Part shown: positions 1 to 60,129 of the stretch, in pieces
Position numbering within the stretch: position 1 is the first letter of the stretch
Layout: each line of letters starts with the position of its first letter
Source of the DNA: Candidatus Zipacnadum vermilionense
Lineage (GTDB): Bacteria > Armatimonadota > Zipacnadia > Zipacnadales > Zipacnadaceae
NCBI GenBank assembly: GCA_029821755.1
Contig: JALGSV010000019.1
Location: 1-60,129 of the forward strand
Direction: 5' to 3'
DNA length: 60,129 nt
The notes under the pieces: model-generated
Databases searched by the model: none
What the model was told of the DNA's origin: nothing
What the model saw: only the letters and a program-made list of their open reading frames with translations
Made by a program: the position numbers and the translations under genes

Positions 1-118
1 TGTCGAGCCTCCTCCCCCGCCCCTGCACTCCGCGTCCCGCGCCCACCATCGCCCACCGACCCCGCCATCCGCGCTGCCCTTGACGGGTGCCAGGCAGGCC
101 GCTGCCGAGACGTCGCGA

Positions 119-163
119 CCCCCTCTCCCAAGCGTAGCGCGGGAGAGGGGGCAGGGGGTGAGG
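119..163. repeat. Palindromic intergenic repeat, family A copy 1
   Basis: An 11-bp perfect inverted repeat (CCCCCTCTCCC / GGGAGAGGGGG) with an 11-base spacer, followed by GCAGGGGGTGAGG. The 45 bases are identical to positions 5826-5870. It starts 12 bases beyond the stop codon of the minus-strand URO-D-like gene, so it sits in that gene's 3' flank. There is no T-tract on either side, so it is not a classical intrinsic terminator. Positions 1-118 hold no gene that I can recognise. Confidence 0.8.
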
Positions 164-174
164 TTCCGCTCTCT

Positions 175-1181
175 CTACTCCCCCCTCACCGCCTCCAGCA
201 GTGCCATGATGTTCTCCGGCCTAGCGTCCCTCGGCACCGCGTGCGCCGGGGCCAGGATGTACCCACCGTCCTTGCCCACCTCCCGGATCAGCTTCCCCAC
301 TTCCGCCTTCACCTGCTCCGGGGTGCCATACGGCAGCAGCGCTTCTGGGTGCTTACCCCGCCGAAGAAGGACAGCCGCTCCCCGTACTGCCGCTTGACCG
401 CGTAGACATCCATGACTTCCGGCTGGAAGGGGTTGAAGCAGTCCACGCCTATCTCGATCAGGTCGGGGAGGATCTCCAGGATGTTGCCGCAGCAGTGGAT
501 GAAGACCCACTTGCCCGCCTCGTGGGCCGCCTGGTACAGGCGCGCCAGCCGCGACTTGAAGAACCGCCGCCACAGGTGCGGGCTGATGAGCATCCCCTGC
601 TGCTGCCCCCAGTCGTCGCCGCAATACACCGCATCAACCGGCAGCCGGCACCCCGCGCGCACGATCCCCAACTGAAACTCCAGGATGGCGTCGAGCAACT
701 CCTCCACGAAGGCGGGGTGCTCGTACATGTCCACCAGCAGATTCTCCATCCCCCGCAGCGACCACGCCCGCTCAAACAGCGCGTAGCTCACGCTCATTAG
801 TGTGAACTTGTCCCCGGCCGCGGCCAGTTGCCGCTCGAAATTCTCCCAGCGCGCCGGGTCCTCGGGGTCGGGGAAGCGGTAGTCGCCCAGCCGCGGCTCC
901 GGCAGCACCAGCCCCTCCGGGGTGCCGATGTCGGGGTCGATAGAGCGGTTCCAGACCACGCCGAACTGGTCCCGGAACCGCCCCGGCTGCACCTCCACAA
1001 AGGCGTCCGGCGCCAGCGGCTTGCAGCGGGCCAGGTGCGACCCGGTATGTTCGGCGATCTCCGCATCGCCGGTATACTCCACCAGCCGCTCCCGCGCCCC
1101 CTGGGTGAGTTCCACATACCAGGGGCACAGGTCGGGTTGCTGATGGTTAAGACTAAGCTGTACGCGTTCGCGTGGTGTCAT
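175..1181 (-). pseudogene. Uroporphyrinogen decarboxylase (URO-D) family protein, frameshifted
   Basis: The translation matches the two intact paralogs at 1232-2236 and 7308-8312 almost end to end. From ATG 1181 it reads MTPRERVQLSLNHQQPDLCPW through the GDDWGQQQGM and FIHCCG motifs to FFGGVSTQ near 345-370. It then leaves frame; the remaining LLPYGTPEQVKAEV...LAPAHAVPRDARPEN continues in another minus frame to the stop at 175-177. Between the codon for the Gln of GGVSTQ and the first Leu of LLPYGTP there are five bases, where the paralogs have three, so one base is missing or two were gained. The start is supported by GAGGAGGGGG just upstream. The H-x-C-G motif recalls the zinc ligands of MtaA/CmuA-type members rather than true heme-pathway HemE. 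It could be a real pseudogene or an assembly indel. Confidence 0.82.
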
Positions 1182-1231
1182 GCCCCCTCCTCGCTGATTC
1201 TGCAGACTGTCGACTGGCACTTCCCTCTCCG

Positions 1232-2236
1232 TTACTGTTCCTGCACCGCCTCAATCAACGCCCTCATGTTCTCCGGCTTGGCATCCCTCGGGATCCCGTG
1301 GGCCGGGGCCAGGATGTACCCGCCGCTCTTCCCGACCTCCGCAATCAGTCGCCGCACCTCCGCCTTCACCTGCTCCGGCGTACCATACGGCAGCAGCCTT
1401 TGCGTGCTCACCCCACCGAAGAACGACAGGCGGTCGCCAAACTCCCGCTTGGCCGCATAGACGTCGATCACCTCCGGCTGGAAGGGGTTGAAGCAGTCCA
1501 GCCCCACCTCGATCAGATCGGGGAACACTTCGCTCACCTTCCCGCAGGAGTGGATGAACACGTACTTACCCGCCGCGTGGACCGCCGCGTACATCTCCCG
1601 CAGGCGCGGCTTGATGAACCGCCGCCACAGCGCCGGTCCCATGATCATCCCTTGCTGCTGCCCCCAGTCGTCGCCGAACATCACCGCATCCACGTCGTAC
1701 TTCACCCCGCGCTCGATCAGCGCCAGGTTGAACTCCGTGATCGCGTCGAACAGGTTATCAACGAACCGCGGGTGCTCGATCATGTCCATCAGCAGATTGG
1801 CCATGCCGCGCATGGTCCAGGCCCGCTCGAACAGCGAGAAGCCCAGGTTCATAATCGGGAACAACTCCGACTGGCTCGCCAGGCTGTTCGCCACGTCCGC
1901 CCACCGCCGCGGGTCGTCCGGGTCGGGGAAGCGGTAGTCGTCCAACTTCGGCCGCGGGAAGATCAGCGCCTCGGGGTTGCCGATATCCTTGTCAATGGAG
2001 CGATTCCAGCGCACCCCAAACTCGTCCTCCCAAAAGTCCGGACGCTCGGGGTCCTGCTCCATAGCCAGGATCGGCCCGAAGCCCCCCAGGTGGTTACCCA
2101 GCTTCGACTCGAAGTCGGGGTCCCCCGTATACTCGACCATCCTCGCCCGCGCTCCCTGGGTAAACCCAATGGCCCAGGGGCACAGATCAGGCTGCTCATG
2201 CCGCAGGGCGGCGCCGACGCGTTCTCTCGGTGTCAT
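1232..2236 (-). CDS. URO-D family protein (MtaA/HemE-like fold)
   Basis: 334 residues, full length for a URO-D-fold barrel. The internal ATG at 2236 is chosen because AGAAGGAGAG precedes it and because the protein then begins MTPRERV like its paralogs. Visible motifs are GDDWGQQQGM (about residue 205), FIHSCGKV (about 240) with the H-x-C pair used for zinc in corrinoid methyltransferases, DCFNPFQPEV, and FFGGVSTQRLLPYGTPEQV. Such stand-alone URO-D proteins are common beside glycoside hydrolases in Armatimonadota- and PVC-type genomes and are not heme enzymes there. A methyl-transfer role is possible, but no corrinoid protein lies nearby. It lies between the beta-mannosidase gene and the frameshifted paralog on the same strand. 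Family certain, substrate unknown. Confidence 0.88.
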   Translation of the reverse strand: MTPRERVGAALRHEQPDLCPWAIGFTQGARARMVEYTGDPDFESKLGNHLGGFGPILAMEQDPERPDFWEDEFGVRWNRSIDKDIGNPEALIFPRPKLDDYRFPDPDDPRRWADVANSLASQSELFPIMNLGFSLFERAWTMRGMANLLMDMIEHPRFVDNLFDAITEFNLALIERGVKYDVDAVMFGDDWGQQQGMIMGPALWRRFIKPRLREMYAAVHAAGKYVFIHSCGKVSEVFPDLIEVGLDCFNPFQPEVIDVYAAKREFGDRLSFFGGVSTQRLLPYGTPEQVKAEVRRLIAEVGKSGGYILAPAHGIPRDAKPENMRALIEAVQEQ

Positions 2237-2322
2237 AGTCTCTCCTTCTGCGTGGGGGCCCGGCGCCAACGTCGCCGTACTTGCGAGGGGCTGTACTAGC
2301 CGGTTGCCGACTGCTTCTCGCC

Positions 2323-2342
2323 ACCCTCCCTTTAGGGAGGGT
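2323..2342. repeat. Perfect hairpin in 3' flank of beta-mannosidase gene
   Basis: An 8-bp perfect stem (ACCCTCCC / GGGAGGGT) closed by the tetraloop TTTA. It lies between the stop of the beta-mannosidase gene (2404) and the start of the next minus-strand gene (2236). No T-tract follows on the minus strand. It may be an mRNA 3'-end stabiliser or just another dispersed palindrome. Confidence 0.55.
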
Positions 2343-2403
2343 CGCCGGCGCGTGATGCCGCAGGCATCGCCGCGCGGCGGGGTAGGGCGTCCGGGCCGCG
2401 CCC

Positions 2404-4356
2404 CTATTGCTCACCCCTGAAGACCTTGCCCACCGCCTCCGCCGCCGGCTTCGGCCTCCCCAGGTAGTCGATGATCGACGTATTGGCTGGGCAGGGGTAG
2501 CAGTCGTGCCCCATCCACATAATGAAGCCGCCACAGCGGGGGAAGCGCCGCTTGCAGGCCGCCGCCGCGTAGGCTAGCGCTTCCGCCTGCCGCTGTTGGC
2601 TCCAGTCGACGAAGGCCTCCAGGCTCTCCGGGTCGCCACCCTCCCGCAGATAGTCCTCCCACTGAATCCACCAACCATTGGTGTGCAGCCAGAAGGGGTT
2701 GCTGCGATCGGCGGGCAGCTCCATACCCTCCGCGTACTGCCGGATCAGGTCGGCCCCCTCCGCCCCCGGCATCCCCGTCTCGGAGCGGAAGAGGGCGTCG
2801 TCGCCGTCCCAGTATTCCCGCCAGCCGGCCAGGTCCCCGCTCCATTTCCAGGGCCCATGTACGTCGTGGTGCAGTCCCTGCCCGAACTCGCTGGCGTCCG
2901 CCAGGAAGCGCGGTCCGGTTGAGGACGTCGGTAGGAAGCGCCGTGTCGGGTCCATCCGCCCCACCACCTCGCCGAGGGCGGCCAGCAGGGGGTGGGTGGC
3001 ATCCAGGGGCAGGCCCATGCCCAGCTTACCGCTTTCCGGACTGCCTGTCAGCTCATTCCCCCCACACCACAGCAGCAGCGAGGGATGGTGCTGCCGCCGC
3101 TCAACGTAGCTCTCCGCGATCCCCGTCCACCTCGCGACCACCTCCGGGTCCTGTGGCGGACAGTTGTCCAGGCCCGACGAGGACAGCGGGAACTCCTGCC
3201 AGACCATGATCCCCAGCTCATCGCAGAGCCGGTAGAAGACCTCCCGCTCCAACACCGCCCCCCCCCAGATGCGCAGGATATTGCAGCCCAGGTCCCGGTA
3301 CAGCTCCAGCCGCTGCCGGTAGTCCGTCTCCGTCACGTCGGCGAAGTTCTCCCGAATCGGCACCCAGTTCGCGCCCTGCAGGAACAGGTCCCGCCCGTTG
3401 ACGCAGCAGATCCACGGCGCCGCTCCCTCCGGCGCGTCTTGGCAGGGCTTCCACTCGATCTGCCGAAAGCCCACGATCTCTGCCGCCTCGTCCAGAATCG
3501 CCCGTTCCTCCCCCAGCAGCCGGCAACGCACCAGGTACAGCGGTTGCTCGCCGAGGCCGTTGGGCCACCACGGTTCCACCACCCCCGGGATGTCCACCTC
3601 GGCGGTGACCTCCTGGGTCACCGGCACGACCACATGCGCCACCTCGGCGTCCTCGCCCTTCACGATGATCTCCAGCCCTCGCGCCTGGGCCACCGCGCAC
3701 TGTGCCTGCACGGTCACCCTTGCCCGCCCGCTCTCCGCGTCGTAGTCGGTCCACAGCCGCAGCCCGGTGATCGCGTCCCCCTCCTGCACCTCTAGCGAGA
3801 CCGCCTCCCAGATCCCCACCTGTACCAGCCGCGGGCACCAGTCCCAGAAGTAGCTGAAGCGCTCCTTCTCCTCTCTGATCTGTGAGGTATAGTGCGCCTG
3901 TCCCAGCGACCGCGGGTTGTCCGTGAACACGATCACCAGCCGGTTGTCGCCCTCGACCAACGCATCGGTCAGATCGAACTCATACGGCGTGTAGACACCG
4001 CAGAACTCCCCCACCCGCCTCCCATTGACCAGCACTACGCCCTGGTAGTCCAGTCCCTCGCAGCGCAGCACCTTGCGCCCCTCCCCGGCGCACCACTCGG
4101 CGGGCAGAGCGGTCTCGAAGGACCAGTGCCGATTCTCCACCCACTCGCACTCCCGCGAGCGCACGCCCAGGTTCCAGTCCGGCAGCAGCCCCGCTTGCCG
4201 CAAGGCCCCCTGCACCGACCCCGGCACCTGGGCCGGAACGGTAGCGATATCCGGGTAGAGTGTCAGGTCCGTCTCGTCGGTGAGCGGCCCAACCCAGAAG
4301 TACGGGTGCCAGCCGGTGAGTTGCCAGTCCAGTTGCGACAGATCGTGTCGTTCCAT
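2404..4356 (-). CDS. Beta-mannosidase, glycoside hydrolase family 2
   Basis: 650 residues with the GH2 order: N-terminal sugar-binding jelly roll (about 1-180, with WSFETALPAEW and LRCEGLDYQGVVLVNGRRVG), Ig-like domain (about 190-300), then the TIM barrel. GANWVPIRENF and NILRIWGG are typical of beta-mannosidases. The acid/base Glu is in LLWCGGNELTGSP (about residue 430) and the nucleophile Glu in ALFRSETGMPG (about 520). The family often reaches 800 or more residues through extra C-terminal Ig domains; this protein stops soon after the barrel, so those domains are absent. No signal peptide is evident, so it probably works on imported manno-oligosaccharides. The ATG follows AAGGAGACGCTG. It lies 19 bases after a truncated phosphodiester glycosidase gene on the same strand. 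Confidence 0.92.
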   Translation of the reverse strand: MERHDLSQLDWQLTGWHPYFWVGPLTDETDLTLYPDIATVPAQVPGSVQGALRQAGLLPDWNLGVRSRECEWVENRHWSFETALPAEWCAGEGRKVLRCEGLDYQGVVLVNGRRVGEFCGVYTPYEFDLTDALVEGDNRLVIVFTDNPRSLGQAHYTSQIREEKERFSYFWDWCPRLVQVGIWEAVSLEVQEGDAITGLRLWTDYDAESGRARVTVQAQCAVAQARGLEIIVKGEDAEVAHVVVPVTQEVTAEVDIPGVVEPWWPNGLGEQPLYLVRCRLLGEERAILDEAAEIVGFRQIEWKPCQDAPEGAAPWICCVNGRDLFLQGANWVPIRENFADVTETDYRQRLELYRDLGCNILRIWGGAVLEREVFYRLCDELGIMVWQEFPLSSSGLDNCPPQDPEVVARWTGIAESYVERRQHHPSLLLWCGGNELTGSPESGKLGMGLPLDATHPLLAALGEVVGRMDPTRRFLPTSSTGPRFLADASEFGQGLHHDVHGPWKWSGDLAGWREYWDGDDALFRSETGMPGAEGADLIRQYAEGMELPADRSNPFWLHTNGWWIQWEDYLREGGDPESLEAFVDWSQQRQAEALAYAAAACKRRFPRCGGFIMWMGHDCYPCPANTSIIDYLGRPKPAAEAVGKVFRGEQ

Positions 4357-4375
4357 CAGCGTCTCCTTAAGTTGC

Positions 4376-4978
4376 TTAGCCCCACGCTGGCCCTCTCCTG
4401 CCAGTACCAGCCCCTCCCCAGCCCCGCCCTCCTGCCGTTCGCGTCGAGGCCCCCAGTACCGGCGTGTACAGCACCGACGCCTCCTCCTTCCGCGCCCGGT
4501 TGAGCCCCACCGCTGTCCGGGTCCCGTCCGGCCAGGTCACCTGCAGGTCCGTAGTCACCGGCCCCAACTGTAGCTGCCCTTGCCCGTCTACCCAGAAGCA
4601 GTTTCCTCCCGCCGCGTCGCTGACCAGTTCCCCGTTGCGGACTAGGAGGTTGGCCGTATCCCCCTGGTACGGCCCCGCGGGCAGATCAAACCAATCGCCA
4701 TTGATCGCCGCTACCGGATACCCCACCGCCTCCGGCAGGCGCCTGGCCTGCTCCGCCACCGCCTCCAGCCCGAAGACGGTATCCTGCCCCACCGCACCTA
4801 CCAGCCGGTACTCCCCCCGCGCTCGCTCCACCTGCAGCACGAACACCGCCCACGGTCCGGCCCCGTCCCGCTGCGCGGTATAGACCATCCCCGGCCCCAC
4901 CTCGGCCCCCGCGGCCCATCCCCCGCCGACCACTACCAAAACCAGCCATAAGCCAAGCGCCACTCGTCGCCTCATCAC
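4376..4978 (-). pseudogene. Truncated phosphodiester glycosidase (NAGPA-like) gene
   Basis: 200 residues beginning with a clear signal peptide (MMRRRVALGLWLVLVVVGGG..AAGAE). The middle contains VAAINGDWFDLPAGPYQGD, the hallmark of the phosphodiester glycosidase / exopolysaccharide family (NAGPA, DUF2233). After LYTPVLGAST, where the family normally continues for another 100 or more residues, the sequence becomes Gly/Arg-rich (TRTAGGRGWGGAG...) and stops 19 bases before the beta-mannosidase start. The C-terminal half of the domain is therefore missing. I read it as a deletion remnant. It could still make a short secreted protein, but a working enzyme is unlikely. Confidence 0.65.
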
Positions 4979-5025
4979 CGGCCACCATCCTTATGCTGTT
5001 TTGAATTCCGGAATTCCGGGGAGTG

Positions 5026-5068
5026 CCGGGGACACGGGACTGCCGGAGACACCATACTTAATTCTCCT
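5026..5068. repeat. REP-like intergenic element (GGGGACAC / GACACCATACTT)
   Basis: The stretch contains CCGGGGACACGGGACTGCCG followed by GAGACACCATACTTAATTCT and a run of eight or more T. A related stretch with GGGGGACACCATACAT lies at 11793-11843. Sequences of this kind (GGGGACA...CACC...) resemble the REP units found around RAYT / IS200-like REP-mobilising transposases. No transposase is present in the window. Assignment is from resemblance only. Confidence 0.4.
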
Positions 5069-5302
5069 TTTTTTTCTGCGCTTCCACAGCACGCCCTCGC
5101 GGTTGACGAGAGATTTCCTGCCGGGGTCAATCTGCTGGCGCTGGCAATGGCCAATTAACGGAAAACCACCCGCAATCCGCGCTAGTATAACGTTCGCACG
5201 GGCTGCTGGGTTGTCAGGGCGCCGTGCCACTCCCCCTATCGCCCCCGCCTTTCCTCTCCCTCACCCTCTCGAAGATAATCTACAGTTTCTTGCCTATACT
5301 CC

Positions 5303-5330
5303 TTGACAAGTCGAACATCCTTGCTATAAT
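5303..5330 (+). promoter_or_regulatory. Consensus sigma-70 promoter with no recognised gene downstream
   Basis: TTGACA at 5303-5308, a 16-base spacer, and TATAAT at 5325-5330 preceded by TGC, giving an extended -10 (TGCTATAAT). This is the closest match to consensus in the window. Transcription would start near 5337 and run rightwards into 5340-5825, which carries no convincing gene on the plus strand and then meets the 3' end of the minus-strand amidohydrolase gene. Confidence 0.65.
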
Positions 5331-5825
5331 ACTCTTGCAGGCGCGATAAATGCGCACTAGCAACCGAACTGCCGCGCAATTCGGCGCGGCCTTTGCCGAC
5401 TAACACTGACGTTGCCTCACCATCACCGCCCCGGGAGACCCGATCTCCCGGTCAGGCCTCCGGGCCCCCTGTCTCCACCACGGCCTCGCGCCGTCTAGCT
5501 GTCGTTCAGCTCCCGTGCTCGCTCGTAGTTCCGGCTCCCCCTCCCTGGCCGGAGGCCCTGAGCCCCAAGTCCACCCGCCCCGGGTGCCGCTGCACCCCCC
5601 GGCGCGTACGCGTGATCCTTGACAACTTAGCCGTGCCCCTCGCCGCCCTCCCTCCCCCTCTTCCCAGCCGAGCCGCGAACCTAGTAAGCGGCGCCGGGAG
5701 AGGGGGAAGCGCACGCGTAGCGGACGCCGGGGGTGAGGATCCTCATTCCGCCTCCCGCCCCCCGCTCGGGCCCGGTCCGCATCAGCCTTGGTCAGCTCCC
5801 CTCAGTCGCTGCCCAGACATCGGGA
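5331..5825 (+). other. Region downstream of an orphan promoter; possible untranslated RNA
   Basis: About 495 bases between the orphan promoter and repeat A2. No reading frame here has a ribosome binding site or recognisable protein. It is C-rich on this strand and holds local palindromes, for example CCGGGAGA / TCTCCCGG at 5431-5438 and 5444-5451. I compared it by eye with RNase P RNA, tmRNA, SRP RNA and 6S RNA landmarks on both strands and found none. It could be an unknown RNA, a decayed gene, or nothing. Confidence 0.3.
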
Positions 5826-5870
5826 CCCCCTCTCCCAAGCGTAGCGCGGGAGAGGGGGCAGGGGGTGAGG
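5826..5870. repeat. Palindromic intergenic repeat, family A copy 2
   Basis: Identical over 45 bases to positions 119-163. It abuts the stop codon of the amidohydrolase gene directly: the stop is at 5871-5873 on the minus strand. Like copy 1 it forms an 11-bp stem and has no T-tract. Confidence 0.8.
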
Positions 5871-7139
5871 CTAGGCCCGGTACAGCCGCCGCGGGTTCTC
5901 CGACAGCCACGCCCGCAGGATCGCTTCCGCTTGGGTCATGGTCATGCCACTGTACTTGATCCGCCCGGCCAGCACCTGCGCCAGGTTCTCGCGGGCTATC
6001 TCCAGGTGGCCGTAGGTCAGCACCACGCTGGGATTCTGGTTGTCGCCTCCGAAGCCCAACACTTTGTTGGTGGGGACCAGGTCCAGCCACTCGGCGATCG
6101 AGCGCCGGGCCAGTTCGCGGCTGATGATATGCGCCCAGGTGAGGTCCAGCCAGACGTTGGGGAAGGCCTTGCCCAGCATGCTCAGCGGCGTGCCGTAGGG
6201 GAGGCCGGCGTGGTACAGGTCAAATCGGGTCTCACGGAAGCGTTGCAGCAGCGGAATGAGCGCGGTGGGCTCCCAGGCGCTGAAGTCGAGCCAGTTGGTC
6301 CACGGCGCGCCGGTATGGACCGCCACCGGGATGTCCAGTTCGGCGGCGAGGGTGGCGATCCGCGATACGTACAGCGAGTTGAGCACCGGCCACGACTCCG
6401 GGCAACGCAGGTAGGGATCGTTGGCGGCGGCCGGCGCTCGCGCCGCCTCCCAGGCCGCGGCGATCTCCTCTTTGGTGGCGTCCCGCCAGGGCAGCGCCGC
6501 CATCTTGAACCCCACCGCTCCCTGCGCGTGGTGGCCGTGCAGAATCGCGTCCATCGCCGGGACCAGATCGTCGGCGGAGGCCAGCTCCACTCCCATCCCA
6601 CGGGCGGCGGTGGCGAAGGACCCGTCCGGGGCCAGGTTGAACCCGTCCATGGGCCGCGCCACCCAGGCGAAGCGCGGATCGCGCTCCTGTCGGCAGTTGC
6701 CTTGAGTGAGTACCACCTCGATCCCGCATCGCTCGTGGAACACCCGCCGGAACAGTCCCGGCGCGGCGAAGTCCGCGGTCAGGCGCGCGGAGACCTCCTC
6801 CACCTCGCCCGGCCCCAGGTCGGTCGCGCCGTAGTGAGCGCGGAGCGTGCGCAGATGCACCTCCGCATAGGAGCTATGCCGCACCTGCTCCCACAGCGGC
6901 CCCAGCTTCGCCCAGCGCTCGCCGAAGGGCACCGACCCGTCCAGCAGCCACTCGCGCAACTCCGGCGTCATCCCGGCGTCGGTGAGGTCGGTGTTGACAT
7001 AGTCCGACAGCATCATCCGGCACAGGTCCAGCTCCATCGGCTCCTCGGCATTGAGGTGCTGGTGGGTATCCACCACCGGGATCTCCGCCGCGAGGCGGAC
7101 AAGTTCAGTCACCAACGGGTCATTGGGGGGAAGGTACAT
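5871..7139 (-). CDS. Amidohydrolase family protein (metal-dependent TIM barrel)
   Basis: 422 residues. The N-terminal metal motif is VVDTHQHLN (about residues 22-30, H-x-H on strand 1). Further family features are IPVAVHTGAPW (about 280) with a candidate metal His, DLYHAGLPYGTP (about 310), and the late GFGGDNQN stretch (about 362), where the catalytic Asp would lie. The ending ILRAWLSENPRRLYRA is the usual amidohydrolase-2 tail. Related proteins act on lactones, sugar acids or aromatic acids, and distant uronate isomerases share the fold; the substrate cannot be read from sequence. The start ATG follows AAGGAGGCCCTCCC. It lies between two URO-D-family genes in a block with glycan enzymes, so a sugar-derived substrate is plausible. 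Confidence 0.85.
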   Translation of the reverse strand: MYLPPNDPLVTELVRLAAEIPVVDTHQHLNAEEPMELDLCRMMLSDYVNTDLTDAGMTPELREWLLDGSVPFGERWAKLGPLWEQVRHSSYAEVHLRTLRAHYGATDLGPGEVEEVSARLTADFAAPGLFRRVFHERCGIEVVLTQGNCRQERDPRFAWVARPMDGFNLAPDGSFATAARGMGVELASADDLVPAMDAILHGHHAQGAVGFKMAALPWRDATKEEIAAAWEAARAPAAANDPYLRCPESWPVLNSLYVSRIATLAAELDIPVAVHTGAPWTNWLDFSAWEPTALIPLLQRFRETRFDLYHAGLPYGTPLSMLGKAFPNVWLDLTWAHIISRELARRSIAEWLDLVPTNKVLGFGGDNQNPSVVLTYGHLEIARENLAQVLAGRIKYSGMTMTQAEAILRAWLSENPRRLYRA

Positions 7140-7178
7140 GGGAGGGCCTCCTTACTTAGCGCAGGGCAGTTCTCTGCG

Positions 7179-7301
7179 TGGCGCGGGCTTTCTAGCCCGC
7201 GTTCTGACTTGGGGAGGGCGGGCTAGCAGCAGGCCCGCCCCACGCCGAGCACCGGCGAGACGCCGGTGCCACCGGGGACGCAGGCTTGGAAGCCTGCGCT
7301 A
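7179..7301. repeat. Cluster of four different perfect palindromes
   Basis: Four hairpins in a row fill the gap between two minus-strand genes. CGCGGGCT/AGCCCGCG lies at 7182-7201 (loop TTCT). GGGCGGGC/GCCCGCCC lies at 7216-7240. GCACCGGCG/CGCCGGTGC lies at 7249-7269 (loop AGA). CGCAGGCT/AGCCTGCG lies at 7279-7298 (loop TGGA). The first matches 58286-58308 and the last weakly matches 13130-13155. The array is 3' of the URO-D gene ending at 7308 and 5' of the amidohydrolase gene. Confidence 0.75.
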
Positions 7302-7307
7302 CCCGGA

Positions 7308-8312
7308 CTATTGCTCATTTACCGCTTCGATCAGCGCCAGCATGTTCTCCGCCGGGGTGTCGCCGGGGATGGCGTGGGCCGGGGCGATGATGTACCCGCC
7401 GTCCTGGCCCACCTCCACCATCAGCCGCTTCGCCTGCTCCTTCACCTCCGCCGGGGTGCCGTAGGGGAGCAGGTGCTGGGTGCTGACCCCGCCGTAGAAG
7501 GAGAGGCGGTCGCCGAATTCGCGCTTGGCCGCGAAGACGTCGATCACCTCCGGCTGGAAGGGGTTGAAGCAGTCCAGGCCGATCTCGATCAGGTCGGGGA
7601 AGACCTCGATGACTTTGCCGCAGGAGTGGATGAAGACCTGCTTCCCGATTTCCTTGACCGCCGCGTACTGCCGGGCCAGGCGCGGCTTGAGGAAGCGTCG
7701 CCACAGCGCCGGGCCCATCAGCATCCCCTGCTGCTGGCCCCAGTCATCGCCGAAGTAGATGGCGTCGGCAGCGTAGCTGGCCGCGTTGCGGATGATGCCG
7801 AGGTTGAACTCCAGGATGGCGTCGAGCAGGTCCTCCACGAACTGCGGATGCTCGATCATGTCCATCATCAGATTCTCCATGCCGCGCATGGTCCAGCCAC
7901 GCTCGAAGAGGGAAAAGTCGATGGCGAGGACCACGAACTTGTCCGGATTCTCATCGATCTCCCGCGCTACGTGCGCCCAGCGCAGGGGGTCGTCGGGGTC
8001 AGGCCAGACGTAGTCGCCCAGGGTCGGCTCGGGGAAGAGGTGGGCGTCAGGGTTGCCGATGTCCTTGTCGATGGTGCGGTTCCAGACCACGCCGAACTGG
8101 TCGCGCCAGAAGCCGGGGGCAATCTCCACCCACACATCCGGCCGCACCGGACGAATGTAGTGCAGGTGGTTGCCGATCTTGCTCTCGAAGTCGGCGTCGC
8201 CGGTCAGCTCTACCATCTTCTGATGGGCGGGCTGGGTGAACTCAAAATGCCACGGGCAAAGGTCCGGCTGCTCATGGCGCAGGGCGGTGTGGATGCGTTC
8301 TTTGGGGGTCAT
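7308..8312 (-). CDS. URO-D family protein (MtaA/HemE-like fold)
   Basis: 334 residues, the same length as the paralog at 1232-2236 and co-linear with it. It starts MTPKERIHTALRHEQPDLCPW and carries FGDDWGQQQGMLMGPALWRR (about 205), FIHSCGKVIEVFPDLIEIG (about 240), DCFNPFQPEVIDV and GGVSTQHLLPYGTPAEV. The H-x-C pair could bind zinc as in methylcobalamin-dependent relatives. The start follows TCGGAGGACCCCC. The 161 bases to the upstream promoter at 8473 hold an inverted repeat (TTCCCCTC...GAGGGGAA near 8395-8425) and a minus-strand -10-like TATAGT at 8453-8458 without a good -35. Three such paralogs in 8 kb suggest a family expansion tied to sugar catabolism. Exact reaction unknown. Confidence 0.88.
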   Translation of the reverse strand: MTPKERIHTALRHEQPDLCPWHFEFTQPAHQKMVELTGDADFESKIGNHLHYIRPVRPDVWVEIAPGFWRDQFGVVWNRTIDKDIGNPDAHLFPEPTLGDYVWPDPDDPLRWAHVAREIDENPDKFVVLAIDFSLFERGWTMRGMENLMMDMIEHPQFVEDLLDAILEFNLGIIRNAASYAADAIYFGDDWGQQQGMLMGPALWRRFLKPRLARQYAAVKEIGKQVFIHSCGKVIEVFPDLIEIGLDCFNPFQPEVIDVFAAKREFGDRLSFYGGVSTQHLLPYGTPAEVKEQAKRLMVEVGQDGGYIIAPAHAIPGDTPAENMLALIEAVNEQ

Positions 8313-8472
8313 GGGGGTCCTCCGATGTAGGGCGGGAGCAGATGTGCCTCGCTCCGCCGCGCCGAACGCGCCTTCGCCATCCCGGAAGCCTTCCCCTCCC
8401 GGCGCGCGAAGCCGAGAGGGGAATCCCCGACATCGCCGCGCGCAAGACGCTCACTATACGTAAGAATACTCC

Positions 8473-8503
8473 TTGACATCGCCCCCCCCCGTTAGATTAT
8501 ATT
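8473..8503 (+). promoter_or_regulatory. Promoter of the secreted-protein cluster
   Basis: TTGACA at 8473-8478 and TATATT at 8498-8503, spaced 19 bases; TTATAT at 8497-8502 gives 18. The spacer contains a run of ten C. Transcription would begin near 8510, about 40 bases before the first start codon at 8549, which has its own GGAGGG site. Confidence 0.55.
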
Positions 8504-8548
8504 ATGCGTGCTGCCGAAGGAATCCTGGCCGTAACTGGAGGGATCGTG

Positions 8549-9637
8549 ATGGCTGCGCCGAGAGTTTCCCTTCTGCCCCTGCTGGTTCTCCCCCTGTTGT
8601 TGTCCGCCGCCCTGCCTGCCTGCGCCGGTTTCACCCAAGTCTCCGTCAACATCACCGGCCCCGACGAAGGCTGGGTGACCGATAACCTCGAGTATGACGC
8701 TCACCCCTCCTGGACGGTGGACGCGGAGACCGCCGCGAAGATCAGCAATAACGAGGCCTTCGTCACCGCCTCCCTGATGTGGAACTACTACCCCGCCACG
8801 GCGGTCGCGGGCGGCGGCCCCAGCGACCCCACCGCCACCCTCAGTTATGCGAACGCCTCTGCCGGGTGGTACAGCGTCTCCGTCGCCTACCTCTGCAGCA
8901 TCACCTACCAGGGCGGCGGGATGGATTACGGCTACGCCCAGAGCAGCAAGCCGGTCAAGATCAAGCGGCTCATGATGATGGCAGCGCCGGTGGGCGGCAA
9001 CGCAATCTGCGTCGGCGCCAAGGACAGCGCCCCCCATAAGATCACCATCACTGCCTCGGTGATCGACGGCTTTGGCCCGGTCAGCGGCAAGACCGTGCAC
9101 TTCAACGCCGATAGCTATGCCTTTGCGTACCAGGCTCCCGTGGTAAACCCGACCAGCGCCGCCACCGACCAGTACGGCAACGCCTCGACTGTCCTCACCT
9201 CTGGCGACGGCGTCACGAACGGTGCGGTCCAGGTCACCTGCGAAGGCCTCACCAGTTGGGCGACCGTCAACTTCGAGGCGCCCGAGACGATCTTCGACAT
9301 CGTGGATCCGGAGACCAACCAGCCGCTGCAGTACTTCATCGCAGATGGCGAGTCGGAGTCGAAAGTGCGGGTCCACCTGACGCACGGAGGCGCGAACGTG
9401 CCCGACCACACCCTGCAGTGGAGGACGTGGTTCTGGCTGTCGGACAACCAGCACATGGGGGACGAGGCTCAGGCCGACTACCAGGCCGGCACCGGGGAAG
9501 CCCCCTACGGGAGCATAACTCCGGCGGAAGGGGCGACGGGAGCAGACGGCATTGCCTTTACCGTGTACACGTCCAGCACGGTCGCGGGGTATGTTCGGTT
9601 CAAGGCCTATGATCAGAGCGTCTATGTCGAACAGTAG
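8549..9637 (+). CDS. Secreted protein with Ig-like (invasin/Big_1-type) domain
   Basis: 362 residues from ATG 8549, chosen because GGAGGGATCGTG precedes it and because the protein then opens with a signal peptide (MAAPRVSLLPLLVLPLLLSA...ACAG). An upstream ATG at 8504 would overlap the promoter. Residues of about 150-235 (ITASVIDGFGPVSGKTVHFNAD...TDQYGNASTVLTS...VTCEG) look like a bacterial Ig-like domain of the invasin/intimin type. A second beta-rich unit (about 245-355) follows. No catalytic motif is evident. It is the first of three consecutive secreted-protein genes and is followed after 91 bases by the next. A surface or extracellular binding role is an inference; I do not recognise an exact family. 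Confidence 0.75.
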   Translation: MAAPRVSLLPLLVLPLLLSAALPACAGFTQVSVNITGPDEGWVTDNLEYDAHPSWTVDAETAAKISNNEAFVTASLMWNYYPATAVAGGGPSDPTATLSYANASAGWYSVSVAYLCSITYQGGGMDYGYAQSSKPVKIKRLMMMAAPVGGNAICVGAKDSAPHKITITASVIDGFGPVSGKTVHFNADSYAFAYQAPVVNPTSAATDQYGNASTVLTSGDGVTNGAVQVTCEGLTSWATVNFEAPETIFDIVDPETNQPLQYFIADGESESKVRVHLTHGGANVPDHTLQWRTWFWLSDNQHMGDEAQADYQAGTGEAPYGSITPAEGATGADGIAFTVYTSSTVAGYVRFKAYDQSVYVEQ

Positions 9638-9728
9638 GGCGATCGACGCTCGTGGCAGAGGACCTGACCGCCTATTGAACTGTACCGTAGCCCGGCGTAG
9701 TGACCCCAACATACGGGAGGGTAGGATC

Positions 9729-11081
9729 ATGCGGCTCGCACCGATGCTTGTCATTCCCTTATCTTGTATGGTATTGCTGGGCGCAGCAGCTGGACAGGGC
9801 CACGCCCAGTGGGTCAATCTGGAGCGTACCTTCGGCACCTCCGATCAACTAGCCAACGTGAATCTGGATATCCCGGGGTGCGACGGGAACACGGAAGACG
9901 ATCCCGGTGGGTTGGTTATCCGGAATCATGACGGGAACAATGCCCACCGGAAGACGATCGTGCTGCAGCAAGCCGAGTTGTTCTGGCACGGCAATGTGCT
10001 GCTGACCTGCAGCAGCACGAAGGTCAAGATCTATGACGCGTACACCGGTGGGAATCAGATAACATTCGATGGCACCGACAACAAGTTCTCAAACGACGAT
10101 CTGCCGAAGACCCTGTACGTTGAAGGCGTGGACGGCAGCGGTAGCATGAGAGACGTAGAGATCAAGCTCGCCGTAGCGACGGTGCCTACTCACTTTGATA
10201 CCGTGAAGTTCACGGTGCTGTGGGTGGACGTCACTTCGCAGTACGGTGGCAACATGCCGGATGACAATGGGGCCAAGAGCAACTACAATAGCGTAGTCTG
10301 CCCAGACGGCTCGAGCGCGGCCACCCTGGGTCCACATTTCTTCGTGACCACCGGCTCGCCCTTCGACCAGAATGCGGCATGGGGGATCGGGTGCCTCTAT
10401 AGGGGTCAGGTCCACCCGTCGAACTTCGTACCGGCACAATTTGGGGGCACTTTTCTGTTGAGACGTACGCTAGACTCCGGTGCGTATTACGGCGGGGCGA
10501 ACGGAGAGACGGCAGGGGACCCAGTGACCGCGCACCAAGACGTCGAGAATCCCGCTGCGAGAGACGACGATCCACAGAGTGGAGGCTCCAACGGTTGGAT
10601 CTATGACTGGGACTTTCCGGGTTTGTACGCGTTCTACGCGGCGGAGACGGACATCATCCGCGTACGACTGAACTTTACCGAGTATGCAGAGTACCAAGGC
10701 CACCGCTGTTCGAACAACCTGCAAGCCTTTACCCGCCAGTCGTACCATAAGACCGGCCGAACGCAGCTAGGGGCGAACTTCTCGACGGGCAGTGGCACCT
10801 TTACCCTCACGGACACTAATAGCACCTGGCAGAACGACTGGTGGCAGTGGGGAGCCATCTATATTGGGTGGGGGAAGAACGAGGATCGTATGGTGAGCAC
10901 GAACAGCAACCATCAAGTGACCGTCACCAAACAATGGGCCCCCGCGCTCGATGCCCGTGGCGACCTCTACAAGCTGACTGCGGGCAACGCGTGGACGGCC
11001 ATCAATGATAAGAGCCACGACAACATCAACGATAACGAATCGAATGATGGCGTTACCCCGACCAGCGCTGACCTCCAGTAG
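9729..11081 (+). CDS. Secreted protein of unknown function
   Basis: 450 residues from ATG 9729, preceded by GGGAGGGTAGGATC and followed by a signal peptide (MRLAPMLVIPLSCMVLLGAAAGQGHAQ). An earlier in-frame start would extend into the preceding gene. The protein is rich in Asp, Asn, Gly and aromatic residues. Near residues 345-415, GTFTLTDTNSTWQNDWWQWG...IYI...STNSNHQVTVT resembles a beta-rich repeat found in many uncharacterised surface and phage-like proteins (LTDTTKNWT..QW..). Codon use looks slightly less GC-rich than in the flanking metabolic genes. The downstream gene begins 14 bases after the stop. Function unknown; co-transcription with both neighbours is likely. Confidence 0.68.
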   Translation: MRLAPMLVIPLSCMVLLGAAAGQGHAQWVNLERTFGTSDQLANVNLDIPGCDGNTEDDPGGLVIRNHDGNNAHRKTIVLQQAELFWHGNVLLTCSSTKVKIYDAYTGGNQITFDGTDNKFSNDDLPKTLYVEGVDGSGSMRDVEIKLAVATVPTHFDTVKFTVLWVDVTSQYGGNMPDDNGAKSNYNSVVCPDGSSAATLGPHFFVTTGSPFDQNAAWGIGCLYRGQVHPSNFVPAQFGGTFLLRRTLDSGAYYGGANGETAGDPVTAHQDVENPAARDDDPQSGGSNGWIYDWDFPGLYAFYAAETDIIRVRLNFTEYAEYQGHRCSNNLQAFTRQSYHKTGRTQLGANFSTGSGTFTLTDTNSTWQNDWWQWGAIYIGWGKNEDRMVSTNSNHQVTVTKQWAPALDARGDLYKLTAGNAWTAINDKSHDNINDNESNDGVTPTSADLQ

Positions 11082-11095
11082 CAGGTGACAAGCAT

Positions 11096-11773
11096 ATGTA
11101 TATGAGAACTAGACGTACTGCCAGGCTTGCTTGCACCATGGTGTTCCTCCTCGGCGTGCTGGCCGCGGCGGGCGAGCCGCCCCCCAGCGGCCCTGTTGGA
11201 CAGGCGCTCCGAATGTCGGATCTGAATGAACTCGCTCAACTAGTGCGCGGGGTACGGGATGAGCGGCGGCAGACGACGGATGATCTGATCGCCTTTCTGG
11301 CGAATCGCGACAACTTGCTGCAGCGCGAGGCCGCCGTGACGACCGCGATGGAGATCGCGGGATGCATCCGCGCAACCGAATGCGCCGAGGTGCTTGCTCG
11401 GCATGTCGCCTACCCGAGGGTCTTTCCCGAGTCTTCCCACTATCCCCGTGGGAATCCCATCGCGCGTGCCTATCCCGACAACCCTTTGCTGTGGGCGCGG
11501 GCTGCCGCGGCGCTGATCTCCATCGGCGAGCCCGCCGTGCCGTTCGTCACTGAGGAATTGGGGAATGTCCAGTCCGATGCAGAGCCCTTCTGCGCGCTCA
11601 CAGTGCTGGTGGGGATTCTGGGTGCCGACCGCGCCAGAACCGCGGTTGATAGCGTTGCCGACAGGACGGAAAGCACAGAAACGAAGCGCTACATGACTAA
11701 CCTCAAGGCGCGGATTCCCCAGGCTGTCGAATGCGTGGCTCAGTGGGAGGCAAGCAAGAAGCCGACCGAATAG
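11096..11773 (+). CDS. Secreted helical (HEAT-like?) protein
   Basis: 225 residues with an N-terminal signal peptide (MRTRRTARLACTMVFLLGVLAAAGEPP). ATG 11096 or ATG 11102 may be the start; only a weak AGGTGAC lies upstream. The mature part is predicted helical. Segments such as LIAFLANRDNLLQREAAVTT and ARAAAALISIGEPAVPFVTE recall HEAT-type repeats (RAAAALISIGEPAVPFL). No cysteine cluster or catalytic motif is visible. It is the last gene of the three-gene secreted cluster. It might scaffold the other two proteins, but this is inference. Confidence 0.6.
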   Translation: MYMRTRRTARLACTMVFLLGVLAAAGEPPPSGPVGQALRMSDLNELAQLVRGVRDERRQTTDDLIAFLANRDNLLQREAAVTTAMEIAGCIRATECAEVLARHVAYPRVFPESSHYPRGNPIARAYPDNPLLWARAAAALISIGEPAVPFVTEELGNVQSDAEPFCALTVLVGILGADRARTAVDSVADRTESTETKRYMTNLKARIPQAVECVAQWEASKKPTE

Positions 11774-11792
11774 CGCTTTCGCTGGGCGAAAT

Positions 11793-11843
11793 CGGGGGAC
11801 ACCATACATGCGAATTCGGGGGACAGCGTACACCACTCCCCCG
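11793..11843. repeat. REP-like intergenic element, second copy
   Basis: Contains GGGGGACACCATACATGCG and then GGGGGACAGCGTACACCACT, two related half-units in tandem, similar to 5026-5068. It lies between two convergent genes (stops at 11773 and 11919). No mobile-element protein is nearby. Confidence 0.4.
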
Positions 11844-11918
11844 ATTCCCCGCCAGGCAGCAGCGCGGGGCGAGGGAATCGGGAGGACGCACCGCTTGTCA
11901 CGAGGGAGCGGACGCCCA

Positions 11919-13031
11919 TCAGTCGCCGAGTGCCCCGCCCGCCGCCCTCACGACCCTCCCCACCTCCTCCCCATACTCCCTCTGAAACCTCTCCTTCCCA
12001 AACCGCAGCGCGTTCTCTCTGATTCGCCGCTTGTCGAACGGGGTCCTCTCGAAACGGCGGAGGGCGTCCGCCAGCGACTCCGGCGTCTGCTCGGGGAAGA
12101 AGAGGCCGGTTTCGTTCTCGATCACCGTCTCCAAGGCGCCGCCGGCGGCGTAGGCGAGCACCGGGCGGCCGGCGCTTTGCGCCTCCACGGCCGCGATGCC
12201 GAAATCCTCCTCCTGGGGCATCAGGAAAGCGCGGCAGCGGGCGACGTATTGCTCCACCTCCCCCTCCTCGCAGCGGCCCAGGACGCGAACGGTGGGGCCG
12301 GCCAGCGCCTGCAGGCGCTCGCGCTCGGGGCCCTCCCCGATCACCACCAGCGGGACGCCCAGACGGTTGCACGCCTCCACCGCCAGGTCCACCCGCTTGT
12401 AGGGGTTGAGCGCGCCGACGATCAGGAAGTAATCCTCGTCACGGTCCTCGGGGAGGAAGCGGTCGGTCTCCACCGGCGGGTAGATCAGCGCCGAGTCGCG
12501 GCCGTAATACTCCCGGATGCGGCCCTGGACGAGGCGGGAGTTGGCGATATACCGCGTGGGGCGGTCGCAGGTGGCCCGGTCCCAGCGGCGCAGGCGGCCC
12601 AGCACCCGCCGGGCGACGGCGCGGGAGACGCTGCCGCCGGGCATGGTGGCCAGGTACTCCTCGCTCCAGAACCACAGGAACCGCGCGGGGGAATGGCAGA
12701 AGCAGAGGTGGACGGCGTCCGGGCGGAAGCGCACGGACTTGACCCAGGCGCTGGAGGTGGACAGGATCAGGTCGAACTCCTGCAGGGGGAGGGACTCGGT
12801 GGCGCGGGGCATGAGCGGGACGAGGCGGCGGTGCAGCCGGCGTGCGGCGGGGAGCCTCTGGAGGAAGGAGGGCCGCACCTCCCACCCGGCGCACATGGGG
12901 CGCATGGCCTCTTCGTCATACAGGAGCGTGTAGACCGGGGCCTGCGGGTACAGCTCGTGGATAGCCGCCAGCACCCGCTCGGCGCCGCGGAGGCCCTGCA
13001 TGAGATAGTCGTGGACGAGAGCGATACGCAT
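11919..13031 (-). CDS. Glycosyltransferase family 4 protein
   Basis: 370 residues from ATG 13031 (MRIALVHDYLMQGLRGAERVL). The opening and the second-domain motifs are those of GT-B mannosyltransferase-like enzymes: IYPPVETDRFLP (about 190), VGALNPYKRVDLAVEACNRLG (about 210), VVIGEGPER (about 235), and the donor-binding Glu pair in MPQEEDFGIAAVEAQSAGRPV (about 275-290, E-x7-E). It probably transfers a nucleotide-activated sugar to a surface polysaccharide or lipid carrier at the inner membrane face. The Shine-Dalgarno signal is weak (GCCTTTGCCC). The gene is followed 3' by repeats and convergent genes. Upstream lies the shikimate dehydrogenase gene on the same strand. Acceptor unknown. Confidence 0.9.
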   Translation of the reverse strand: MRIALVHDYLMQGLRGAERVLAAIHELYPQAPVYTLLYDEEAMRPMCAGWEVRPSFLQRLPAARRLHRRLVPLMPRATESLPLQEFDLILSTSSAWVKSVRFRPDAVHLCFCHSPARFLWFWSEEYLATMPGGSVSRAVARRVLGRLRRWDRATCDRPTRYIANSRLVQGRIREYYGRDSALIYPPVETDRFLPEDRDEDYFLIVGALNPYKRVDLAVEACNRLGVPLVVIGEGPERERLQALAGPTVRVLGRCEEGEVEQYVARCRAFLMPQEEDFGIAAVEAQSAGRPVLAYAAGGALETVIENETGLFFPEQTPESLADALRRFERTPFDKRRIRENALRFGKERFQREYGEEVGRVVRAAGGALGD

Positions 13032-13166
13032 GGGCAAAGGCGAGAGGCAGGACAAGAATCGCGAGTCGAAGCTTACCTGGTCCCCGGGGTCGCGGTCACA
13101 GATGTCTCGCACCTCCCCGGGGCACGGTACGCAGGCTGGGAAGCCGGCGCTACCTTGACGAGCTGG

Positions 13167-14030
13167 CTAGCCCTCCAGGGCTTGCAGCAGCGCTCGACGC
13201 ATGACCCCCACCGGGGCGGGCTGGCCGGTCCATTTCTCCAGGGCCAGGGCGCCCTGGTGGACCAACATGCCGGTGCCCTCCAGAGTCTCGGCGCCGGCGG
13301 CAGCGGCGGCGCGGAGCAAGGCCGTACGACGGGGGGTGTAGGTCAGGTCGCAGACTAGCTGGCCGGAATGGAGCCAGTCGGGCGGGACTACCGGCGGGAC
13401 CTCGTGGCGAGGGTACATGCCGACCGAGGTGCAGTCCACCACCACCTCCGCCCCGGAGACCGCTTCCGGCGTGTCGGGGTCACTGAGGGCGAGCGCCCGG
13501 AGCGCCACCGTGCCGGCCGCCGGGGCCAGTAGAGCGGTCAACTCCTCCGCCCGGCCCAGCGTCCGGTTGACCACCGTGACCGAGGCGGCGCCCTGCTGGA
13601 CCGCGGCCAGAGCCACAGCGCGGGCTGAGCCGCCGGCACCAATCACCACCACCGGGCGTCCCGCCAGACTCCAGCCCGCCTCCTCCACCGAGCGAAGGAA
13701 GCCCTCGACATCGGTGTTATCCCCACGTAGGTAGCCGTCCTCGTTGATGATGGTGTTGGCGGCGCCCAGCAGCCAGGCCTGGGGCGTGGCCTCGTCCAGG
13801 TAGGGCAGGATGGCGGCCTTGTGGGGGATGGTGACGTTCAGGCCCACCAGACCCAGGCCGGCGACTCCGGCGACCGCCTCGGCGACGCGCTCGGGCTTGA
13901 CCGCGAAGGGTACGTAGACCCAATCGAGGCCTAGGTACTGCAGGGCGGCATTGTGCATGGGCGGGGAGAGCGAATGCTCCACCGGCCAGCCGATGACGCC
14001 GACGACGCGGGTTGTGCCGGTGATTGACAT
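13167..14030 (-). CDS. aroE: Shikimate dehydrogenase
   Basis: 287 residues, normal length. It catalyses NADPH-dependent reduction of 3-dehydroshikimate to shikimate in aromatic amino acid synthesis. Evidence: GWPVEHSLSPPMHNAA (residues 14-29, substrate Ser pair), LNVTIPHKAAIL (about 65, catalytic Lys), GANTI, GDNTDVEGF (about 105, catalytic Asp), the NADP-binding VIGAGGSARAVALAA (about 130), VVNRT (NADPH-recognition Asn-Arg-Thr), and the final GTGMLVHQGALALEKWTG. The start is ATG 14030. It is not in an aro cluster here; neighbours are glycosyltransferases. The 135 bases between it and the glycosyltransferase contain a weak GCAGGCTGGGAAGCCGGCGC palindrome. Confidence 0.96.
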   Translation of the reverse strand: MSITGTTRVVGVIGWPVEHSLSPPMHNAALQYLGLDWVYVPFAVKPERVAEAVAGVAGLGLVGLNVTIPHKAAILPYLDEATPQAWLLGAANTIINEDGYLRGDNTDVEGFLRSVEEAGWSLAGRPVVVIGAGGSARAVALAAVQQGAASVTVVNRTLGRAEELTALLAPAAGTVALRALALSDPDTPEAVSGAEVVVDCTSVGMYPRHEVPPVVPPDWLHSGQLVCDLTYTPRRTALLRAAAAAGAETLEGTGMLVHQGALALEKWTGQPAPVGVMRRALLQALEG

Positions 14031-14086
14031 GGTATCAGTGGTCGGTCGTCAGTGTCAGTTGGGACCCGGTCGCGAGACCGTGGTGG

Positions 14087-15664
14087 TTACTTCCCCTTGG
14101 GGGCCTCCGTACCCTCCCTGGTTGCGGTCCCGGGAGGGCGGGGAAGTCTGGCGATGGTGTAGGGGCCGAAGGTCTGGCGGGCGGCGTCGGGCGGGAGAGG
14201 TTCCAGCAGGCCGTGGCGGTCCAGGACGAGGATATCGCGCCCCGGACCGAGTTGCGCCAGGAGGACAGATAGCTCGGCCTGGTCGCTGACCACGTAGGCG
14301 GTCTTGCCGGTCAGGCAGAAGACGTGTGGGAGGGGGAGGCGCACCTGGCGAGAGGCGAGGTCCAGGGGTGCCCGCGGGTCCTCGCCAGCCATGGGCGGAG
14401 AGGCCAGCAGGACGGTGTCGGGGCCGACCATCTGCCCTAGGGTCGTGGCCACGTCGCGCAGTTGGTAGTCCAACGGCTCCGGTGTCCACAGGTAGCGGGC
14501 GGGCCAGGTGGCCGTGCCCACTAGCGCGGCCAGCAGGATCGCGGTCAGAGCGGTGACCATGCCCCGCTTCGCGTCCAGCCGTGCGGCGACCGCCGTCACG
14601 GCCAGGCCGGCACAGAGGGCTACCGCGGGCGAGTAGAGCTGAAGGAAGATGTCGTGGTAGGAGGCCAGGTTGCGGAACAGTAGCGTCAGGGGAAGGCCGT
14701 AGGCTACCAGCAGCCAGAGCCAGCCGTCGCCCGGTACCGGGGCTGCTCCCCGCCGCAGGCGGCGGTAGAGGGTCCAGAGCAGCGTCAGCCCGGCCACGGT
14801 GCCGGCTACGGCGCCGAAGAAGGCCGGGGAGTTCAGCGAGAAGGCAGCCAGGCGGTGGAGGAGCTCCAGGTAACCGGCGGGCACGTCCCCGGTGGACATG
14901 CGGCCGGAGGTCAGCCGCTCGTGCAGGTGCGCCCAGACGGCCCCGAATCCGGCCTCTCCCACCAACATGGCGCCAAAGAGAACGGCGACCGGTAGGGCGA
15001 CGATCCAGACGGCGACTGGGCGCGCCAGGCGTCGGCTTCCCCGGCGGGCTTCCCACCACAGCGCCGGTAGCAGCAACACCCAGTCGAACCAGAACAGCAG
15101 GGCAGCGACGACCCCGCACACGGTCGCGCCCAGGGCCCAGGTGCGGTCACGGGGGCGCTTGCTTGCCACCAGGGCCAGCACGGTGAGGGTGGGGGCGAGA
15201 GACTGGATAGCGTAAAGAGAGTAGCGGACGTTCACCGGCAACACCGCGAGTACGACGAGAGCGACGTTGGCGACCGCGAGCCCCCAGACATTGCGGGTGA
15301 AGACCCAGAAAGCCAGCAAGAACCAGAGGAAGAAGAGGAAGGTGATTATCCGCACCGACAGTTGCAGGGGAGCCCCGGCGGCCATGGGTAGGGCGTACAG
15401 CCAAGAGGCCAGCGGCGACCAGGAATAGTAGCCGATTGGTTGGCCACTGTAGTCCAGGGCCAGTACGTTGGTTCCGCGGGTCACCGACAACCCGAGCTTC
15501 AGATGGTTGTGGGCAAAGGCGCCGTAGAGGGAGGTGATGTACGACTCGTGGCCAGCCTTGCAGGGCCAGGTGAGGCGGGGGGCCGTGCAGGCGGCCCAGA
15601 GGAGTAGGACCAGCGCCGGTACCCAGTAGGTTCGCAGCCAGTTGCGGGGGGCCGGGGAGGCCAC
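14087..15664 (-). CDS. Membrane glycosyltransferase, GT39/ArnT-like
   Basis: 525 residues from GTG 15664, preceded by GAGAGAGGTGG. About ten hydrophobic segments occupy residues 10-420, for example VPALVLLLWAACTA, IITFLFFLWFLLAFWVF and LTAILLAALVGTA. The first periplasmic loop has GHESYITSLYGAFAHNHLKLG, which holds the acidic residue position used by dolichyl/undecaprenyl-phosphate sugar transferases (normally D/E in loop 1). The C-terminal 110 residues are soluble and would lie in the periplasm. The family moves a sugar or aminoarabinose from a polyprenyl phosphate donor to lipids or proteins. Acceptor not predictable. Neighbours on the same strand are aroE and, upstream, an AEC transporter. 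Confidence 0.78.
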   Translation of the reverse strand: MASPAPRNWLRTYWVPALVLLLWAACTAPRLTWPCKAGHESYITSLYGAFAHNHLKLGLSVTRGTNVLALDYSGQPIGYYSWSPLASWLYALPMAAGAPLQLSVRIITFLFFLWFLLAFWVFTRNVWGLAVANVALVVLAVLPVNVRYSLYAIQSLAPTLTVLALVASKRPRDRTWALGATVCGVVAALLFWFDWVLLLPALWWEARRGSRRLARPVAVWIVALPVAVLFGAMLVGEAGFGAVWAHLHERLTSGRMSTGDVPAGYLELLHRLAAFSLNSPAFFGAVAGTVAGLTLLWTLYRRLRRGAAPVPGDGWLWLLVAYGLPLTLLFRNLASYHDIFLQLYSPAVALCAGLAVTAVAARLDAKRGMVTALTAILLAALVGTATWPARYLWTPEPLDYQLRDVATTLGQMVGPDTVLLASPPMAGEDPRAPLDLASRQVRLPLPHVFCLTGKTAYVVSDQAELSVLLAQLGPGRDILVLDRHGLLEPLPPDAARQTFGPYTIARLPRPPGTATREGTEAPKGK

Positions 15665-15757
15665 GTGCGCACCACCTCTCTCGGTGGCCTATTCGGGCTG
15701 GGGAGGGGGGAATCCTCTGTGGAGGGCGCATCTGAAAAGTCGGGCTGGGGCTATCGT

Positions 15758-15809
15758 GGGGGCGGATGTTTCGCGGGATACGGCTCCGCGAAGCATTCGC
15801 CCCTACGGG
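15758..15809. repeat. Palindromic intergenic repeat, family B copy 1
   Basis: The unit runs GGCGGATGTTTCGCGGGATA ... CGCGAAGCATTCGCCCCTACGG. The left half (GCGGATGTTTCGCGG) pairs with the right half (CCGCGAAGCATTCGC). Related copies occur at 34099-34149 and 42511-42560. It lies 26 bases 3' of the AEC transporter stop (15836, minus strand). Confidence 0.75.
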
Positions 15810-15835
15810 ACCGGGGGGTGGGTGGGCACAAGCTC

Positions 15836-16792
15836 TTACAGCAGACGGACCAGCCAGAGCACTACCGGGGCCCAGAGGGCGGCGAAGAGGTTGGTGGTGA
15901 TCCAGAGGCTGTTGGCCAGGTTCATGTTCTGCCGCGTGACCTGGACGATGACCAGGGAGAGGATGGCTACGGGGGTGGAGCACTGTAGGAAGACGACCTT
16001 GACCATCTCATTGTCGGCCTGGCCCCAGAGGCCGAAGGCTGTCGCCAGTGCCAGGCCGAGCAGGGGGGTGAGCAGGAACTTGAACGCGTGCATGAGCAGG
16101 ACCGGCTGTAGGTAGGCGCCGATGACGGAGAAACGGAGGGTGACGCCGATGGCGAAGAGCTGGATGGCAGTGTTGAGGGGGATCAGCACTTCCAGCGCCT
16201 GCCGGCCGAAGTGGGGCATGGTGGGGACGATCAGGTGCATGAGCAGGCCGGCGGCGATGCCCAGGAGCGGGTTGCGGCTGTAGCCCTGGCGGAAAGTGTG
16301 GGCGAAGGACTTCCAGGGGGAGGTGGTCCGGCCGGTGTGCGTTCCGGCCAGGTGGAAGCCCAGCAGGTAGATGAGCGGCATGAAGGGCAGGACGAAGATG
16401 GTGGCCAGCGCCGCGCCCTGCGCGCCCAGGGCGATGTAGCAGATGAAGGTGCCGTAGGTGGTGCCCTGGTTGGAGAACATGGAGCACAGCGCCCAGGGGG
16501 CGCGGGAGGCGGGGTCGGAGAACAGCCGCCGGCCCAGCGGGGCGGCCAGAGGCCACATGAGCAGGATGATCAGGGCGCAGATCAGCGGCAGGGCCGCGGC
16601 GCCCCAGCCCACCGGCTGCAGGGCCCACATCACCAGGAAGGTCACTACCGGGGAGAGGAAGGTCAGTCCGGTGCGGCTGATGCGGGGGGCTTGCGGTGGC
16701 GCGAGTAGCCCCCGACGGCGGCAGAAGTACCCGGCGGCGAGGCTCAGGACAATGACGAGGACGGCTTCGATTGTCTTGGCGGAGGGGGACAT
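15836..16792 (-). CDS. AEC-family (auxin efflux carrier-like) permease
   Basis: 318 residues with about ten membrane segments. The internal ATG at 16792 is chosen because earlier codons encode low-complexity sequence from the tandem repeats upstream. It starts MSPSAKTIEAVLVIVLSLAAGYFCRRRGLL, like AEC-family permeases that have a short N-terminal helix followed by a basic patch. Two halves are visible. SNQGTTYGTFICYIALG (about 110) and QCSTPVAILSLVIVQ (about 285) contain the small-residue or proline breaks typical of the discontinuous helices in this fold. The family exports or takes up organic acids. Substrate unknown. The next upstream gene on this strand encodes a zinc-binding membrane protein. 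Confidence 0.8.
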   Translation of the reverse strand: MSPSAKTIEAVLVIVLSLAAGYFCRRRGLLAPPQAPRISRTGLTFLSPVVTFLVMWALQPVGWGAAALPLICALIILLMWPLAAPLGRRLFSDPASRAPWALCSMFSNQGTTYGTFICYIALGAQGAALATIFVLPFMPLIYLLGFHLAGTHTGRTTSPWKSFAHTFRQGYSRNPLLGIAAGLLMHLIVPTMPHFGRQALEVLIPLNTAIQLFAIGVTLRFSVIGAYLQPVLLMHAFKFLLTPLLGLALATAFGLWGQADNEMVKVVFLQCSTPVAILSLVIVQVTRQNMNLANSLWITTNLFAALWAPVVLWLVRLL

Positions 16793-16800
16793 GATGGGGA

Positions 16801-16911
16801 AGTCGCGAGTGGCGAGTCGCGAGTGGGGAACGGAGGGTGGCAAGTGGCAAGTGACAGGTGGCGGGCCGGAGACCGCCTCGGGCTCCCGCGTTCCACGTTC
16901 CACGTTCCACC
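16801..16911. repeat. Block of short degenerate tandem repeats
   Basis: Three small repeat tracts lie between two minus-strand genes. There is an imperfect array of (GCGAGT)GG units at 16801-16828, a GTGGCAAGTGGCAAGTGACA tract near 16838-16860, and three tandem CGTTCCA units at 16889-16909. There is no coding sense on either strand. Confidence 0.6.
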
Positions 16912-16915
16912 TCTC

Positions 16916-17812
16916 CTACTCGCCCGGCGGTGTGCCTCTCCCCTTGCCGATGGGGCCCATGTGGTCCAGGACGTACTGCTTGACGTTGTCGTCCCAGTGG
17001 AAACGGTACTCGTTGGCCAACGGCTTGAGGCGCGGGCCGGTGTGGACAGTGACCTGCTTCCAGTCGGTAGAGCGTTTGACGATCGTGGCGACGTAGCCAG
17101 GGTCGTTGGCCAGAGCGGCATCCTGCGCGGCTTGCTTCCCCGGCTGGGGGCCGCCGGCCGCGGGAGCCGGAGGCACTGTGGTGGAGGGGGGCCGGGGGAT
17201 TGCGCCCTCGTCCATGATGATGTAGGCGCGCAAGCTGGGGTCCCAAGCCAGCGAGCGAGACAGACGCAGATCATGTTTGGTGGGGCCGATCCAGATCCGC
17301 ACCTCGCTCCAATCCGGCTTGCGCCAATTGATGACCGCTACCCAACCGGGCTTGTCCTGCAGGGCCACGGTCTTGGCAGCCTCCTCCCGAGCTGATCCCG
17401 AGGGCGGGACGTCGGGGGGAGCTGGGGGTGGCTCCGGCGGGATCAGGGGTGGTGCGGGCGGAGGCGTCAGGCCATCGGGCGGGGGCAGACCGGGGAGGCT
17501 TCCCGGAATCTCCAGGGCGTTGGTGGCCTCGGGCGGGGCGGGTGGAGTAGAACGGAAGTAGACTACGGCGGCGATGACGAGTCCCAGCAGGCACAACACG
17601 AGCACGCCGACGACCACGCCCAGGACGGTTGCCATGGGGTTGCGAGGCTCCTTGGCAGGTTGGGGAGGGCCGGGGCAGTAGCGCGGGGGGTCCTGCTGGT
17701 GCGCGGCCAGGCAGGCCTCACAAAGAGGCAGCCCGCAGAGCGGGCAGTAGCCCACGGCATCGTAACCGGGATGGTTGGTACATTCCTGTGCGGGGGGCTG
17801 ATCGTAGCTCAT
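16916..17812 (-). CDS. B-box-type zinc-binding, single-span membrane protein
   Basis: 298 residues; the start follows GAGGTCGCCCCC. Residues 8-50 hold a zinc-binding B-box-like pattern (ECTNHPGYDAVGYCPLCGLP, then LCEACLAAH and YC). One membrane helix follows (MATVLGVVVGVLVLCLLGLVIAAVVYF, about 60-87), then a long Pro-rich linker (about 90-145). The outer part consists of two related copies of a roughly 50-residue unit: PGWVAVINWRKPDWSEVRIWIGP... (about 155) and PGYVATIVKRSTDWKQVTVHTGP... (about 240). I do not know this duplicated unit. The layout is a cytoplasmic zinc domain linked to a periplasmic domain. Its role is unknown. Confidence 0.7.
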   Translation of the reverse strand: MSYDQPPAQECTNHPGYDAVGYCPLCGLPLCEACLAAHQQDPPRYCPGPPQPAKEPRNPMATVLGVVVGVLVLCLLGLVIAAVVYFRSTPPAPPEATNALEIPGSLPGLPPPDGLTPPPAPPLIPPEPPPAPPDVPPSGSAREEAAKTVALQDKPGWVAVINWRKPDWSEVRIWIGPTKHDLRLSRSLAWDPSLRAYIIMDEGAIPRPPSTTVPPAPAAGGPQPGKQAAQDAALANDPGYVATIVKRSTDWKQVTVHTGPRLKPLANEYRFHWDDNVKQYVLDHMGPIGKGRGTPPGE

Positions 17813-17839
17813 GGGGGCGACCTCGGTGTGGGTGTCTGG

Positions 17840-18772
17840 CTACACGAAACTGTCGAACCAGGCGCGGGCCAGATGGACGAAATACTGGTTGTATCCGTGC
17901 GCCTGGCCCTGTATTTCCGTGAAGTTGCGGGTGCCGGGCAAGGCGTCGGAAAGGGCCTGGATCGTCGTCGTCGGGCAGATGGTATCGGCGCCCCCGGCGG
18001 TGAGCAGCGTGGGCATGGTCAAGCGGTGGGCATGGCTGGCGGTGTCAATCAGGCCCAGCGCGCGCCAGGCGGCGGCTTGCCGCTGGGGCTTAAGGGTCTC
18101 CAGGAAGGGGAAGACCAGGCCGTAAGCGCCCTTCTCCTCGTATTCCTCCATCAACCTGAAGTTGGTCAGGAAGGGCTGGTCGGCGGCGACGGCGCGGCAG
18201 GCGCGGTCGCGCAGGAGGCTGGCGAGGAGGAGAGCGGTACCGCCGCCCTGGCTGGTGCCGAAGACGGCGAGGCGGTCGGGGTGGACCTCGGGCTGCTGCC
18301 GAAGCCAGTTGGCCGCTACCACCGCATCGCGGAGCCAGTCGCGGTAGCCGCGCTTGCCGCCGGAGGCGGCGGTATCAGGCAAGACCGGCCAGTTGCCGTC
18401 CACGCCGCGCTTGCTCTCATCAGGGCCCAGGGGCGTGGCGTAGCCCAGCGGGTTGACATGCAGGACGTTGTAGCCGGCGGCGACGAGTTCCGGGTGGGCG
18501 CTCATCTCGGCGCCATAGCCAGGGAGGTGAATCAGGGCGGGGGCGGGGCCGCTGGAGGGTAAGGTCTGCCAGTAGCCGTAGAAAGTGCTGCGCCGGCGCG
18601 AAGAAAAAGCGACGTAGCGGGAGTGCGAGGTCGAGGCCCAAGGGCCCATGCGGAACTCGTAGGGGGCGGCCTCGACGGTGGTGACCTTGACGGGCACGGC
18701 GTCGGCGGCGGCCAGGAGGGTTTCGCACCAGGCGTCGACCTCGGTGGGGGTGGGATAGACTTCGGGGATCAT
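17840..18772 (-). CDS. Acetyl xylan esterase-like alpha/beta hydrolase
   Basis: 310 residues, the size of the AXE1 / cephalosporin-C deacetylase family. The nucleophile Ser lies in FGTSQGGGTALLLA (about residue 172), the acid Asp in TAGGADTICPTTTI (about 262), and the catalytic His in IQGQAHGYN (about 294). LIHLPGYGAEMSA and LHVNPLGYA form the oxyanion-side segment. The family removes acetyl groups from xylo-oligosaccharides or other esters. There is no signal peptide, so the enzyme is probably cytoplasmic. The start ATG follows AAGGAGTCCCTCCC. It lies between the zinc-binding membrane protein and the activase fusion gene. It fits the polysaccharide theme of the window, but substrate is inferred. 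Confidence 0.85.
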   Translation of the reverse strand: MIPEVYPTPTEVDAWCETLLAAADAVPVKVTTVEAAPYEFRMGPWASTSHSRYVAFSSRRRSTFYGYWQTLPSSGPAPALIHLPGYGAEMSAHPELVAAGYNVLHVNPLGYATPLGPDESKRGVDGNWPVLPDTAASGGKRGYRDWLRDAVVAANWLRQQPEVHPDRLAVFGTSQGGGTALLLASLLRDRACRAVAADQPFLTNFRLMEEYEEKGAYGLVFPFLETLKPQRQAAAWRALGLIDTASHAHRLTMPTLLTAGGADTICPTTTIQALSDALPGTRNFTEIQGQAHGYNQYFVHLARAWFDSFV

Positions 18773-18852
18773 GGGAGGGACTCCTTATGCAAGGACCAGC
18801 CGAGTTGCGACTGCAAAGCGGCCGCGGCTCGGCCGGCCCCTCCACAAGCTGG

Positions 18853-21800
18853 CTAGTGGGTCACTACCGCCTCGCCCTTCCGCTTCCCGTACCCCCGCGC
18901 TTGGGCCATGAAGGCCTCCAGGCGGGTCTCGGCGGTGGCTTGCTCCAGGCCGTCGTAGACCATGTTGAGGTAGGGGATCTGGTCATAGTCGGACCGTACC
19001 CGGCGCATGATGGCGTGCGAGATGGTGCCGGGCATGCAGGTGAAGGGCATGACCGAGATGAGGCCGGAGAGATGCTTGCGGGCGAAGTCCACGGCCTTGC
19101 CCACGGTCATGATGGCCTCGCCCTCGAAAGTGCGATGCACGTAGGGGGCGGCGTAGTCCAGGACGGTCTCGGTCGGGGGCTCGTGGGCGTTCTCCAGGAA
19201 GCCGTCGAAGGCGGCGGCCAGGTGGTGCTCGTCGGCCTTCATCACCCGGTCGGAGACCCAGGTCTTCAGGCGCAGCTTCCACTCGCCCCGCTGGGTGGCG
19301 CGCATGTCGCGGCGATAGTTGCGGTAGAGGAACCACTCGTAGACCGGCGCGGCCCAGACCTCGCCGCCCAGGGCCTCGATCTTGCGGACGAGGTTCTGGT
19401 TGCTGAAGGCGTTGGCGCGGATGTAGAACTCGCCGACCAGGCCGATGAGCGGGCAGCGGCGGGACTTGTCCACCGGGACGGCGGCGAAGCGCTCACGGGC
19501 GTGGCGCAGGGCCCGGTAGAGGGAGCCATCGTTGCGGGCGATGGCCTCCGAGGTCTCATGGACGCCCTCCTGGTAGATGCGCTCGGCTTCGCCGGGCCGG
19601 GTCTCGTAGGGGCGGGTCTGCATGAGGGCCTTGTCCAGCAGGTCCACGGCGACCATGCCCTGCCAACCCAGGCGGAGGAATTTGCGGCCGACCAGGCCCA
19701 GGTCGTTGTAGAAGTTGGAGGCCTGGTTGGGGGCGTAGATGGGGACGTCAGAGCAGCCCAGATCGTCGAGCACCATGCGCTGGAGGGTGTTGTACTGGCC
19801 GAAGCGGCAGGGGCCGCCGGAGCCGCCCATGAAGAAGACGACCTTATCAGGGTCAAAGTCGGGGCGCTTGGTGTACTTGACCATGTCACCGGTGGTGACG
19901 ATGCAGGGGAAGCACTCCTTGCCGGAGGTGTGCTGGCGACCCCAGTAAAGGGTCTCCTCATCGGGCTCGGGGAGGACCTCGGCGGCGATGCCGCAGGCGC
20001 GGAAGGCGGCGGCCAGGCCATAGGCGTGGGGGCTCATGTTAGGGACCATTACCGTGCGGCCGCTGGCGCGGTCGAGGGTGAGGGGCCGGAAGTCGCGGCC
20101 GGGACGGCGCTCGCGGCCACGGGTGGCGGCGAGGCTGTCCAAGAACGCTTCGCAGCGGGTGATCATGCCCGCGTCGGCGCTGTGCTCGTCGACCTCAATC
20201 ACCAGGCAGGGCTGGTCGCCCAGGCCCTCGGAGAAGAACTTGAGCAGGAAGGAATCGGGACCGCAAGAGAAGTTGGTCAGGTACAGGGCGTTGAGACGCG
20301 AGTCCTGGGCGATCTTGCGGGCGGCGAGGAGGATGCGCTGGCCGTAGCCCCAATACATGTTGAACCAGCCCGCGGGGAGCTTGATGTCGTCCAGGGGGAG
20401 GAAGTCGAGGGGGATAGGCAGGACGCCCATGTCCCGGAGCTTCTGAGGGATCTGCAGATTGGCGCCCGGATCGCAGCCGTTGTAGGAGCGGCTGACTAGC
20501 ACGATGGCGGTGTCGTCGGGGGAGAGGCCGGCGAGAATGTCGGCGCCACGCTGCTGCATGCCCTGGCGGAAACGAGCCAGGGCGGCCAAGCCGGCGTCCA
20601 CGGCGCGGACAACGTCCTTCGAGGAGGCGCCGAGAGTCTTGGCCATGTCGCCCAGGGCCTCGATGAGGTGCTTGCGCCCCAGAGAGAAGTAGATTATCGG
20701 GGCGAACAGGCCCACATGCCTAGGGGCCAGGTCCACGGCTGCCCGGGTGATGTAGGGCAGGCTCTGGTTGTAGGGGCAGACGAAACTATCGGTGGTGGTC
20801 TCGTCGGGCGCCTCCATGGTGATGACACTGGGTAGGAGGAGGTAGTCGAGGTCTTTGTCGAGCAGCTCCAGGACGTGGCCGAGGGCGACCTTGACCGGGA
20901 AGCAAGTCTCGGCGACGGAGGCTTCCGCGCCACTGTGGATGATGCGCTTGTTGGTGCGGCTGGAGAGCACGGGCTGGGCACCGAGCTCGCCGATGACGGC
21001 CTGCCAGAAGGGGAACAGGTCGTGGAAGATCAAGGCGCGGGGAAGACCGACGCGGGGGGCGTCGGGCGGGATCTCGCGAGTAGGGACGTAGGCCTCGAGC
21101 AGCATCTTCTCGCGCTCGCGGAAGAGGTCGGGGATGGTGTTGGGGGTCCTGTCCTTGCGCTCGCGGACGTCGTATTTCTCGCAACGACTGCCGTAGAAGA
21201 GGGGAGACTCGCCCTCGATGACCACCTTGTTGATCTCGCAGTGATTGGGGCAGTCCTGGCACTCGAAGGTCTCCACCTCGTACTGGGTGTTGACGATACC
21301 GAAGCCCTTGAAGCTGCTGGGACCGTCCCCGGCCTCCTGCATGGCGATGAGGGCGCAGCCCAGGGCACCGAGGACCTCGTTGTGGGGAGGGACGATGATG
21401 GGCTTGCCGGTGACGGCCTCGAAGGCGGCGACTACCGCATGGTTGAGGGCGGTGCCCCCCTGGAAGAGGATATGGTCACCGATGCGCTTTTGACCGACGA
21501 CTTTGTTCAGGTAGTTGTAGACGATGGAGTAGGCCAGGCCGGCGACGAGGTCGGAAGTGGCGGCACCGGCCTGCTGGTTGCGGGTCAGCTCCGTCTCCAT
21601 GAACACCGTACAGCGCTCGCCGAGGTTGAGGGGGTTGGGGGACTGGAAGGCCAGCTCGGCGAACTCGCCCTTGATGGAGATGCCCAGGCGCTCGGCCTGC
21701 TCCTCCAGGAAGGAGCCGGTGCCGGCGGCGCAGACCTTGTTCATCTCAAAGTCCACCACCGCGCCGTTTTCCAGGCTGATGTACTTGCTGTCCTGGCCGC

Positions 21801-23067
21801 CGATCTCGAAGATGGTGTCCACCTGGGGATCGACGAACAGGGCGCCGCGGGCATGAGCGGTGATTTCGTTCTTGACCACGTCGGCGCCGATGAAGTCGCC
21901 GGTGAGATAGCGGCCGGAGCCGGTGGTGCAGGCGCCGCGGATCTCCACGTGGTCGCCCACCCGCTCACCTACGCGCCGCAGGCCCTCTTTGACCGCCTCC
22001 AGGGGGCTGCCGGCGGTCATCAGGTACTCCTTGGCCAGCATGTTGCCTTGCTCGTCGGTGACCACAACGTTGGTGCTGATGGAGCCAACATCCACGCCGA
22101 GGTAGGCGGGGAGGGGGTTGCCGGAAAGGACAAGCGGCTCTTCCACCGGTGCGGGCATGATAACCGATCGATCCAGGCGCAGCGGGCGCTGCGTCTTCTG
22201 GGCGCCGGGGGCCACATAGGCGGCCAAGTCGTCGAGGCGCTCCCAGGTGGGCGGGGACAGCTCGGCCTGGCGGGCGGTCAGGACGGCCCCGATAGCGCCC
22301 ATGGCGGCGAAGTGCTCAGGGATGACCAGCTCGTCGCCCTCCAGCTCGAAGACCTCGTGGATGGCGCGGATGATGCCGGGGTTAGCCGCCACGCCGCCCT
22401 GGAAGGAGACCGGAGAGATGAGCGCGGCGCCGGAACCGACGGTGGATTTGAAGTTGCGGACGAGAGCGAAGCACAGGCCGGCGATGATGTCGTGCTCGGG
22501 CGTGGCCTTTTGCTGCAGGTGGATCATGTCGCTCTTGGCGAAGACGCTGCAGCGGCCGGCCACGCGGGGAGGATGCTCGCTGCGCAGGGCGGCCTGGCCG
22601 AACTCCTCGATGGTGAGACCCAGGCGGTTGGCCTGCTGGTCGAGGAAGCAACCGGTGCCGGCGGCGCACATGGCGTTCATGGCGAAGTCGGTGGCCTGGT
22701 CGGACTTGCGGCCCTGCTCGTCGCACAGGAAGATGAGCTTGGAGTCCTCGCCGCCGATCTCGATGATGGTGTTGACCTGCGGGTGGAGCGCCTGGGTGGC
22801 CGCGGCCTGGGCGACGACCTCGTTGACGTAGATACCGCCCAGCAACTCAGCGATGGCGCGGCCCCCGGAGCCGGTGGCCGCCAGGCCGGCAAGGGCCTCG
22901 TCGGTGTAGCGCTCGCGAGCGGCGCGGAGGGCCTGGGCGGCGGTGCGCATGGGCTGACCGTGGTGGCGGAGATACTGCTCCTCCAACACCGCTCCCTCAG
23001 CGCTGACAACGACCAGGTTCACGCTGATGGATCCGACATCGAGGCCGACAAATACATCGGGCTTCAT
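18853..23067 (-). CDS. Giant acyl-CoA dehydratase activase-type fusion (2x BadF/HgdC ATPase + DUF2229 + HgdB-like)
   Basis: 1404 residues from ATG 23067, where the protein opens with the ASKHA phosphate motif VFVGLDVGSISVNLVVV. Two activase domains are in tandem. Domain 1 (about 1-290) has EIGGEDSKLI and MCAAGTGCFLDQQA. Domain 2 (about 320-590) has YLGVDVGSISTNVVVTD, EIGGQDSKYI and VCAAGTGSFLEEQAERLG. Each has a second cysteine (RCSVFAKSDM, RCTVFMETELT) that would share a [4Fe-4S] cluster between subunits. A Cys-rich linker (FECQDCPNHCEINK) begins the DUF2229 part (about 620). The last 500 residues resemble the dehydratase subunit fold (SCGPDSFLLKFF, GKECFPCIVTTGDM, GGPCRFGQYNT, FTCMPGTISHA). 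The family couples ATP hydrolysis to very low-potential electron transfer in anaerobes. No separate dehydratase subunits lie nearby, so its acceptor is unknown. Confidence 0.88.
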   Translation of the reverse strand: MKPDVFVGLDVGSISVNLVVVSAEGAVLEEQYLRHHGQPMRTAAQALRAARERYTDEALAGLAATGSGGRAIAELLGGIYVNEVVAQAAATQALHPQVNTIIEIGGEDSKLIFLCDEQGRKSDQATDFAMNAMCAAGTGCFLDQQANRLGLTIEEFGQAALRSEHPPRVAGRCSVFAKSDMIHLQQKATPEHDIIAGLCFALVRNFKSTVGSGAALISPVSFQGGVAANPGIIRAIHEVFELEGDELVIPEHFAAMGAIGAVLTARQAELSPPTWERLDDLAAYVAPGAQKTQRPLRLDRSVIMPAPVEEPLVLSGNPLPAYLGVDVGSISTNVVVTDEQGNMLAKEYLMTAGSPLEAVKEGLRRVGERVGDHVEIRGACTTGSGRYLTGDFIGADVVKNEITAHARGALFVDPQVDTIFEIGGQDSKYISLENGAVVDFEMNKVCAAGTGSFLEEQAERLGISIKGEFAELAFQSPNPLNLGERCTVFMETELTRNQQAGAATSDLVAGLAYSIVYNYLNKVVGQKRIGDHILFQGGTALNHAVVAAFEAVTGKPIIVPPHNEVLGALGCALIAMQEAGDGPSSFKGFGIVNTQYEVETFECQDCPNHCEINKVVIEGESPLFYGSRCEKYDVRERKDRTPNTIPDLFREREKMLLEAYVPTREIPPDAPRVGLPRALIFHDLFPFWQAVIGELGAQPVLSSRTNKRIIHSGAEASVAETCFPVKVALGHVLELLDKDLDYLLLPSVITMEAPDETTTDSFVCPYNQSLPYITRAAVDLAPRHVGLFAPIIYFSLGRKHLIEALGDMAKTLGASSKDVVRAVDAGLAALARFRQGMQQRGADILAGLSPDDTAIVLVSRSYNGCDPGANLQIPQKLRDMGVLPIPLDFLPLDDIKLPAGWFNMYWGYGQRILLAARKIAQDSRLNALYLTNFSCGPDSFLLKFFSEGLGDQPCLVIEVDEHSADAGMITRCEAFLDSLAATRGRERRPGRDFRPLTLDRASGRTVMVPNMSPHAYGLAAAFRACGIAAEVLPEPDEETLYWGRQHTSGKECFPCIVTTGDMVKYTKRPDFDPDKVVFFMGGSGGPCRFGQYNTLQRMVLDDLGCSDVPIYAPNQASNFYNDLGLVGRKFLRLGWQGMVAVDLLDKALMQTRPYETRPGEAERIYQEGVHETSEAIARNDGSLYRALRHARERFAAVPVDKSRRCPLIGLVGEFYIRANAFSNQNLVRKIEALGGEVWAAPVYEWFLYRNYRRDMRATQRGEWKLRLKTWVSDRVMKADEHHLAAAFDGFLENAHEPPTETVLDYAAPYVHRTFEGEAIMTVGKAVDFARKHLSGLISVMPFTCMPGTISHAIMRRVRSDYDQIPYLNMVYDGLEQATAETRLEAFMAQARGYGKRKGEAVVTH

Positions 23068-23167
23068 AGGCGTCCGTACTCCCTCGTGGCCCCTCCCCAG
23101 AAGACAGAAAAGCGGCAGACCGGCATGGAAAGCCGATGAACCGAGGGAGGCGCTGATAGCGAAAGGA

Positions 23168-23196
23168 ATTATAACGGAAGGGAGCCAAGGGCGCAA
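23168..23196 (-). promoter_or_regulatory. Promoter of the activase-fusion gene
   Basis: On the minus strand, TTGCGC (23196-23191), a 17-base spacer and TATAAT (23173-23168). Transcription would start near 23161, leaving about 94 bases of leader before ATG 23067. The same TTGCGC -35 is seen in the cysK promoter at 40875-40903. The remaining 23197-23438 holds nothing I can name. Confidence 0.65.
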
Positions 23197-23438
23197 CGGC
23201 AGTTGGAGCCGGAGCATGGGGGAGGGGTCGGCCGAGTCGGGGACGCGAGGCAATCGCGGGGAGGCCACGACGCGTGCCTGCGGGGTTGGCCCCTTCATCC
23301 ATCAGGTTGTCGTGTTGGGAACCTCCAGGTGTGGGGAAGCGTCAAACCGCCAGCCTGAGCGGCGCGGGGAGGTGTGGGGAAAGCGCGCGGCGAAAGGGCG
23401 AGCACATCGCCGATTGGCCCCCCTGGGAGTGTGAGTCC

Positions 23439-24443
23439 ATGCGCAAGATCCTGCCCTTCCTCTTGTCCCTTCTACTGCTGATCGGACTCGGTCTGGCCGG
23501 GTGTGGTGGTGGCGGAGGCGGAACGACGGACCCGGTCCGCGTGACCTTCACGCTGCCCATCGGGAACCCGACGACGGTGACCCAGGGCGATATCGTGGTC
23601 CTGGAGGTGCAGGTCGCCATTATTAGCGGGGGGAGCGCGATCAGCCGGGTCATCTTCACGGCCAACGGCACCGAGATCGGGCGGGTGGGGGCCTCGCCGT
23701 ACCGGCTGAACTGGAACACGCAGGGCCTGGCGCCTGGGGACTACCAGGTCACCGCGACCGCCTACGACAACTCCAACCCGGCCCAGAGCGGGACGGCCAG
23801 CATCACGATCAAGGTGGCGGCCAGTTCGGTGGTGGTTAGCTTCACCTCTCCGCCGGCGGGGGCCCGGACGGTAACCCAGGGGGCGACGGTTGCCCTCGCG
23901 GCCAGCGCCACCGCCCCGAGCGAGATTGCGCGCGTGGAGTTCACCGACAACGGATCGCTGATCGGCAACGCCACGGTCCCCAGCGGCACCATCTACGGCC
24001 TCAACTGGAACACGAGCGGGCTGGCGCTGGGGACGCATACCATCCTGGCGAGGGCCTTTGACCGTAGTACGCCAGTGCGGACGGGGAGCGCGACCATCGT
24101 GATCACCCTGCAGGCGCCCGCGCAACCGGCCCCGACGGTGCAGATCGACTCACCCACCGGGGGTGTCGTGAGCTGGAACATGAACGTGACCGCCTCGGCA
24201 CAGGCGCAGGCGACGGGGGCAAAGATCACCAAGATCGACGTCACTTTCGGGGCGCTGACGAGGACCATAGCCGGGACCGGCGCGGCTACGCTGAGCGGGA
24301 CGGTAGCCTTCGACACCACGGCGGCGAGCGACGGCTCGCATGACATCACGGCGGTAGCTACCGATACCAACGGCAAGACGAGCTCCGTGACAGTGACAGT
24401 AACCGTGGCGAACGGCACGAGTCCGCCGCCGCCGCCTTTCTAG
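23439..24443 (+). CDS. Lipoprotein with repeated Ig-like domains
   Basis: 334 residues from ATG 23439 (GGGAGTGTGAG upstream). The signal sequence MRKILPFLLSLLLLIGLGLAGCGGGGGG ends in the lipobox LAGC, so it should be lipidated and surface- or periplasm-anchored. Three Ig-like (Big_7-type) repeats follow. The first spans about 33-125 (DPVRVTFTLPIGNPTTVTQG...LNWNTQGLAPGDYQVTATAYDNS). The second spans about 130-220 (VVSFTSPPAGARTVTQG...LNWNTSGLALGTHTILARAFDRS). The third spans about 230-325. A Ser/Pro tail ends in PPPPPF. No enzymatic residues are apparent. Such proteins are usually surface decoration or carbohydrate-adhesion parts; the specific role is unknown. It is divergent from the activase gene. 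Confidence 0.82.
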   Translation: MRKILPFLLSLLLLIGLGLAGCGGGGGGTTDPVRVTFTLPIGNPTTVTQGDIVVLEVQVAIISGGSAISRVIFTANGTEIGRVGASPYRLNWNTQGLAPGDYQVTATAYDNSNPAQSGTASITIKVAASSVVVSFTSPPAGARTVTQGATVALAASATAPSEIARVEFTDNGSLIGNATVPSGTIYGLNWNTSGLALGTHTILARAFDRSTPVRTGSATIVITLQAPAQPAPTVQIDSPTGGVVSWNMNVTASAQAQATGAKITKIDVTFGALTRTIAGTGAATLSGTVAFDTTAASDGSHDITAVATDTNGKTSSVTVTVTVANGTSPPPPPF

Positions 24444-24644
24444 ACGAGCGCGCGAGGGGGAGGCCGACCCAGCCGCGCGTCGTTGGCGCGGCGAGCCCCG
24501 CCCAGAGAGCTACTCGCGTCGTCGTCGACTGCGCTGACTAAGTGCCGCGCCCCAAGGGACTGGGCCGGGCTCCTGTGCGGCTGCGTTGTAGCCGTTGGGC
24601 AAACGGCGCGGGCCACTGGGCCGGCCCCTCCACTGGACTGCCGT

Positions 24645-25556
24645 TCACTCCGCCCTTCTCCCCTGCGCGACCTGCAAATACGCCATTACGTGGCCGGTGA
24701 CGATGATGACGGTGGTTACTATCAGGCCGGCCCAGAGCAGCCCGCGGGCGTATTGCTCGGTGCGGGTGAGGCGGCCGGCGATTTCGTAGAGCAGGGAACC
24801 GGCGATCACCGCCAGGGCCAGGGCGCTTAGGCAAGAGCCGGGGGCGGGGCGGTCGAGGCGCACCGTGCCGCGCAGGTCGGTGGGAGGAAGGCCCAATAGG
24901 GGCACCTCCTCCGGCTCGGGGTGGTCTTGCTCCCACCAGGTCTGCAGCCGCCGAGCCAGATCCAGGGAGACGCGATTGGTGGCAGCGATCGTGTCCCCCT
25001 CGCGCGAGGCCAGAGTCAGGGCGCGGCCGGGTTCGCGGGGGCCGTGCCAGTAAACGACCACCCGCAGGGGCATTCCCGGCACCCGGACGGGAGTCTCCCC
25101 GGTCGGCAGGGCCCCGCTGATGACGATCTCGTCAATCGCCCCGCGCCCCAGCGTCCACGAGTGCCGGTCCCCACGGTAGACCAGCGTATTCCCCTCCCAA
25201 TCCAGAAAGCCCACGTCGCTGTCCGTTTCGCCCTCCCAGGAGAGCAGGTCGGGACCGGGGGAGAAGCCGACGAACTCGCCGCGGCCCTCAGCTCCCAGGC
25301 GGTGGTGCAACAGGCCCCGCAGCCGGCGGTTGCCGAGCAGGGCCAGGCGGCCCTGCGTCATCCAGGGCAGGAAGGCCGAAAGCACGAGCGCCACGCCCGC
25401 CGTGGCCGCGCCCAGGGGGCTGCGCTCCAGGTCGGGGAACAGGGCCAGCGCCAAGAAGCCGGTGGCATAGGGCGTCGCGCTGATGGCGAGTAGCGCCAGG
25501 AAGGCGAAGGTGCGGTTCCGGGCCCGCATACGGGAGTCGAAGAGAGGTTCGGGCAT
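24645..25556 (-). CDS. Membrane protein of unknown function
   Basis: 303 residues from ATG 25556 (MPEPLFDSRMRARNRTFAFLALL). Two N-terminal membrane segments (about 15-40 and 45-65), a soluble middle of about 180 residues, and two C-terminal segments (SCLSALALAVIAGSLLYEIAG and ARGLLWAGLIVTTVIIVTGHVMAYL) are visible. The middle is beta-rich (DLLSWEGETDSDVGFLDWEGNTLVYRGD), a pattern recalling PH-like or photosystem-type membrane-domain proteins, but I cannot name a family. Its start is 150 bases after the stop of an alpha/beta hydrolase gene on the same strand, with palindrome A3 between. Positions 24444-24644 hold no recognisable feature. Confidence 0.65.
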   Translation of the reverse strand: MPEPLFDSRMRARNRTFAFLALLAISATPYATGFLALALFPDLERSPLGAATAGVALVLSAFLPWMTQGRLALLGNRRLRGLLHHRLGAEGRGEFVGFSPGPDLLSWEGETDSDVGFLDWEGNTLVYRGDRHSWTLGRGAIDEIVISGALPTGETPVRVPGMPLRVVVYWHGPREPGRALTLASREGDTIAATNRVSLDLARRLQTWWEQDHPEPEEVPLLGLPPTDLRGTVRLDRPAPGSCLSALALAVIAGSLLYEIAGRLTRTEQYARGLLWAGLIVTTVIIVTGHVMAYLQVAQGRRAE

Positions 25557-25614
25557 GATTTCAGTGACTTTTGCGGGTCTGCATGTGCGCCGGCGACCGC
25601 TGAGCCTCACCCCC

Positions 25615-25643
25615 TACCCCCTCTCCTGGCAGGAGAGGGGGTA
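25615..25643. repeat. Palindromic intergenic repeat, family A copy 3
   Basis: A perfect 13-bp palindrome: TACCCCCTCTCCT, loop GGC, AGGAGAGGGGGTA. It is preceded by CCTCACC as in other family A copies and lies about 64 bases 3' of the hydrolase stop at 25707 (minus strand). The same GGC-looped core recurs at 35524-35553 and 53269-53293. Confidence 0.75.
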
Positions 25644-25706
25644 GCAGAGCAGCGACAGCAGGCGGACGACTGCCCCGGACAGTAACCATAGCGCAGTATG
25701 TGAAGC

Positions 25707-26741
25707 TCAGTGATCCGGCAGGTCGGAGAGCTCGGCCGGGAGCCAGACTCCTAGGAATTCGGTAGCAAGGTTGGCAAGGGCGACCAGGTCCCGGTAATCG
25801 GTGTGGGTCTCCAGGCGGGGCTTGTGGCCGAGAAAGGCGTAGCCCTGCTCGACCAGGCGCAGCGTGCGATTGTTACCCTCCGCAGCCAGGGCCTCCTGGG
25901 CCAGCAGCAGCGGGCGCGGCGCGAGGAGAGTGGCCAGGTCGGCCAGTTCCGCAAGCGGGAGCAGGCCGGGCGGGAAACCCTCACTCGCGCGGACGCCTCC
26001 CCGATCCCGGCCGTCGCCGGAGAACAGACGCTCGCGCAGGTCGCGGAGGTCACCACCCACCGCCACCGTCTTGACGCCGGGGTCGAGGGCGGCGGCCAGC
26101 AGGGCCACAGGAACGGTGTCGCTGAGACCCACCAGCCCCACCTGGCCGGGTGGAGTCTCGGGCAGGGCTCGGAGGTAGGCCAGGAAAACCAGGGCCTCAC
26201 GCACCACCCAGGCGGCCAGGGAATCGCCTTGGGCCTGGAGTGTGGCCTGCAACTCGACAGTGTCGTCCCGGCGCTCGTCGCAGCCCGGCAGGTCCGGGAC
26301 CAGCACCCGCAGTCCGGCCCGGCACAGGGCCACCGCGGGGGCGACGGGGCCGGTGGCTCCGGGCGGCGTCAGCTCCCCGGCCAGCTCGCTCCTTCCCATC
26401 TGGCACCCGCCCAGGAGCAGCACTGCCGGGGCGGGGCGGTCGGGGTCGCGGGGCGAGAGCTGGTAGCACGGCACGGCCAGGTCCTCGGCCACCTGTATAG
26501 CCATACGCGCCAGGACATGATCGCCCCGGTCTTCCTGCCCCAAGAGCCGGACCTCGGGGGGCGGCGTGGGGTCAGGACAGACATGCGCCAGTTGGCGCAG
26601 GGCCGCGGTCAGGCCCTCCCGCCAGGCGGCGACTTCACCGCGGTCCGCCCCCCAGAAGCTGTACCGGGGCGTCTCGCGGAACAGGCCGCGCCGCAGGTGC
26701 TCGGCCAGGGAGTAGCTGTAGGGGAAACCTACGGTCTGCAT
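25707..26741 (-). CDS. Alpha/beta hydrolase-fold protein, probably altered active site
   Basis: 344 residues. The fold is suggested by PAPAVLLLGGCQMGRSELAGE (about 115-135, oxyanion strand), GLRVLVPDLPGCDERRDD (about 160), a helix with ALVFLAYLRALP, and VGLVGLSDTVPVALLAAALDP (about 205), the usual nucleophile elbow. The elbow reads G-L-S-D-T rather than G-x-S-x-G, and I see no clear Asp/His pair in the expected places. It may therefore be an inactive or divergent esterase of the abhydrolase_7 / acetyl-esterase type. No signal peptide. It is transcribed away from the Nudix gene; the gap between them holds repeat C1. Function unknown beyond the fold. Confidence 0.65.
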   Translation of the reverse strand: MQTVGFPYSYSLAEHLRRGLFRETPRYSFWGADRGEVAAWREGLTAALRQLAHVCPDPTPPPEVRLLGQEDRGDHVLARMAIQVAEDLAVPCYQLSPRDPDRPAPAVLLLGGCQMGRSELAGELTPPGATGPVAPAVALCRAGLRVLVPDLPGCDERRDDTVELQATLQAQGDSLAAWVVREALVFLAYLRALPETPPGQVGLVGLSDTVPVALLAAALDPGVKTVAVGGDLRDLRERLFSGDGRDRGGVRASEGFPPGLLPLAELADLATLLAPRPLLLAQEALAAEGNNRTLRLVEQGYAFLGHKPRLETHTDYRDLVALANLATEFLGVWLPAELSDLPDH

Positions 26742-26857
26742 GGGGGGAGTATTCGGCCTGAGGGGGCGTTAGGCCTTCCCCGGGGGCGCTTGGTGGGTCT
26801 CGCGCGAGGGCAAATGTGCCGGGCGCCACGGGCCCGCCCCGCCGCGCGTGCCGCACG

Positions 26858-26920
26858 GCACCCCTCCCGTTCCGGGAGGGGCGATGGAGAAAGGGGGTCC
26901 GGAGATGAGAAATCGGGTTG
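26858..26920. repeat. Intergenic repeat, family C copy 1
   Basis: The unit is GGCACCCCTCCCGTTCCGGG AGGGGCGATGGAGAAAGGGGGT, then AGATGAGAAATCGGGTT. It includes the palindrome CCCCTCCCGTTCCGGGAGGGG. Related copies are at 41027-41092 and 33976-34060. This copy lies between two divergent genes, so it is 5' of both. Confidence 0.7.
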
Positions 26921-26995
26921 AGGACTCGGAAAGGGACTTGGCCCATGCACACGGAAGTGTACCGGCGCTCGGGGAGACGAAGGAGGGATTCCGTT

Positions 26996-27550
26996 TTGTC
27001 CGATAACGATAGTGAGGCTCTGCGTGAGGAGACCGTGTCCAGCGAGCGTCCATTCAAGGGGAGGCTGCTGGCCGTGCGGGTGGATGAGGTGACGCTGCCG
27101 GATGGGCGGCGGTCGCGGCGGGAGGTGGTGGAGCACGCGCCGGCTGTCGCCGCCGTGCCGCTGCTAGCGGACGGACAAGTGGCGCTGGTGCGGCAGTGGC
27201 GGCATGCGACGGGGCAGGCGCTGCTGGAGATTCCGGCCGGGCTGATGGAGCCCGGCGAAACGCCGGAGGAGTGCGCAGCACGGGAGCTGGCCGAGGAAAT
27301 CGGCTACCGGCCGGGCAAGCTGACACTGCTGTTCTCCGTGTACCTGGCGCCGGGGTATTCGGAGGAGATGATTCATATCTTCCTGGCGGAAGACCTGGTT
27401 CCGGCGCAGGCGGAGGCGGATGAGGACGAGAATCTGCGGGTGGTGACGATGCCGCTGACCGAAGCGGTGGCGAAGGTGCGGGCAGGGGAGGTGCGGGACG
27501 CCAAGACGGTGGCGGGGTTGCTGGCGGCGATTGGCAGGAGAGGCGAGTAA
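26996..27550 (+). CDS. Nudix hydrolase, ADP-ribose pyrophosphatase type
   Basis: 184 residues from TTG 26996. This start is chosen because AAGGAGGG ends eight bases before it; the upstream ATG at 26945 has no comparable site and lies just beyond repeat C1. The Nudix box is complete: G-LMEPG-E-TPEECAA-RE-LAEE-IG (about residues 81-103). The N-terminal strands (FKGRLLAVRVDEVTLPDG, VVEHAPAVAAVPLLADGQVALVRQWRH) and the PAG before the box mark the ADP-ribose pyrophosphatase branch, which hydrolyses ADP-ribose to AMP and ribose 5-phosphate with Mg2+. It is cytoplasmic. The next gene starts 58 bases downstream on the same strand, so co-transcription is likely. Confidence 0.9.
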   Translation: MSDNDSEALREETVSSERPFKGRLLAVRVDEVTLPDGRRSRREVVEHAPAVAAVPLLADGQVALVRQWRHATGQALLEIPAGLMEPGETPEECAARELAEEIGYRPGKLTLLFSVYLAPGYSEEMIHIFLAEDLVPAQAEADEDENLRVVTMPLTEAVAKVRAGEVRDAKTVAGLLAAIGRRGE

Positions 27551-27607
27551 GGGGAGAGGATCCATGAATTGGGGAGGCGGCGCGAAGGCCGCGGAGGGTG
27601 GATGGGC

Positions 27608-29581
27608 ATGATTAGCTTTGACCAGGAGACCTGCAGTGATCTGGAGGCGGGGTTGGCGCGGGAGTGGCTGGAGACCGATGGCTTGGGGGGATTCGCCTCC
27701 AGCACCCTCGCCGGGATCAATACGCGGCGGTATCATGGGCTACTGGTGGCGGCTACCCAGCCGCCGGTGGGGAGGCGGGTTCTGCTCAGCCGGCTGGAGG
27801 AGCGGGTGCGCTACGGGGCGGAGCAGACGCCGCTGTCGGCGAACCTGTACCCCGGTACGGTGCAGCCGGACGGCTACCGGCATCTGCGGGAGTTCCGGCT
27901 GGATCCCTGGCCGGTGATGACCTACGAGCATGATGCCTGGAGGCTGGAGAAGGCCGTGTTCATGCCGCATGAGCGGCCGGCGACGGTGGTGCGCTATACG
28001 TTGGAATCGGCGCCGGGACCGGTGTGGCTGACGCTACGGCCGCTGTTTGCTTGTCGCGACTACCACCACCTGGCGCGGTCGAGTGCGGCTTTCGACACTA
28101 TGCTGCACCAGAGCCGGGACAGCTTCACGCTGCAGCCGTGGGACATGGAGTCGCGAGTGACCGTCCACCATGTGGGCGGGGAGCTGTGGCCGGATGGGCT
28201 GTGGTACTACAACTTCTTCTACCCCCGGGAGGCCGAGCGGGGGCTGGACAGCACGGAGGACCTGTACAGCCCCGGGGAGATTGCCTTCCTGCTCAGTCCC
28301 GGCGAGAGCATACACCTGATCGCTTCGACTGACCCCGAGCTGGAGCCGGAGCCGGAGCGCTGGGCCGAGGAGGAGCGGGCGCGGCGGGAGCAGGTGGCGG
28401 CGCGGGCCTCCGCGACGGACCCCACAGCGCGGCAACTGAGCCGGGCGGCGGATCAGTTCGTGGTGCGGCGCACCGTCAAGGAGCACGACCTGCAGAGCTT
28501 GATGGCCGGCTACCCGTGGTTCACCGACTGGGGCCGAGACGCAATGATCGCCTGCAGCGGCTTAGCGGGCATCCCCGGTTGGCGGGAGCAGGTGCGGGTG
28601 ATCCTGCGCACCTGGGCTGCGTACCTGCGCAACGGACTGCTGCCCAATACCTTCGACGACAGCGGGCACGGAGCGGCGTACAACACGGTGGATGCCTCGC
28701 TGTGGTTCGTGCACGTGGTGCACAACCTGGCGCAGGCCGGGAAGGACCTCGAGAGCGCGGCAACGATGTACGACGCGGTGCTGGAGATCATAGACGCCTA
28801 CCGGCACGGCACCGACCACGACATCGGGATGGACGAGGATGGCCTGGTGCGGGCGGGATCGGCCGAGACGCAGCTCACCTGGATGGACGCCAAGTTCGGT
28901 GACGAGGTGTTCACGCCGCGACACGGGAAGGCGGTGGAGATCAACGCGCTGTGGTACAACGCGCTGCGGACGGGGCAGTACCTGGCGGAGCGGCTGGACA
29001 CGGCGGAGCGGGCCCAGGAGTTGGGCGCTCTGGCGGACCTGACCCGCAAGAGCTTCCGGGAGAAGTTCTGGTGCGCGGAGCGAGGCTGGTGCTATGATTG
29101 TCTGACGGAGAACGGCCCCGACGCGTCGCTGCGGCCCAATCAGCTCATCGCCGTGTCGCTGCCGCATACAGTGGTCACGCGCGGGCAGGCCGGGAGCCTG
29201 TTCCGGGCGGTGACGGAGCACCTGCTGACGCCATACGGGCTGCGGACGCTGGCACCCGGGGAGCCGGACTACCGGGGGCAGTATGAGGGCGACCAGTATG
29301 CGCGCGACTCGGCCTACCACCAGGGCACGGTCTGGCCGTGGCTGTTCGGGCCGTACTTGCACTCGTATTTCTGGCTCAATGGCGTGGGAACCAACTCGCG
29401 CCGGTACGCGCGAGGGCTGCTGGAACCGCTCCTCGACCACCTGCGCACGGCGGGGTTGGGGAGCATCTCCGAGGTCTTCGACGGCGATTCGCCGCATCAT
29501 CCTCGCGGGTGCATCGCCCAGGCCTGGAGCGTATGCCAGGCCCTGGGTGTCTGGGTGCAGTACCATCTGGGGGAGGCCTAG
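27608..29581 (+). CDS. Glycogen debranching-type amylo-alpha-1,6-glucosidase
   Basis: 657 residues. ATG 27608 is preferred (GGAGGG nine bases upstream); ATG 27602 is an alternative. N-terminal GDE domain (about 1-280): EWLETDGLGGFASSTLAGINTRRYHGLLVAA is its signature. C-terminal (alpha/alpha)6 barrel (about 290-655): AGYPWFTDWGRDAMIACSGL (about 303) holds a catalytic acid region; NTFDDSGHGAAYNTVDASLWFV, GLVRAGSAETQLTWMDAKFGD and YHQGTVWPWLFGPY are conserved. The enzyme releases glucose from alpha-1,6 branch points of glycogen or related glucans. It has full family length. The next gene (ComF) begins seven bases after the stop. Confidence 0.93.
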   Translation: MISFDQETCSDLEAGLAREWLETDGLGGFASSTLAGINTRRYHGLLVAATQPPVGRRVLLSRLEERVRYGAEQTPLSANLYPGTVQPDGYRHLREFRLDPWPVMTYEHDAWRLEKAVFMPHERPATVVRYTLESAPGPVWLTLRPLFACRDYHHLARSSAAFDTMLHQSRDSFTLQPWDMESRVTVHHVGGELWPDGLWYYNFFYPREAERGLDSTEDLYSPGEIAFLLSPGESIHLIASTDPELEPEPERWAEEERARREQVAARASATDPTARQLSRAADQFVVRRTVKEHDLQSLMAGYPWFTDWGRDAMIACSGLAGIPGWREQVRVILRTWAAYLRNGLLPNTFDDSGHGAAYNTVDASLWFVHVVHNLAQAGKDLESAATMYDAVLEIIDAYRHGTDHDIGMDEDGLVRAGSAETQLTWMDAKFGDEVFTPRHGKAVEINALWYNALRTGQYLAERLDTAERAQELGALADLTRKSFREKFWCAERGWCYDCLTENGPDASLRPNQLIAVSLPHTVVTRGQAGSLFRAVTEHLLTPYGLRTLAPGEPDYRGQYEGDQYARDSAYHQGTVWPWLFGPYLHSYFWLNGVGTNSRRYARGLLEPLLDHLRTAGLGSISEVFDGDSPHHPRGCIAQAWSVCQALGVWVQYHLGEA

Positions 29582-29587
29582 AGTCGG

Positions 29588-30382
29588 GTGGAATTGCGTC
29601 TGATCTGGCATGAGATTAGCGAGTTGCTTTACCCCCCACGCTGTGCGGTGTGTGAGCGGATGGGGGAGGAGGCCTTCTGCCCGGCGTGCCTGGCGCAGGT
29701 GGAGTACCTGCGGTCGCCCTACTGCCGCCGGTGCGGGCGTCCGCTGATGCCGACGGCCGAAGCGCACGTACTGTGCGGAGAGTGCCGCAAGCAGCCGGGG
29801 GAACTGGCCGGGGCGCGGGCCGTGGGGGTGCATACGGGAGTGCTACGGCGAGCGGTGCTGCAAATGAAGTTTAGGCGGCGGCGGGGTCTGGTCGAACCGC
29901 TGGGCAGGCTGCTGGCAGCGCGCCTGGCCGCGGAGCCGGAGCAGCCGGAGCCGCTGGACCTGGGAGCGGTGCGGGCGATCCTGCCGGTGGCGCTGCACCC
30001 GCGGCGGAGGGCCTGGCGGGGCTTTGACCAAGCGGTGTTGCTAGCCCGGGCGACAGGTCGGCAGGCGGATCTAGAGTGCTGGGAAGGGGTACTGGAGCGC
30101 ATCAAGAACACGGACCAGCAGATCGGCCTGAGCGTGGAGGAGCGGCGGGCCAACTTGACTCGAGCCTTTCGGGTCGCGGATCGGCGCCGGGTGGAGGGCG
30201 GGGTATTCCTGTTGATTGACGACGTGTACACCACCGGGGCCACCTTGCAGGAGGCGGCCAGGGCGGTGGTGCGGGGCGGCGCCCAGGCGGTGTACGGCCT
30301 AACCCTGACCCGCGCGCAGCCGGTGTGGCAGTTGGGGAGGGCAGTGACGCTGGGGGATGAGGCGGACGAGGAGGCGAGCTGA
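29588..30382 (+). CDS. comF: ComF family phosphoribosyltransferase
   Basis: 264 residues from GTG 29588, six bases after the previous stop. N-terminal double zinc finger: LYPPRCAVCERMG, FCPACLAQV, YCRRCGRPL and LCGECRK (about residues 15-65). C-terminal PRTase domain with PRPP-binding loop VFLLIDDVYTTGATLQEAARA (about 210-230) and ILPVALHPRRRAWRGFDQAVLLARA (about 137-160). ComF is required for DNA uptake in naturally competent bacteria; the biochemical substrate is not settled. In other bacteria homologs are kept without competence. No other competence gene lies nearby, so a competence role is not shown here. Confidence 0.9.
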   Translation: MELRLIWHEISELLYPPRCAVCERMGEEAFCPACLAQVEYLRSPYCRRCGRPLMPTAEAHVLCGECRKQPGELAGARAVGVHTGVLRRAVLQMKFRRRRGLVEPLGRLLAARLAAEPEQPEPLDLGAVRAILPVALHPRRRAWRGFDQAVLLARATGRQADLECWEGVLERIKNTDQQIGLSVEERRANLTRAFRVADRRRVEGGVFLLIDDVYTTGATLQEAARAVVRGGAQAVYGLTLTRAQPVWQLGRAVTLGDEADEEAS

Positions 30383-30405
30383 TCGCTCCGACGCGGAGGT
30401 AACCC

Positions 30406-30672
30406 ATGTGCACCGTATCGCCACCAATCATGGCCGAGGTCGCGATCTACCCCCTCCGGGAGCCGGAGGTAGGGCCGTTCCTGCTGGAGTTTGTCGAGCG
30501 GTTGCGGCGGCCAGGGCTGCGCGTGGAGCCGGGGCCAATGAGCACACTGGTGGTCGGCGAGGCGCACGAGGTCTTTGCCGCGCTGGAGGAAGCTTTCGCT
30601 TGGGCCGGCGAGGAGCGGCAAGTAGTCCTGCGCATGACCATGACCGGAGGAGCGTCGGCGCCGGTCCCGTGA
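30406..30672 (+). CDS. Thiamine-binding protein (MTH1187/YkoF-like)
   Basis: 88 residues; ATG 30406 follows GGAGGTAACCC. Visible features match the small ferredoxin-like-fold family (PF01910-type, often called DUF77): MAEVAIYPLREPEVGPFLLEFVERL (about 9-33), GLRVEPGPMSTLVVGEAHEVFAALEEAF (about 37-64) and RQVVLRMTMTGG near the end. Members bind thiamine or hydroxymethylpyrimidine-like ligands and form tetramers. The gene comes 23 bases after comF and probably shares its transcript. No thiamine genes are present in the window, so the ligand is inferred from family. Confidence 0.82.
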   Translation: MCTVSPPIMAEVAIYPLREPEVGPFLLEFVERLRRPGLRVEPGPMSTLVVGEAHEVFAALEEAFAWAGEERQVVLRMTMTGGASAPVP

Positions 30673-30998
30673 GTCTGCAGGGCCTGCCCGGCGACGGCAG
30701 AGGGCGCTCCGGTTTTTTGCCGGCGCTCAGGAGGAATCCTTTGTCATCATGTCGAACTGCCCTTGTGAACAGTGGTCTGTTCGTCGTCGTCTCCATGATA
30801 TGCGGAAGCAAGGACGTGCTTCGCCGAAGTTTGGTGTATGCTCACCGCAGCTCAGTTCGCTTGATACAACGGAAGGGAGGCGTTGCCCGAGCGATAGAGT
30901 TCATTCCCCCCATCGCTTAGCAAGCGTTTTGCCCACACACAGAATGACAGAATGACGCCGGGCGTGACTGTGCGCCCGGTGAGGAAGGGAGTTAGACT
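30673..30998. other. Intergenic region with a hairpin just before the next Shine-Dalgarno site
   Basis: 326 bases without a credible gene. GGGCGCTCCGGTTTTTTG near 30702-30719 could be a weak terminator for the comF transcript. A 7-bp perfect stem, CCGGGCG (30959-30965) / CGCCCGG (30974-30980), sits immediately before the GAGGAAGGGAG ribosome binding site of the gene at 30999 and may affect its translation. An AGGAGGAATCC motif at 30730-30740 precedes only a short unremarkable frame. Confidence 0.4.
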
Positions 30999-31835
30999 AT
31001 GCGCAAATGTCTGCTACTTGTACTGATTCTGCTGGTGCCCCTGGTGGCAGCAGCGGTGGCGTCGGCCCAGACCGGCACCCCCAACGTGCCCTCGGCCCTG
31101 ACCTGGCAAGGGGACACGCTCTGGCAGGTGGAGGCGCGGTGCTTCAGGGGAGGTAACGACACCCTGTCCGCCGGGGCAGTCACCCCGCTGGATGATCGCA
31201 CCGACCTGACCATCTGGTATACCCATTTCGACGGTGATTCGTACAGCGCAGTCGCGGGAGCTCTGCGGAACTCGCGATGGAGCAGCCTGTCCTTCGCGCT
31301 CAAGCAAGAGCTGAGGGACGAGGAAATCGACGCCAAGGTGTCGCTGGTTCCTAGCTTGGACTGGTGCCTACAGAGGCCGCGCGGGGTGAACGCAGCGACC
31401 GGGGCTTCCGCCGAGATGAAACGGATGATCCCGGGACTGGCGGTGCCGGTGGAGTGGGCCGGGCGAGAGGGCACCGTTTCCCTGTGTCCCCGCCTGATCT
31501 TCTTCGATAAGAACCTCTCGACCAGCACGGGCGGGACGATCCGCGGCTTCGGTACCGTCTTCGCGGTCAGCGGTGGTGTGCGCCACCCGATGGGGCGCGG
31601 CGACGTCGTCGGTGATGTGGCCTGGCCCTTCGGCGGGGAAAATGCCGTCAACGAGAACAGCGGGGTCGTGGACCGACAGGTAGTGTGGAGCGCCGGCTAC
31701 GAGGTCCCCGTGGGCGACAACACGGTGCTGAGCGTCTACGCCACGAATGCGGCCGGGCCCAGCGTGGCGACCTCGATCATCAGCGCGCCCGGCAATGGGA
31801 TTGGCTGCGGCGTGAAGCTCGGCCATACCTTCTAA
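30999..31835 (+). CDS. Secreted, possibly outer-membrane barrel protein
   Basis: 278 residues with signal peptide MRKCLLLVLILLVPLVAAAVASAQ. The start follows GAGGAAGGGAGTTAGACT. The mature protein shows alternating hydrophobic and polar residues (RTDLTIWYTHFDGDS, WSSLSFALKQEL, VVWSAGYEVPVGDNTVLSVYA) and ends in GCGVKLGHTF. A terminal Phe after an amphipathic strand is the usual signature of outer-membrane beta barrels. I cannot place it in a family. The VWA lipoprotein gene begins 28 bases downstream, and a strong terminator follows that gene, so the two form one unit. Role unknown. Confidence 0.65.
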   Translation: MRKCLLLVLILLVPLVAAAVASAQTGTPNVPSALTWQGDTLWQVEARCFRGGNDTLSAGAVTPLDDRTDLTIWYTHFDGDSYSAVAGALRNSRWSSLSFALKQELRDEEIDAKVSLVPSLDWCLQRPRGVNAATGASAEMKRMIPGLAVPVEWAGREGTVSLCPRLIFFDKNLSTSTGGTIRGFGTVFAVSGGVRHPMGRGDVVGDVAWPFGGENAVNENSGVVDRQVVWSAGYEVPVGDNTVLSVYATNAAGPSVATSIISAPGNGIGCGVKLGHTF

Positions 31836-31863
31836 GGACCGGCGAAAGGAGAGAGTGCGGAAA

Positions 31864-32973
31864 ATGCGGTTACTATCGAGTTATTTGACGCTTCTGGCGC
31901 TCGTCGCAGCGCTGGCCCTGGTACTGGCCGGCTGTGGCGGCGGCTTTGCCCCGACTTTGCCCTCGCCCAACGAGGGCGAGGATGGTGACACAGCGATGAG
32001 TACGGTTACCCCCGCTCAGGGGGGTGTGGACTCGCTGCCCTCGGACCTGACGAAGTCCAACTTCACGGTGACGCTGGACGCTGCGGACGCTCCGGTGCGG
32101 AGCGCTGTCTATGGCGCTTCCGCCACCACCCTGGCGCTGGCCTTCATCGTCGACAGCACCGGATCGATGGGCGGAGAGATCGCGGGGGTACTGAGCAGCA
32201 TCCAGGCCTTCGCGGATTCGTTCACCGGCAAGACGATTACCTGGACGGGTAACGAGTATGGCGATGGGACTCCCGCGGACGGTCTCAATGAGTGGGACTT
32301 CTTTGGGGATGAAGACCAGCGCACGATGTTCCCGCTGGGCACCGATCTGGCGGCCTTCAAGGACTGGATCGGGACCCTCAGCCCCCGCGGCGGCGGGGAC
32401 GGTCCGGAGAATCCATTGAAGGCGCTGATGGAGGCCAAGCAGACGTTGATCTGGCCGCTGGGCGCGGCGCGGCACTTCATCGTGCTGACGGACATCGGTG
32501 GGCATGAGCGCACGGACGGCTCGACGAGCACGCGGCCAGACGACGCGCCCTTCAGTCCCTACATGGGGGCCGAGGTACTGGCGGCTTTCCGCGGCTGGGC
32601 GACCGTGCACTGTGTGAGCCCGGACTACGACTACGCCTGGGTCCCGGAAGCTGACGCCGCCGCGGTTCGCCCGCAGAGCAACAGCCCGGCCCACCCCGAG
32701 GTATGGGTGGACGGTCGCGGGTGGGACGTACGGGAGCTGGCCGATGGCGGCCCGGCGGAGCACCGTACACACACCGGCACGGGCGGGAAGTGGACCGAGA
32801 TGCCGAGAGGCGGAAGTGTGGATCTGACCACGCTGGGTATCAAGGAGACTATCGACAGCTCCTATACCATCGTGTATGAGCGTCCCTCGAGCCTGGCGTC
32901 GGCCCATGTGATCATCACGGCCACATACGGCAGTGAGACCGTCGTCTTCGACCTGGGGATCGTGACGTTCTAG
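31864..32973 (+). CDS. von Willebrand factor A (VWA) domain lipoprotein
   Basis: 369 residues from ATG 31864, ten bases after AAGGAGAG; GTG 31855 is too close to that site. The signal MRLLSSYLTLLALVAALALVLAGCGGG ends in the lipobox LAGC. The VWA domain starts near residue 95: LALAFIVDSTGSMGGEIAGVLSS carries the MIDAS motif D-S-T-G-S-M. RHFIVLTDIGGHERTDGS supplies the later MIDAS Asp, and GGGDGPENPLKALMEAK the loop between. Such domains bind protein ligands through a divalent metal. It is probably anchored to a membrane with the domain outside the cytoplasm. A perfect terminator lies 28 bases after the stop. Confidence 0.86.
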   Translation: MRLLSSYLTLLALVAALALVLAGCGGGFAPTLPSPNEGEDGDTAMSTVTPAQGGVDSLPSDLTKSNFTVTLDAADAPVRSAVYGASATTLALAFIVDSTGSMGGEIAGVLSSIQAFADSFTGKTITWTGNEYGDGTPADGLNEWDFFGDEDQRTMFPLGTDLAAFKDWIGTLSPRGGGDGPENPLKALMEAKQTLIWPLGAARHFIVLTDIGGHERTDGSTSTRPDDAPFSPYMGAEVLAAFRGWATVHCVSPDYDYAWVPEADAAAVRPQSNSPAHPEVWVDGRGWDVRELADGGPAEHRTHTGTGGKWTEMPRGGSVDLTTLGIKETIDSSYTIVYERPSSLASAHVIITATYGSETVVFDLGIVTF

Positions 32974-33000
32974 GCGTGAGACGAAGGTAGAGGCAGTGTA

Positions 33001-33026
33001 GGGCCCGGCTTCGGCCGGGCCCTTTT
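33001..33026 (+). terminator. Intrinsic terminator
   Basis: GGGCCCGGC, the stable tetraloop TTCG, GCCGGGCCC, then TTTT: a perfect 9-bp GC stem followed by a T-run. It ends the transcript of the genes at 30999-32973. Confidence 0.9.
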
Positions 33027-33084
33027 GCTGGCGGGGGAGGGTGTGGGAGGTTCCCCTGCCCAGGACGCGGAAAAGGTGGCTGTC

Positions 33085-33852
33085 ATGCCTCGACTACGGC
33101 GCTTCGCGGCCGTTCTCGGAGTCGCCCTGGCGGTGCTTGCCGCCGGGGCGGTCGGTGCTGCGCCGGGCGACACCAAGGCCCACTCGCCGGCAGGGGCTGC
33201 GGCTCCCACGTCCCTCTCTTCCGCTCCTCCCACTTCCGCCCAGATCCGCCAGGCCGCCGAGGCGGTGCTCAGCCAGGGGAAGTATCGCCGCCGGCCGAAC
33301 CAGGTGGAGCAGTGGCTGCGGAAGTGGCTGGAGGCTGCGGGGCGGGCGTTCGTGGAATGGCTAGACCGCCTGGGGGCGAGCAAGGCCATGGCGAAGGGGA
33401 CCAACGCCGTGTTCTATGCGCTGGTCGGCGGGGTGGTGCTGGGGGCGCTGGTGATCTTGGTCAGGTTCCTGCTAGGGCGCCGCCGGGGGCCGCCGAGGGG
33501 GCAACCGGCGCCGAAATCGCAAGGCTCCCGGCGGGTGGCTTCGCCCGGGGACCTGCAAAGCCAGGCGGCAGCGCTGGCGGCGCGGGGGGAGTATGGCCCG
33601 GCGCTGCGTCTGCTGCAGCAGGCGAGCCTGCTAGCGCTGGATCGTCGGAGCTTGCTGGCAGTGCGTCGCAGCGCCACCAACGGGGAGTACCTGCGGCAGT
33701 TGCGCGCGCATCCCGAGCCGCGGGCGCTGCTGGGGGAGTTGCTGGCGCTGGTGGAGGTCTACCAATACGGCGGGCAGGCGCTGGAGGAGGGGCAGTACCG
33801 GCGCGGGGAGGCGGCGGCGGCGGCGCTGCTACGGGAGGGGAAGGGGGCATGA
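33085..33852 (+). CDS. DUF4129-type membrane protein
   Basis: 255 residues from ATG 33085, which places MPRLRRFAAVLGVALAVLAAGAVGA as a signal peptide. A helical periplasmic part (about 55-105) is followed by one membrane segment, FYALVGGVVLGALVILVRFLLG (about 112-133), and a cytoplasmic C-terminal domain. That domain has AALAARGEYGPALRLLQQASLLALDRRSLLAV and EVYQYGGQALEEGQYRRGEAAAA, the pattern of DUF4129. The family nearly always occurs with MoxR, DUF58 and DUF4350 genes, as it does here, though 319 bases of repeats separate it from the DUF4350 gene. The set is thought to support envelope or metal-chaperone functions. The exact role is not known. Confidence 0.8.
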   Translation: MPRLRRFAAVLGVALAVLAAGAVGAAPGDTKAHSPAGAAAPTSLSSAPPTSAQIRQAAEAVLSQGKYRRRPNQVEQWLRKWLEAAGRAFVEWLDRLGASKAMAKGTNAVFYALVGGVVLGALVILVRFLLGRRRGPPRGQPAPKSQGSRRVASPGDLQSQAAALAARGEYGPALRLLQQASLLALDRRSLLAVRRSATNGEYLRQLRAHPEPRALLGELLALVEVYQYGGQALEEGQYRRGEAAAAALLREGKGA

Positions 33853-33975
33853 GGGGCATGACGTCCGCTTTACACACGTCTTGCGCTGCGGGGAAAGGGG
33901 AGATCGGGTCAACGGCAAGAGGAAATCGGGTTCCAGGGCGCGGCCACAGCCCCTACCCCGCCGGCGCGGACGCCG

Positions 33976-34149
33976 GCACTCCTCCCCTGCGGGGAGGGGC
34001 GATGGAGAGATGGGGTCTTGGTGAAGGGGAACCGGGTCTCGGAGATCGGGAAGGGGATCCGGGGATGAGATCGGTCCCACCCGAACGGTGGTCGGGCGCG
34101 GGCGGATGTTGCGCGGGGTACAGCCCCCGCGAAACATTCGCCCCTACGG
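33976..34149. repeat. Back-to-back intergenic repeats of families C and B
   Basis: A diverged family C copy (33976-34060: CTCCTCCCCTGCGGGGAGGGGCGATG in separate halves, then GATCGGG motifs) is followed by a family B copy (34099-34149: GGCGGATGTTGCGCGGGGTA, then CCGCGAAACATTCGCCCCTA). Together with 33853-33975, which holds only GGAAATCGGGTT-like fragments, they fill the 319 bases between two genes of the same functional set. The family B copy ends 22 bases before the DUF4350 start codon. Confidence 0.7.
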
Positions 34150-34171
34150 AGCGGCGGGAGGCGAGTTCAGC

Positions 34172-35467
34172 ATGAGCCGCCTCAAGACCGTCGGGCTGGT
34201 GCTGCTTATCTTTGTGCCCTTCGTACTGGTGGAACTGCTGGTGGGCAGCAGTGCTACCCTCCCTTCGCAGGAGCGCGACCACACCACCCTCAACCCCAAC
34301 GAATGGGGGACGATGGCGCTGCTGGAGGTCTGCCAGCGACTGGATATGCAGGCGGACCGGTGGGGTGCGCCTTTCCGCAGCGGGTTTCTGCGGCCGGGGG
34401 AGGCCCTGCTCATTCTGGATCCGCAACAGGTACCGCAGCCGGAGGAGTTTCGCGCCCTATGGGCGGCGGTGCGGGAGGGGGCAACGGTGATCGTGGCGGT
34501 GAGTCAGGTGGAGCGGGAGCTGTCGCCAACGCTGAGGTCCGCCCGGATAGAGAAGCAGTGGAGTCCCCGGGCGGCGGGGGACCTGACCCTGGCCTACCTG
34601 AACCTGCAGCGGGCGTCGGGGGGCCAGGTGGCGCGGCTGACGGTGCCGGAGGAGGACCAGCGGGGGCCGCTCGCGGGGGTCGTACAAGTGGAAATGCCCT
34701 CCGCAGAGCGGTTGCGCCGGGGAGTGGAGGCGAAGCGCTTGCGGGAGGCAGTGGAGGAGTTCTGGGGGAAGGGGCGACCCGTGCCCAAGCCGGAGAAGAC
34801 GGGGGCCCCGGAGACGCTGCTGGGGGATAAAGATGGGGCGGTGCTGGTCCGCTGCGCCCTGGGGAAGGGCGCGGTCTACGTGGTGAGTGAGGTGGAGATG
34901 TTCAGCAACGAGCACCTGGACGCCGCGGACAACGCGGTGCTAGCGGTGAACCTGGTGACGGTGGCGGGGCGACCGGGGCGGGTGCTGTTCGACGAGTATC
35001 ACCACGGCCTGCTGCTGGCCTCCACGGTACCCGGCAGGCTGAACTACGCGGCTTTCGCGTCCGCGATGTGGCTGGCTCTGCTGGCGCTGGTGATCTTCAT
35101 GAGCGGATACTTCTGGCGGAGGGGGCGAGCGGCGCCCGCCACGCGCCCGCCGCGGCGGTCGGCGCTGGAGCATGTGGCGGCGATCGCTTCCCTGTACCGG
35201 GCCGCCGAGGCGGGGGGACTGGCGGTGAGCCTGGTGGGCGGGGAGTTTCGCCGGCGCCTGCGGGAACGCTGGGGGCTGCCGGCCCTCGCGCCCGACGAGA
35301 CGTTGGTGCAAGCTGCCGCTGAGCGGGGCCTCGCGCCCTCCCGGCTGGCGGAGTTGCTGCGCCGACTGGCAGCAGTGAACGAAGAGGACCGCCTCTCCGA
35401 GGCCGAGGTGGTCCGCTTGATCCGCGAAATAAGCGATATGGAGGAGCAAGCTCTCTCCCCTATGTAA
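34172..35467 (+). CDS. DUF4350 domain membrane protein
   Basis: 431 residues from ATG 34172. The order is one N-terminal membrane segment (VGLVLLIFVPFVLVELLVG, about 6-24), then a periplasmic domain (about 30-280) of DUF4350 type: SQERDHTTLNPNEWGTMALLEVCQRL, PGEALLILDPQQVPQPEEFRALWAAVREGATVIV and DEYHHGLLL. A second membrane segment (MWLALLALVIFMSGYFW, about 292-308) precedes a cytoplasmic helical tail. The periplasmic part resembles the GATase1-like fold of membrane-bound ABC-associated proteins. It belongs with the adjacent DUF4129, MoxR and DUF58 genes. Its start has only a poor Shine-Dalgarno site (GGGAGGCGAG), located just after a family B repeat. Confidence 0.82.
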   Translation: MSRLKTVGLVLLIFVPFVLVELLVGSSATLPSQERDHTTLNPNEWGTMALLEVCQRLDMQADRWGAPFRSGFLRPGEALLILDPQQVPQPEEFRALWAAVREGATVIVAVSQVERELSPTLRSARIEKQWSPRAAGDLTLAYLNLQRASGGQVARLTVPEEDQRGPLAGVVQVEMPSAERLRRGVEAKRLREAVEEFWGKGRPVPKPEKTGAPETLLGDKDGAVLVRCALGKGAVYVVSEVEMFSNEHLDAADNAVLAVNLVTVAGRPGRVLFDEYHHGLLLASTVPGRLNYAAFASAMWLALLALVIFMSGYFWRRGRAAPATRPPRRSALEHVAAIASLYRAAEAGGLAVSLVGGEFRRRLRERWGLPALAPDETLVQAAAERGLAPSRLAELLRRLAAVNEEDRLSEAEVVRLIREISDMEEQALSPM

Positions 35468-35517
35468 CCCACGCGCATCGCTCCAGGTGTAGGTGCAACG
35501 CCGTCCGCGGAGCGTCA

Positions 35518-35560
35518 GCCCCCTGCCCCCTCTCCTGGCAGGAGAGGGGCTGGCAGAGCA
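35518..35560. repeat. Palindromic intergenic repeat, family A copy 4
   Basis: GCCCCCTCTCCT, loop GGC, AGGAGAGGGGCTGGC, preceded by CCCCCT. The loop-and-stem core matches copies A3 and A5. It is about 55 bases 3' of the DUF4350 stop (35467) and separates that gene from moxR. Confidence 0.7.
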
Positions 35561-35652
35561 GCCAGGGGGAATATGGGTCGGGGCGAGGCGGCGATGCTTG
35601 GCAATATGCGAGGATCAGTAGAAGACCCTGATGGAGGAGGCCGCGCAAACTC

Positions 35653-36624
35653 ATGGATAGCTCCGCATCTCCCTCTCCGCACACGCAACGACTGGCTGAC
35701 GACCTGACGGAGATGATGTCCCGCGCCCTGGTGGGGCAGGAGGCGGTGATGGAACAGGTGCTGGTGGCGCTGCTCTGCCGAGGGCATGTGCTGATCGAGG
35801 GCGTGCCCGGCGTGGCCAAGACGCTGCTGGTGCGGGCCCTGTCGCGCTGCCTGGGGCTGGAGTTCAAGCGGGTGCAGATGACCCCGGACCTGATGCCCTC
35901 CGACATCATTGGCACCAACATCTTCGAGCCCGGGCAGCGTATCTTCCGCCTGCGGCGGGGGCCGGTGTTTACCGCGCTGCTGCTGGCCGACGAGATCAAC
36001 CGCGCCCCGGCCAAGACCCAGGCGGCGCTGCTGGAGGCGATGCAGGAGCGGCAGGTGTCCATCGACGGGGAGACCCACCCGCTGGATGCCAACTTCACGG
36101 TCTTTGCCACCCAGAATCCCATCGAATACCAAGGCACCTACCCACTGCCGGAGGCGGAGGTGGACCGCTTCCTGCTCAAGGTGCAGGTGGATTACCCCAG
36201 CGAACAGGAGGAGCGGGATCTGCTGTACCGCGTGCATCAGGGGTTCTCCGACCTGGACTTGACAGCGGCGGGGCTGGCGCCGGTGGCCGGGGCGGAGGAC
36301 CTGGCCTTGTGTCGCGCGGAGATCGCGGCGATCACGGTGGAGGAGCCGCTGCTGGCCTACATCGCGAGCGTGGTGCGGGCGACGCGGCGGGACCCGCAAC
36401 TGCTGCTGGGTTGCTCGCCGCGGGCCTCGGTGATGCTGCTGCAGGCGGCCAAGGCGGTGGCGGGCCTGCGGGGGCGGGCGTACGCGACGCCGGATGACGT
36501 GAAGGACATCGCCGCGCCGGTGCTGCGGCACCGGCTGATCCTGCGGGCGGAGGCGGATATCGAGGGCGTCCGGGCGGAACAGGTGATCGCGGGGGTGCTG
36601 GCGACGGTGCCGGTGCCGAGATGA
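35653..36624 (+). CDS. MoxR family AAA+ ATPase
   Basis: 323 residues, normal for MoxR. Walker A is HVLIEGVPGVAKTLLVRAL (about residues 50-68). Walker B is ALLLADEINRAPAKTQAALLEAMQE (about 112-136). Sensor 1 is FTVFATQNPIEYQGTYPLPEAEVDRFLL (about 153-180, with the arginine finger near its end). The sensor 2 helix region SPRASVMLLQAAKAVA is near 260. MoxR proteins use ATP to activate or insert metals into partner proteins that carry VWA or DUF58 domains; such a partner is encoded 16 bases downstream. The start ATG has GGAGGAGG about 15 bases upstream, a long spacing. Confidence 0.94.
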   Translation: MDSSASPSPHTQRLADDLTEMMSRALVGQEAVMEQVLVALLCRGHVLIEGVPGVAKTLLVRALSRCLGLEFKRVQMTPDLMPSDIIGTNIFEPGQRIFRLRRGPVFTALLLADEINRAPAKTQAALLEAMQERQVSIDGETHPLDANFTVFATQNPIEYQGTYPLPEAEVDRFLLKVQVDYPSEQEERDLLYRVHQGFSDLDLTAAGLAPVAGAEDLALCRAEIAAITVEEPLLAYIASVVRATRRDPQLLLGCSPRASVMLLQAAKAVAGLRGRAYATPDDVKDIAAPVLRHRLILRAEADIEGVRAEQVIAGVLATVPVPR

Positions 36625-36640
36625 TCGATTCCCAACTGCC

Positions 36641-37963
36641 ATGATCCCAACGCTGCCAACCTTTGTGCTGCTGCTGGCCTCCGCTTTGGTGGCGGGGTGG
36701 GGGGTGTATGAGGCTGAGCTGTTGGCGTGGGGAGCGGGGGCGTTCTTGGGGGTACTGGTGGTAATGGGTGCTGACCACCTGCTATCGCGGCGGCTGATGA
36801 AGGTTACTGTAGCGCGGCAGGTGGAGGAGAAGCTGTCGCTGGCGGCGGAGAACGTGGTGCGGCTGGAGGTGGCCAACCGGTGTAAGCTGGGGCTGGCGCT
36901 GGTGGTTAAGGACGACGCGCCGTGGGAGTTCGCGGCCTCACGGCGGGAGATTCCGGTGCGGCTGTCCCCCTACGAACGCGCCGAGCCCACCTATACGGTC
37001 ACGCCCCGCCGGCGGGGGGACTTCGACTTCGGCAACCTGCATGTGCGGGGGTATTCGTTGCTGCGGCTGAGCCAGTGGCAGCGGCACTTTCCCGGCGTAC
37101 AGATGGTGAAGGTGTACCCCGACCTGCTGGGCATCGGCCGCTACGTGGAACTGGCGCGAGCGCGGCGGCTGGAGGAGATGGGCTTCCGGCCGCTGCGATA
37201 CCTGGGCGACGGGGCGGAGTTTGACTACCTGCGCGAGTATTCCCCCGATGACGACTTCCGCAAGATCGACTGGAAGGCCACGGCCCGCCACGGGCACCCG
37301 GTGACCCGGCAGTACGACCTGGAGCGTAGCCAAACGCTGATGCTGGTGATTGACGCCGGGCGCATGATGTGTGCCACGGTCGGCGCCGAGGTCGGGGCCA
37401 TGTCCAAGCTGGACTACGCGATCAATGCGGCGCTGATGCTGGCGTATGTGGCGGTGGAGAAAGACGACGAGGTGGGGCTGACGGTGTTCGCGGACGAGAT
37501 GGAGAGCTTTGTGCCGCCGGGGAAGGGGCTGCGGCAGGTGGGGGTGATCGCCGAGCAGCTCTACGCGGTGCAGCCGGTGCTGCGGGAGCCGAACTATGGG
37601 GAGGCGTTCGCCATGCTGCGGCGGCGGACCCAGCGGCGGGCGCTGGTGGTGACCTTCACCGACCTGATCGACCGGGAGGCTTCGGCGCAACTGCTGGCCA
37701 ACGTGCTGGCGCTCGCCCCGCGACACCTGCCGCTGGTGGTGACGCTGCGCGATGACCGGCTGGATGCCCTGGCGCACGCCCGCCCCCACAGCAGCCAGGA
37801 GGCCTACCGGCGGGCGGTGGTCACCGACCTGCTGGCGCAGCGGCGGCTGGCCCTGGCCTCGCTGCGGGCGGGAGGAACGCTGGTGCTGGACGCCGCCCCG
37901 GCGGACCTGACGGTGGAGACGGTCAACCGGTACCTGGAGATCAAGCAGCGGGCGATGTTGTAG
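36641..37963 (+). CDS. DUF58 domain protein (VWA-like, MoxR partner)
   Basis: 440 residues. Two N-terminal membrane segments (FVLLLASALVAGWGVYEAELLAWGAGAFLGVLVVMGADHLL, about 8-48) are followed by a beta-rich domain (about 55-190) and the DUF58 signature DYLREYSPDDDFRKIDWKATARHGHPVTRQYDLERSQTLMLVIDAGRMM (about 200-250). The VWA-like MIDAS is partial (VIDAGRM in place of D-x-S-x-S). The C-terminal part continues the alpha/beta VWA fold (RALVVTFTDLIDREA). It is the usual partner of MoxR ATPases, and the two genes are separated by 16 bases. Location is cytoplasmic-membrane, with the VWA domain inside. Physiological role not known. Confidence 0.92.
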   Translation: MIPTLPTFVLLLASALVAGWGVYEAELLAWGAGAFLGVLVVMGADHLLSRRLMKVTVARQVEEKLSLAAENVVRLEVANRCKLGLALVVKDDAPWEFAASRREIPVRLSPYERAEPTYTVTPRRRGDFDFGNLHVRGYSLLRLSQWQRHFPGVQMVKVYPDLLGIGRYVELARARRLEEMGFRPLRYLGDGAEFDYLREYSPDDDFRKIDWKATARHGHPVTRQYDLERSQTLMLVIDAGRMMCATVGAEVGAMSKLDYAINAALMLAYVAVEKDDEVGLTVFADEMESFVPPGKGLRQVGVIAEQLYAVQPVLREPNYGEAFAMLRRRTQRRALVVTFTDLIDREASAQLLANVLALAPRHLPLVVTLRDDRLDALAHARPHSSQEAYRRAVVTDLLAQRRLALASLRAGGTLVLDAAPADLTVETVNRYLEIKQRAML

Positions 37964-37999
37964 CCCTCGAGCCTAGTAGGGGCGGGGCTCGGTCGACGC

Positions 38000-39682
38000 C
38001 TAGGGGTTCTCCTCGGCTGATTGGTCCGGTATTCCCTCTATCTTGAACGCCTTCTCCTCGACTTTGACCCCGTTCTGGTACAGTTCCACTCGCCAGTCTC
38101 CGCCGCGGAGACTGTTACCCTGGGTAGCGGCGAGGGAGATGAAACGGCTGGTCTTGCTGGCGGCCTTGAAGGCCTCGTGGACGTGGAGGAGGCGGTCGTC
38201 GCGATACCACTGCACGAGGAGCGTGGTCTGGGGCGCGGCGGCGCCGATCTCCAGGTACACGCCGACTTGTTCGAGGCCGGCGGGGAAGGTCTCCGCGATG
38301 CCTTGCGGCCGGTTGTTCTTATCCGCCGTGCGGCAGATAAGGACGCGGGTCAGGCAGCTCTTCACCGAGAGCGGAGGCGGCCAGTTGCCGGGTTGCAGGA
38401 CGGCCTGCACCGGCGGGGGGACGGTGACTGGGGGCCGCTGGGCCAGGGGGAGGACCTGGCCGAGGCGTGCCACGATAGCCTCCACTGACGTCTCGGGGCC
38501 GCGTGCCCAGACGACGACCGGCCCGCGGGACCAGGCCTGCTGGACCTCGCCCGGGGGGCAAGGGGCCTGCGCGGCGGCGTCCTGCAGTTGCCGGGCGGTC
38601 GCGGGGTCGGAGGCGAGGACCGCCACCAGTCGCAGACGGTTGGGTGGGATGGAGAGCTCCTGCCAGGCGGCGGCCTGGACGCAAGCCGCGTAGGAGGAGG
38701 CCTGGAGCCCCGCGGCCTCCAGGGCTTGGTCAACCGTAGCGTCCTGTGGAGCGGCGTATTCGCCGCCGGGCGGCATCTCGGCCGACGTGAGGAGAAAATC
38801 CTGCGGTGCCAGCGGGGCGTCGTGGGTGAAGGGGACCAGCGCGGCGGCCCTCCACAGGCCCGGCAGGCCCAACGTGCCGGCGCGGAACTGGGCCAGGGCC
38901 TCGCCGGGGAAGGCTACCTCCAGCAGCGGCAGGTCCTGCTGGTGTAGCAACAGGGAGAAACGCGGGACACCCGAGGGCGCTGTGGCTGTGGCCAGAGCGG
39001 GAAGGAGGACGGCCAGATCAGCACCGTGACGGACGGCGGGTAGGGCGAGGGCGAGGGCGGCCTCTCCGTCGGCGCAGGTGGGAGCGGAGGCGCCAGGGCG
39101 GAAGGCGGTGGGCAGGCACGGGAGGAGAGAGTCGAGAGCGGCGGAGCCGACGGATTCGAGGGGCAGTCCCGCCAGCAACTCGCGCACGGCGGCAGTAGGC
39201 TCCTCCGGCGGGACTGAGGTCTCCTCCTCGACGAGGTCAATCAGGCGCTGCAAGTCGTCGAGCACCAGCAGGGCACGGCTGAGGGGGGAGGTAAGGGCGC
39301 GGAAGTAGGCGTCCGTAGCAGGGGTGCCGGCTTGGCCGGAGAGCAGGCGCCACTGGTCGGCTTTGAGCGCGCGCACGTACGCGAGTTCAGCGTAGGCCGA
39401 CCGGAGAGCTGGACCGGCCGAGGACCAGCGCGCGTCCAGGCGCGTCCACAAGGGGTCCAGGGGTAGGGCGCCGGTGGCGGCCACCGGGCGCGGGGGCCAG
39501 GGGCAGTCGCGGGCATCCACCCAGGCCTGGAGCAGGTCGGCGGCGGCCAGGAGGCGGGAGGCATGGTCGCCCGCCGCCGGCCGGTCCTCCGCCCGTACCG
39601 CCCACGCGCCCGCCAGCAGCAGCGCCGCGAGCACGACGGCCCAACGAGGGGTGCCGATTGTGCTGCTATTGCCGGGAATCAC
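38000..39682 (-). CDS. Secreted protein of unknown function, probably leaderless mRNA
   Basis: 560 residues from GTG 39682, giving MIPGNSSTIGTPRWAVVLAALLLAGAWAVRA as a signal peptide. No Shine-Dalgarno site precedes it. A TATAAT at 39695-39690 would put the transcription start within one or two bases of the GTG. Residues 30-400 are Ala/Leu/Pro-rich and helical (ASRLLAAADLLQAWVDARD, LRSAYAELAYVRALKADQWRLL). The last 115 residues form a distinct beta-sandwich-like domain (GIAETFPAGLEQVGVYLEI..., TTLLVQWYRDDRLLHVHEAF, GDWRVELYQNGVKVEEKAFKIE), a type also found at the end of many secreted proteins. No catalytic motif is visible. Convergent with the DUF58 gene. Function unknown. Confidence 0.7.
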   Translation of the reverse strand: MIPGNSSTIGTPRWAVVLAALLLAGAWAVRAEDRPAAGDHASRLLAAADLLQAWVDARDCPWPPRPVAATGALPLDPLWTRLDARWSSAGPALRSAYAELAYVRALKADQWRLLSGQAGTPATDAYFRALTSPLSRALLVLDDLQRLIDLVEEETSVPPEEPTAAVRELLAGLPLESVGSAALDSLLPCLPTAFRPGASAPTCADGEAALALALPAVRHGADLAVLLPALATATAPSGVPRFSLLLHQQDLPLLEVAFPGEALAQFRAGTLGLPGLWRAAALVPFTHDAPLAPQDFLLTSAEMPPGGEYAAPQDATVDQALEAAGLQASSYAACVQAAAWQELSIPPNRLRLVAVLASDPATARQLQDAAAQAPCPPGEVQQAWSRGPVVVWARGPETSVEAIVARLGQVLPLAQRPPVTVPPPVQAVLQPGNWPPPLSVKSCLTRVLICRTADKNNRPQGIAETFPAGLEQVGVYLEIGAAAPQTTLLVQWYRDDRLLHVHEAFKAASKTSRFISLAATQGNSLRGGDWRVELYQNGVKVEEKAFKIEGIPDQSAEENP

Positions 39683-39689
39683 GAGGAGG

Positions 39690-39695
39690 ATTATA
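39690..39695 (-). promoter_or_regulatory. -10 element of a likely leaderless gene
   Basis: TATAAT on the minus strand (39695-39690). The GTG start codon at 39682-39680 lies seven bases downstream, where transcription should begin. No clear -35 is present; the 17-base upstream position holds a C-rich stretch. Confidence 0.45.
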
Positions 39696-39794
39696 CCACC
39701 GGGAGGGGGAGGTGACACATCGCCGGCCGGGGGAGCACCTCAGAGAGGGGGTGGCACGGCGGTGCGCTCCCCGGGGCCCGCCAGCTGTCGAGGG

Positions 39795-39835
39795 AAGCGG
39801 GCCGGATTCGCTGCGCTCATCACGGCCCCTCCTGG
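39795..39835. repeat. Intergenic repeat, family F copy 1
   Basis: Runs AAGCGGGCCGGATTCGCTGC, then GCTCATCACGGCCCCTCCTGG. It matches 45659-45712 (GCGGGCCGAATTCGCCGCGC ... CTCATCGCGGCCCCTCCTAG), which has an insertion in the middle. It is about 45 bases 3' of the cysK stop (39880, minus strand). Confidence 0.6.
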
Positions 39836-39879
39836 AGTCGCCTGGGCCATCACCGATAAGTCGAGGTCACACCTGCGAA

Positions 39880-40791
39880 TCAGATCAGGCTCAGGTACTT
39901 TTCCCCGCCGTCGGCGATGACGGTGACGACCGTCTGGTCGGGGCCCATTTCGGCAGCCAGTTGCGCCGCGGCCCAGAGATTGGCGGCAGAGGAGATGCCG
40001 ACGAAGAGGCCCTCCTCCTCGCCCAGGCGCTTGAGGGTGGCCAAGGCGTCGTCGCCCTCGACAGTCCGGACCTCGTCGTAGAGCGTGCGATCGAGCACCT
40101 CCGGGATGAAGCCGGCGCCGATGCCCTGGATAGGATGAGGGCCGGGCTGGCCACCGGAGAGGACCGGTGAGGCAGCCGGCTCCAGAGCGACGATACGGAC
40201 GTCCGGCCGCTGCTCGCGCAAGTAGCGACCGACGCCGGTGATCGTCCCACCGGTGCCTACTCCGGCGAGGAAGGCGTCCACGCGGCCCTGAGCGTCGGTC
40301 CAGATCTCCAGGCCGGTGGTGCAGTAATGGGTCTGGGGGTTGGCCGGATTGCTGAACTGCTGGGGCATGAAGGCGTCCGGAGTCTCGGCCGTCAGGCGCT
40401 GGGCCTCGGCCATCGCTCCCCCCATCCCGGTATCGGCGGGAGTGAGGACCAACGCGGCGCCGTAGGCTTGGAGAATCTTGCGGCGCTCGACGCTCATGGT
40501 CTCGGGCATGGTTAGCACGCAGCGGTAGCCGCGGGTGGCGGCTACCAGGGCCAGGCCGATGCCGGTGTTGCCCGAAGTGGGCTCGACGATGGTGGCACCG
40601 GGTGTGAGTTGTCCAGCCTGCTCCGCCGCTACCACCATGGCCAGGGCGATGCGGTCTTTGACGCTGCCGCCGGGGTTGTAGCCCTCGTGCTTGGCGAGAA
40701 TCCGCGCGCCTCCCGCCGGGCGCAGGCAGCGCAGCTCGATGAGGGGGGTGTCGCCGATGAGTTGGAGCGAGTCGGTGTAGACGGGTCGCAT
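39880..40791 (-). CDS. cysK: Cysteine synthase (O-acetylserine sulfhydrylase)
   Basis: 303 residues from ATG 40791, which gives MRPVYTDSLQLIGDTPLIELR, the normal N-terminus. Catalytic PLP lysine in NPGGSVKDRIALAM (about residue 45); PTSGNTGIGLALVAA (about 70-84) for substrate binding; GVGTGGTITGVGRYL (about 178-190) as phosphate-binding loop; GIGAGFIPEVL near 222; FVGISSAANL (about 263) with the Ser that contacts the PLP ring nitrogen. It makes cysteine from O-acetylserine and sulfide. The length is normal. A promoter is present 77 bases upstream. It is not in a cluster with other sulfur genes. Confidence 0.95.
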   Translation of the reverse strand: MRPVYTDSLQLIGDTPLIELRCLRPAGGARILAKHEGYNPGGSVKDRIALAMVVAAEQAGQLTPGATIVEPTSGNTGIGLALVAATRGYRCVLTMPETMSVERRKILQAYGAALVLTPADTGMGGAMAEAQRLTAETPDAFMPQQFSNPANPQTHYCTTGLEIWTDAQGRVDAFLAGVGTGGTITGVGRYLREQRPDVRIVALEPAASPVLSGGQPGPHPIQGIGAGFIPEVLDRTLYDEVRTVEGDDALATLKRLGEEEGLFVGISSAANLWAAAQLAAEMGPDQTVVTVIADGGEKYLSLI

Positions 40792-40874
40792 GGTAAGAGA
40801 TACCTCCGCAACGAAACAGAGATGGCCAGGAACGGGGCGCCCCTGGCAGGGCGGGCTGCATATCACGGAGCGAT

Positions 40875-40903
40875 ACTATACGCGAAGGGCCGTTGTGGCG
40901 CAA
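40875..40903 (-). promoter_or_regulatory. Promoter of cysK
   Basis: On the minus strand TTGCGC (40903-40898), 17 bases, TATAGT (40880-40875). Transcription would start near 40868, 77 bases before the cysK ATG. The -35 is identical to that of the activase gene promoter at 23168-23196. Confidence 0.6.
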
Positions 40904-41026
40904 GGGCGGAGCCAGGCTCGGAGCCTCACCCCTCCCCCCCATATGCGTCAACTTAAGGCGGTAGGGACACTCGAAGACGATCAGTTGGCGCCGGGGGAGT
41001 CCCCTACCCCGCCCTCGCATCGCTCG

Positions 41027-41092
41027 GGCACCCCTCCCGTTCCGGGAGGGGCGATGAAGAAAGGGGGTTTCAGAGATAGGAAATCGGGTTCG
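41027..41092. repeat. Intergenic repeat, family C copy 2
   Basis: Nearly identical to 26858-26920: GGCACCCCTCCCGTTCCGGG, AGGGGCGATGAAGAAAGGGG, then AGATAGGAAATCGGGTT. It lies in the 369-base gap between the cysK promoter and the 3' end of the FecR gene. The rest of that gap (40904-41026 and 41093-41272) holds no recognised feature. Confidence 0.7.
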
Positions 41093-41272
41093 GAGACCGC
41101 CGTTCCGGCGCTGGTGACGCCGTTCTCGAGAGTCCTGCCACACCAAGATGCCTGAAGTCAACGCATATGCCCCTCCCCCCTCCCTGGGCGCAGACGCCCT
41201 GAGCAGGGGAGGCGGTTCCAGGCGAGCAAACAGACCGTGCGTCACGAATTGCAGTGTTTCGTGGCGCTAGGC

Positions 41273-42469
41273 CTAGAATTCCTGCAAGGCCGCGGCCTCC
41301 TCCGCGGTACAGAAGTCCACGCCGTAGGAGGTTAGCTTGAAGGCGGTGCGGGCTTTGTCGCGAGCACGGGCGTAGACCAGGTAGTCGCGGCCGCCCTGGG
41401 GGACGTACTGGTCGATAGCGTCCCCGTAGAGGTTGTTCAGCACCTGCTGGCGGTCGCGCAGGGGGAGGTTGAGCTCCTCCAGGGTGGCCGGGTTGATGTA
41501 CAGCGGATAGGAGGCAAAGCCTTCCAGATGGCCCTGCAGTCTCCTCAGAGCCACCATCGCTGCCGAGCGCCGGGCGGAGTCCACCGCGCCGACGGCCCAG
41601 CCGCACTTGCCTATGCCCAGGATGTTGAGGGGCGCGTTGAGGAACTGGTTGACCCCGAACTCGAACTTCTGCAGCTTACTCGCGCCGGGAGGGGGACGCC
41701 AGAGCCAACTGTCGAGCAGCGAGGCTTGCTGCTGGGCGTTCATCCAAGTGGGCCGGTTGGGCGGTTGGCCACGCCTAACGTCGGTGACGGCCTTCTGCAC
41801 CAGGGTGACGGGCTGGCCGGTAAAGCCGCGTACCCGGACCTCGCCGTCGGCGCAGGCGATCTGGCTTTCGTCACCGCCGCGGGCCTGGTAGACATAGAAG
41901 ACAGTGCCGCGCACGGCGGCTACCGAGGAGGGGGTATAGATCTTCATCTCCGACTGCTTGCCGAAGTTGGCCGAGACCTGGGCCGAGATGAAGCCGGTCT
42001 TGAGGTAGAAGGAGCGGCCGCGCCAGGCCGCGCCCCGGTTGTACTCCAGCAGCTTGACGGTGAGGGAGCTGTCGGGCCCGACCATGATCAGGCTGCCGTC
42101 CGGAAAGGAAAGGTGCGCGGCGCTGGCTGCGCCGGTGGCAACGAGGTTGCCGTCCACCAGTTTCTCGCCCAGCACGGCGGGCGCACGGCCGGCACCTTCA
42201 GCTTCCTGCACCCAGACCTGGCCGGTCACCTGCGTCAGAGTGGCCTCAAACTCCCTGTTCTCACGGCGAACACCATCGCCGATAATCAGAGCGAGAATGA
42301 TACCCAAGCCGATGAGAAGGCGGGTATCGAGGAGACGCTTCCAGCCGCCGCCCATCTTGCGGAACATGGTTCGCTGCTTGCGGTCTTCGCGCTGCTTGAC
42401 TCCGCCGAGCGCCCCCAGGAGGATATCGGAGTCGCTCTTGGGCTTCTGTTTCTTAGCGAATAGTTTCAT
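41273..42469 (-). CDS. FecR domain membrane protein
   Basis: 398 residues; the ATG follows GAGGTGAACATCC. A basic cytoplasmic N-terminus (1-48) is followed by one membrane helix (LLIGLGIILALIIGDGV, about 50-66). The FecR domain (about 75-215) contains LTQVTGQVWVQEAEG, LVDGNLVATGAASAAHLSFPDGSLIMVGPDSSLTV, FYLKTGFISAQVSANFGKQSEMKIYTPSSVAAVRGTVFYV and ACADGEVRV, all typical. The C-terminal 170 residues are of unknown type. FecR domains sense or relay signals in the periplasm. Here no sigma factor is adjacent; the neighbour, 86 bases upstream, is a CHASE2 adenylate cyclase, and FecR-cyclase pairs are common in several phyla. The target is unknown. Confidence 0.87.
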   Translation of the reverse strand: MKLFAKKQKPKSDSDILLGALGGVKQREDRKQRTMFRKMGGGWKRLLDTRLLIGLGIILALIIGDGVRRENREFEATLTQVTGQVWVQEAEGAGRAPAVLGEKLVDGNLVATGAASAAHLSFPDGSLIMVGPDSSLTVKLLEYNRGAAWRGRSFYLKTGFISAQVSANFGKQSEMKIYTPSSVAAVRGTVFYVYQARGGDESQIACADGEVRVRGFTGQPVTLVQKAVTDVRRGQPPNRPTWMNAQQQASLLDSWLWRPPPGASKLQKFEFGVNQFLNAPLNILGIGKCGWAVGAVDSARRSAAMVALRRLQGHLEGFASYPLYINPATLEELNLPLRDRQQVLNNLYGDAIDQYVPQGGRDYLVYARARDKARTAFKLTSYGVDFCTAEEAAALQEF

Positions 42470-42510
42470 GGATGTTCACCTCTCGGCTAGCGCAGTGTCC
42501 TCCGCCGGCG

Positions 42511-42560
42511 CGGGCATATGTTTCGCGGGATACGGCGCCCGCGAAACATGCGCCCCTACG
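42511..42560. repeat. Palindromic intergenic repeat, family B copy 3
   Basis: GGGCATATGTTTCGCGGGAT ... CCGCGAAACATGCGCCCCTA. The final CCCCTACG of the unit provides the stop codon (CTA at 42556-42558, TAG on the minus strand) of the adenylate cyclase gene, so the gene and the repeat overlap by a few bases. Confidence 0.75.
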
Positions 42561-44478
42561 AGTCGGTGTGCTTGTCAACGGTGTACAGATGGATCGTCCG
42601 CGCTCGGCCGCGGACGCTGACCTCCCCGATCTCGCGTAGGGGGAGGCTCTCGGGTAAGAGGGCGGCGGTGGCGTCGCTGAGCAACAGTTCCTCCTGGTGC
42701 TCCTTGGTCATGCCTTCGATGCGGGCGGCGGTGTTGACCACATCGCCGATCACCGTGTACTGGGTGCGGGTCTGGGAGCCCACGTTGCCGACTACCGCCT
42801 CGCCGCTGTGTAGGCCGATCCCAATGCGGAAGGGGGTGCGGTCCTCGGCTTGCCCCCAGTGGCGGTTGAGGGCCTCCAGCAACTCCAGCATGCGGCGGGC
42901 GGCGGCCAGGGCCAGCTCGGCGTGGTTGGGCTGGGTGCCGAAGGCGTTCCACACCACCATGATCCCGTCGCCCATGAACTTGTCCAGGTAGCCGTCGTAG
43001 GCAAAGACGGTGTCGCTCATCACGCTGAGGTACTCGTTGAGCTGGGCCAGCCAGACCTCGGGAGGAAGAGACTCGGAGAGGGTGGTGGAGTCGCGCACGT
43101 CGGAGAAGAGCAAGGTGACCGGCCGGCGCTGGCCCCGGCGGGCCAGCTCGGGGTCGTGCGTGAGCTGCTCGAGGACCTCCGGCGAGACGTATACGCCGAA
43201 GCGGTCCTTGATAAGGCGGCGTTCGGCGCCCAGGCGCTCCCAGGTCCCGACTGCCACCGGGAGCAGCACGGCGAGGAGAATCGCCCCATAGGGCACGACG
43301 GCTCCCCAGAGGAAGAAGGCGACGAAGAAGGAGGGGACGGCCAGCACGATCAGCACCAGGAAGCCCAGCGCCGGGCCGAGCGTCTCGCCGCTACTCCAGA
43401 CCAGCATTCCGGCCAGGATCCCCAGCAGCAGGGCCAGGGCCAGCCAGGCAAAGCTACGGCTCTCGTCGCGTAAGGGGGGACCGTGCAGGAGCGTGTTGAC
43501 GATATTGGCATTGGTCTCGACACCGAAAAATTTACGACTGGCGCTGCGGTAGGGTGCGGGGCGCATGTCGTACAGGCCGGCGGCGGTGGCGCCGACCAGG
43601 ACGATCTTGCCCTGCAGGCCGCTGTCGTGCTTGCCGGCCAGGACATCGGCGAAGCTGTAGATAGAGACGGTACCGGCGGGGCCGCAGTAGTTGATGAGAG
43701 AGGCGCCACGAGAGCTTATCCGCGCCGGGGGGGCGCCCGGGAGGGAGAGCTTGCCCTGGGGCACGCCGGCGACGAGGTCGGCGGCGGCTGCGCCGGTGGC
43801 CAAGCGGGCGATCTCCACGGCCAGATGCGGGTAGACCTGCCGGTCCATCCCGATGCGCAGCGGCTCGACCCGACGGTAGACGCCGTCGGGGTCGGGCTCG
43901 ATATCCACGTAGCCGAGGCCCGCAGCGGCCTGGCCCAGCGAGGCGACCGGGCCGGAGAAGGCGAGGGGCTGGATGACCTGGAGCGGCCCCGGCCCGCCCT
44001 CCGGGAGCGGGTAGGCGTTGACCCCGACCTGAGCGCCTCCCTCCATCGGCTTGCGCTCTTGCTTGTAGGTGCCCAGAACTACCCGGCCGTGCTTGCGAAT
44101 CGCCTCCGCGAAGAGGGCGTCGCCCTGCGGGTTGGAGCGGTCCGGCTCGATGAAGAGAATGTCAAAGGCCACCACCTTCGCTCCAGCGAGGCGGTCCAGC
44201 AAGCGGGCGTAGGTGTCGCGGGGGAAGGGGAACTGGCCGAGCTGCTTCAGGCTGGGCTCGTCAATGGCGATGATGGCGATATCGTCGGGAGGGCGCGGGG
44301 GGCGATGGTCGAAGGCGAGGTCGTAGGCGAAGTTCTCGGGGAGGGCGAAGAGGAAAAGGCCGGAGGTCCAGTCCAGGTAGCGCAGCACGACGACGAGGGC
44401 AGCCAAGATCAGGGCGGTACGGAGGCCCCGCGCGCGCTTGGCCTGGAGTTCAGACGCCAGCAGGTCGCTGCCTTCCAA
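42556..44478 (-). CDS. CHASE2-domain class III adenylate cyclase
   Basis: 640 residues. One N-terminal membrane helix is followed by an extracytoplasmic CHASE2 domain (about 35-330; DDIAIIAIDEPSLKQLGQFPFPRDTYARLLDRL and AFDILFIEPDRSNPQGD). Three membrane helices follow (about 335-420; AWLALALLLGILAGMLVW, LGFLVLIVLAVPSFFVAFFLW, YGAILLAVLLPVAVG). The class III cyclase domain (about 455-610) holds the metal Asp pair in LFSDVRDST and FMGDGIMVVW, the adenine-selecting Lys in YLDKFMGD, and Asn/Arg of the transition state in VVNTAARI. It should make cAMP in response to a periplasmic signal. The stop codon is supplied by repeat B3. A FecR gene follows. Confidence 0.94.
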   Translation of the reverse strand: MEGSDLLASELQAKRARGLRTALILAALVVVLRYLDWTSGLFLFALPENFAYDLAFDHRPPRPPDDIAIIAIDEPSLKQLGQFPFPRDTYARLLDRLAGAKVVAFDILFIEPDRSNPQGDALFAEAIRKHGRVVLGTYKQERKPMEGGAQVGVNAYPLPEGGPGPLQVIQPLAFSGPVASLGQAAAGLGYVDIEPDPDGVYRRVEPLRIGMDRQVYPHLAVEIARLATGAAAADLVAGVPQGKLSLPGAPPARISSRGASLINYCGPAGTVSIYSFADVLAGKHDSGLQGKIVLVGATAAGLYDMRPAPYRSASRKFFGVETNANIVNTLLHGPPLRDESRSFAWLALALLLGILAGMLVWSSGETLGPALGFLVLIVLAVPSFFVAFFLWGAVVPYGAILLAVLLPVAVGTWERLGAERRLIKDRFGVYVSPEVLEQLTHDPELARRGQRRPVTLLFSDVRDSTTLSESLPPEVWLAQLNEYLSVMSDTVFAYDGYLDKFMGDGIMVVWNAFGTQPNHAELALAAARRMLELLEALNRHWGQAEDRTPFRIGIGLHSGEAVVGNVGSQTRTQYTVIGDVVNTAARIEGMTKEHQEELLLSDATAALLPESLPLREIGEVSVRGRARTIHLYTVDKHTDS

Positions 44479-44514
44479 GGTGGTAGCCCTCCCCGGCGAT
44501 GGTCAGGTGGCAGC

Positions 44515-44543
44515 AGTATACCCGTTTTCGCAGGGATTATGAA
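44515..44543 (-). promoter_or_regulatory. Probable promoter of the cyclase-FecR operon
   Basis: On the minus strand TTCATA (44543-44538), 17 bases, TATACT (44520-44515). The -10 is strong and the -35 matches four of six. Transcription would start near 44508, about 30 bases before the ATG at 44478. Confidence 0.5.
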
Positions 44544-44575
44544 GTAGGGGAAGCAGTGGCGGGCCGCGGCTGCCC

Positions 44576-45607
44576 CTAGTCCCAGATGAGCAGCCCTTCC
44601 CGCTCGACGCTCCAGTCGAAGATGGTGCCGCCCAGTTCCCGCAGCCGCCGTCTGACGGCGTAGTCCTTATCGCGGTCGCACCAGAACATCATGGTGCCGC
44701 CGCCGCCGGCACCGCAGACGCGGCCGCCCAGGGCGCCAGCCTCCAGCGCCCCGGCGAGGAAGCCCTCCAGCACGTCATTGGTTACCGCCGGGTGCAGGCG
44801 CTGGTGGGCGGTCCAGACAGCATTAAGCAGCTCGCCCAGGCTGGAGAGGTCCCCGCGCAACAAGACGCCGCGCATCTCATCAGCCAGGGCGTTCATCTCG
44901 CGGAAGGCGTCGCGCACGTCTGACTGGCCCTGCTGGAAGCCGGTAGCTACGGCGTCGAGAATCTGCTTCGCGGGGCGTGACAGGCCAGTGTAGCAGACCA
45001 CCAGCGACTTCTCCAGCGCGGCCAGAGTATCCGCCGGGAGGCGGAGCAGGTCGATCTCGATGCCGCCGGAGGGCTGGCCGGGCCAGTAGCGCATGTACTT
45101 GACCCCGCCGCCGGTGACCGGGGAGTACTGGTCTTGCCAACCGTAGGTGGCGTGCAGGACGCGCGTCTCGATGCTGCGGGCCATCTCGGCGATCTCGTAG
45201 TTCGACAGCCGCCGACCGGTGAAGGCGTCGAGGGTGGCGATCACGCAGGTGGCCGCGGTGGAGGAGGACCCTAGCCCCGCCCCGCCGGGCATCTCGGAGT
45301 AGGTGGTCAACTCCACCCCGCAGGGCAGGTCGAAGCGGCGCAGCGCCTCTTGTACCAGCCCCAGTTGCCCCTCCGGGTCCAGGTGAGAGGCGTCCTCGAT
45401 CTCCACGGTCAGGTCGTCGTGGTCGGGCGCATGCAGCACGATCCGCTGGTCCTCCCGCGGGCGCAACGAGCCGTAGAGGTACTTGTTGATGGTGACGTTG
45501 AGAATTCCCCCGCCCATCTCCCGGCAAGCGGGTAGGTAGTCGGTCATCCCGACGAAGTCCAAGCGCAGAGGCGAGCGAGCGTGCAGAGGACGGCCGGTGT
45601 TGGGCAT
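44576..45607 (-). CDS. GHMP-family sugar kinase (heptose-7-phosphate kinase-like)
   Basis: 343 residues from ATG 45607 (AGGAGTTCCATCC upstream). Motif 1 is ARSPLRLDFVGMTDYLPACREMGGGILNVTINKYLYGSL (residues 10-48). The ATP loop is EMPGGAGLGSSSTAATCVIATLDA (about 107-130). Motif 3 is GGRVCGAGGGGTMMFWC (about 293-309). WQDQYSPVTGGGVKYMRY (about 162) is characteristic of the branch with D-glycero-D-manno-heptose 7-phosphate kinase (HddA) and L-fucose kinase-like enzymes. It would phosphorylate the anomeric position of a sugar or sugar phosphate on the way to a nucleotide sugar for surface glycans. No other heptose genes are in the window, so the substrate is uncertain. It follows a 48-residue ORF downstream of a good promoter. 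Confidence 0.85.
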   Translation of the reverse strand: MPNTGRPLHARSPLRLDFVGMTDYLPACREMGGGILNVTINKYLYGSLRPREDQRIVLHAPDHDDLTVEIEDASHLDPEGQLGLVQEALRRFDLPCGVELTTYSEMPGGAGLGSSSTAATCVIATLDAFTGRRLSNYEIAEMARSIETRVLHATYGWQDQYSPVTGGGVKYMRYWPGQPSGGIEIDLLRLPADTLAALEKSLVVCYTGLSRPAKQILDAVATGFQQGQSDVRDAFREMNALADEMRGVLLRGDLSSLGELLNAVWTAHQRLHPAVTNDVLEGFLAGALEAGALGGRVCGAGGGGTMMFWCDRDKDYAVRRRLRELGGTIFDWSVEREGLLIWD

Positions 45608-45658
45608 GGATGGAACTCCTGTTCCGAGGGACGGGGCTGGTTGCCTTCTTGCGTAAAC

Positions 45659-45712
45659 GAGCGGGCCGAATTCGCCGCGCACTGCGTGCGTGGCTCATCG
45701 CGGCCCCTCCTA
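45659..45712. repeat. Intergenic repeat, family F copy 2
   Basis: Matches 39795-39835 at both ends, with a 13-base insertion (GCGCACTGCGTGC) in the middle. Its last bases, CCTCCTAG, provide the TAG stop codon (45712-45710, minus strand) of the small ORF that starts at 45856. Confidence 0.6.
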
Positions 45713-45856
45713 GCTTGCCTTCGATCGCGCCATCTCCCTGATCTTGGCCAGGTCCAGGACCCCCTTCTGGCCCCATCGCGGCGGGCGTTCAGTAATTCCA
45801 GTCAAGCTTCGGTCTAGGCAGACAAGCGCGTCGGGGTCGTAGGGTCGCAAGTCCAT
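45710..45856 (-). CDS. Small ORF, 48 residues, upstream of the GHMP kinase
   Basis: ATG 45856 follows GAGGTGACTG at a good distance, and a clean promoter lies 34 bases upstream, so translation is likely. The peptide begins MDLRPYDPDALVCLDRS, continues through LTGITERPPRWGQKGVLDL and ends AKIREMARSKAS. It has no membrane segment or cysteine motif. I do not recognise the family; no known leader-peptide feature (such as a run of one amino acid) is visible. It ends inside family F repeat 2, so the original protein may have been longer. It would be the first gene of an operon with the GHMP kinase. Confidence 0.5.
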   Translation of the reverse strand: MDLRPYDPDALVCLDRSLTGITERPPRWGQKGVLDLAKIREMARSKAS

Positions 45857-45889
45857 CAGTCACCTCGGCGGAAGCGCTTACTACGGCGC

Positions 45890-45918
45890 ATTGTAGGCCC
45901 TGAGCGTCCGGCAATCAA
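45890..45918 (-). promoter_or_regulatory. Promoter of small ORF and GHMP kinase
   Basis: On the minus strand TTGATT (45918-45913), 17 bases, TACAAT (45895-45890). Transcription would start near 45883, 27 bases before ATG 45856. It diverges from the argB promoter, with 43 bases between the two -35 boxes. Confidence 0.6.
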
Positions 45919-45961
45919 GGCGGGCGGGGCTCTGGGGGGGATGACCCGAGACTGCTTCCGG

Positions 45962-45990
45962 TTGAAACCGCGCCCACATGCGTGTATATT
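45962..45990 (+). promoter_or_regulatory. Promoter of argB
   Basis: TTGAAA (45962-45967), 17 bases, TATATT (45985-45990). Transcription would start near 45997, about 86 bases before the argB ATG at 46083. No arginine-repressor operator (ARG box) was evident by eye. Confidence 0.65.
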
Positions 45991-46082
45991 CTCCCCAACG
46001 AGGTGGGTCGGAGGCTTCGTGGCGCTCGTGCCGAGCGCGACGCGCTGGCGGCCCTCCCCGGTACCTGCCAAGGAGCCTTATC

Positions 46083-46943
46083 ATGAACGACCGCCAATCC
46101 CGCGCGCAGACCCTCGCCGAGGCTCTGCCTTATATCCAGAAGTGGACCGGCAAGACGATTGTGGTCAAATATGGCGGCGCCGCCATGACCGACCCGGCGC
46201 TGAAAGAGCAGGTGGCCCGTGACCTGGCGCTGGTGCGGTTTGTGGGCGCCTATCCGGTGGTCGTGCACGGGGGGGGGCCGCGGATTAGCGAGATGATGCG
46301 GCGCTTGGGCAAGGAGCCGGTGTTCATTGACGGCTGCCGGGTGACCGATCCGGAGACGATGGAGATCGTGCAGATGGTCCTGGTGGGTGACGTCAATCAG
46401 GACCTGGTCAGCCAGATCAACGCCGCCGGGGCGCGCGCCATCGGGCTGTCGGGCAAGGACGCCAACCTGATCGTGGCCTGCAAGAAGGACTCGCGTGTCG
46501 GCGATCTGGGCCTGGTCGGCGAGGTGACGGGGATAGACCGCCACGCTATCGACGTGCTGACTCACGCCGGCTACATCGTGGTCATCTCCTCCATCGGTAT
46601 CGGCCCGGAGGGCGAGAGTTACAACATCAACGCCGACACGGTAGCGGGAGACATCGCCGTGGCTCTGGAGGCGGAGAAGCTTATCGCGCTCAGCGACGTG
46701 TCCGGGGTGCTGCGCGAGGTGAACGACCCCGCCTCCCTGATCAGCGAGATGACCCTGGCTGAGGTGCGCGCGGCGCAGGCGGACGGCACCGTCGCCGGGG
46801 GCATGATCCCCAAGTTGGAGTCGTGTATCCGCGCGGTGGAGGGCGGCGTCCCCTACGCGCACCTGATAGACGGGCGGGTGCCCCATGCACTGCTGATGGA
46901 GCTGTTTACGGACGCGGGGGTGGGGACGATGATTCGGGGGTAG
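46083..46943 (+). CDS. argB: Acetylglutamate kinase
   Basis: 286 residues; ATG 46083 follows CCAAGGAGCCTTATC. It phosphorylates N-acetylglutamate, the second step of arginine synthesis. Evidence: KTIVVKYGGAAM (about residues 23-34, phosphate-binding Lys), VVVHGGGPRISEMM (about 60-73), FIDGCRVTDPETMEIVQMVLVG (about 82-103), SGKDANLI (about 126), YNINADTVAGDIAVAL (about 180-195) and GTVAGGMIPKLESCIRAVEGG (about 240-260). The N-terminal extension with the helix QTLAEALPYIQKW is of the type seen in arginine-inhibited hexameric enzymes, so feedback inhibition is likely. No other arg genes are nearby. A DUF3160 gene follows. Confidence 0.96.
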   Translation: MNDRQSRAQTLAEALPYIQKWTGKTIVVKYGGAAMTDPALKEQVARDLALVRFVGAYPVVVHGGGPRISEMMRRLGKEPVFIDGCRVTDPETMEIVQMVLVGDVNQDLVSQINAAGARAIGLSGKDANLIVACKKDSRVGDLGLVGEVTGIDRHAIDVLTHAGYIVVISSIGIGPEGESYNINADTVAGDIAVALEAEKLIALSDVSGVLREVNDPASLISEMTLAEVRAAQADGTVAGGMIPKLESCIRAVEGGVPYAHLIDGRVPHALLMELFTDAGVGTMIRG

Positions 46944-47107
46944 GAGAGGACCGCAGACTTCAGACCCGGAGGGCCGGACGTTGCGGGGCACCTCCCCGGG
47001 CCGCGGGTAGGCCCGGGGCTGCTGGTGTCCCGAACGCGGGAACATACTGTTGGCACCGGCAGTCTGAGGGCTGTGGCGTCAAGTCTGTCCCTAGGGAGGC
47101 GATGGGT

Positions 47108-49342
47108 ATGAGCGGACCGCTGCACGTGTTCCTCGCTGTGGTAGTGGTGTGCGTTTGTCTGGGAATAACCGGGTGTCGGGCGGCGGAGGGGGACCCCGCG
47201 ACCAACACCGGCCAGATCAAGCTGGCCTTGCCTGCCACTCCCCTGCCGGAGGGGTTCTCCTCCTACTACCACCCCGTCGCGGCCGAAGTGACCCCCAATA
47301 TCCCCGGTTACGCCCTGCCCCTCGACTGGGGCCAGGTCACCAACGCCGAACGCTTCACCTACGTCAAAGATGCTCAGCGTGACCTGCTTACGCGCAACGG
47401 CTTCGTCCTGCTGGGCGCCGGTCGCAGTGACGACATCGCCGACCTCTACGACAGTATCGAGGAGAGCGGCGACCCGGTCTGGGTCACGCCCGACGCGGTC
47501 CTCCACTCCTTCCACATCCAGTTCAACGAGACCCTGAAGACGGTGGAGGAGACCCAACTGATCCCCCTGGCCCTGCGCCTGTCGGAGCAACTCCAGCAGG
47601 CCAGCGAGGCACAGTACAATTCCTTCGACGGAGAGCTGCGGGAGGCCGCCCGGCGCAACCTGGCCTTCTTCAGCGTGGCCCGCCAACTGCTTGACCCCAA
47701 AGCTTCCCCGCCGGGGGTCGCGGGGGATAATCTGGTCCAGCAGGAGATCGGGCTGATCGAGGCCCATGCGGGCTTCGCCGCTAGTCCCCTGTTCACGTAC
47801 CAGGAGGACTACTCCCAGTACCTCCCCCGGGGCCACTACACCCGCAGCGAGCCGCTCAAGGCCTACTTCAAGGCCATGATGTGGTACGGGCGGATGGGCT
47901 TGCTGCTCAAGGGCAAGGACATTTCAGGAAATGCGCTGGTGACGGCGGAGGAGGCCCGGCGGCAAACGCTGCAAGCGGCGCTGATCGCCTCGTTGCTCTA
48001 CGCGCCGGCGCAGGCCGAGCAGGAAAGCCCGGCGGGGGCCTGGCGGCGCCTCTACCTGGTGACCGCCTTCTTCGCGGGATTCGCCGACGATCTAACACCT
48101 TACCAGTACGCTGAGCAGATCCGGGAGGTCTGCGGAGCGGCGGGTACCTGGGCCAAGCTGGCCGAGCCGGAGACCTTCGTAGCGTTGCGGGAAGCCCTGG
48201 CGGCGCTGCCCAAGCCGAAGATCTATAGTGGCGCGGGGCGGGTGGTCCTGATGCCGCCCTTCTCGCCGGAGCAGCTCGACGAGACCCTGGCGGACACCCA
48301 GGGCCTGCGCTTCATGAGCCAGCGGTATACGCCGGACTCGTACATGTTCCAGCAGTTGATCTTCCCGGCGGTGGGGCCTTTCACCGGCCAGGGAGAGCCT
48401 TTCACCATGGTCATGACCCCTGGCGGCCCGCAGCGCAACTTCGCGCGGGGGCTGGATGTGATGGCCGTCTTGGGCAGCGATCGGGCGCTGCAACACCTGC
48501 AGGACGGCGGCGACACCGCCTACGGCAAGTACGACACGCAGATGGCCGCCCTGCGCAAGCAGTTCGGCGACCTGCCCGCCAACGAGTGGGGCCGGGACCT
48601 GTACGCCGGCTGGATCTACTCCCTGGAGGCGCTGATCCAGGCGCGGCCGGAGGGCTACCCCAATTTCATGCGCACCGCGGCCTGGGAGGACCGGCAGCTA
48701 CAGGTGGCGCTGGCCTCTTGGGCGCAACTGCGGCATGACACCATCCTTTACGCCAAGCAGCCTTATCCGCCGGTGGCTGGGTCGGCGCCGCCTCCGCCCC
48801 CGCCCAAGAGCGCGGGTTTCGTCGAGCCCCTGCCGGAGTTCTACGCGCGGATGCTGGCTCTGACTAACGCCATGCGCGATGGGCTACGGGACCTGGGGAT
48901 CATGCCATCGGGCACCCTCCCCCGGCTGCAGTCGCTGGCCAGTCTCCTACAGGCCCTGCAGGACATCTCCGTAGCCGAGCTGTCTGGCCAGGCCCTGAAT
49001 GAGGGGCAAGAGGAGGTCATCAAGTACTTCCACGCCTACCTCAACGAGGGCCTGCATGACACCGATCCGGAGGGCCTGAAGACCACGGTGGTGGCGGACG
49101 TGCTGACCGACCCGGTGGGGATGCTGGCCCTGGAGGAGGGCAGCGGCAACGTGCGGCAAATGGTGGTGGCCTATAGCGACCCGGCGGGCAACGTCTTCCT
49201 CGCGCGCGGGGCGACGCTGAGCTACTACGAGTTCAAGCAGCCGATGGCGGACCGCCTCACCGATGAGGCCTGGCGGACGCTGCTAGCGGGAGCCGACGCG
49301 CCCAAGCCGCCGGAGTGGGTGGAGGGGATCGGTGGGAAGTAA
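47108..49342 (+). CDS. DUF3160 lipoprotein
   Basis: 744 residues from ATG 47108; ATG 47102 is too close to the GGGAGGCG site. The signal MSGPLHVFLAVVVVCVCLGITGC ends in a lipobox (ITGC), so it is probably membrane-anchored on the outside. The rest matches the large DUF3160 family: NAERFTYVKDAQRDLLTRNGFVL, VWVTPDAVLHSFHIQFNETLKTVEE, YSQYLPRGHYTRSEPLKAYFKAMMWYGRMGLLLKG, RFMSQRYTPDSYMFQQLIFP and SLASLLQALQDISVAELSGQ, with the typical YSDPAGNVFLARGATLSYYEFKQP close. The family's function is unknown; members are secreted by diverse environmental bacteria. The gene stands between argB and the hydrogenase locus. Positions 46944-47107 carry no feature beyond the ribosome site. Confidence 0.85.
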   Translation: MSGPLHVFLAVVVVCVCLGITGCRAAEGDPATNTGQIKLALPATPLPEGFSSYYHPVAAEVTPNIPGYALPLDWGQVTNAERFTYVKDAQRDLLTRNGFVLLGAGRSDDIADLYDSIEESGDPVWVTPDAVLHSFHIQFNETLKTVEETQLIPLALRLSEQLQQASEAQYNSFDGELREAARRNLAFFSVARQLLDPKASPPGVAGDNLVQQEIGLIEAHAGFAASPLFTYQEDYSQYLPRGHYTRSEPLKAYFKAMMWYGRMGLLLKGKDISGNALVTAEEARRQTLQAALIASLLYAPAQAEQESPAGAWRRLYLVTAFFAGFADDLTPYQYAEQIREVCGAAGTWAKLAEPETFVALREALAALPKPKIYSGAGRVVLMPPFSPEQLDETLADTQGLRFMSQRYTPDSYMFQQLIFPAVGPFTGQGEPFTMVMTPGGPQRNFARGLDVMAVLGSDRALQHLQDGGDTAYGKYDTQMAALRKQFGDLPANEWGRDLYAGWIYSLEALIQARPEGYPNFMRTAAWEDRQLQVALASWAQLRHDTILYAKQPYPPVAGSAPPPPPPKSAGFVEPLPEFYARMLALTNAMRDGLRDLGIMPSGTLPRLQSLASLLQALQDISVAELSGQALNEGQEEVIKYFHAYLNEGLHDTDPEGLKTTVVADVLTDPVGMLALEEGSGNVRQMVVAYSDPAGNVFLARGATLSYYEFKQPMADRLTDEAWRTLLAGADAPKPPEWVEGIGGK

Positions 49343-49551
49343 CGGAAGATGGGGGAGGGCCTGAGGGTCTCTCGATAGCCTGCTGTGGGGTGAGACAGGT
49401 AGCGCAGTCGAGGCCCGACCGACCCGCCGCGACTACTTCCGCGACTGCCGCGACCTGCGCCGGGAGGCCCGCACTGCTGCTGGTTTGGTGCCCTAACGAG
49501 GGGTCGCTTGCCGCTTCCGAATCGCGACTTCAGACTTTCCGCTAGGCGCCC

Positions 49552-49580
49552 TTGACGACGCCTGCAACTGTCGGTATTAT
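49552..49580 (+). promoter_or_regulatory. Promoter of the hydrogenase locus
   Basis: TTGACG (49552-49557), 17 bases, TATTAT (49575-49580). Transcription would start near 49587, with no other good promoter seen before hydA, so it may serve the whole gene string. Its -10 overlaps the ATG at 49579, which therefore cannot be the translation start. Positions 49343-49551 hold nothing I recognise. Confidence 0.6.
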
Positions 49581-49629
49581 GGAGCGGTGTTCTTTGGTCC
49601 TAACCCACCAGGACAGGGAGCGATGCATT

Positions 49630-49995
49630 CTGACGCTAGCTGGCGCCGTTGAGGTCCTCAAGGCCGAAACTGTTGTGCCTACCCCGTCACCAGAGGCAGA
49701 GGTGACGGGGTGTTTTGCGGCTGACCTGATGAGCGATGTGCTGGCGTTTGCCCGGCCGGGAGCGGTGCTGCTGACGGGACTAGCGACCGATCAGACCATC
49801 CGCACCGCCTCCGTCCGGCAACTGCTGGCGGTGTTCGTTATCGAGGGCAAACAGGTCGGCGGTGACATGACGGAGGCCGCACGCGAGGAAGGCATTCCCT
49901 TGTTCCGCACGCCGCTGTCAAAATACGAGGCTTGCGGTCTGTTGATGCAAGCCGGGCTGCGGCCGTACCGCACAGGTGTGACGCTCGCCACGTAG
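49630..49995 (+). CDS. DRTGG-domain protein, first of two; start codon non-canonical
   Basis: About 121 residues from CTG 49630 (or 122 from ATT 49627). No ATG, GTG or TTG lies between the predicted transcription start (about 49587) and the domain except an unmarked TTG at 49594, while AGGGAG at 49615-49620 is correctly placed for ATT/CTG. The domain is nearly complete: LTLAGAVEVLKAETVV, EVTGCFAADLMSDVLAFARPGAVLLTGL, TIRTASVRQLLAVFVIEGKQVGGDM, AREEGIPLFRTPLSKYEACGLLMQAGL. DRTGG domains are small nucleotide- or ligand-binding-like modules found in hydrogenase operons of Thermotoga-like and clostridial bacteria. Their role there is unknown. A terminator-like hairpin lies within its 5' coding part. 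It could also be read as a frameshift, with ATG 49623 as the true start. Confidence 0.65.
   Translation: MTLAGAVEVLKAETVVPTPSPEAEVTGCFAADLMSDVLAFARPGAVLLTGLATDQTIRTASVRQLLAVFVIEGKQVGGDMTEAAREEGIPLFRTPLSKYEACGLLMQAGLRPYRTGVTLAT
49682..49716 (+). promoter_or_regulatory. Terminator-like hairpin inside the first hydrogenase-locus gene
   Basis: A perfect 10-bp stem, CCCCGTCACC (49682-49691) and GGTGACGGGG (49701-49710), with a 9-base loop, directly followed by TGTTTT. It lies about 95 bases after the predicted transcription start and is in the coding part of the DRTGG gene. The position and shape are those of an attenuator, but no alternative antiterminator pairing is obvious and coding could explain it. 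Confidence 0.45.
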
Positions 49996-50022
49996 GGGCG
50001 CAGATCAACGTGCCCTGCAATC

Positions 50023-50451
50023 ATGGACACGCCCCCGCTGTCGCATCACGAATTCCCCATCCTGGGCCGGGCCTATTTTCTGGGTGGTCGCGCCTCCACC
50101 TCGGTACGTCGGGTGCTGTTGGAGGCGGGGGTGGGTGAAGAGGTTATCCAGCGCGTCTGCGTGGCGTGCTATGAGGCGGAGATGAACGTGGTGCTGCACG
50201 CGCGGTCGGGGTATATCTCTCTGGACATCTTTCCCGACCGGTTGGAGCTGGCGGTGTTCGACCAAGGACCGGGGATTGCGGACGTGCAGTTGGCCATGAC
50301 CCCCGGTTGGTCCTCGGCCAACGAGGAGGCGCGTTCTCTGGGCTTCGGCGCCGGGATGGGCCTGCCCAACATCCGCGAGCAGGCCGATGCGATGGAGTTG
50401 AACAGCGTCCCCGGTGAGGGGGCGAGTCTGAAGTTGACGTTCTGCCGGTAG
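50023..50451 (+). CDS. RsbW-like anti-sigma-factor-type ATPase
   Basis: 142 residues, the length of a free-standing GHKL (HATPase) domain. N box CYEAEMNVVLHA (about residues 49-60), G1 box VFDQGPGI (about 80), G2 box GFGAGMGLPNI (about 108-118) and a closing strand GEGASLKLTF. It is the anti-sigma or switch-kinase type rather than a full sensor histidine kinase, as no dimerisation histidine is present. It lies 27 bases after the first DRTGG gene. Homologs occur in the same position in Thermotoga-type hydrogenase operons, so it may relay a redox or H2 signal. The partner protein is unknown. Confidence 0.86.
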   Translation: MDTPPLSHHEFPILGRAYFLGGRASTSVRRVLLEAGVGEEVIQRVCVACYEAEMNVVLHARSGYISLDIFPDRLELAVFDQGPGIADVQLAMTPGWSSANEEARSLGFGAGMGLPNIREQADAMELNSVPGEGASLKLTFCR

Positions 50452-50549
50452 GCACGGCCCGCGTGGCGCGGGTCCGCCGGCCGGCGCTGTGCAGAGGGAC
50501 GGGGAAGGGGCGGACGGGGAAGCCCATTCCACGCGAAGGAGACCCTGGC

Positions 50550-50894
50550 ATGTCCGACCTCGCGGTAGCCCGGGCCGTCGAACATCTCGGTCTGACCATA
50601 CGCGCCGGTGAGACGCGACTGGAGACGGTCATCACGGGCGCCCAGGTCAGTGACCTGCTCAGCCACGTCATGTCGCGCGGCAAGGCCGGGCATTTCTGGA
50701 TCACTAACCAGAGTCATGCCAACATCGTCGCCGTCGCCGCGCTGGCCGGGCTGTCGGCCATCGCCATCGCGGGCGGCTTCGAGCCGGAAAAGGAAGCAGT
50801 TATCCGGGCCGAGGAGGAGGACATCCCCCTGCTGACCTCGCCCGATTCGGCCTATGTGCTGGCCGGCAAGCTGTGGGAACTCGGGGTCAGATAG
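50550..50894 (+). CDS. DRTGG-domain protein, second
   Basis: 114 residues; ATG 50550 follows GCGAAGGAGACCCTGGC. The whole protein is one DRTGG domain: VARAVEHLGLTIRAGETRLETVITGAQVSDLLSHVMSRGKAGHFWITNQSHANIVAVAALAGLSAIAIAGGFEPEKEAVIRAEEEDIPLLTS, ending SAYVLAGKLWELGV. It is much closer to the family consensus than the first copy (VITGAQVSDLLSHVM, NIVAVAALAGLSAIAIAGG). The first copy and this one flank the anti-sigma-type ATPase gene, and the PHP gene starts eight bases downstream. The role of the domain in this context is not known; both copies are probably co-expressed. Confidence 0.88.
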   Translation: MSDLAVARAVEHLGLTIRAGETRLETVITGAQVSDLLSHVMSRGKAGHFWITNQSHANIVAVAALAGLSAIAIAGGFEPEKEAVIRAEEEDIPLLTSPDSAYVLAGKLWELGVR

Positions 50895-50902
50895 GGGGCG
50901 TC

Positions 50903-51631
50903 ATGGCCCCGCTCGTGCCGATCGATCTGCACCTGCACACCGCCCTGTCCCCCTGCGCGGACGAGGGCATGCGCCCGGCGGAGATGCTCCTGACCGCCGA
51001 GCAGCGCGGCCTGCGAGTGGTGGGCATCGTGGACCACTCCAGCGCCGGCAATGCCCGTGCCGTCCTGGAGGCGGCGCCGGCCTTTGACGTTAGGGTCTTC
51101 GTCGGTCTAGAGGTGGAGAGCGCGGAAGGTGTCCATCTGCTGGGGCTCTTTGACAGGGAACAGGCCGCTTTGAGCATGGACGAGTTGGTCGCGGCGCATC
51201 TGCCGCCGCTGGCCAATCGCCCGGACCTGTTCGGCGAGCAGCACCTATTGGACGAGTGGGGCCATCTGCTGGGTGTGGAGGAGCGCCTCCTGCTAGTCGG
51301 CACCGACCTGAGCGTCGAGGAGATCGCCCAGGCTATCGCCGAGCGTGGCGGTCTGACCATCCCGGCTCATATAGAACGCACAACCCACGGGCTTATGCCC
51401 CTCTTGGGTTTTGTTCCCCCCCACTTGCGGGTCGAGTTGTTCGAGGTTTCGCGACACCTGCCCCTGCTCGCCGCCCGGGAGCGCTGGCCTGACCTGCCGC
51501 TGATCACGTCGTCGGACGCGCACAGCCTGGAGGAGATCGGGCAGGCGCCCACGTGGATACCGGCGGAGGTGGCCGCGGCGCCGCTGGGCGCGCGGGAATG
51601 GGGATGGGCCGTGGCGGAAGCGGTCCGCTAG
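50903..51631 (+). CDS. PHP-domain metal-dependent phosphoesterase
   Basis: 242 residues from ATG 50903 (AGGGGG upstream; the gene starts eight bases after the previous stop). PHP motif 1 is PIDLHLHTALSPCADEGM (about residues 6-23, H-x-H pair), motif 2 VVGIVDHSSAGNARAV (about 43-58, D-H), motif 3 FVGLEVESAEGVHLLGLF (about 70-87), and later GGLTIPAHIERTT (about 152) and PLITSSDAHSLEEIG (about 203, D-x-H). All metal ligands of the PHP fold appear present, so it should be an active phosphatase or phosphodiesterase. The same gene occurs in Thermotoga-type hydrogenase operons. Its substrate is unknown; a nucleotide signal or cofactor fragment is possible. Confidence 0.9.
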   Translation: MAPLVPIDLHLHTALSPCADEGMRPAEMLLTAEQRGLRVVGIVDHSSAGNARAVLEAAPAFDVRVFVGLEVESAEGVHLLGLFDREQAALSMDELVAAHLPPLANRPDLFGEQHLLDEWGHLLGVEERLLLVGTDLSVEEIAQAIAERGGLTIPAHIERTTHGLMPLLGFVPPHLRVELFEVSRHLPLLAARERWPDLPLITSSDAHSLEEIGQAPTWIPAEVAAAPLGAREWGWAVAEAVR

Positions 51632-51640
51632 GGGCGAGAC

Positions 51641-52189
51641 ATGCGTGAACTGTCCCTGCACATCCTGGACCTCGCCCGCAACTCGCTAGAGGCCGGCGCG
51701 ACGCAATTGACAATCAGCCTTACCGAACAGCCCGAGAAGGATCTCCTCCTGGTGGCCGTGAAGGACAATGGCCGCGGCATGGATGAGGAGACTCTCCACC
51801 GCGCCACCGACCCCTTCTACACCTCACGCACCACGCGGCGGCAGGGGCTGGGATTGCCGCTGTTCCGGGCCATGTGCGAGCGGTGTGAGGGGAGCATGGA
51901 GATCACCTCCACTCCCGCCCAGGGGACGACGGTGCGAGCCACGGTGCGCCTGAGCCATCTGGACCGCCCGCCGCTGGGCGACATGGGCGGCGTCCTGCAG
52001 ACGCTGGCCTGCGAGGCCGACCGGGTGCATCTGCGCTACCGGCACGAGGCTGCCGGCGGGGTCTTCGAGCTGGATACGGAGGACCTCCAGCGCGAGCGGA
52101 ACGAGGCCTCGGTCACCGCGCCGACGGTACTGCACTGGATCGGCGAGCATGTACGCGGCGGAGTGCGTGAAATCGGGAGCAAAGCCTAG
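51641..52189 (+). CDS. GHKL ATPase (histidine-kinase-type ATP-binding protein)
   Basis: 182 residues from ATG 51641. N box LHILDLARNSLEAGAT (residues 6-21), G1 box VKDNGRGMDEETL (about 40-52), F box DPFYTSRTTRRQGLGLPLFRAM (about 59-80, containing the G2 GLGL) and TPAQGTTVRATV. The ATP site is complete. The protein has no phosphorylatable His domain and a roughly 80-residue tail with no known motif. The gene is the fifth in the hydrogenase locus, nine bases after the PHP gene. It is the counterpart of the HATPase gene in Thermotoga-like operons. Likely a signalling subunit; partner unknown. Confidence 0.9.
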   Translation: MRELSLHILDLARNSLEAGATQLTISLTEQPEKDLLLVAVKDNGRGMDEETLHRATDPFYTSRTTRRQGLGLPLFRAMCERCEGSMEITSTPAQGTTVRATVRLSHLDRPPLGDMGGVLQTLACEADRVHLRYRHEAAGGVFELDTEDLQRERNEASVTAPTVLHWIGEHVRGGVREIGSKA

Positions 52190-52208
52190 AATTTCATTGC
52201 CTCGCTTT

Positions 52209-52248
52209 CCTTCCCCTCTCCTGCAAGGAAAGGGGGCAGGGGGTGAGG
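52209..52248. repeat. Palindromic intergenic repeat, family A copy 6
   Basis: CCTTCCCCTCTCCTGCAAGG AAAGGGGGCAGGGGGTGAGG. It is the most diverged copy: the stem is imperfect, but the GCAGGGGGTGAGG tail matches copies 1 and 2. It begins 20 bases after the stop of the second HATPase gene. Positions 52249-52394 add only GC-rich spacer. Confidence 0.6.
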
Positions 52249-52394
52249 CTCCAACGGCGGGGAACGTAGCCCCCGCCCTACAGACAGCCAACAACCCGGC
52301 CCGGAGGGGCCTGGGCTGACCGCGTTCGGTGTGAACGCGACCTCCCCCGTACCCCCCTCCCCCCTGCATGCGAATCTCCAAGGAGGAATTGCGC

Positions 52395-52766
52395 GTGAAA
52401 ACCCGAGAGGAACTACAGGCTCTGCGCGAGAGCGCCAAGGCCGCCCTGGCCGTTCGTGACCAGTCGGGCGGCCCTCGCGTGGTCATCGCCATGGGCACGT
52501 GCGGTATTGGCGCCGGCGCCCGGGAGGTCATGTCCGCCCTGCTGGAGGACCTCGCCGGCCGCGGCCTGGCCGAGGTCACGGTTTCTCAGACCGGCTGCAT
52601 GGGTCTGTGCGACCGCGAACCGCTGGTTCAGGTCTTCTGCCCCGGCCAGCCGTCCGTCACCTACGGTCCGGTGACCCCCGCCGTAATGCGGCGCATTGTC
52701 GCTGACCACCTGGTCAATGGGCAGGTCGTCCAGGAATACTGCATCGCCACCGGATCGGAGGCTTAG
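52395..52766 (+). CDS. [2Fe-2S] ferredoxin-like protein of the hydrogenase locus
   Basis: 123 residues from GTG 52395, chosen because AAGGAGG ends eight bases before it; ATG 52368 lacks a site and adds residues not seen in homologs. The start MKTREELQALRESAKAAL matches the small thioredoxin-fold ferredoxin encoded upstream of hydC in Thermotoga-like operons. Cluster-binding Cys are in VIAMGTCGIGAGAREVM (about 37) and TVSQTGCMGLCDREPLVQVFCPGQP (about 69-90). Only one Cys is in the first segment, as in the family, so the fourth ligand may be the Cys of VFCPG. It may pass electrons to HydABC. Overlaps the hydC region by a stop/GTG contact. Confidence 0.85.
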   Translation: MKTREELQALRESAKAALAVRDQSGGPRVVIAMGTCGIGAGAREVMSALLEDLAGRGLAEVTVSQTGCMGLCDREPLVQVFCPGQPSVTYGPVTPAVMRRIVADHLVNGQVVQEYCIATGSEA

Positions 52767-52771
52767 TGATC

Positions 52772-53248
52772 ATGGCCGAGGGCTGTCTGTGCGAGGAAAC
52801 CTACCCCAAGATAGACGCCATCATCAGCGAGAAAGGCGCCGTGCCCAACTCACTCATCGAGATCCTGCACGCCGTGCAGGAGGAGATCGGCTACCTGCCC
52901 CAGGCGGTGCAGGAGTACATCGCCGAGGCGCTGGGCATGTCCGCCGGGACTGTCGAGGGTGTGGTGAGCTTCTACAGCTTCTTCACCACCGTCCCGCGCG
53001 GCCGCCACACCATCAAGGTCTGCCAGGGCACGGCCTGCTACGTGCGGGGCGGCAAGCGCCTGCTGGAGTCCGTGACCAAGCACTGCGGCTGCGGCGTGGG
53101 CGAGACCAGTGAGGGCCAGCGCTTTAGCCTCGACGTGGTCCGCTGCATCGGGGCCTGCGGTCTGTCGCCGGTCATGATGGTAGGCGACGACGTCTACGAC
53201 CGGGTCAAACCGACCCGGGTTGCCGAGATACTGGATAAGTACGAGTAG
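52772..53248 (+). CDS. hydC: [FeFe] hydrogenase subunit HydC (NuoE-like)
   Basis: 158 residues from ATG 52772 (GTG 52766 is an alternative). NuoE fold: N-terminal helical bundle (SLIEILHAVQEEIGYLPQAVQEYIAEALG, about 24-52), then VVSFYSFFTTVPRGRHTIKVCQGTACYVRGG (about 64-93) and DVVRCIGACGLSPVMMVGDDVYDRV (about 120-144). The four cluster Cys (C-x4-C and C-x3-C) bind a [2Fe-2S] centre. In bifurcating hydrogenases HydC pairs with HydB to form the core that splits electrons. It lies six bases after the ferredoxin gene and 171 bases before hydB, with repeat A5 in that gap. Confidence 0.94.
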   Translation: MAEGCLCEETYPKIDAIISEKGAVPNSLIEILHAVQEEIGYLPQAVQEYIAEALGMSAGTVEGVVSFYSFFTTVPRGRHTIKVCQGTACYVRGGKRLLESVTKHCGCGVGETSEGQRFSLDVVRCIGACGLSPVMMVGDDVYDRVKPTRVAEILDKYE

Positions 53249-53254
53249 GGGGGA

Positions 53255-53300
53255 GCCTCACCCCCCAGCCCCCTCCCCTGGCAGGGGAGGGGGAGTAGGG
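53255..53300. repeat. Palindromic intergenic repeat, family A copy 5
   Basis: CCTCACC, then CCCCCTCCCCT, loop GGC, AGGGGAGGGGG. It begins six bases after the hydC stop and separates hydC from hydB. No T-tract follows, so complete termination is unlikely; it could set the ratio of upstream to downstream mRNA. Confidence 0.75.
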
Positions 53301-53419
53301 AAGTCTCCCCCCCCCCGCCCCCCTGCGCACGTTCCGTGCACTTGGTAGGAGAGGGGAGTAGGAGCGGCCCCGCGCTGTTCACTCGCGATTCGCGATTCTC
53401 TCAGAAGGAGACTCTCGCT

Positions 53420-56400
53420 ATGCCAACCTTCCGATCACACGTCCTGGTTTGTGCCGGCGCTAGCTGCGTTTCTTCCGGCTGCCAGGCCGTAGCTGAAGCC
53501 ATGGAGCAGTCCCTGCAGGATCTAGGCCTGGACCAGGAGGTCCGCGTCGTGCGCACCGGGTGTATGGGATCGTGCGACCTCGGGCCCGTCGCCGTGGTCT
53601 ACCCGGAGGGAGTCTTCTACCAGAAGCTCACCCCCGAGGACGCCGCGCTCATCGCCGAGGAGCATCTGCTCAAGGGCCGCCCCGTCCAGCGCCTGATGTA
53701 TGTGCCGCCCGAGACCGGCGAGCCCGCCCTGCAGGTCGATAAGATCCCCTTCTTCGCCCTTCAGCAGAAAATCGTCCTGCGCAACTGCGGCGAGATTGAC
53801 CCCGGCAACATCGAGGAGTACATCGCCCGCGACGGCTACGAGTCCCTCGCCAAGGCCCTCACCGAGATGACCCCGGAAGAAGTCGTCGCCACCGTCAAGG
53901 CCTCCGGCCTGCGCGGGCGGGGCGGCGGCGGCTTCCCTACTGGCCTGAAGTGGGAACTGACCGCCAAGTCGCTCGGTGAGACCAAGTACGTGGTCTGCAA
54001 CGCCGACGAGGGCGACCCCGGCGCCTTCATGGACCGGAGCGTCCTGGAGGGCGACCCCCACAGCGTCATCGAGGCCATGACCATCGCCGGCAATGCCATC
54101 GGGGCGCACCAGGGCTACATCTACGTCCGCGCCGAGTATCCCCTGGCCATCGAGCGCCTGAAGGTGGCCCTCGCTCAGGCCCGCGAGTACGGCCTGCTGG
54201 GGGAAGACATTTTCGGCAGCGGCTTCGGCTTTGACATTGACCTACGCATGGGCGCGGGGGCCTTCGTCTGCGGCGAGGAGACCGCGCTGATGCACTCCCT
54301 CGAGGGCAAGCGCGGCGAGCCCCGCCCCCGCCCGCCCTTCCCGGCCCAATCCGGCCTATACGACTGCCCGACACTGCTCAACAACGTCGAGACCTACGCT
54401 AATATCGCCCCCATCATTCTCAAGGGCGCGGAGTGGTTCTCGTCCATCGGCACGGAGACCAGCAAAGGCACCAAGGTCTTTGCGCTGGCGGGACATGTCA
54501 ACAACACCGGCCTGGTCGAGGTCCCCATGGGCACGCCGCTGGGCACCATCATCTTCGAGATCGGCGGCGGCATCCGTGGGGGGCGGGACTTCAAGGCCGC
54601 TCAGAGCGGCGGCCCCTCCGGCGGCTGCCTCCCCCGCGAGTTCCTCAACACTCCGGTGGACTACGAGAGCCTCAAGGCCCTCGGCTCCATCATGGGCTCG
54701 GGGGGCCTCATCGTCATGGACGAGACCACCTGCATGGTGGATCTGGCCCGCTTCTTCCTGGAGTTTGTGCAGGACGAGTCCTGCGGTAAATGCCCGCCCT
54801 GCCGCATCGGCACCAAGCGGATGCTGGAGATCCTCGAGCGCCTGTGTGAGGGCGAGGGTCGCGAGGGCGACATTGAGCTACTGGTGGACCTCGGCGAGCA
54901 GATAAAGCAGACGGCGCTGTGCGGTCTGGGACAGACCGCGCCGAATCCGGTCCTCAGCACGATTCGCTACTTCCGTGACGAATACGAGGAGCACATCCGC
55001 GACAAGCGGTGCCGCGCCGGAACGTGCAGCGAGATGATGAAGGCGCCTTGTGAACACGCCTGCCCCGCCGGGGTGGACGTGCCGGCTTACGTCACCGCGC
55101 TGGCCGAGGGCAGGCTGGACGAGGCCTACCGCATCATCCGCGAGACCAACCCCTTCCCCTCGGTCTGCGGCCGCGTTTGCACCGCTTACTGCGAGACCCA
55201 CTGCCGCCGCGGGCAACTCGATTCCCCGGTCGCTATCCGCCTGCTCAAGCGCGCCGCGGCTGACCACCGCACCAGCACCTGGCAGCCGACCTTGCACCTG
55301 CCGCGGCACAAGAAGGTGGCGGTGGTCGGGGCCGGTCCGGCCGGGCTGACCGCCGCCTACGACCTGGTCCGCAACGGCTACGACGTGACCGTCCTGGAGC
55401 GTGAGAGCATCCCGGGCGGTATGATGGCTCTAGGCATTCCCGACTACCGCCTGCCCCAGGACGTTCTGCAGCGCGAGATCCACGACCTGGTGGACCTGGG
55501 TGTGGACCTGAAGACCGGGCAGGCCTTCGGCACGGACTTCACCCTCGACGATTTGACCGCCCAGGGCTACGAGTCCGTCTTCCTGGCCATGGGTTGCCAC
55601 GCAGGCATCCCGCTCGATTGTCCCGGCGCTGACGCGGAGGGCGTGCTGGACGCCGTGCAGTTCCTGCGCGACATTGCCCTGAGCCGCACGCCCCAGGTGG
55701 GCAAGCGGGTAGCCGTGATCGGCGGCGGCGACACCGCCATTGATTCGGCTCGCTCCGCCCTGCGCCTGGGGGCGAGCGCGGTGCACCTGGTATACCGCCG
55801 CACCCGTGAGGAGATGCCCGCGCACCCCGAGGAGATCGAGGAAGCTATTCGCGAGGGTATCCAGATTCACTACCTGGCCGCGCCTAAGGAAGTGATCGTC
55901 CAGGACGGCAAGGTGGCGGCGCTAGTTAGCCAGGAGATGCAGCTGGGCGACTTCGGCCGGGACGGCCGTCGGCGACCCGAGCCGGTGGAGGGCGCTGAGT
56001 TCACCCTCGAGGTGGACAACGTCATCGCCGCTATCGGTCAGCGTCTCGAGTCGTCCTGCGGCTGCGTGGACACCGAGCGCGGCAAGGTCTGCGTCGACCC
56101 GCTCAACCTGGCCACCAACCAGGCCGGTGTCTTCGCCGGGGGCGACGCCACCGCGGGTGCCATGACCGTAGTGGACGCCATCGCCGATGGCCACCGGGCC
56201 GCGCAGGCCATCCACTCCTACCTCTCCGGTGAGCCCATACCGCAGGCCAAGAAGCGCTCCAAGACCCGGGTGAGCGCCGAGGTCATGGCCGCCCTGGAGG
56301 CGGCCGCCGAGGAGGAACGCGCCGTCGCGCAGGTGCCCAAGATCCCCGACTCCTGTCGACACAGCGGCTTTGCCGAGGTGGAGCTGGGCTTCTCCGTGCC

Positions 56401-56461
56401 GGTAGCCTGCCAGGAGGCTTCGCGGTGCCTGCACTGTGACTATGTGATGATTGAGGAGTAG
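53420..56461 (+). CDS. hydB: HydB (NuoF-like) fused to a GltD-like NADPH oxidoreductase
   Basis: 1013 residues from ATG 53420 (AGAAGGAG 10 bases upstream). Modules in order: thioredoxin-like [2Fe-2S] domain (1-95; VCAGASCVSSGC and RTGCMGSCDLGP). NuoF domain (about 130-520): GRGGGGFPTGLKWE and ADEGDPGAFMDR bind FMN and NADH; SCGKCPPCRIGT (454-465) binds a [4Fe-4S] cluster. Then RDKRCRAGTC (about 527), a motif also seen in standard HydB. The usual two-[4Fe-4S] ferredoxin tail is replaced by a GltD-like part (about 540-1010): CEHACPAGVDVPAYV and NPFPSVCGRVC...CE..C (cluster domain), VAVVGAGPAGLTAAYDL (632, FAD), VAVIGGGDTAIDSARSAL (about 764), YRRTREEMPAHPEE (about 791, NADPH Arg), GVFAGGDATAGAMTVVDAI (about 904). 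Related to Bfu/HydABC and, in its tail, NfnB or StnC. NADPH use is inferred. Confidence 0.92.
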   Translation: MPTFRSHVLVCAGASCVSSGCQAVAEAMEQSLQDLGLDQEVRVVRTGCMGSCDLGPVAVVYPEGVFYQKLTPEDAALIAEEHLLKGRPVQRLMYVPPETGEPALQVDKIPFFALQQKIVLRNCGEIDPGNIEEYIARDGYESLAKALTEMTPEEVVATVKASGLRGRGGGGFPTGLKWELTAKSLGETKYVVCNADEGDPGAFMDRSVLEGDPHSVIEAMTIAGNAIGAHQGYIYVRAEYPLAIERLKVALAQAREYGLLGEDIFGSGFGFDIDLRMGAGAFVCGEETALMHSLEGKRGEPRPRPPFPAQSGLYDCPTLLNNVETYANIAPIILKGAEWFSSIGTETSKGTKVFALAGHVNNTGLVEVPMGTPLGTIIFEIGGGIRGGRDFKAAQSGGPSGGCLPREFLNTPVDYESLKALGSIMGSGGLIVMDETTCMVDLARFFLEFVQDESCGKCPPCRIGTKRMLEILERLCEGEGREGDIELLVDLGEQIKQTALCGLGQTAPNPVLSTIRYFRDEYEEHIRDKRCRAGTCSEMMKAPCEHACPAGVDVPAYVTALAEGRLDEAYRIIRETNPFPSVCGRVCTAYCETHCRRGQLDSPVAIRLLKRAAADHRTSTWQPTLHLPRHKKVAVVGAGPAGLTAAYDLVRNGYDVTVLERESIPGGMMALGIPDYRLPQDVLQREIHDLVDLGVDLKTGQAFGTDFTLDDLTAQGYESVFLAMGCHAGIPLDCPGADAEGVLDAVQFLRDIALSRTPQVGKRVAVIGGGDTAIDSARSALRLGASAVHLVYRRTREEMPAHPEEIEEAIREGIQIHYLAAPKEVIVQDGKVAALVSQEMQLGDFGRDGRRRPEPVEGAEFTLEVDNVIAAIGQRLESSCGCVDTERGKVCVDPLNLATNQAGVFAGGDATAGAMTVVDAIADGHRAAQAIHSYLSGEPIPQAKKRSKTRVSAEVMAALEAAAEEERAVAQVPKIPDSCRHSGFAEVELGFSVPVACQEASRCLHCDYVMIEE

Positions 56462-56536
56462 GGGAGCACCGCGAGGGTGCGCCCTACAGAGACGCCGATG
56501 CTACCAGGGAGCAGCGACGGCAACAGGAGGACTCAT

Positions 56537-58282
56537 ATGCCTGATTTCACCGTAACCATCAACGGTCGCGAGGTCCCCGCCCGTCCGGGCATGACCGTCC
56601 TGGAGGCGGCTACCGAGGCCGGGATCAGCATCCCCACCCTCTGCTACCATCCGGACCTGGCGCCGCAGGGCGCCTGCCGCGTGTGCCTGGTGGAGATCGA
56701 GGGCGAGCGCGTCCTGCAGCCCTCCTGCTCTTTCCCGGTGCGGCCCGGCATGATCGTGCAGACGCATTCGGCTCAGGTCCGCAAGGCCCGCCGGACGGTC
56801 GTGGAACTGCTGCTTTCTGACCACCCCTCCGACTGCACGGTCTGCGCCCGCTGCGGGACCTGCGAGCTACAGGCGCTGGCTGAGGACCTCGGCCTGCGCG
56901 AGGTGCGCTTTCGCGTCCCCCCCCCGGGCCACGAGATGGACGACTCCTCGCTCTTCGTCGTCCGCGATCCGGACAAGTGCATCCTCTGTCGCCGTTGCAT
57001 CGAGACCTGCGCGCAGATCCAGGGCGTGGAGGCCTTGCGCCTCAAGGGCCGCGGCTACGAGTCCCTCATCGGCGCGCCCTTCGACACCCCGCTGGGCGAC
57101 ACGCTCTGCGTCAATTGCGGGCAGTGCATCAGTCGCTGCCCCACCGGCGCGCTCACCGAGAAGACCCACATCCCGCAGGTGTGGGCCGCGCTGGAGGACC
57201 CGGAGACCTTCACCGTCGTCCAGACCGCCCCGGCCGTCCGCGTGACGCTCGGCGAGGCCCTGGGCCTGCCCCCCGGCGAGATCGTCACCGGCCGCATGAC
57301 CGCCGCCTTGCGCGTGCTGGGCTTCGACCGCGTCTTCGACACCGACTTCACCGCCGACCTGACCATCATGGAGGAGGGCCACGAGCTCATCCAGCGCGTC
57401 ACCACCGGCGGCGTCTTGCCCCAGCTCACTTCCTGCTGCCCCGGCTGGATCAAGTTCATCGAGCACTTCTACCCCGACCTGCTGCCCAACGTCTCCTCCT
57501 GTAAGTCGCCGCAGCAGATGTTCGGCGCGCTGGCCAAGACCTACTTCGCCGAGGTGGCGGGAGTGGACCCGGCCAGGATGTGCGTGGTCTCCATCATGCC
57601 CTGCACCGCCAAGAAGTACGAGGCGGCCCGGCCGGAGATGAACGACTCGGGCTACCAGGACGTGGACTACGTCCTCACCACCCGCGAGCTGGCCCAGATG
57701 ATCAAGGAAATGGGCCTGGACTTCGCGAATCTGGAAGAGGAGAACTACGACGATCCGCTGGGCCAGTCCACCGGCGCGGGGGTCATCTTCGGCGCGACCG
57801 GCGGGGTCATGGAGGCCGCCCTGCGCACCGCCTACGAGGTCATCAGCGGCGAGAAGCTCGAGGATCTGGACATCACCCCGGTCCGCGGCATGGAGGGCAT
57901 CAAGGAAGCCTCTGTACAGATCGACAGCCTGGAGCTCAAGGTGGCCGTGGCGCACGGTCTGGGCAACGCGGCCCAGCTCCTGGAGAAGATCGCGGCCGGG
58001 CAGGCGGACTACCATTTTGTGGAGATCATGGCCTGTCCCGGCGGCTGCCTCGGCGGGGGCGGCCAGCCCGTCCCGACTTCGCTGGACATTCGCAAGACCC
58101 GGGCGGCGGCCATCTACCAGGCCGATAGGGAACTGCCCATCCGCCGCTCGCACGAGAACCCGTCGATCACGGAGATCTACGCCAAGTTCCTCGGCGAGCC
58201 GCTGAGCGACAAATCGCACCACCTGCTGCACACCAAGTACACCGCCCGCACCAAGCGGGCGGTGCAAGTGGAGAGGAAGTAG
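56537..58282 (+). CDS. hydA: [FeFe] hydrogenase catalytic subunit HydA
   Basis: 581 residues from ATG 56537 (ACAGGAGGACTCAT). Order: NuoG-like [2Fe-2S] domain (about 1-80, CYHPDLAPQGACRVC and PSC), His-Cys3 [4Fe-4S] (HPSDCTVCARCGTCELQ, about 95), two [4Fe-4S] ferredoxin motifs (CILCRRCIETC, about 148; CVNCGQCISRCPTGAL, about 191), then the H-cluster domain. The three H-cluster loops are canonical: TSCCPGWIKF (about 297), MPCTAKKYEA (about 353) and EIMACPGGCLGGGGQP (about 494). A fused small-subunit tail ends YAKFLGEPLSDKSHHLLHTKY. It makes or oxidises H2. The H-cluster maturases HydE, HydF and HydG are not in this window. It should form the trimer with HydB and HydC. Palindrome D2 lies three bases after the stop. 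Confidence 0.97.
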   Translation: MPDFTVTINGREVPARPGMTVLEAATEAGISIPTLCYHPDLAPQGACRVCLVEIEGERVLQPSCSFPVRPGMIVQTHSAQVRKARRTVVELLLSDHPSDCTVCARCGTCELQALAEDLGLREVRFRVPPPGHEMDDSSLFVVRDPDKCILCRRCIETCAQIQGVEALRLKGRGYESLIGAPFDTPLGDTLCVNCGQCISRCPTGALTEKTHIPQVWAALEDPETFTVVQTAPAVRVTLGEALGLPPGEIVTGRMTAALRVLGFDRVFDTDFTADLTIMEEGHELIQRVTTGGVLPQLTSCCPGWIKFIEHFYPDLLPNVSSCKSPQQMFGALAKTYFAEVAGVDPARMCVVSIMPCTAKKYEAARPEMNDSGYQDVDYVLTTRELAQMIKEMGLDFANLEEENYDDPLGQSTGAGVIFGATGGVMEAALRTAYEVISGEKLEDLDITPVRGMEGIKEASVQIDSLELKVAVAHGLGNAAQLLEKIAAGQADYHFVEIMACPGGCLGGGGQPVPTSLDIRKTRAAAIYQADRELPIRRSHENPSITEIYAKFLGEPLSDKSHHLLHTKYTARTKRAVQVERK

Positions 58283-58285
58283 CGC

Positions 58286-58308
58286 GTGGCGCGGGCTGTC
58301 CAGCCCGC
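58286..58308. repeat. Palindromic repeat, family D copy 2
   Basis: GGCGCGGGCTGTCCAGCCCGCG, an 8-bp stem with a 4-base loop, matching 7179-7202 (GGCGCGGGCTTTCTAGCCCGCG). It begins three bases after the hydA stop, with no T-tract. Confidence 0.7.
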
Positions 58309-58434
58309 GCAGTGTGGGGCAACACCGAGCGGACATCGCCCGGCCGGTGCGCCCGTCCTGAATTGCCGGAGGAAATCCAACATGGATGACGTAGCGATTT
58401 CGCAGGGCCCCGCTGCGCTCGCTGAGCGCGAGCC

Positions 58435-58734
58435 ATGGACGGTGAGGAACGTCGCGCATGCGACAAGATTCTGTCCGAGCGTGAGCAGCGCCAGCAGCAT
58501 CCCATCGGCGATTTCGTCCTTGACTTCTACTGCACGCAGATCCGGCTGGCCATCGACATAGACGGACCCGTCCATGCGGAGCGCGGGCGGTACGACGAAG
58601 GGCGTGACGCGCAACTTGGGGACCCAGGGATCAGGGTGTGGCGAATCCCTGATAACGAGGCGGCCCGGCGGATGCCCGAGACCATGTGTGTACTCTGGGA
58701 CGAGGCCAAGCGGCGGTCGGGAACGGCGGGGTGA
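58435..58734 (+). pseudogene. Remnant of a DUF559 (Vsr-like) endonuclease gene
   Basis: The frame from 58435 gives RQQHPIGDFVLDFYCTQIRL, then AIDIDGPVHAERGRYDEGRD and GIRVWRIPDNEAARRMPETM, a clear C-terminal part of DUF559 proteins (related to very-short-patch-repair nucleases). The family's usual start (RNVAHA...) appears about 10 codons upstream in another frame (VRNVAHAT near 58440-58465), and the intervening roughly 25 residues are missing. So the gene is frameshifted and internally deleted. It sits between hydA and the sensory hydrogenase-like gene, and appears unrelated to them. A 16-base stretch before 58800 that looks like a reversed tRNA D-arm is not convincing. Confidence 0.6.
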
Positions 58735-58820
58735 GGTAAGACCCGGCGCCGGCTCCTGAGCTACCGGCTAAGCCATTGGCCTGCCAAGACCCGTTGACCT
58801 GCGTTCCCAAGGAGAGGCAC

Positions 58821-60129
58821 TTGCCCGATTCCGTCCCCATCTCCGGCGTGGTCACCACCATCGCCGCCAAGTGCCGGCGCTGCTACAGCTGCGTGCGTTC
58901 CTGCCCGGCCAAGGCCATCCGCGTCCAGAGCGGCCAGGCCACCGTCATAGAGGAGCGCTGCCTCGGTTGCGGCCACTGCATCCGCGTCTGCACCCAGAAC
59001 GCCAAGCAGGTGGAGACCGCCCTCCCCGCCGTGCGGGAGATGCTGGCCGGCGAGGCGCCCGTGGTCGCGCTGCTGGCGCCCTCCTACCCCGCGGCCCGGG
59101 ATGACCTCACCGCCGAGGCCCTGGTCGCGGCGGTCCGCGCGCTGGGTTTCACCCGCGTCCAGGAGGTCGGCTTCGGCGCCGAGATGGTGGCCCAGGCGTA
59201 CGCCCGCCTGCTCCAGCGCCCGCCGCCGCATCCTCTCATCAGCAGCGCCTGTCCCGCCTTGGTCACCTATATCCGCAAGTACATGCCGGAGCTGGTCCCC
59301 TGCCTGGCACCGCTGGTGTCGCCCATGGCCGCCCTGGGGCGCGCGGTCAAGCAGCACTATCTGCCCGGCGCGCGGGTCGTCTTCATCGGCCCCTGCATCG
59401 CCAAGAAAGCGGAGATCCGCGATCCGCAGATCGCCGGGGCTGTGGACGCCGCCCTGACCTTCCAGGAGCTGGCGCGTCTGCTCGAGCAGGAGGGCGTAGA
59501 CCCGGCCGCCCTGCCGCCCTCCCCCGCCGACGGGCCTCTCCCTCACTATGGCGCGCTCCTCCCAGTGTCCGGCGGTCTGCTCAAGGCCGCGGCCATCCGC
59601 GCCGACCTGACGGACGACTCGGTGGTGGTAGTCGAGGGCCCCGACCGCTGCCTCGCGGCCCTGCGCGACCTGCGTGACGGCAACTTCCCCGCCCGCTTCC
59701 TCGACGCTCTCTTCTGCGAGGGCTGCATTGCCGGCCCCGCGTTCTGCGGCAGTATGACCGCCCTGGCCCGCAAGGGCCGCGTCACCGCGCACGTGCGCGG
59801 TCTCCCGGCCAACCCCCGCGCCCTCCGCCGCGCCTTGCGCGAGGTGGCCGGGGTGAGCCTCCGCGCCGAGTACCAGCCCGACCCGCTCGTCCTGCCCCAG
59901 CCCAACGAGACCGAGATCCGCGGCATCCTCGCCCGCACCAACAAGCTCACCGTCGAGCAGGAACTCAACTGCGGCGCCTGCGGCTACCCCACCTGCCGCG
60001 ATAAGGCGCTCGCCGTCTACCAGGGCCTGGCCGAGGTGGACATGTGCCTGCCGTACCTGATTGAGCAACTGGAGATCAACCTAGAGCGCCAGACCCGCGG
60101 CAAGGAGGAGATTGGGAAGGCCCGCGAAG
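58821..60129 (+). CDS. Sensory-type [FeFe]-hydrogenase-like protein, C-terminus beyond window
   Basis: At least 436 residues, starting at TTG 58821 with AAGGAGAGG four bases before; the frame is open to the window end. Two [4Fe-4S] motifs (CRRCYSCVRSCPAKAI and CLGCGHCIRVC, residues 18-65) lead into an H-cluster-like domain in which the motifs are altered: SSACPALVTYI (about 140, instead of TSCCPxW), IGPCIAKKAEI (about 189) and FCEGCIAGPAFCG (about 297, instead of EMACxxGCxxGGG). A third cluster domain NCGACGYPTCRDKA (about 382) follows, then a helix. These are the changes seen in group C/D sensory hydrogenases (HydS-like), which normally end in PAS and kinase or phosphatase domains. It may sense H2 or redox state and act with the upstream GHKL proteins. 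Confidence 0.88.
   Translation, partial: MPDSVPISGVVTTIAAKCRRCYSCVRSCPAKAIRVQSGQATVIEERCLGCGHCIRVCTQNAKQVETALPAVREMLAGEAPVVALLAPSYPAARDDLTAEALVAAVRALGFTRVQEVGFGAEMVAQAYARLLQRPPPHPLISSACPALVTYIRKYMPELVPCLAPLVSPMAALGRAVKQHYLPGARVVFIGPCIAKKAEIRDPQIAGAVDAALTFQELARLLEQEGVDPAALPPSPADGPLPHYGALLPVSGGLLKAAAIRADLTDDSVVVVEGPDRCLAALRDLRDGNFPARFLDALFCEGCIAGPAFCGSMTALARKGRVTAHVRGLPANPRALRRALREVAGVSLRAEYQPDPLVLPQPNETEIRGILARTNKLTVEQELNCGACGYPTCRDKALAVYQGLAEVDMCLPYLIEQLEINLERQTRGKEEIGKARE

Follow-up and report, generated by a model that had tools for sequence, protein, structure and literature searches.

The infC gene starts with AUU, a codon used in the autoregulation of IF3, and trp-type attenuators of biosynthetic operons combine a short reading frame with a GC-rich hairpin near the 5' end. 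Unusual anticodon stems of the initiator tRNA were earlier described in some mycoplasmas and rhizobia. In the rep gene of FIB plasmids, a CTG start codon together with a good ribosome-binding site gives just enough Rep (PMC11983097). CTG (CUG) accounts for about 0.024% of annotated bacterial starts (PMC11497404, PMC11983097), forms the least stable initiation complexes and initiates poorly in E. coli (PMC11497404). The three G-C pairs of the initiator tRNA are highly conserved in all domains (PMC7949028), and a mutant with G30-C40 changed to C30-G40 lost discrimination against CUG in vitro (PMC11497404).

Here we analyse a stretch of 60,129 nucleotides of Candidatus Zipacnadum vermilionense (the window), a contig of a 4.39-Mb draft genome. 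It very probably contains an ordinary [FeFe] hydrogenase operon front end whose first gene codes for a small DRTGG-like protein and begins with CTG 49630, a weak codon that would limit synthesis of this protein.

Results

Organization of the hydrogenase operon

The operon begins with genes for DRTGG-like, HATPase, second DRTGG-type, PHP and second HATPase proteins, followed by 2Fe-2S ferredoxin-like, NuoE-like, NuoF-like, [FeFe] hydrogenase A6 and a further [FeFe]-hydrogenase-like protein (Table 1). Its upstream neighbour on the same strand codes for a DUF3160 protein. With NF040763 (NADH-dependent [FeFe] hydrogenase, group A6) a score of 895 bits was obtained, above the cut-off of 765. For the DRTGG domain (PF07085), the product of the first gene remained with 13.8 bits under the curated cut-off of 25.2, and the second DRTGG-type protein, to which it is 29% identical, reached 24.9 bits. 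The NuoF-like subunit (53414-56458) carries a fused flavoprotein part of the glutamate-synthase-small-subunit type. For the ferredoxin-like gene, GTG 52395, which follows AAGGAGG, is the probable start in place of ATG 52368; the orthologues of this gene mostly have GTG or TTG there. A tRNA-Gly predicted by ARAGORN within the operon (53239-53318, minus strand) is likely false, being absent in orthologues and not among the 45 tRNAs found with the Rfam model.

Table 1. Features at the front end of the operon and hydrogenase genes (positions in the window)
Feature	Position	Strand	Remarks
Sigma-70-type promoter, TTGACG(49552)-17-TATTAT(49580)	49552-49580	+	Motif scan and orthologue promoters
5' leader, short (~43 nt)	49587-49629	+	Predicted local hairpin pairs the Shine-Dalgarno site with UGUUCUUU; unconserved
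Shine-Dalgarno site AGGGAG	49615-49620	+	9 nt ahead of CTG 49630
Out-of-frame reading frame MHSDASWRR	49623-49652	+	2-nt gap to the Shine-Dalgarno site; ATG in 3 of 14 orthologues
CTG start, first operon gene (by comparison)	49630-49632	+	NTG column in 14 of 14 orthologues
First gene (DRTGG-like protein of 121 residues)	49630-49995	+	DRTGG-type paralogue at about 50520-50894
12-pair hairpin inside the first gene, then TTTT	49680-49712	+	Lineage-specific
HATPase_c_2 (anti-sigma-like ATPase) protein	50023-50451	+	ATG start
Hydrogenase structural genes: NuoE-like, NuoF-like, NADH-dependent [FeFe] hydrogenase group A6	52766-58282	+	

Start codon of the first gene

The operons of 14 orthologues, the window included, were compared, few and related sequences that come mostly from Armatimonadota MAGs of the same order and class. 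In the column of CTG 49630, near which the alignment had no gaps, CTG was found in seven (the window, G015, G019, G024, G025, G028 and G031), TTG in three (G017, G020 and G022), GTG in three (G002, G026 and G045) and ATG in one (G021). Identity in this column was 0.30 at the first base and 1.00 at the second and third, while the third positions of the codons after the start averaged 0.31. Amino-acid identity was 0.13 for codons -12 to -3 versus 0.52 for codons 2-15, and coding periodicity set in exactly at this column. The codon preceding it was a non-start codon in most orthologues (CCT, GCC, GCT, GGT) and was unconserved. G019 has an in-frame TGA stop two codons ahead of CTG, and G024 and G028 contain no ATG, GTG or TTG from the upstream stop to CTG; in all three the next standard in-frame start comes only at codon 34, and CTG is the sole workable in-frame start. 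An in-frame ATG or TTG/GTG lies upstream in G015 and G031, so that CTG there rests on the alignment, and in the window itself CTG is backed by the invariant NTG column. With a first base that varies freely before an unchanging TG, and with three genomes that offer no alternative start, CTG 49630 is, by sequence comparison, almost certainly the start of the first operon gene, and an indel appears excluded. An in-frame ATG in relatives, which the preliminary description had named as the sign of a sequencing indel, was not found at the site.

A GGAG-type Shine-Dalgarno site is present in nearly all orthologues, mostly 5-10 nt ahead of NTG, and likewise precedes CTG in the CTG orthologues other than the window. 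In the window, the gap from AGGGAG is 2 nt to ATG 49623, 6 nt to ATT 49627 and 9 nt to CTG 49630, the last being a spacing suited to a CUG-start gene. The preliminary description was correct in placing this site ahead of ATT 49627 and CTG 49630, with no usable in-frame ATG. It had also fitted the site to ATG 49623; this codon does open a frame for MHSDASWRR, but the fit is poor and the ATG is rare among the orthologues (Table 1). The frame is probably untranslated.

CTG starts as a general habit of the organism were rejected. In stretches totalling 1.5 Mb of the same genome, codons that follow a Shine-Dalgarno site toward the 5' end of long frames exceeded matched controls by 180 for ATG, 45 for GTG and 10 for TTG, while CTG gave -7.5 +/- 11, that is, no excess; CTG is thus not a routine start in this genome. 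In the operons compared, the 47 starts of four other genes (HATPase1, HATPase2, NuoE-like and NuoF-like) comprise 43 ATG, 4 GTG and no CTG. By contrast, 13 of the 14 first genes are non-ATG (Fisher p 5e-9, a value that ignores relatedness and belongs to a contrast picked post hoc). At the level of sequence, these counts demonstrate a preference for weak codons at the first gene and strongly support the earlier suggestion that it is weakly initiated. Homologues of the gene in Acidobacteria start with ATG. A codon-history tree, with weak deep support and an uncertain root, gave several start-codon changes.

Promoter and leader

The promoter TTGACG-17-TATTAT was the sole promoter-like site in 48800-50400, where shuffles gave an expectation of 0.2. 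RNA synthesis is predicted to start near 49587, and ATG 49579 overlaps the -10 box and would lie upstream of this point, in agreement with the preliminary description, which had put the transcription start past this in-frame ATG. Pairs of -35 and -10 boxes also precede most orthologues, mostly with 47-68 nt from the -10 box to the start codon. The shuffle p was <=0.01 for the window, G002, G019, G020, G024, G025, G028 and G031 and 0.05-0.06 for G017 and G022; the same scoring found no convincing promoter ahead of the first gene in G015, G021, G026 and G045. A sigma-70-like promoter is thus established by comparison ahead of most orthologues, which supports a transcription start downstream of ATG 49579. 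An in-frame TTG at 49594, missed before, is unconserved, lies only ~7 nt from the predicted RNA 5' end and has no Shine-Dalgarno site in the transcript.

A leader hairpin sequestering the Shine-Dalgarno site is predicted in the window (Table 1), but the orthologue leaders fold differently, and it was discarded. No known Rfam cis-regulatory RNA scored above the gathering score, with only sub-threshold matches. In G031, G024, G028 and G019, Rex-like palindromes (TTGTGCATTTGTGCACAA, TTGAGAAAAGATGCACAA and TTGTGAATTCTCTCACAT) were observed at 99-194 nt ahead of the first gene; they lie near or upstream of the hydrogenase promoter and are enriched over background. The window has none of these palindromes.

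Hairpin inside the first gene

A perfect 10-bp stem (CCCCGTCACC/GGTGACGGGG, 49682-49710) with a 9-nt loop lies inside the first gene, as had been noticed before together with its T-rich tail; we extend it to 12 pairs and define the tail as four U, the TTTT being directly 3'. With an energy of -23 kcal/mol the hairpin surpassed dinucleotide shuffles (z -4.8), and synonymous recoding gave one as strong as the native in 1 of 1000 cases. Among 132 perfect 10-bp hairpins in 703 kb of the own genome, only three had five or more T among the 8 bases that follow. The hairpin is locally more than chance would give, yet it is unconserved: conservation in relatives, proposed earlier as a check, was seen nowhere, the structure being absent in the other 13 of 13 orthologues, including one of the same genus (present in 1 of 14), and not found at any fetched orthologue locus. 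G015 has the same 3' arm and lacks the 5' arm, G026 has a different stable fold at this position, and the remaining orthologues show nothing notable. The T-run falls within the codons for Cys-Phe-Ala, which nearly all orthologues conserve. A dispersed-repeat origin was rejected, with a single copy in the sequence searched. The simplest reading is a recent chance or lineage-specific feature, which may have a local polar effect.

Initiator tRNA of the order

In the initiator tRNA at G000:C104:46143-46219, and in the other genomes of the order with the full gene read, the anticodon stem is AGG-CTCATAA-CCT, so that A29-U41 replaces the first of the three conserved G-C pairs. The order's initiator tRNAs displayed in full also have a C1 x U72 mismatch. 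G030 has an extra partial match with GGG...CCT. Outside the order, GGG...CCC (G29-C41) prevails among the families of the phylum, AGG...CCT occurs also in families f14 and f27, and G041, of the same class, has T at position 41.

Discussion

According to the reading that we prefer, RNA polymerase would start near 49587 from the conserved sigma-70-type promoter, and the ribosome would bind AGGGAG and initiate at the CUG 9 nt downstream with fMet, a step that we infer from the sequence. The inefficient CUG would cap the presumed regulatory DRTGG-like protein, and the same strong promoter could still yield much mRNA for the downstream hydrogenase genes. The purpose of the weak codon might thus be a limited dosage, keeping the regulatory protein scarce relative to the hydrogenase. 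This purpose is what drift would dispense with: a small regulatory gene may simply tolerate any NTG at the same start position, without selected throttling. The variation of the codon among close families is consistent with drift, as is the promoter being unrecognisable too in G015 and G021, whereas ATG in only one of 14 first genes versus 43 of 47 neighbouring genes, and the ATG of the Acidobacteria homologues, argue against it; we regard drift as possible, if somewhat doubtful. The initiator tRNA could also be involved, A29-U41 for G29-C41 and C1 x U72 for C1 x A72 shifting start-codon scrutiny and the CUG of the first gene being kept because of it. Among the 14 orthologues, CTG is confined to genomes of this order, and G045, the sole orthologue-bearing genome of the class outside the order, has a GTG start and C at position 41. 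However, most genes here still avoid CTG, and the 29-41 pair differs from the pair mutated in vitro (G30-C40), making this link unlikely.

The remaining alternatives concern the hairpin and the position of the start. The preliminary description had considered a leader with attenuation. In such an attenuator or early terminator, poor translation of the first gene would let the hairpin halt RNA polymerase, and the weak CUG or the 9-codon frame would set hydrogenase read-through by polarity. The hairpin with its TTTT does exceed synonymous recoding, and untranslated RNA downstream of a weak start would lie exposed. Attenuation would nevertheless call for a conserved terminator with a U-tract, and this hairpin occurs in one of 14 orthologues, with just four consecutive U that code for conserved residues; it would also call for a leader peptide that is conserved and contains regulatory codons, and the frame of 9 codons is ill-spaced, unconserved and without a regulatory codon run. 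We consider attenuation here quite improbable. It is very hard to favour another start in the window genome, whether at ATT 49627, at TTG 49594 or, given a longer transcript, at ATG 49579. ATT is permitted as a start in table 11 and has a 6-nt gap to the Shine-Dalgarno site, but the codon at its place is a non-start in most orthologues, protein conservation is absent upstream of CTG, and ATG 49579 falls within the -10 box. Least probable of all is that a normal ATG is masked by an indel from sequencing or assembly, or by a true frameshift mutation, in the DNA from ATG 49623 to the gene body. Although ATG 49623 is indeed one frame off the gene, the orthologues likewise lack an in-frame ATG, the NTG column at 49630 is invariant, and CTG is the sole option in the independent MAGs G019, G024 and G028.

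A start at CTG 49630 means that gene finders limited to ATG, GTG and TTG would misplace the beginning of the first gene. A chromosomal gene with CTG repeated across several families provides a natural series of CTG, TTG, GTG and ATG at one site, which could be used to test the selection that acts on start codon strength. The order-wide change of a highly conserved feature of the initiator tRNA offers, in turn, a testable parallel in nature to the laboratory mutants that lack discrimination against CUG.

Compared with other [FeFe] hydrogenase group A6 operons with HATPase, DRTGG and PHP accessory genes, the window is alike in its NF040763 match and its accessory genes, and unusual only in start codon use and in the fused flavoprotein part of the NuoF-like subunit. 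Like trp-type attenuators, it has both a short frame and a GC-rich hairpin close to the 5' end; unlike these, it lacks a run of regulatory codons, showed no alternative pairing, and has its unconserved hairpin within the first structural gene. With infC it shares a weak start codon on a regulatory-type gene, but the codon is an NTG and the product has no known link to initiation factors. In RepFIB rep of F-like plasmids, a good ribosome-binding site is likewise followed by a conserved CTG, which has been read as low but sufficient expression. That case is a plasmid replication gene and experimentally proven, whereas the present one is a chromosomal DRTGG-like gene heading a hydrogenase operon and known by comparison, and its CTG, unlike that of rep, alternates with TTG and GTG between genomes.
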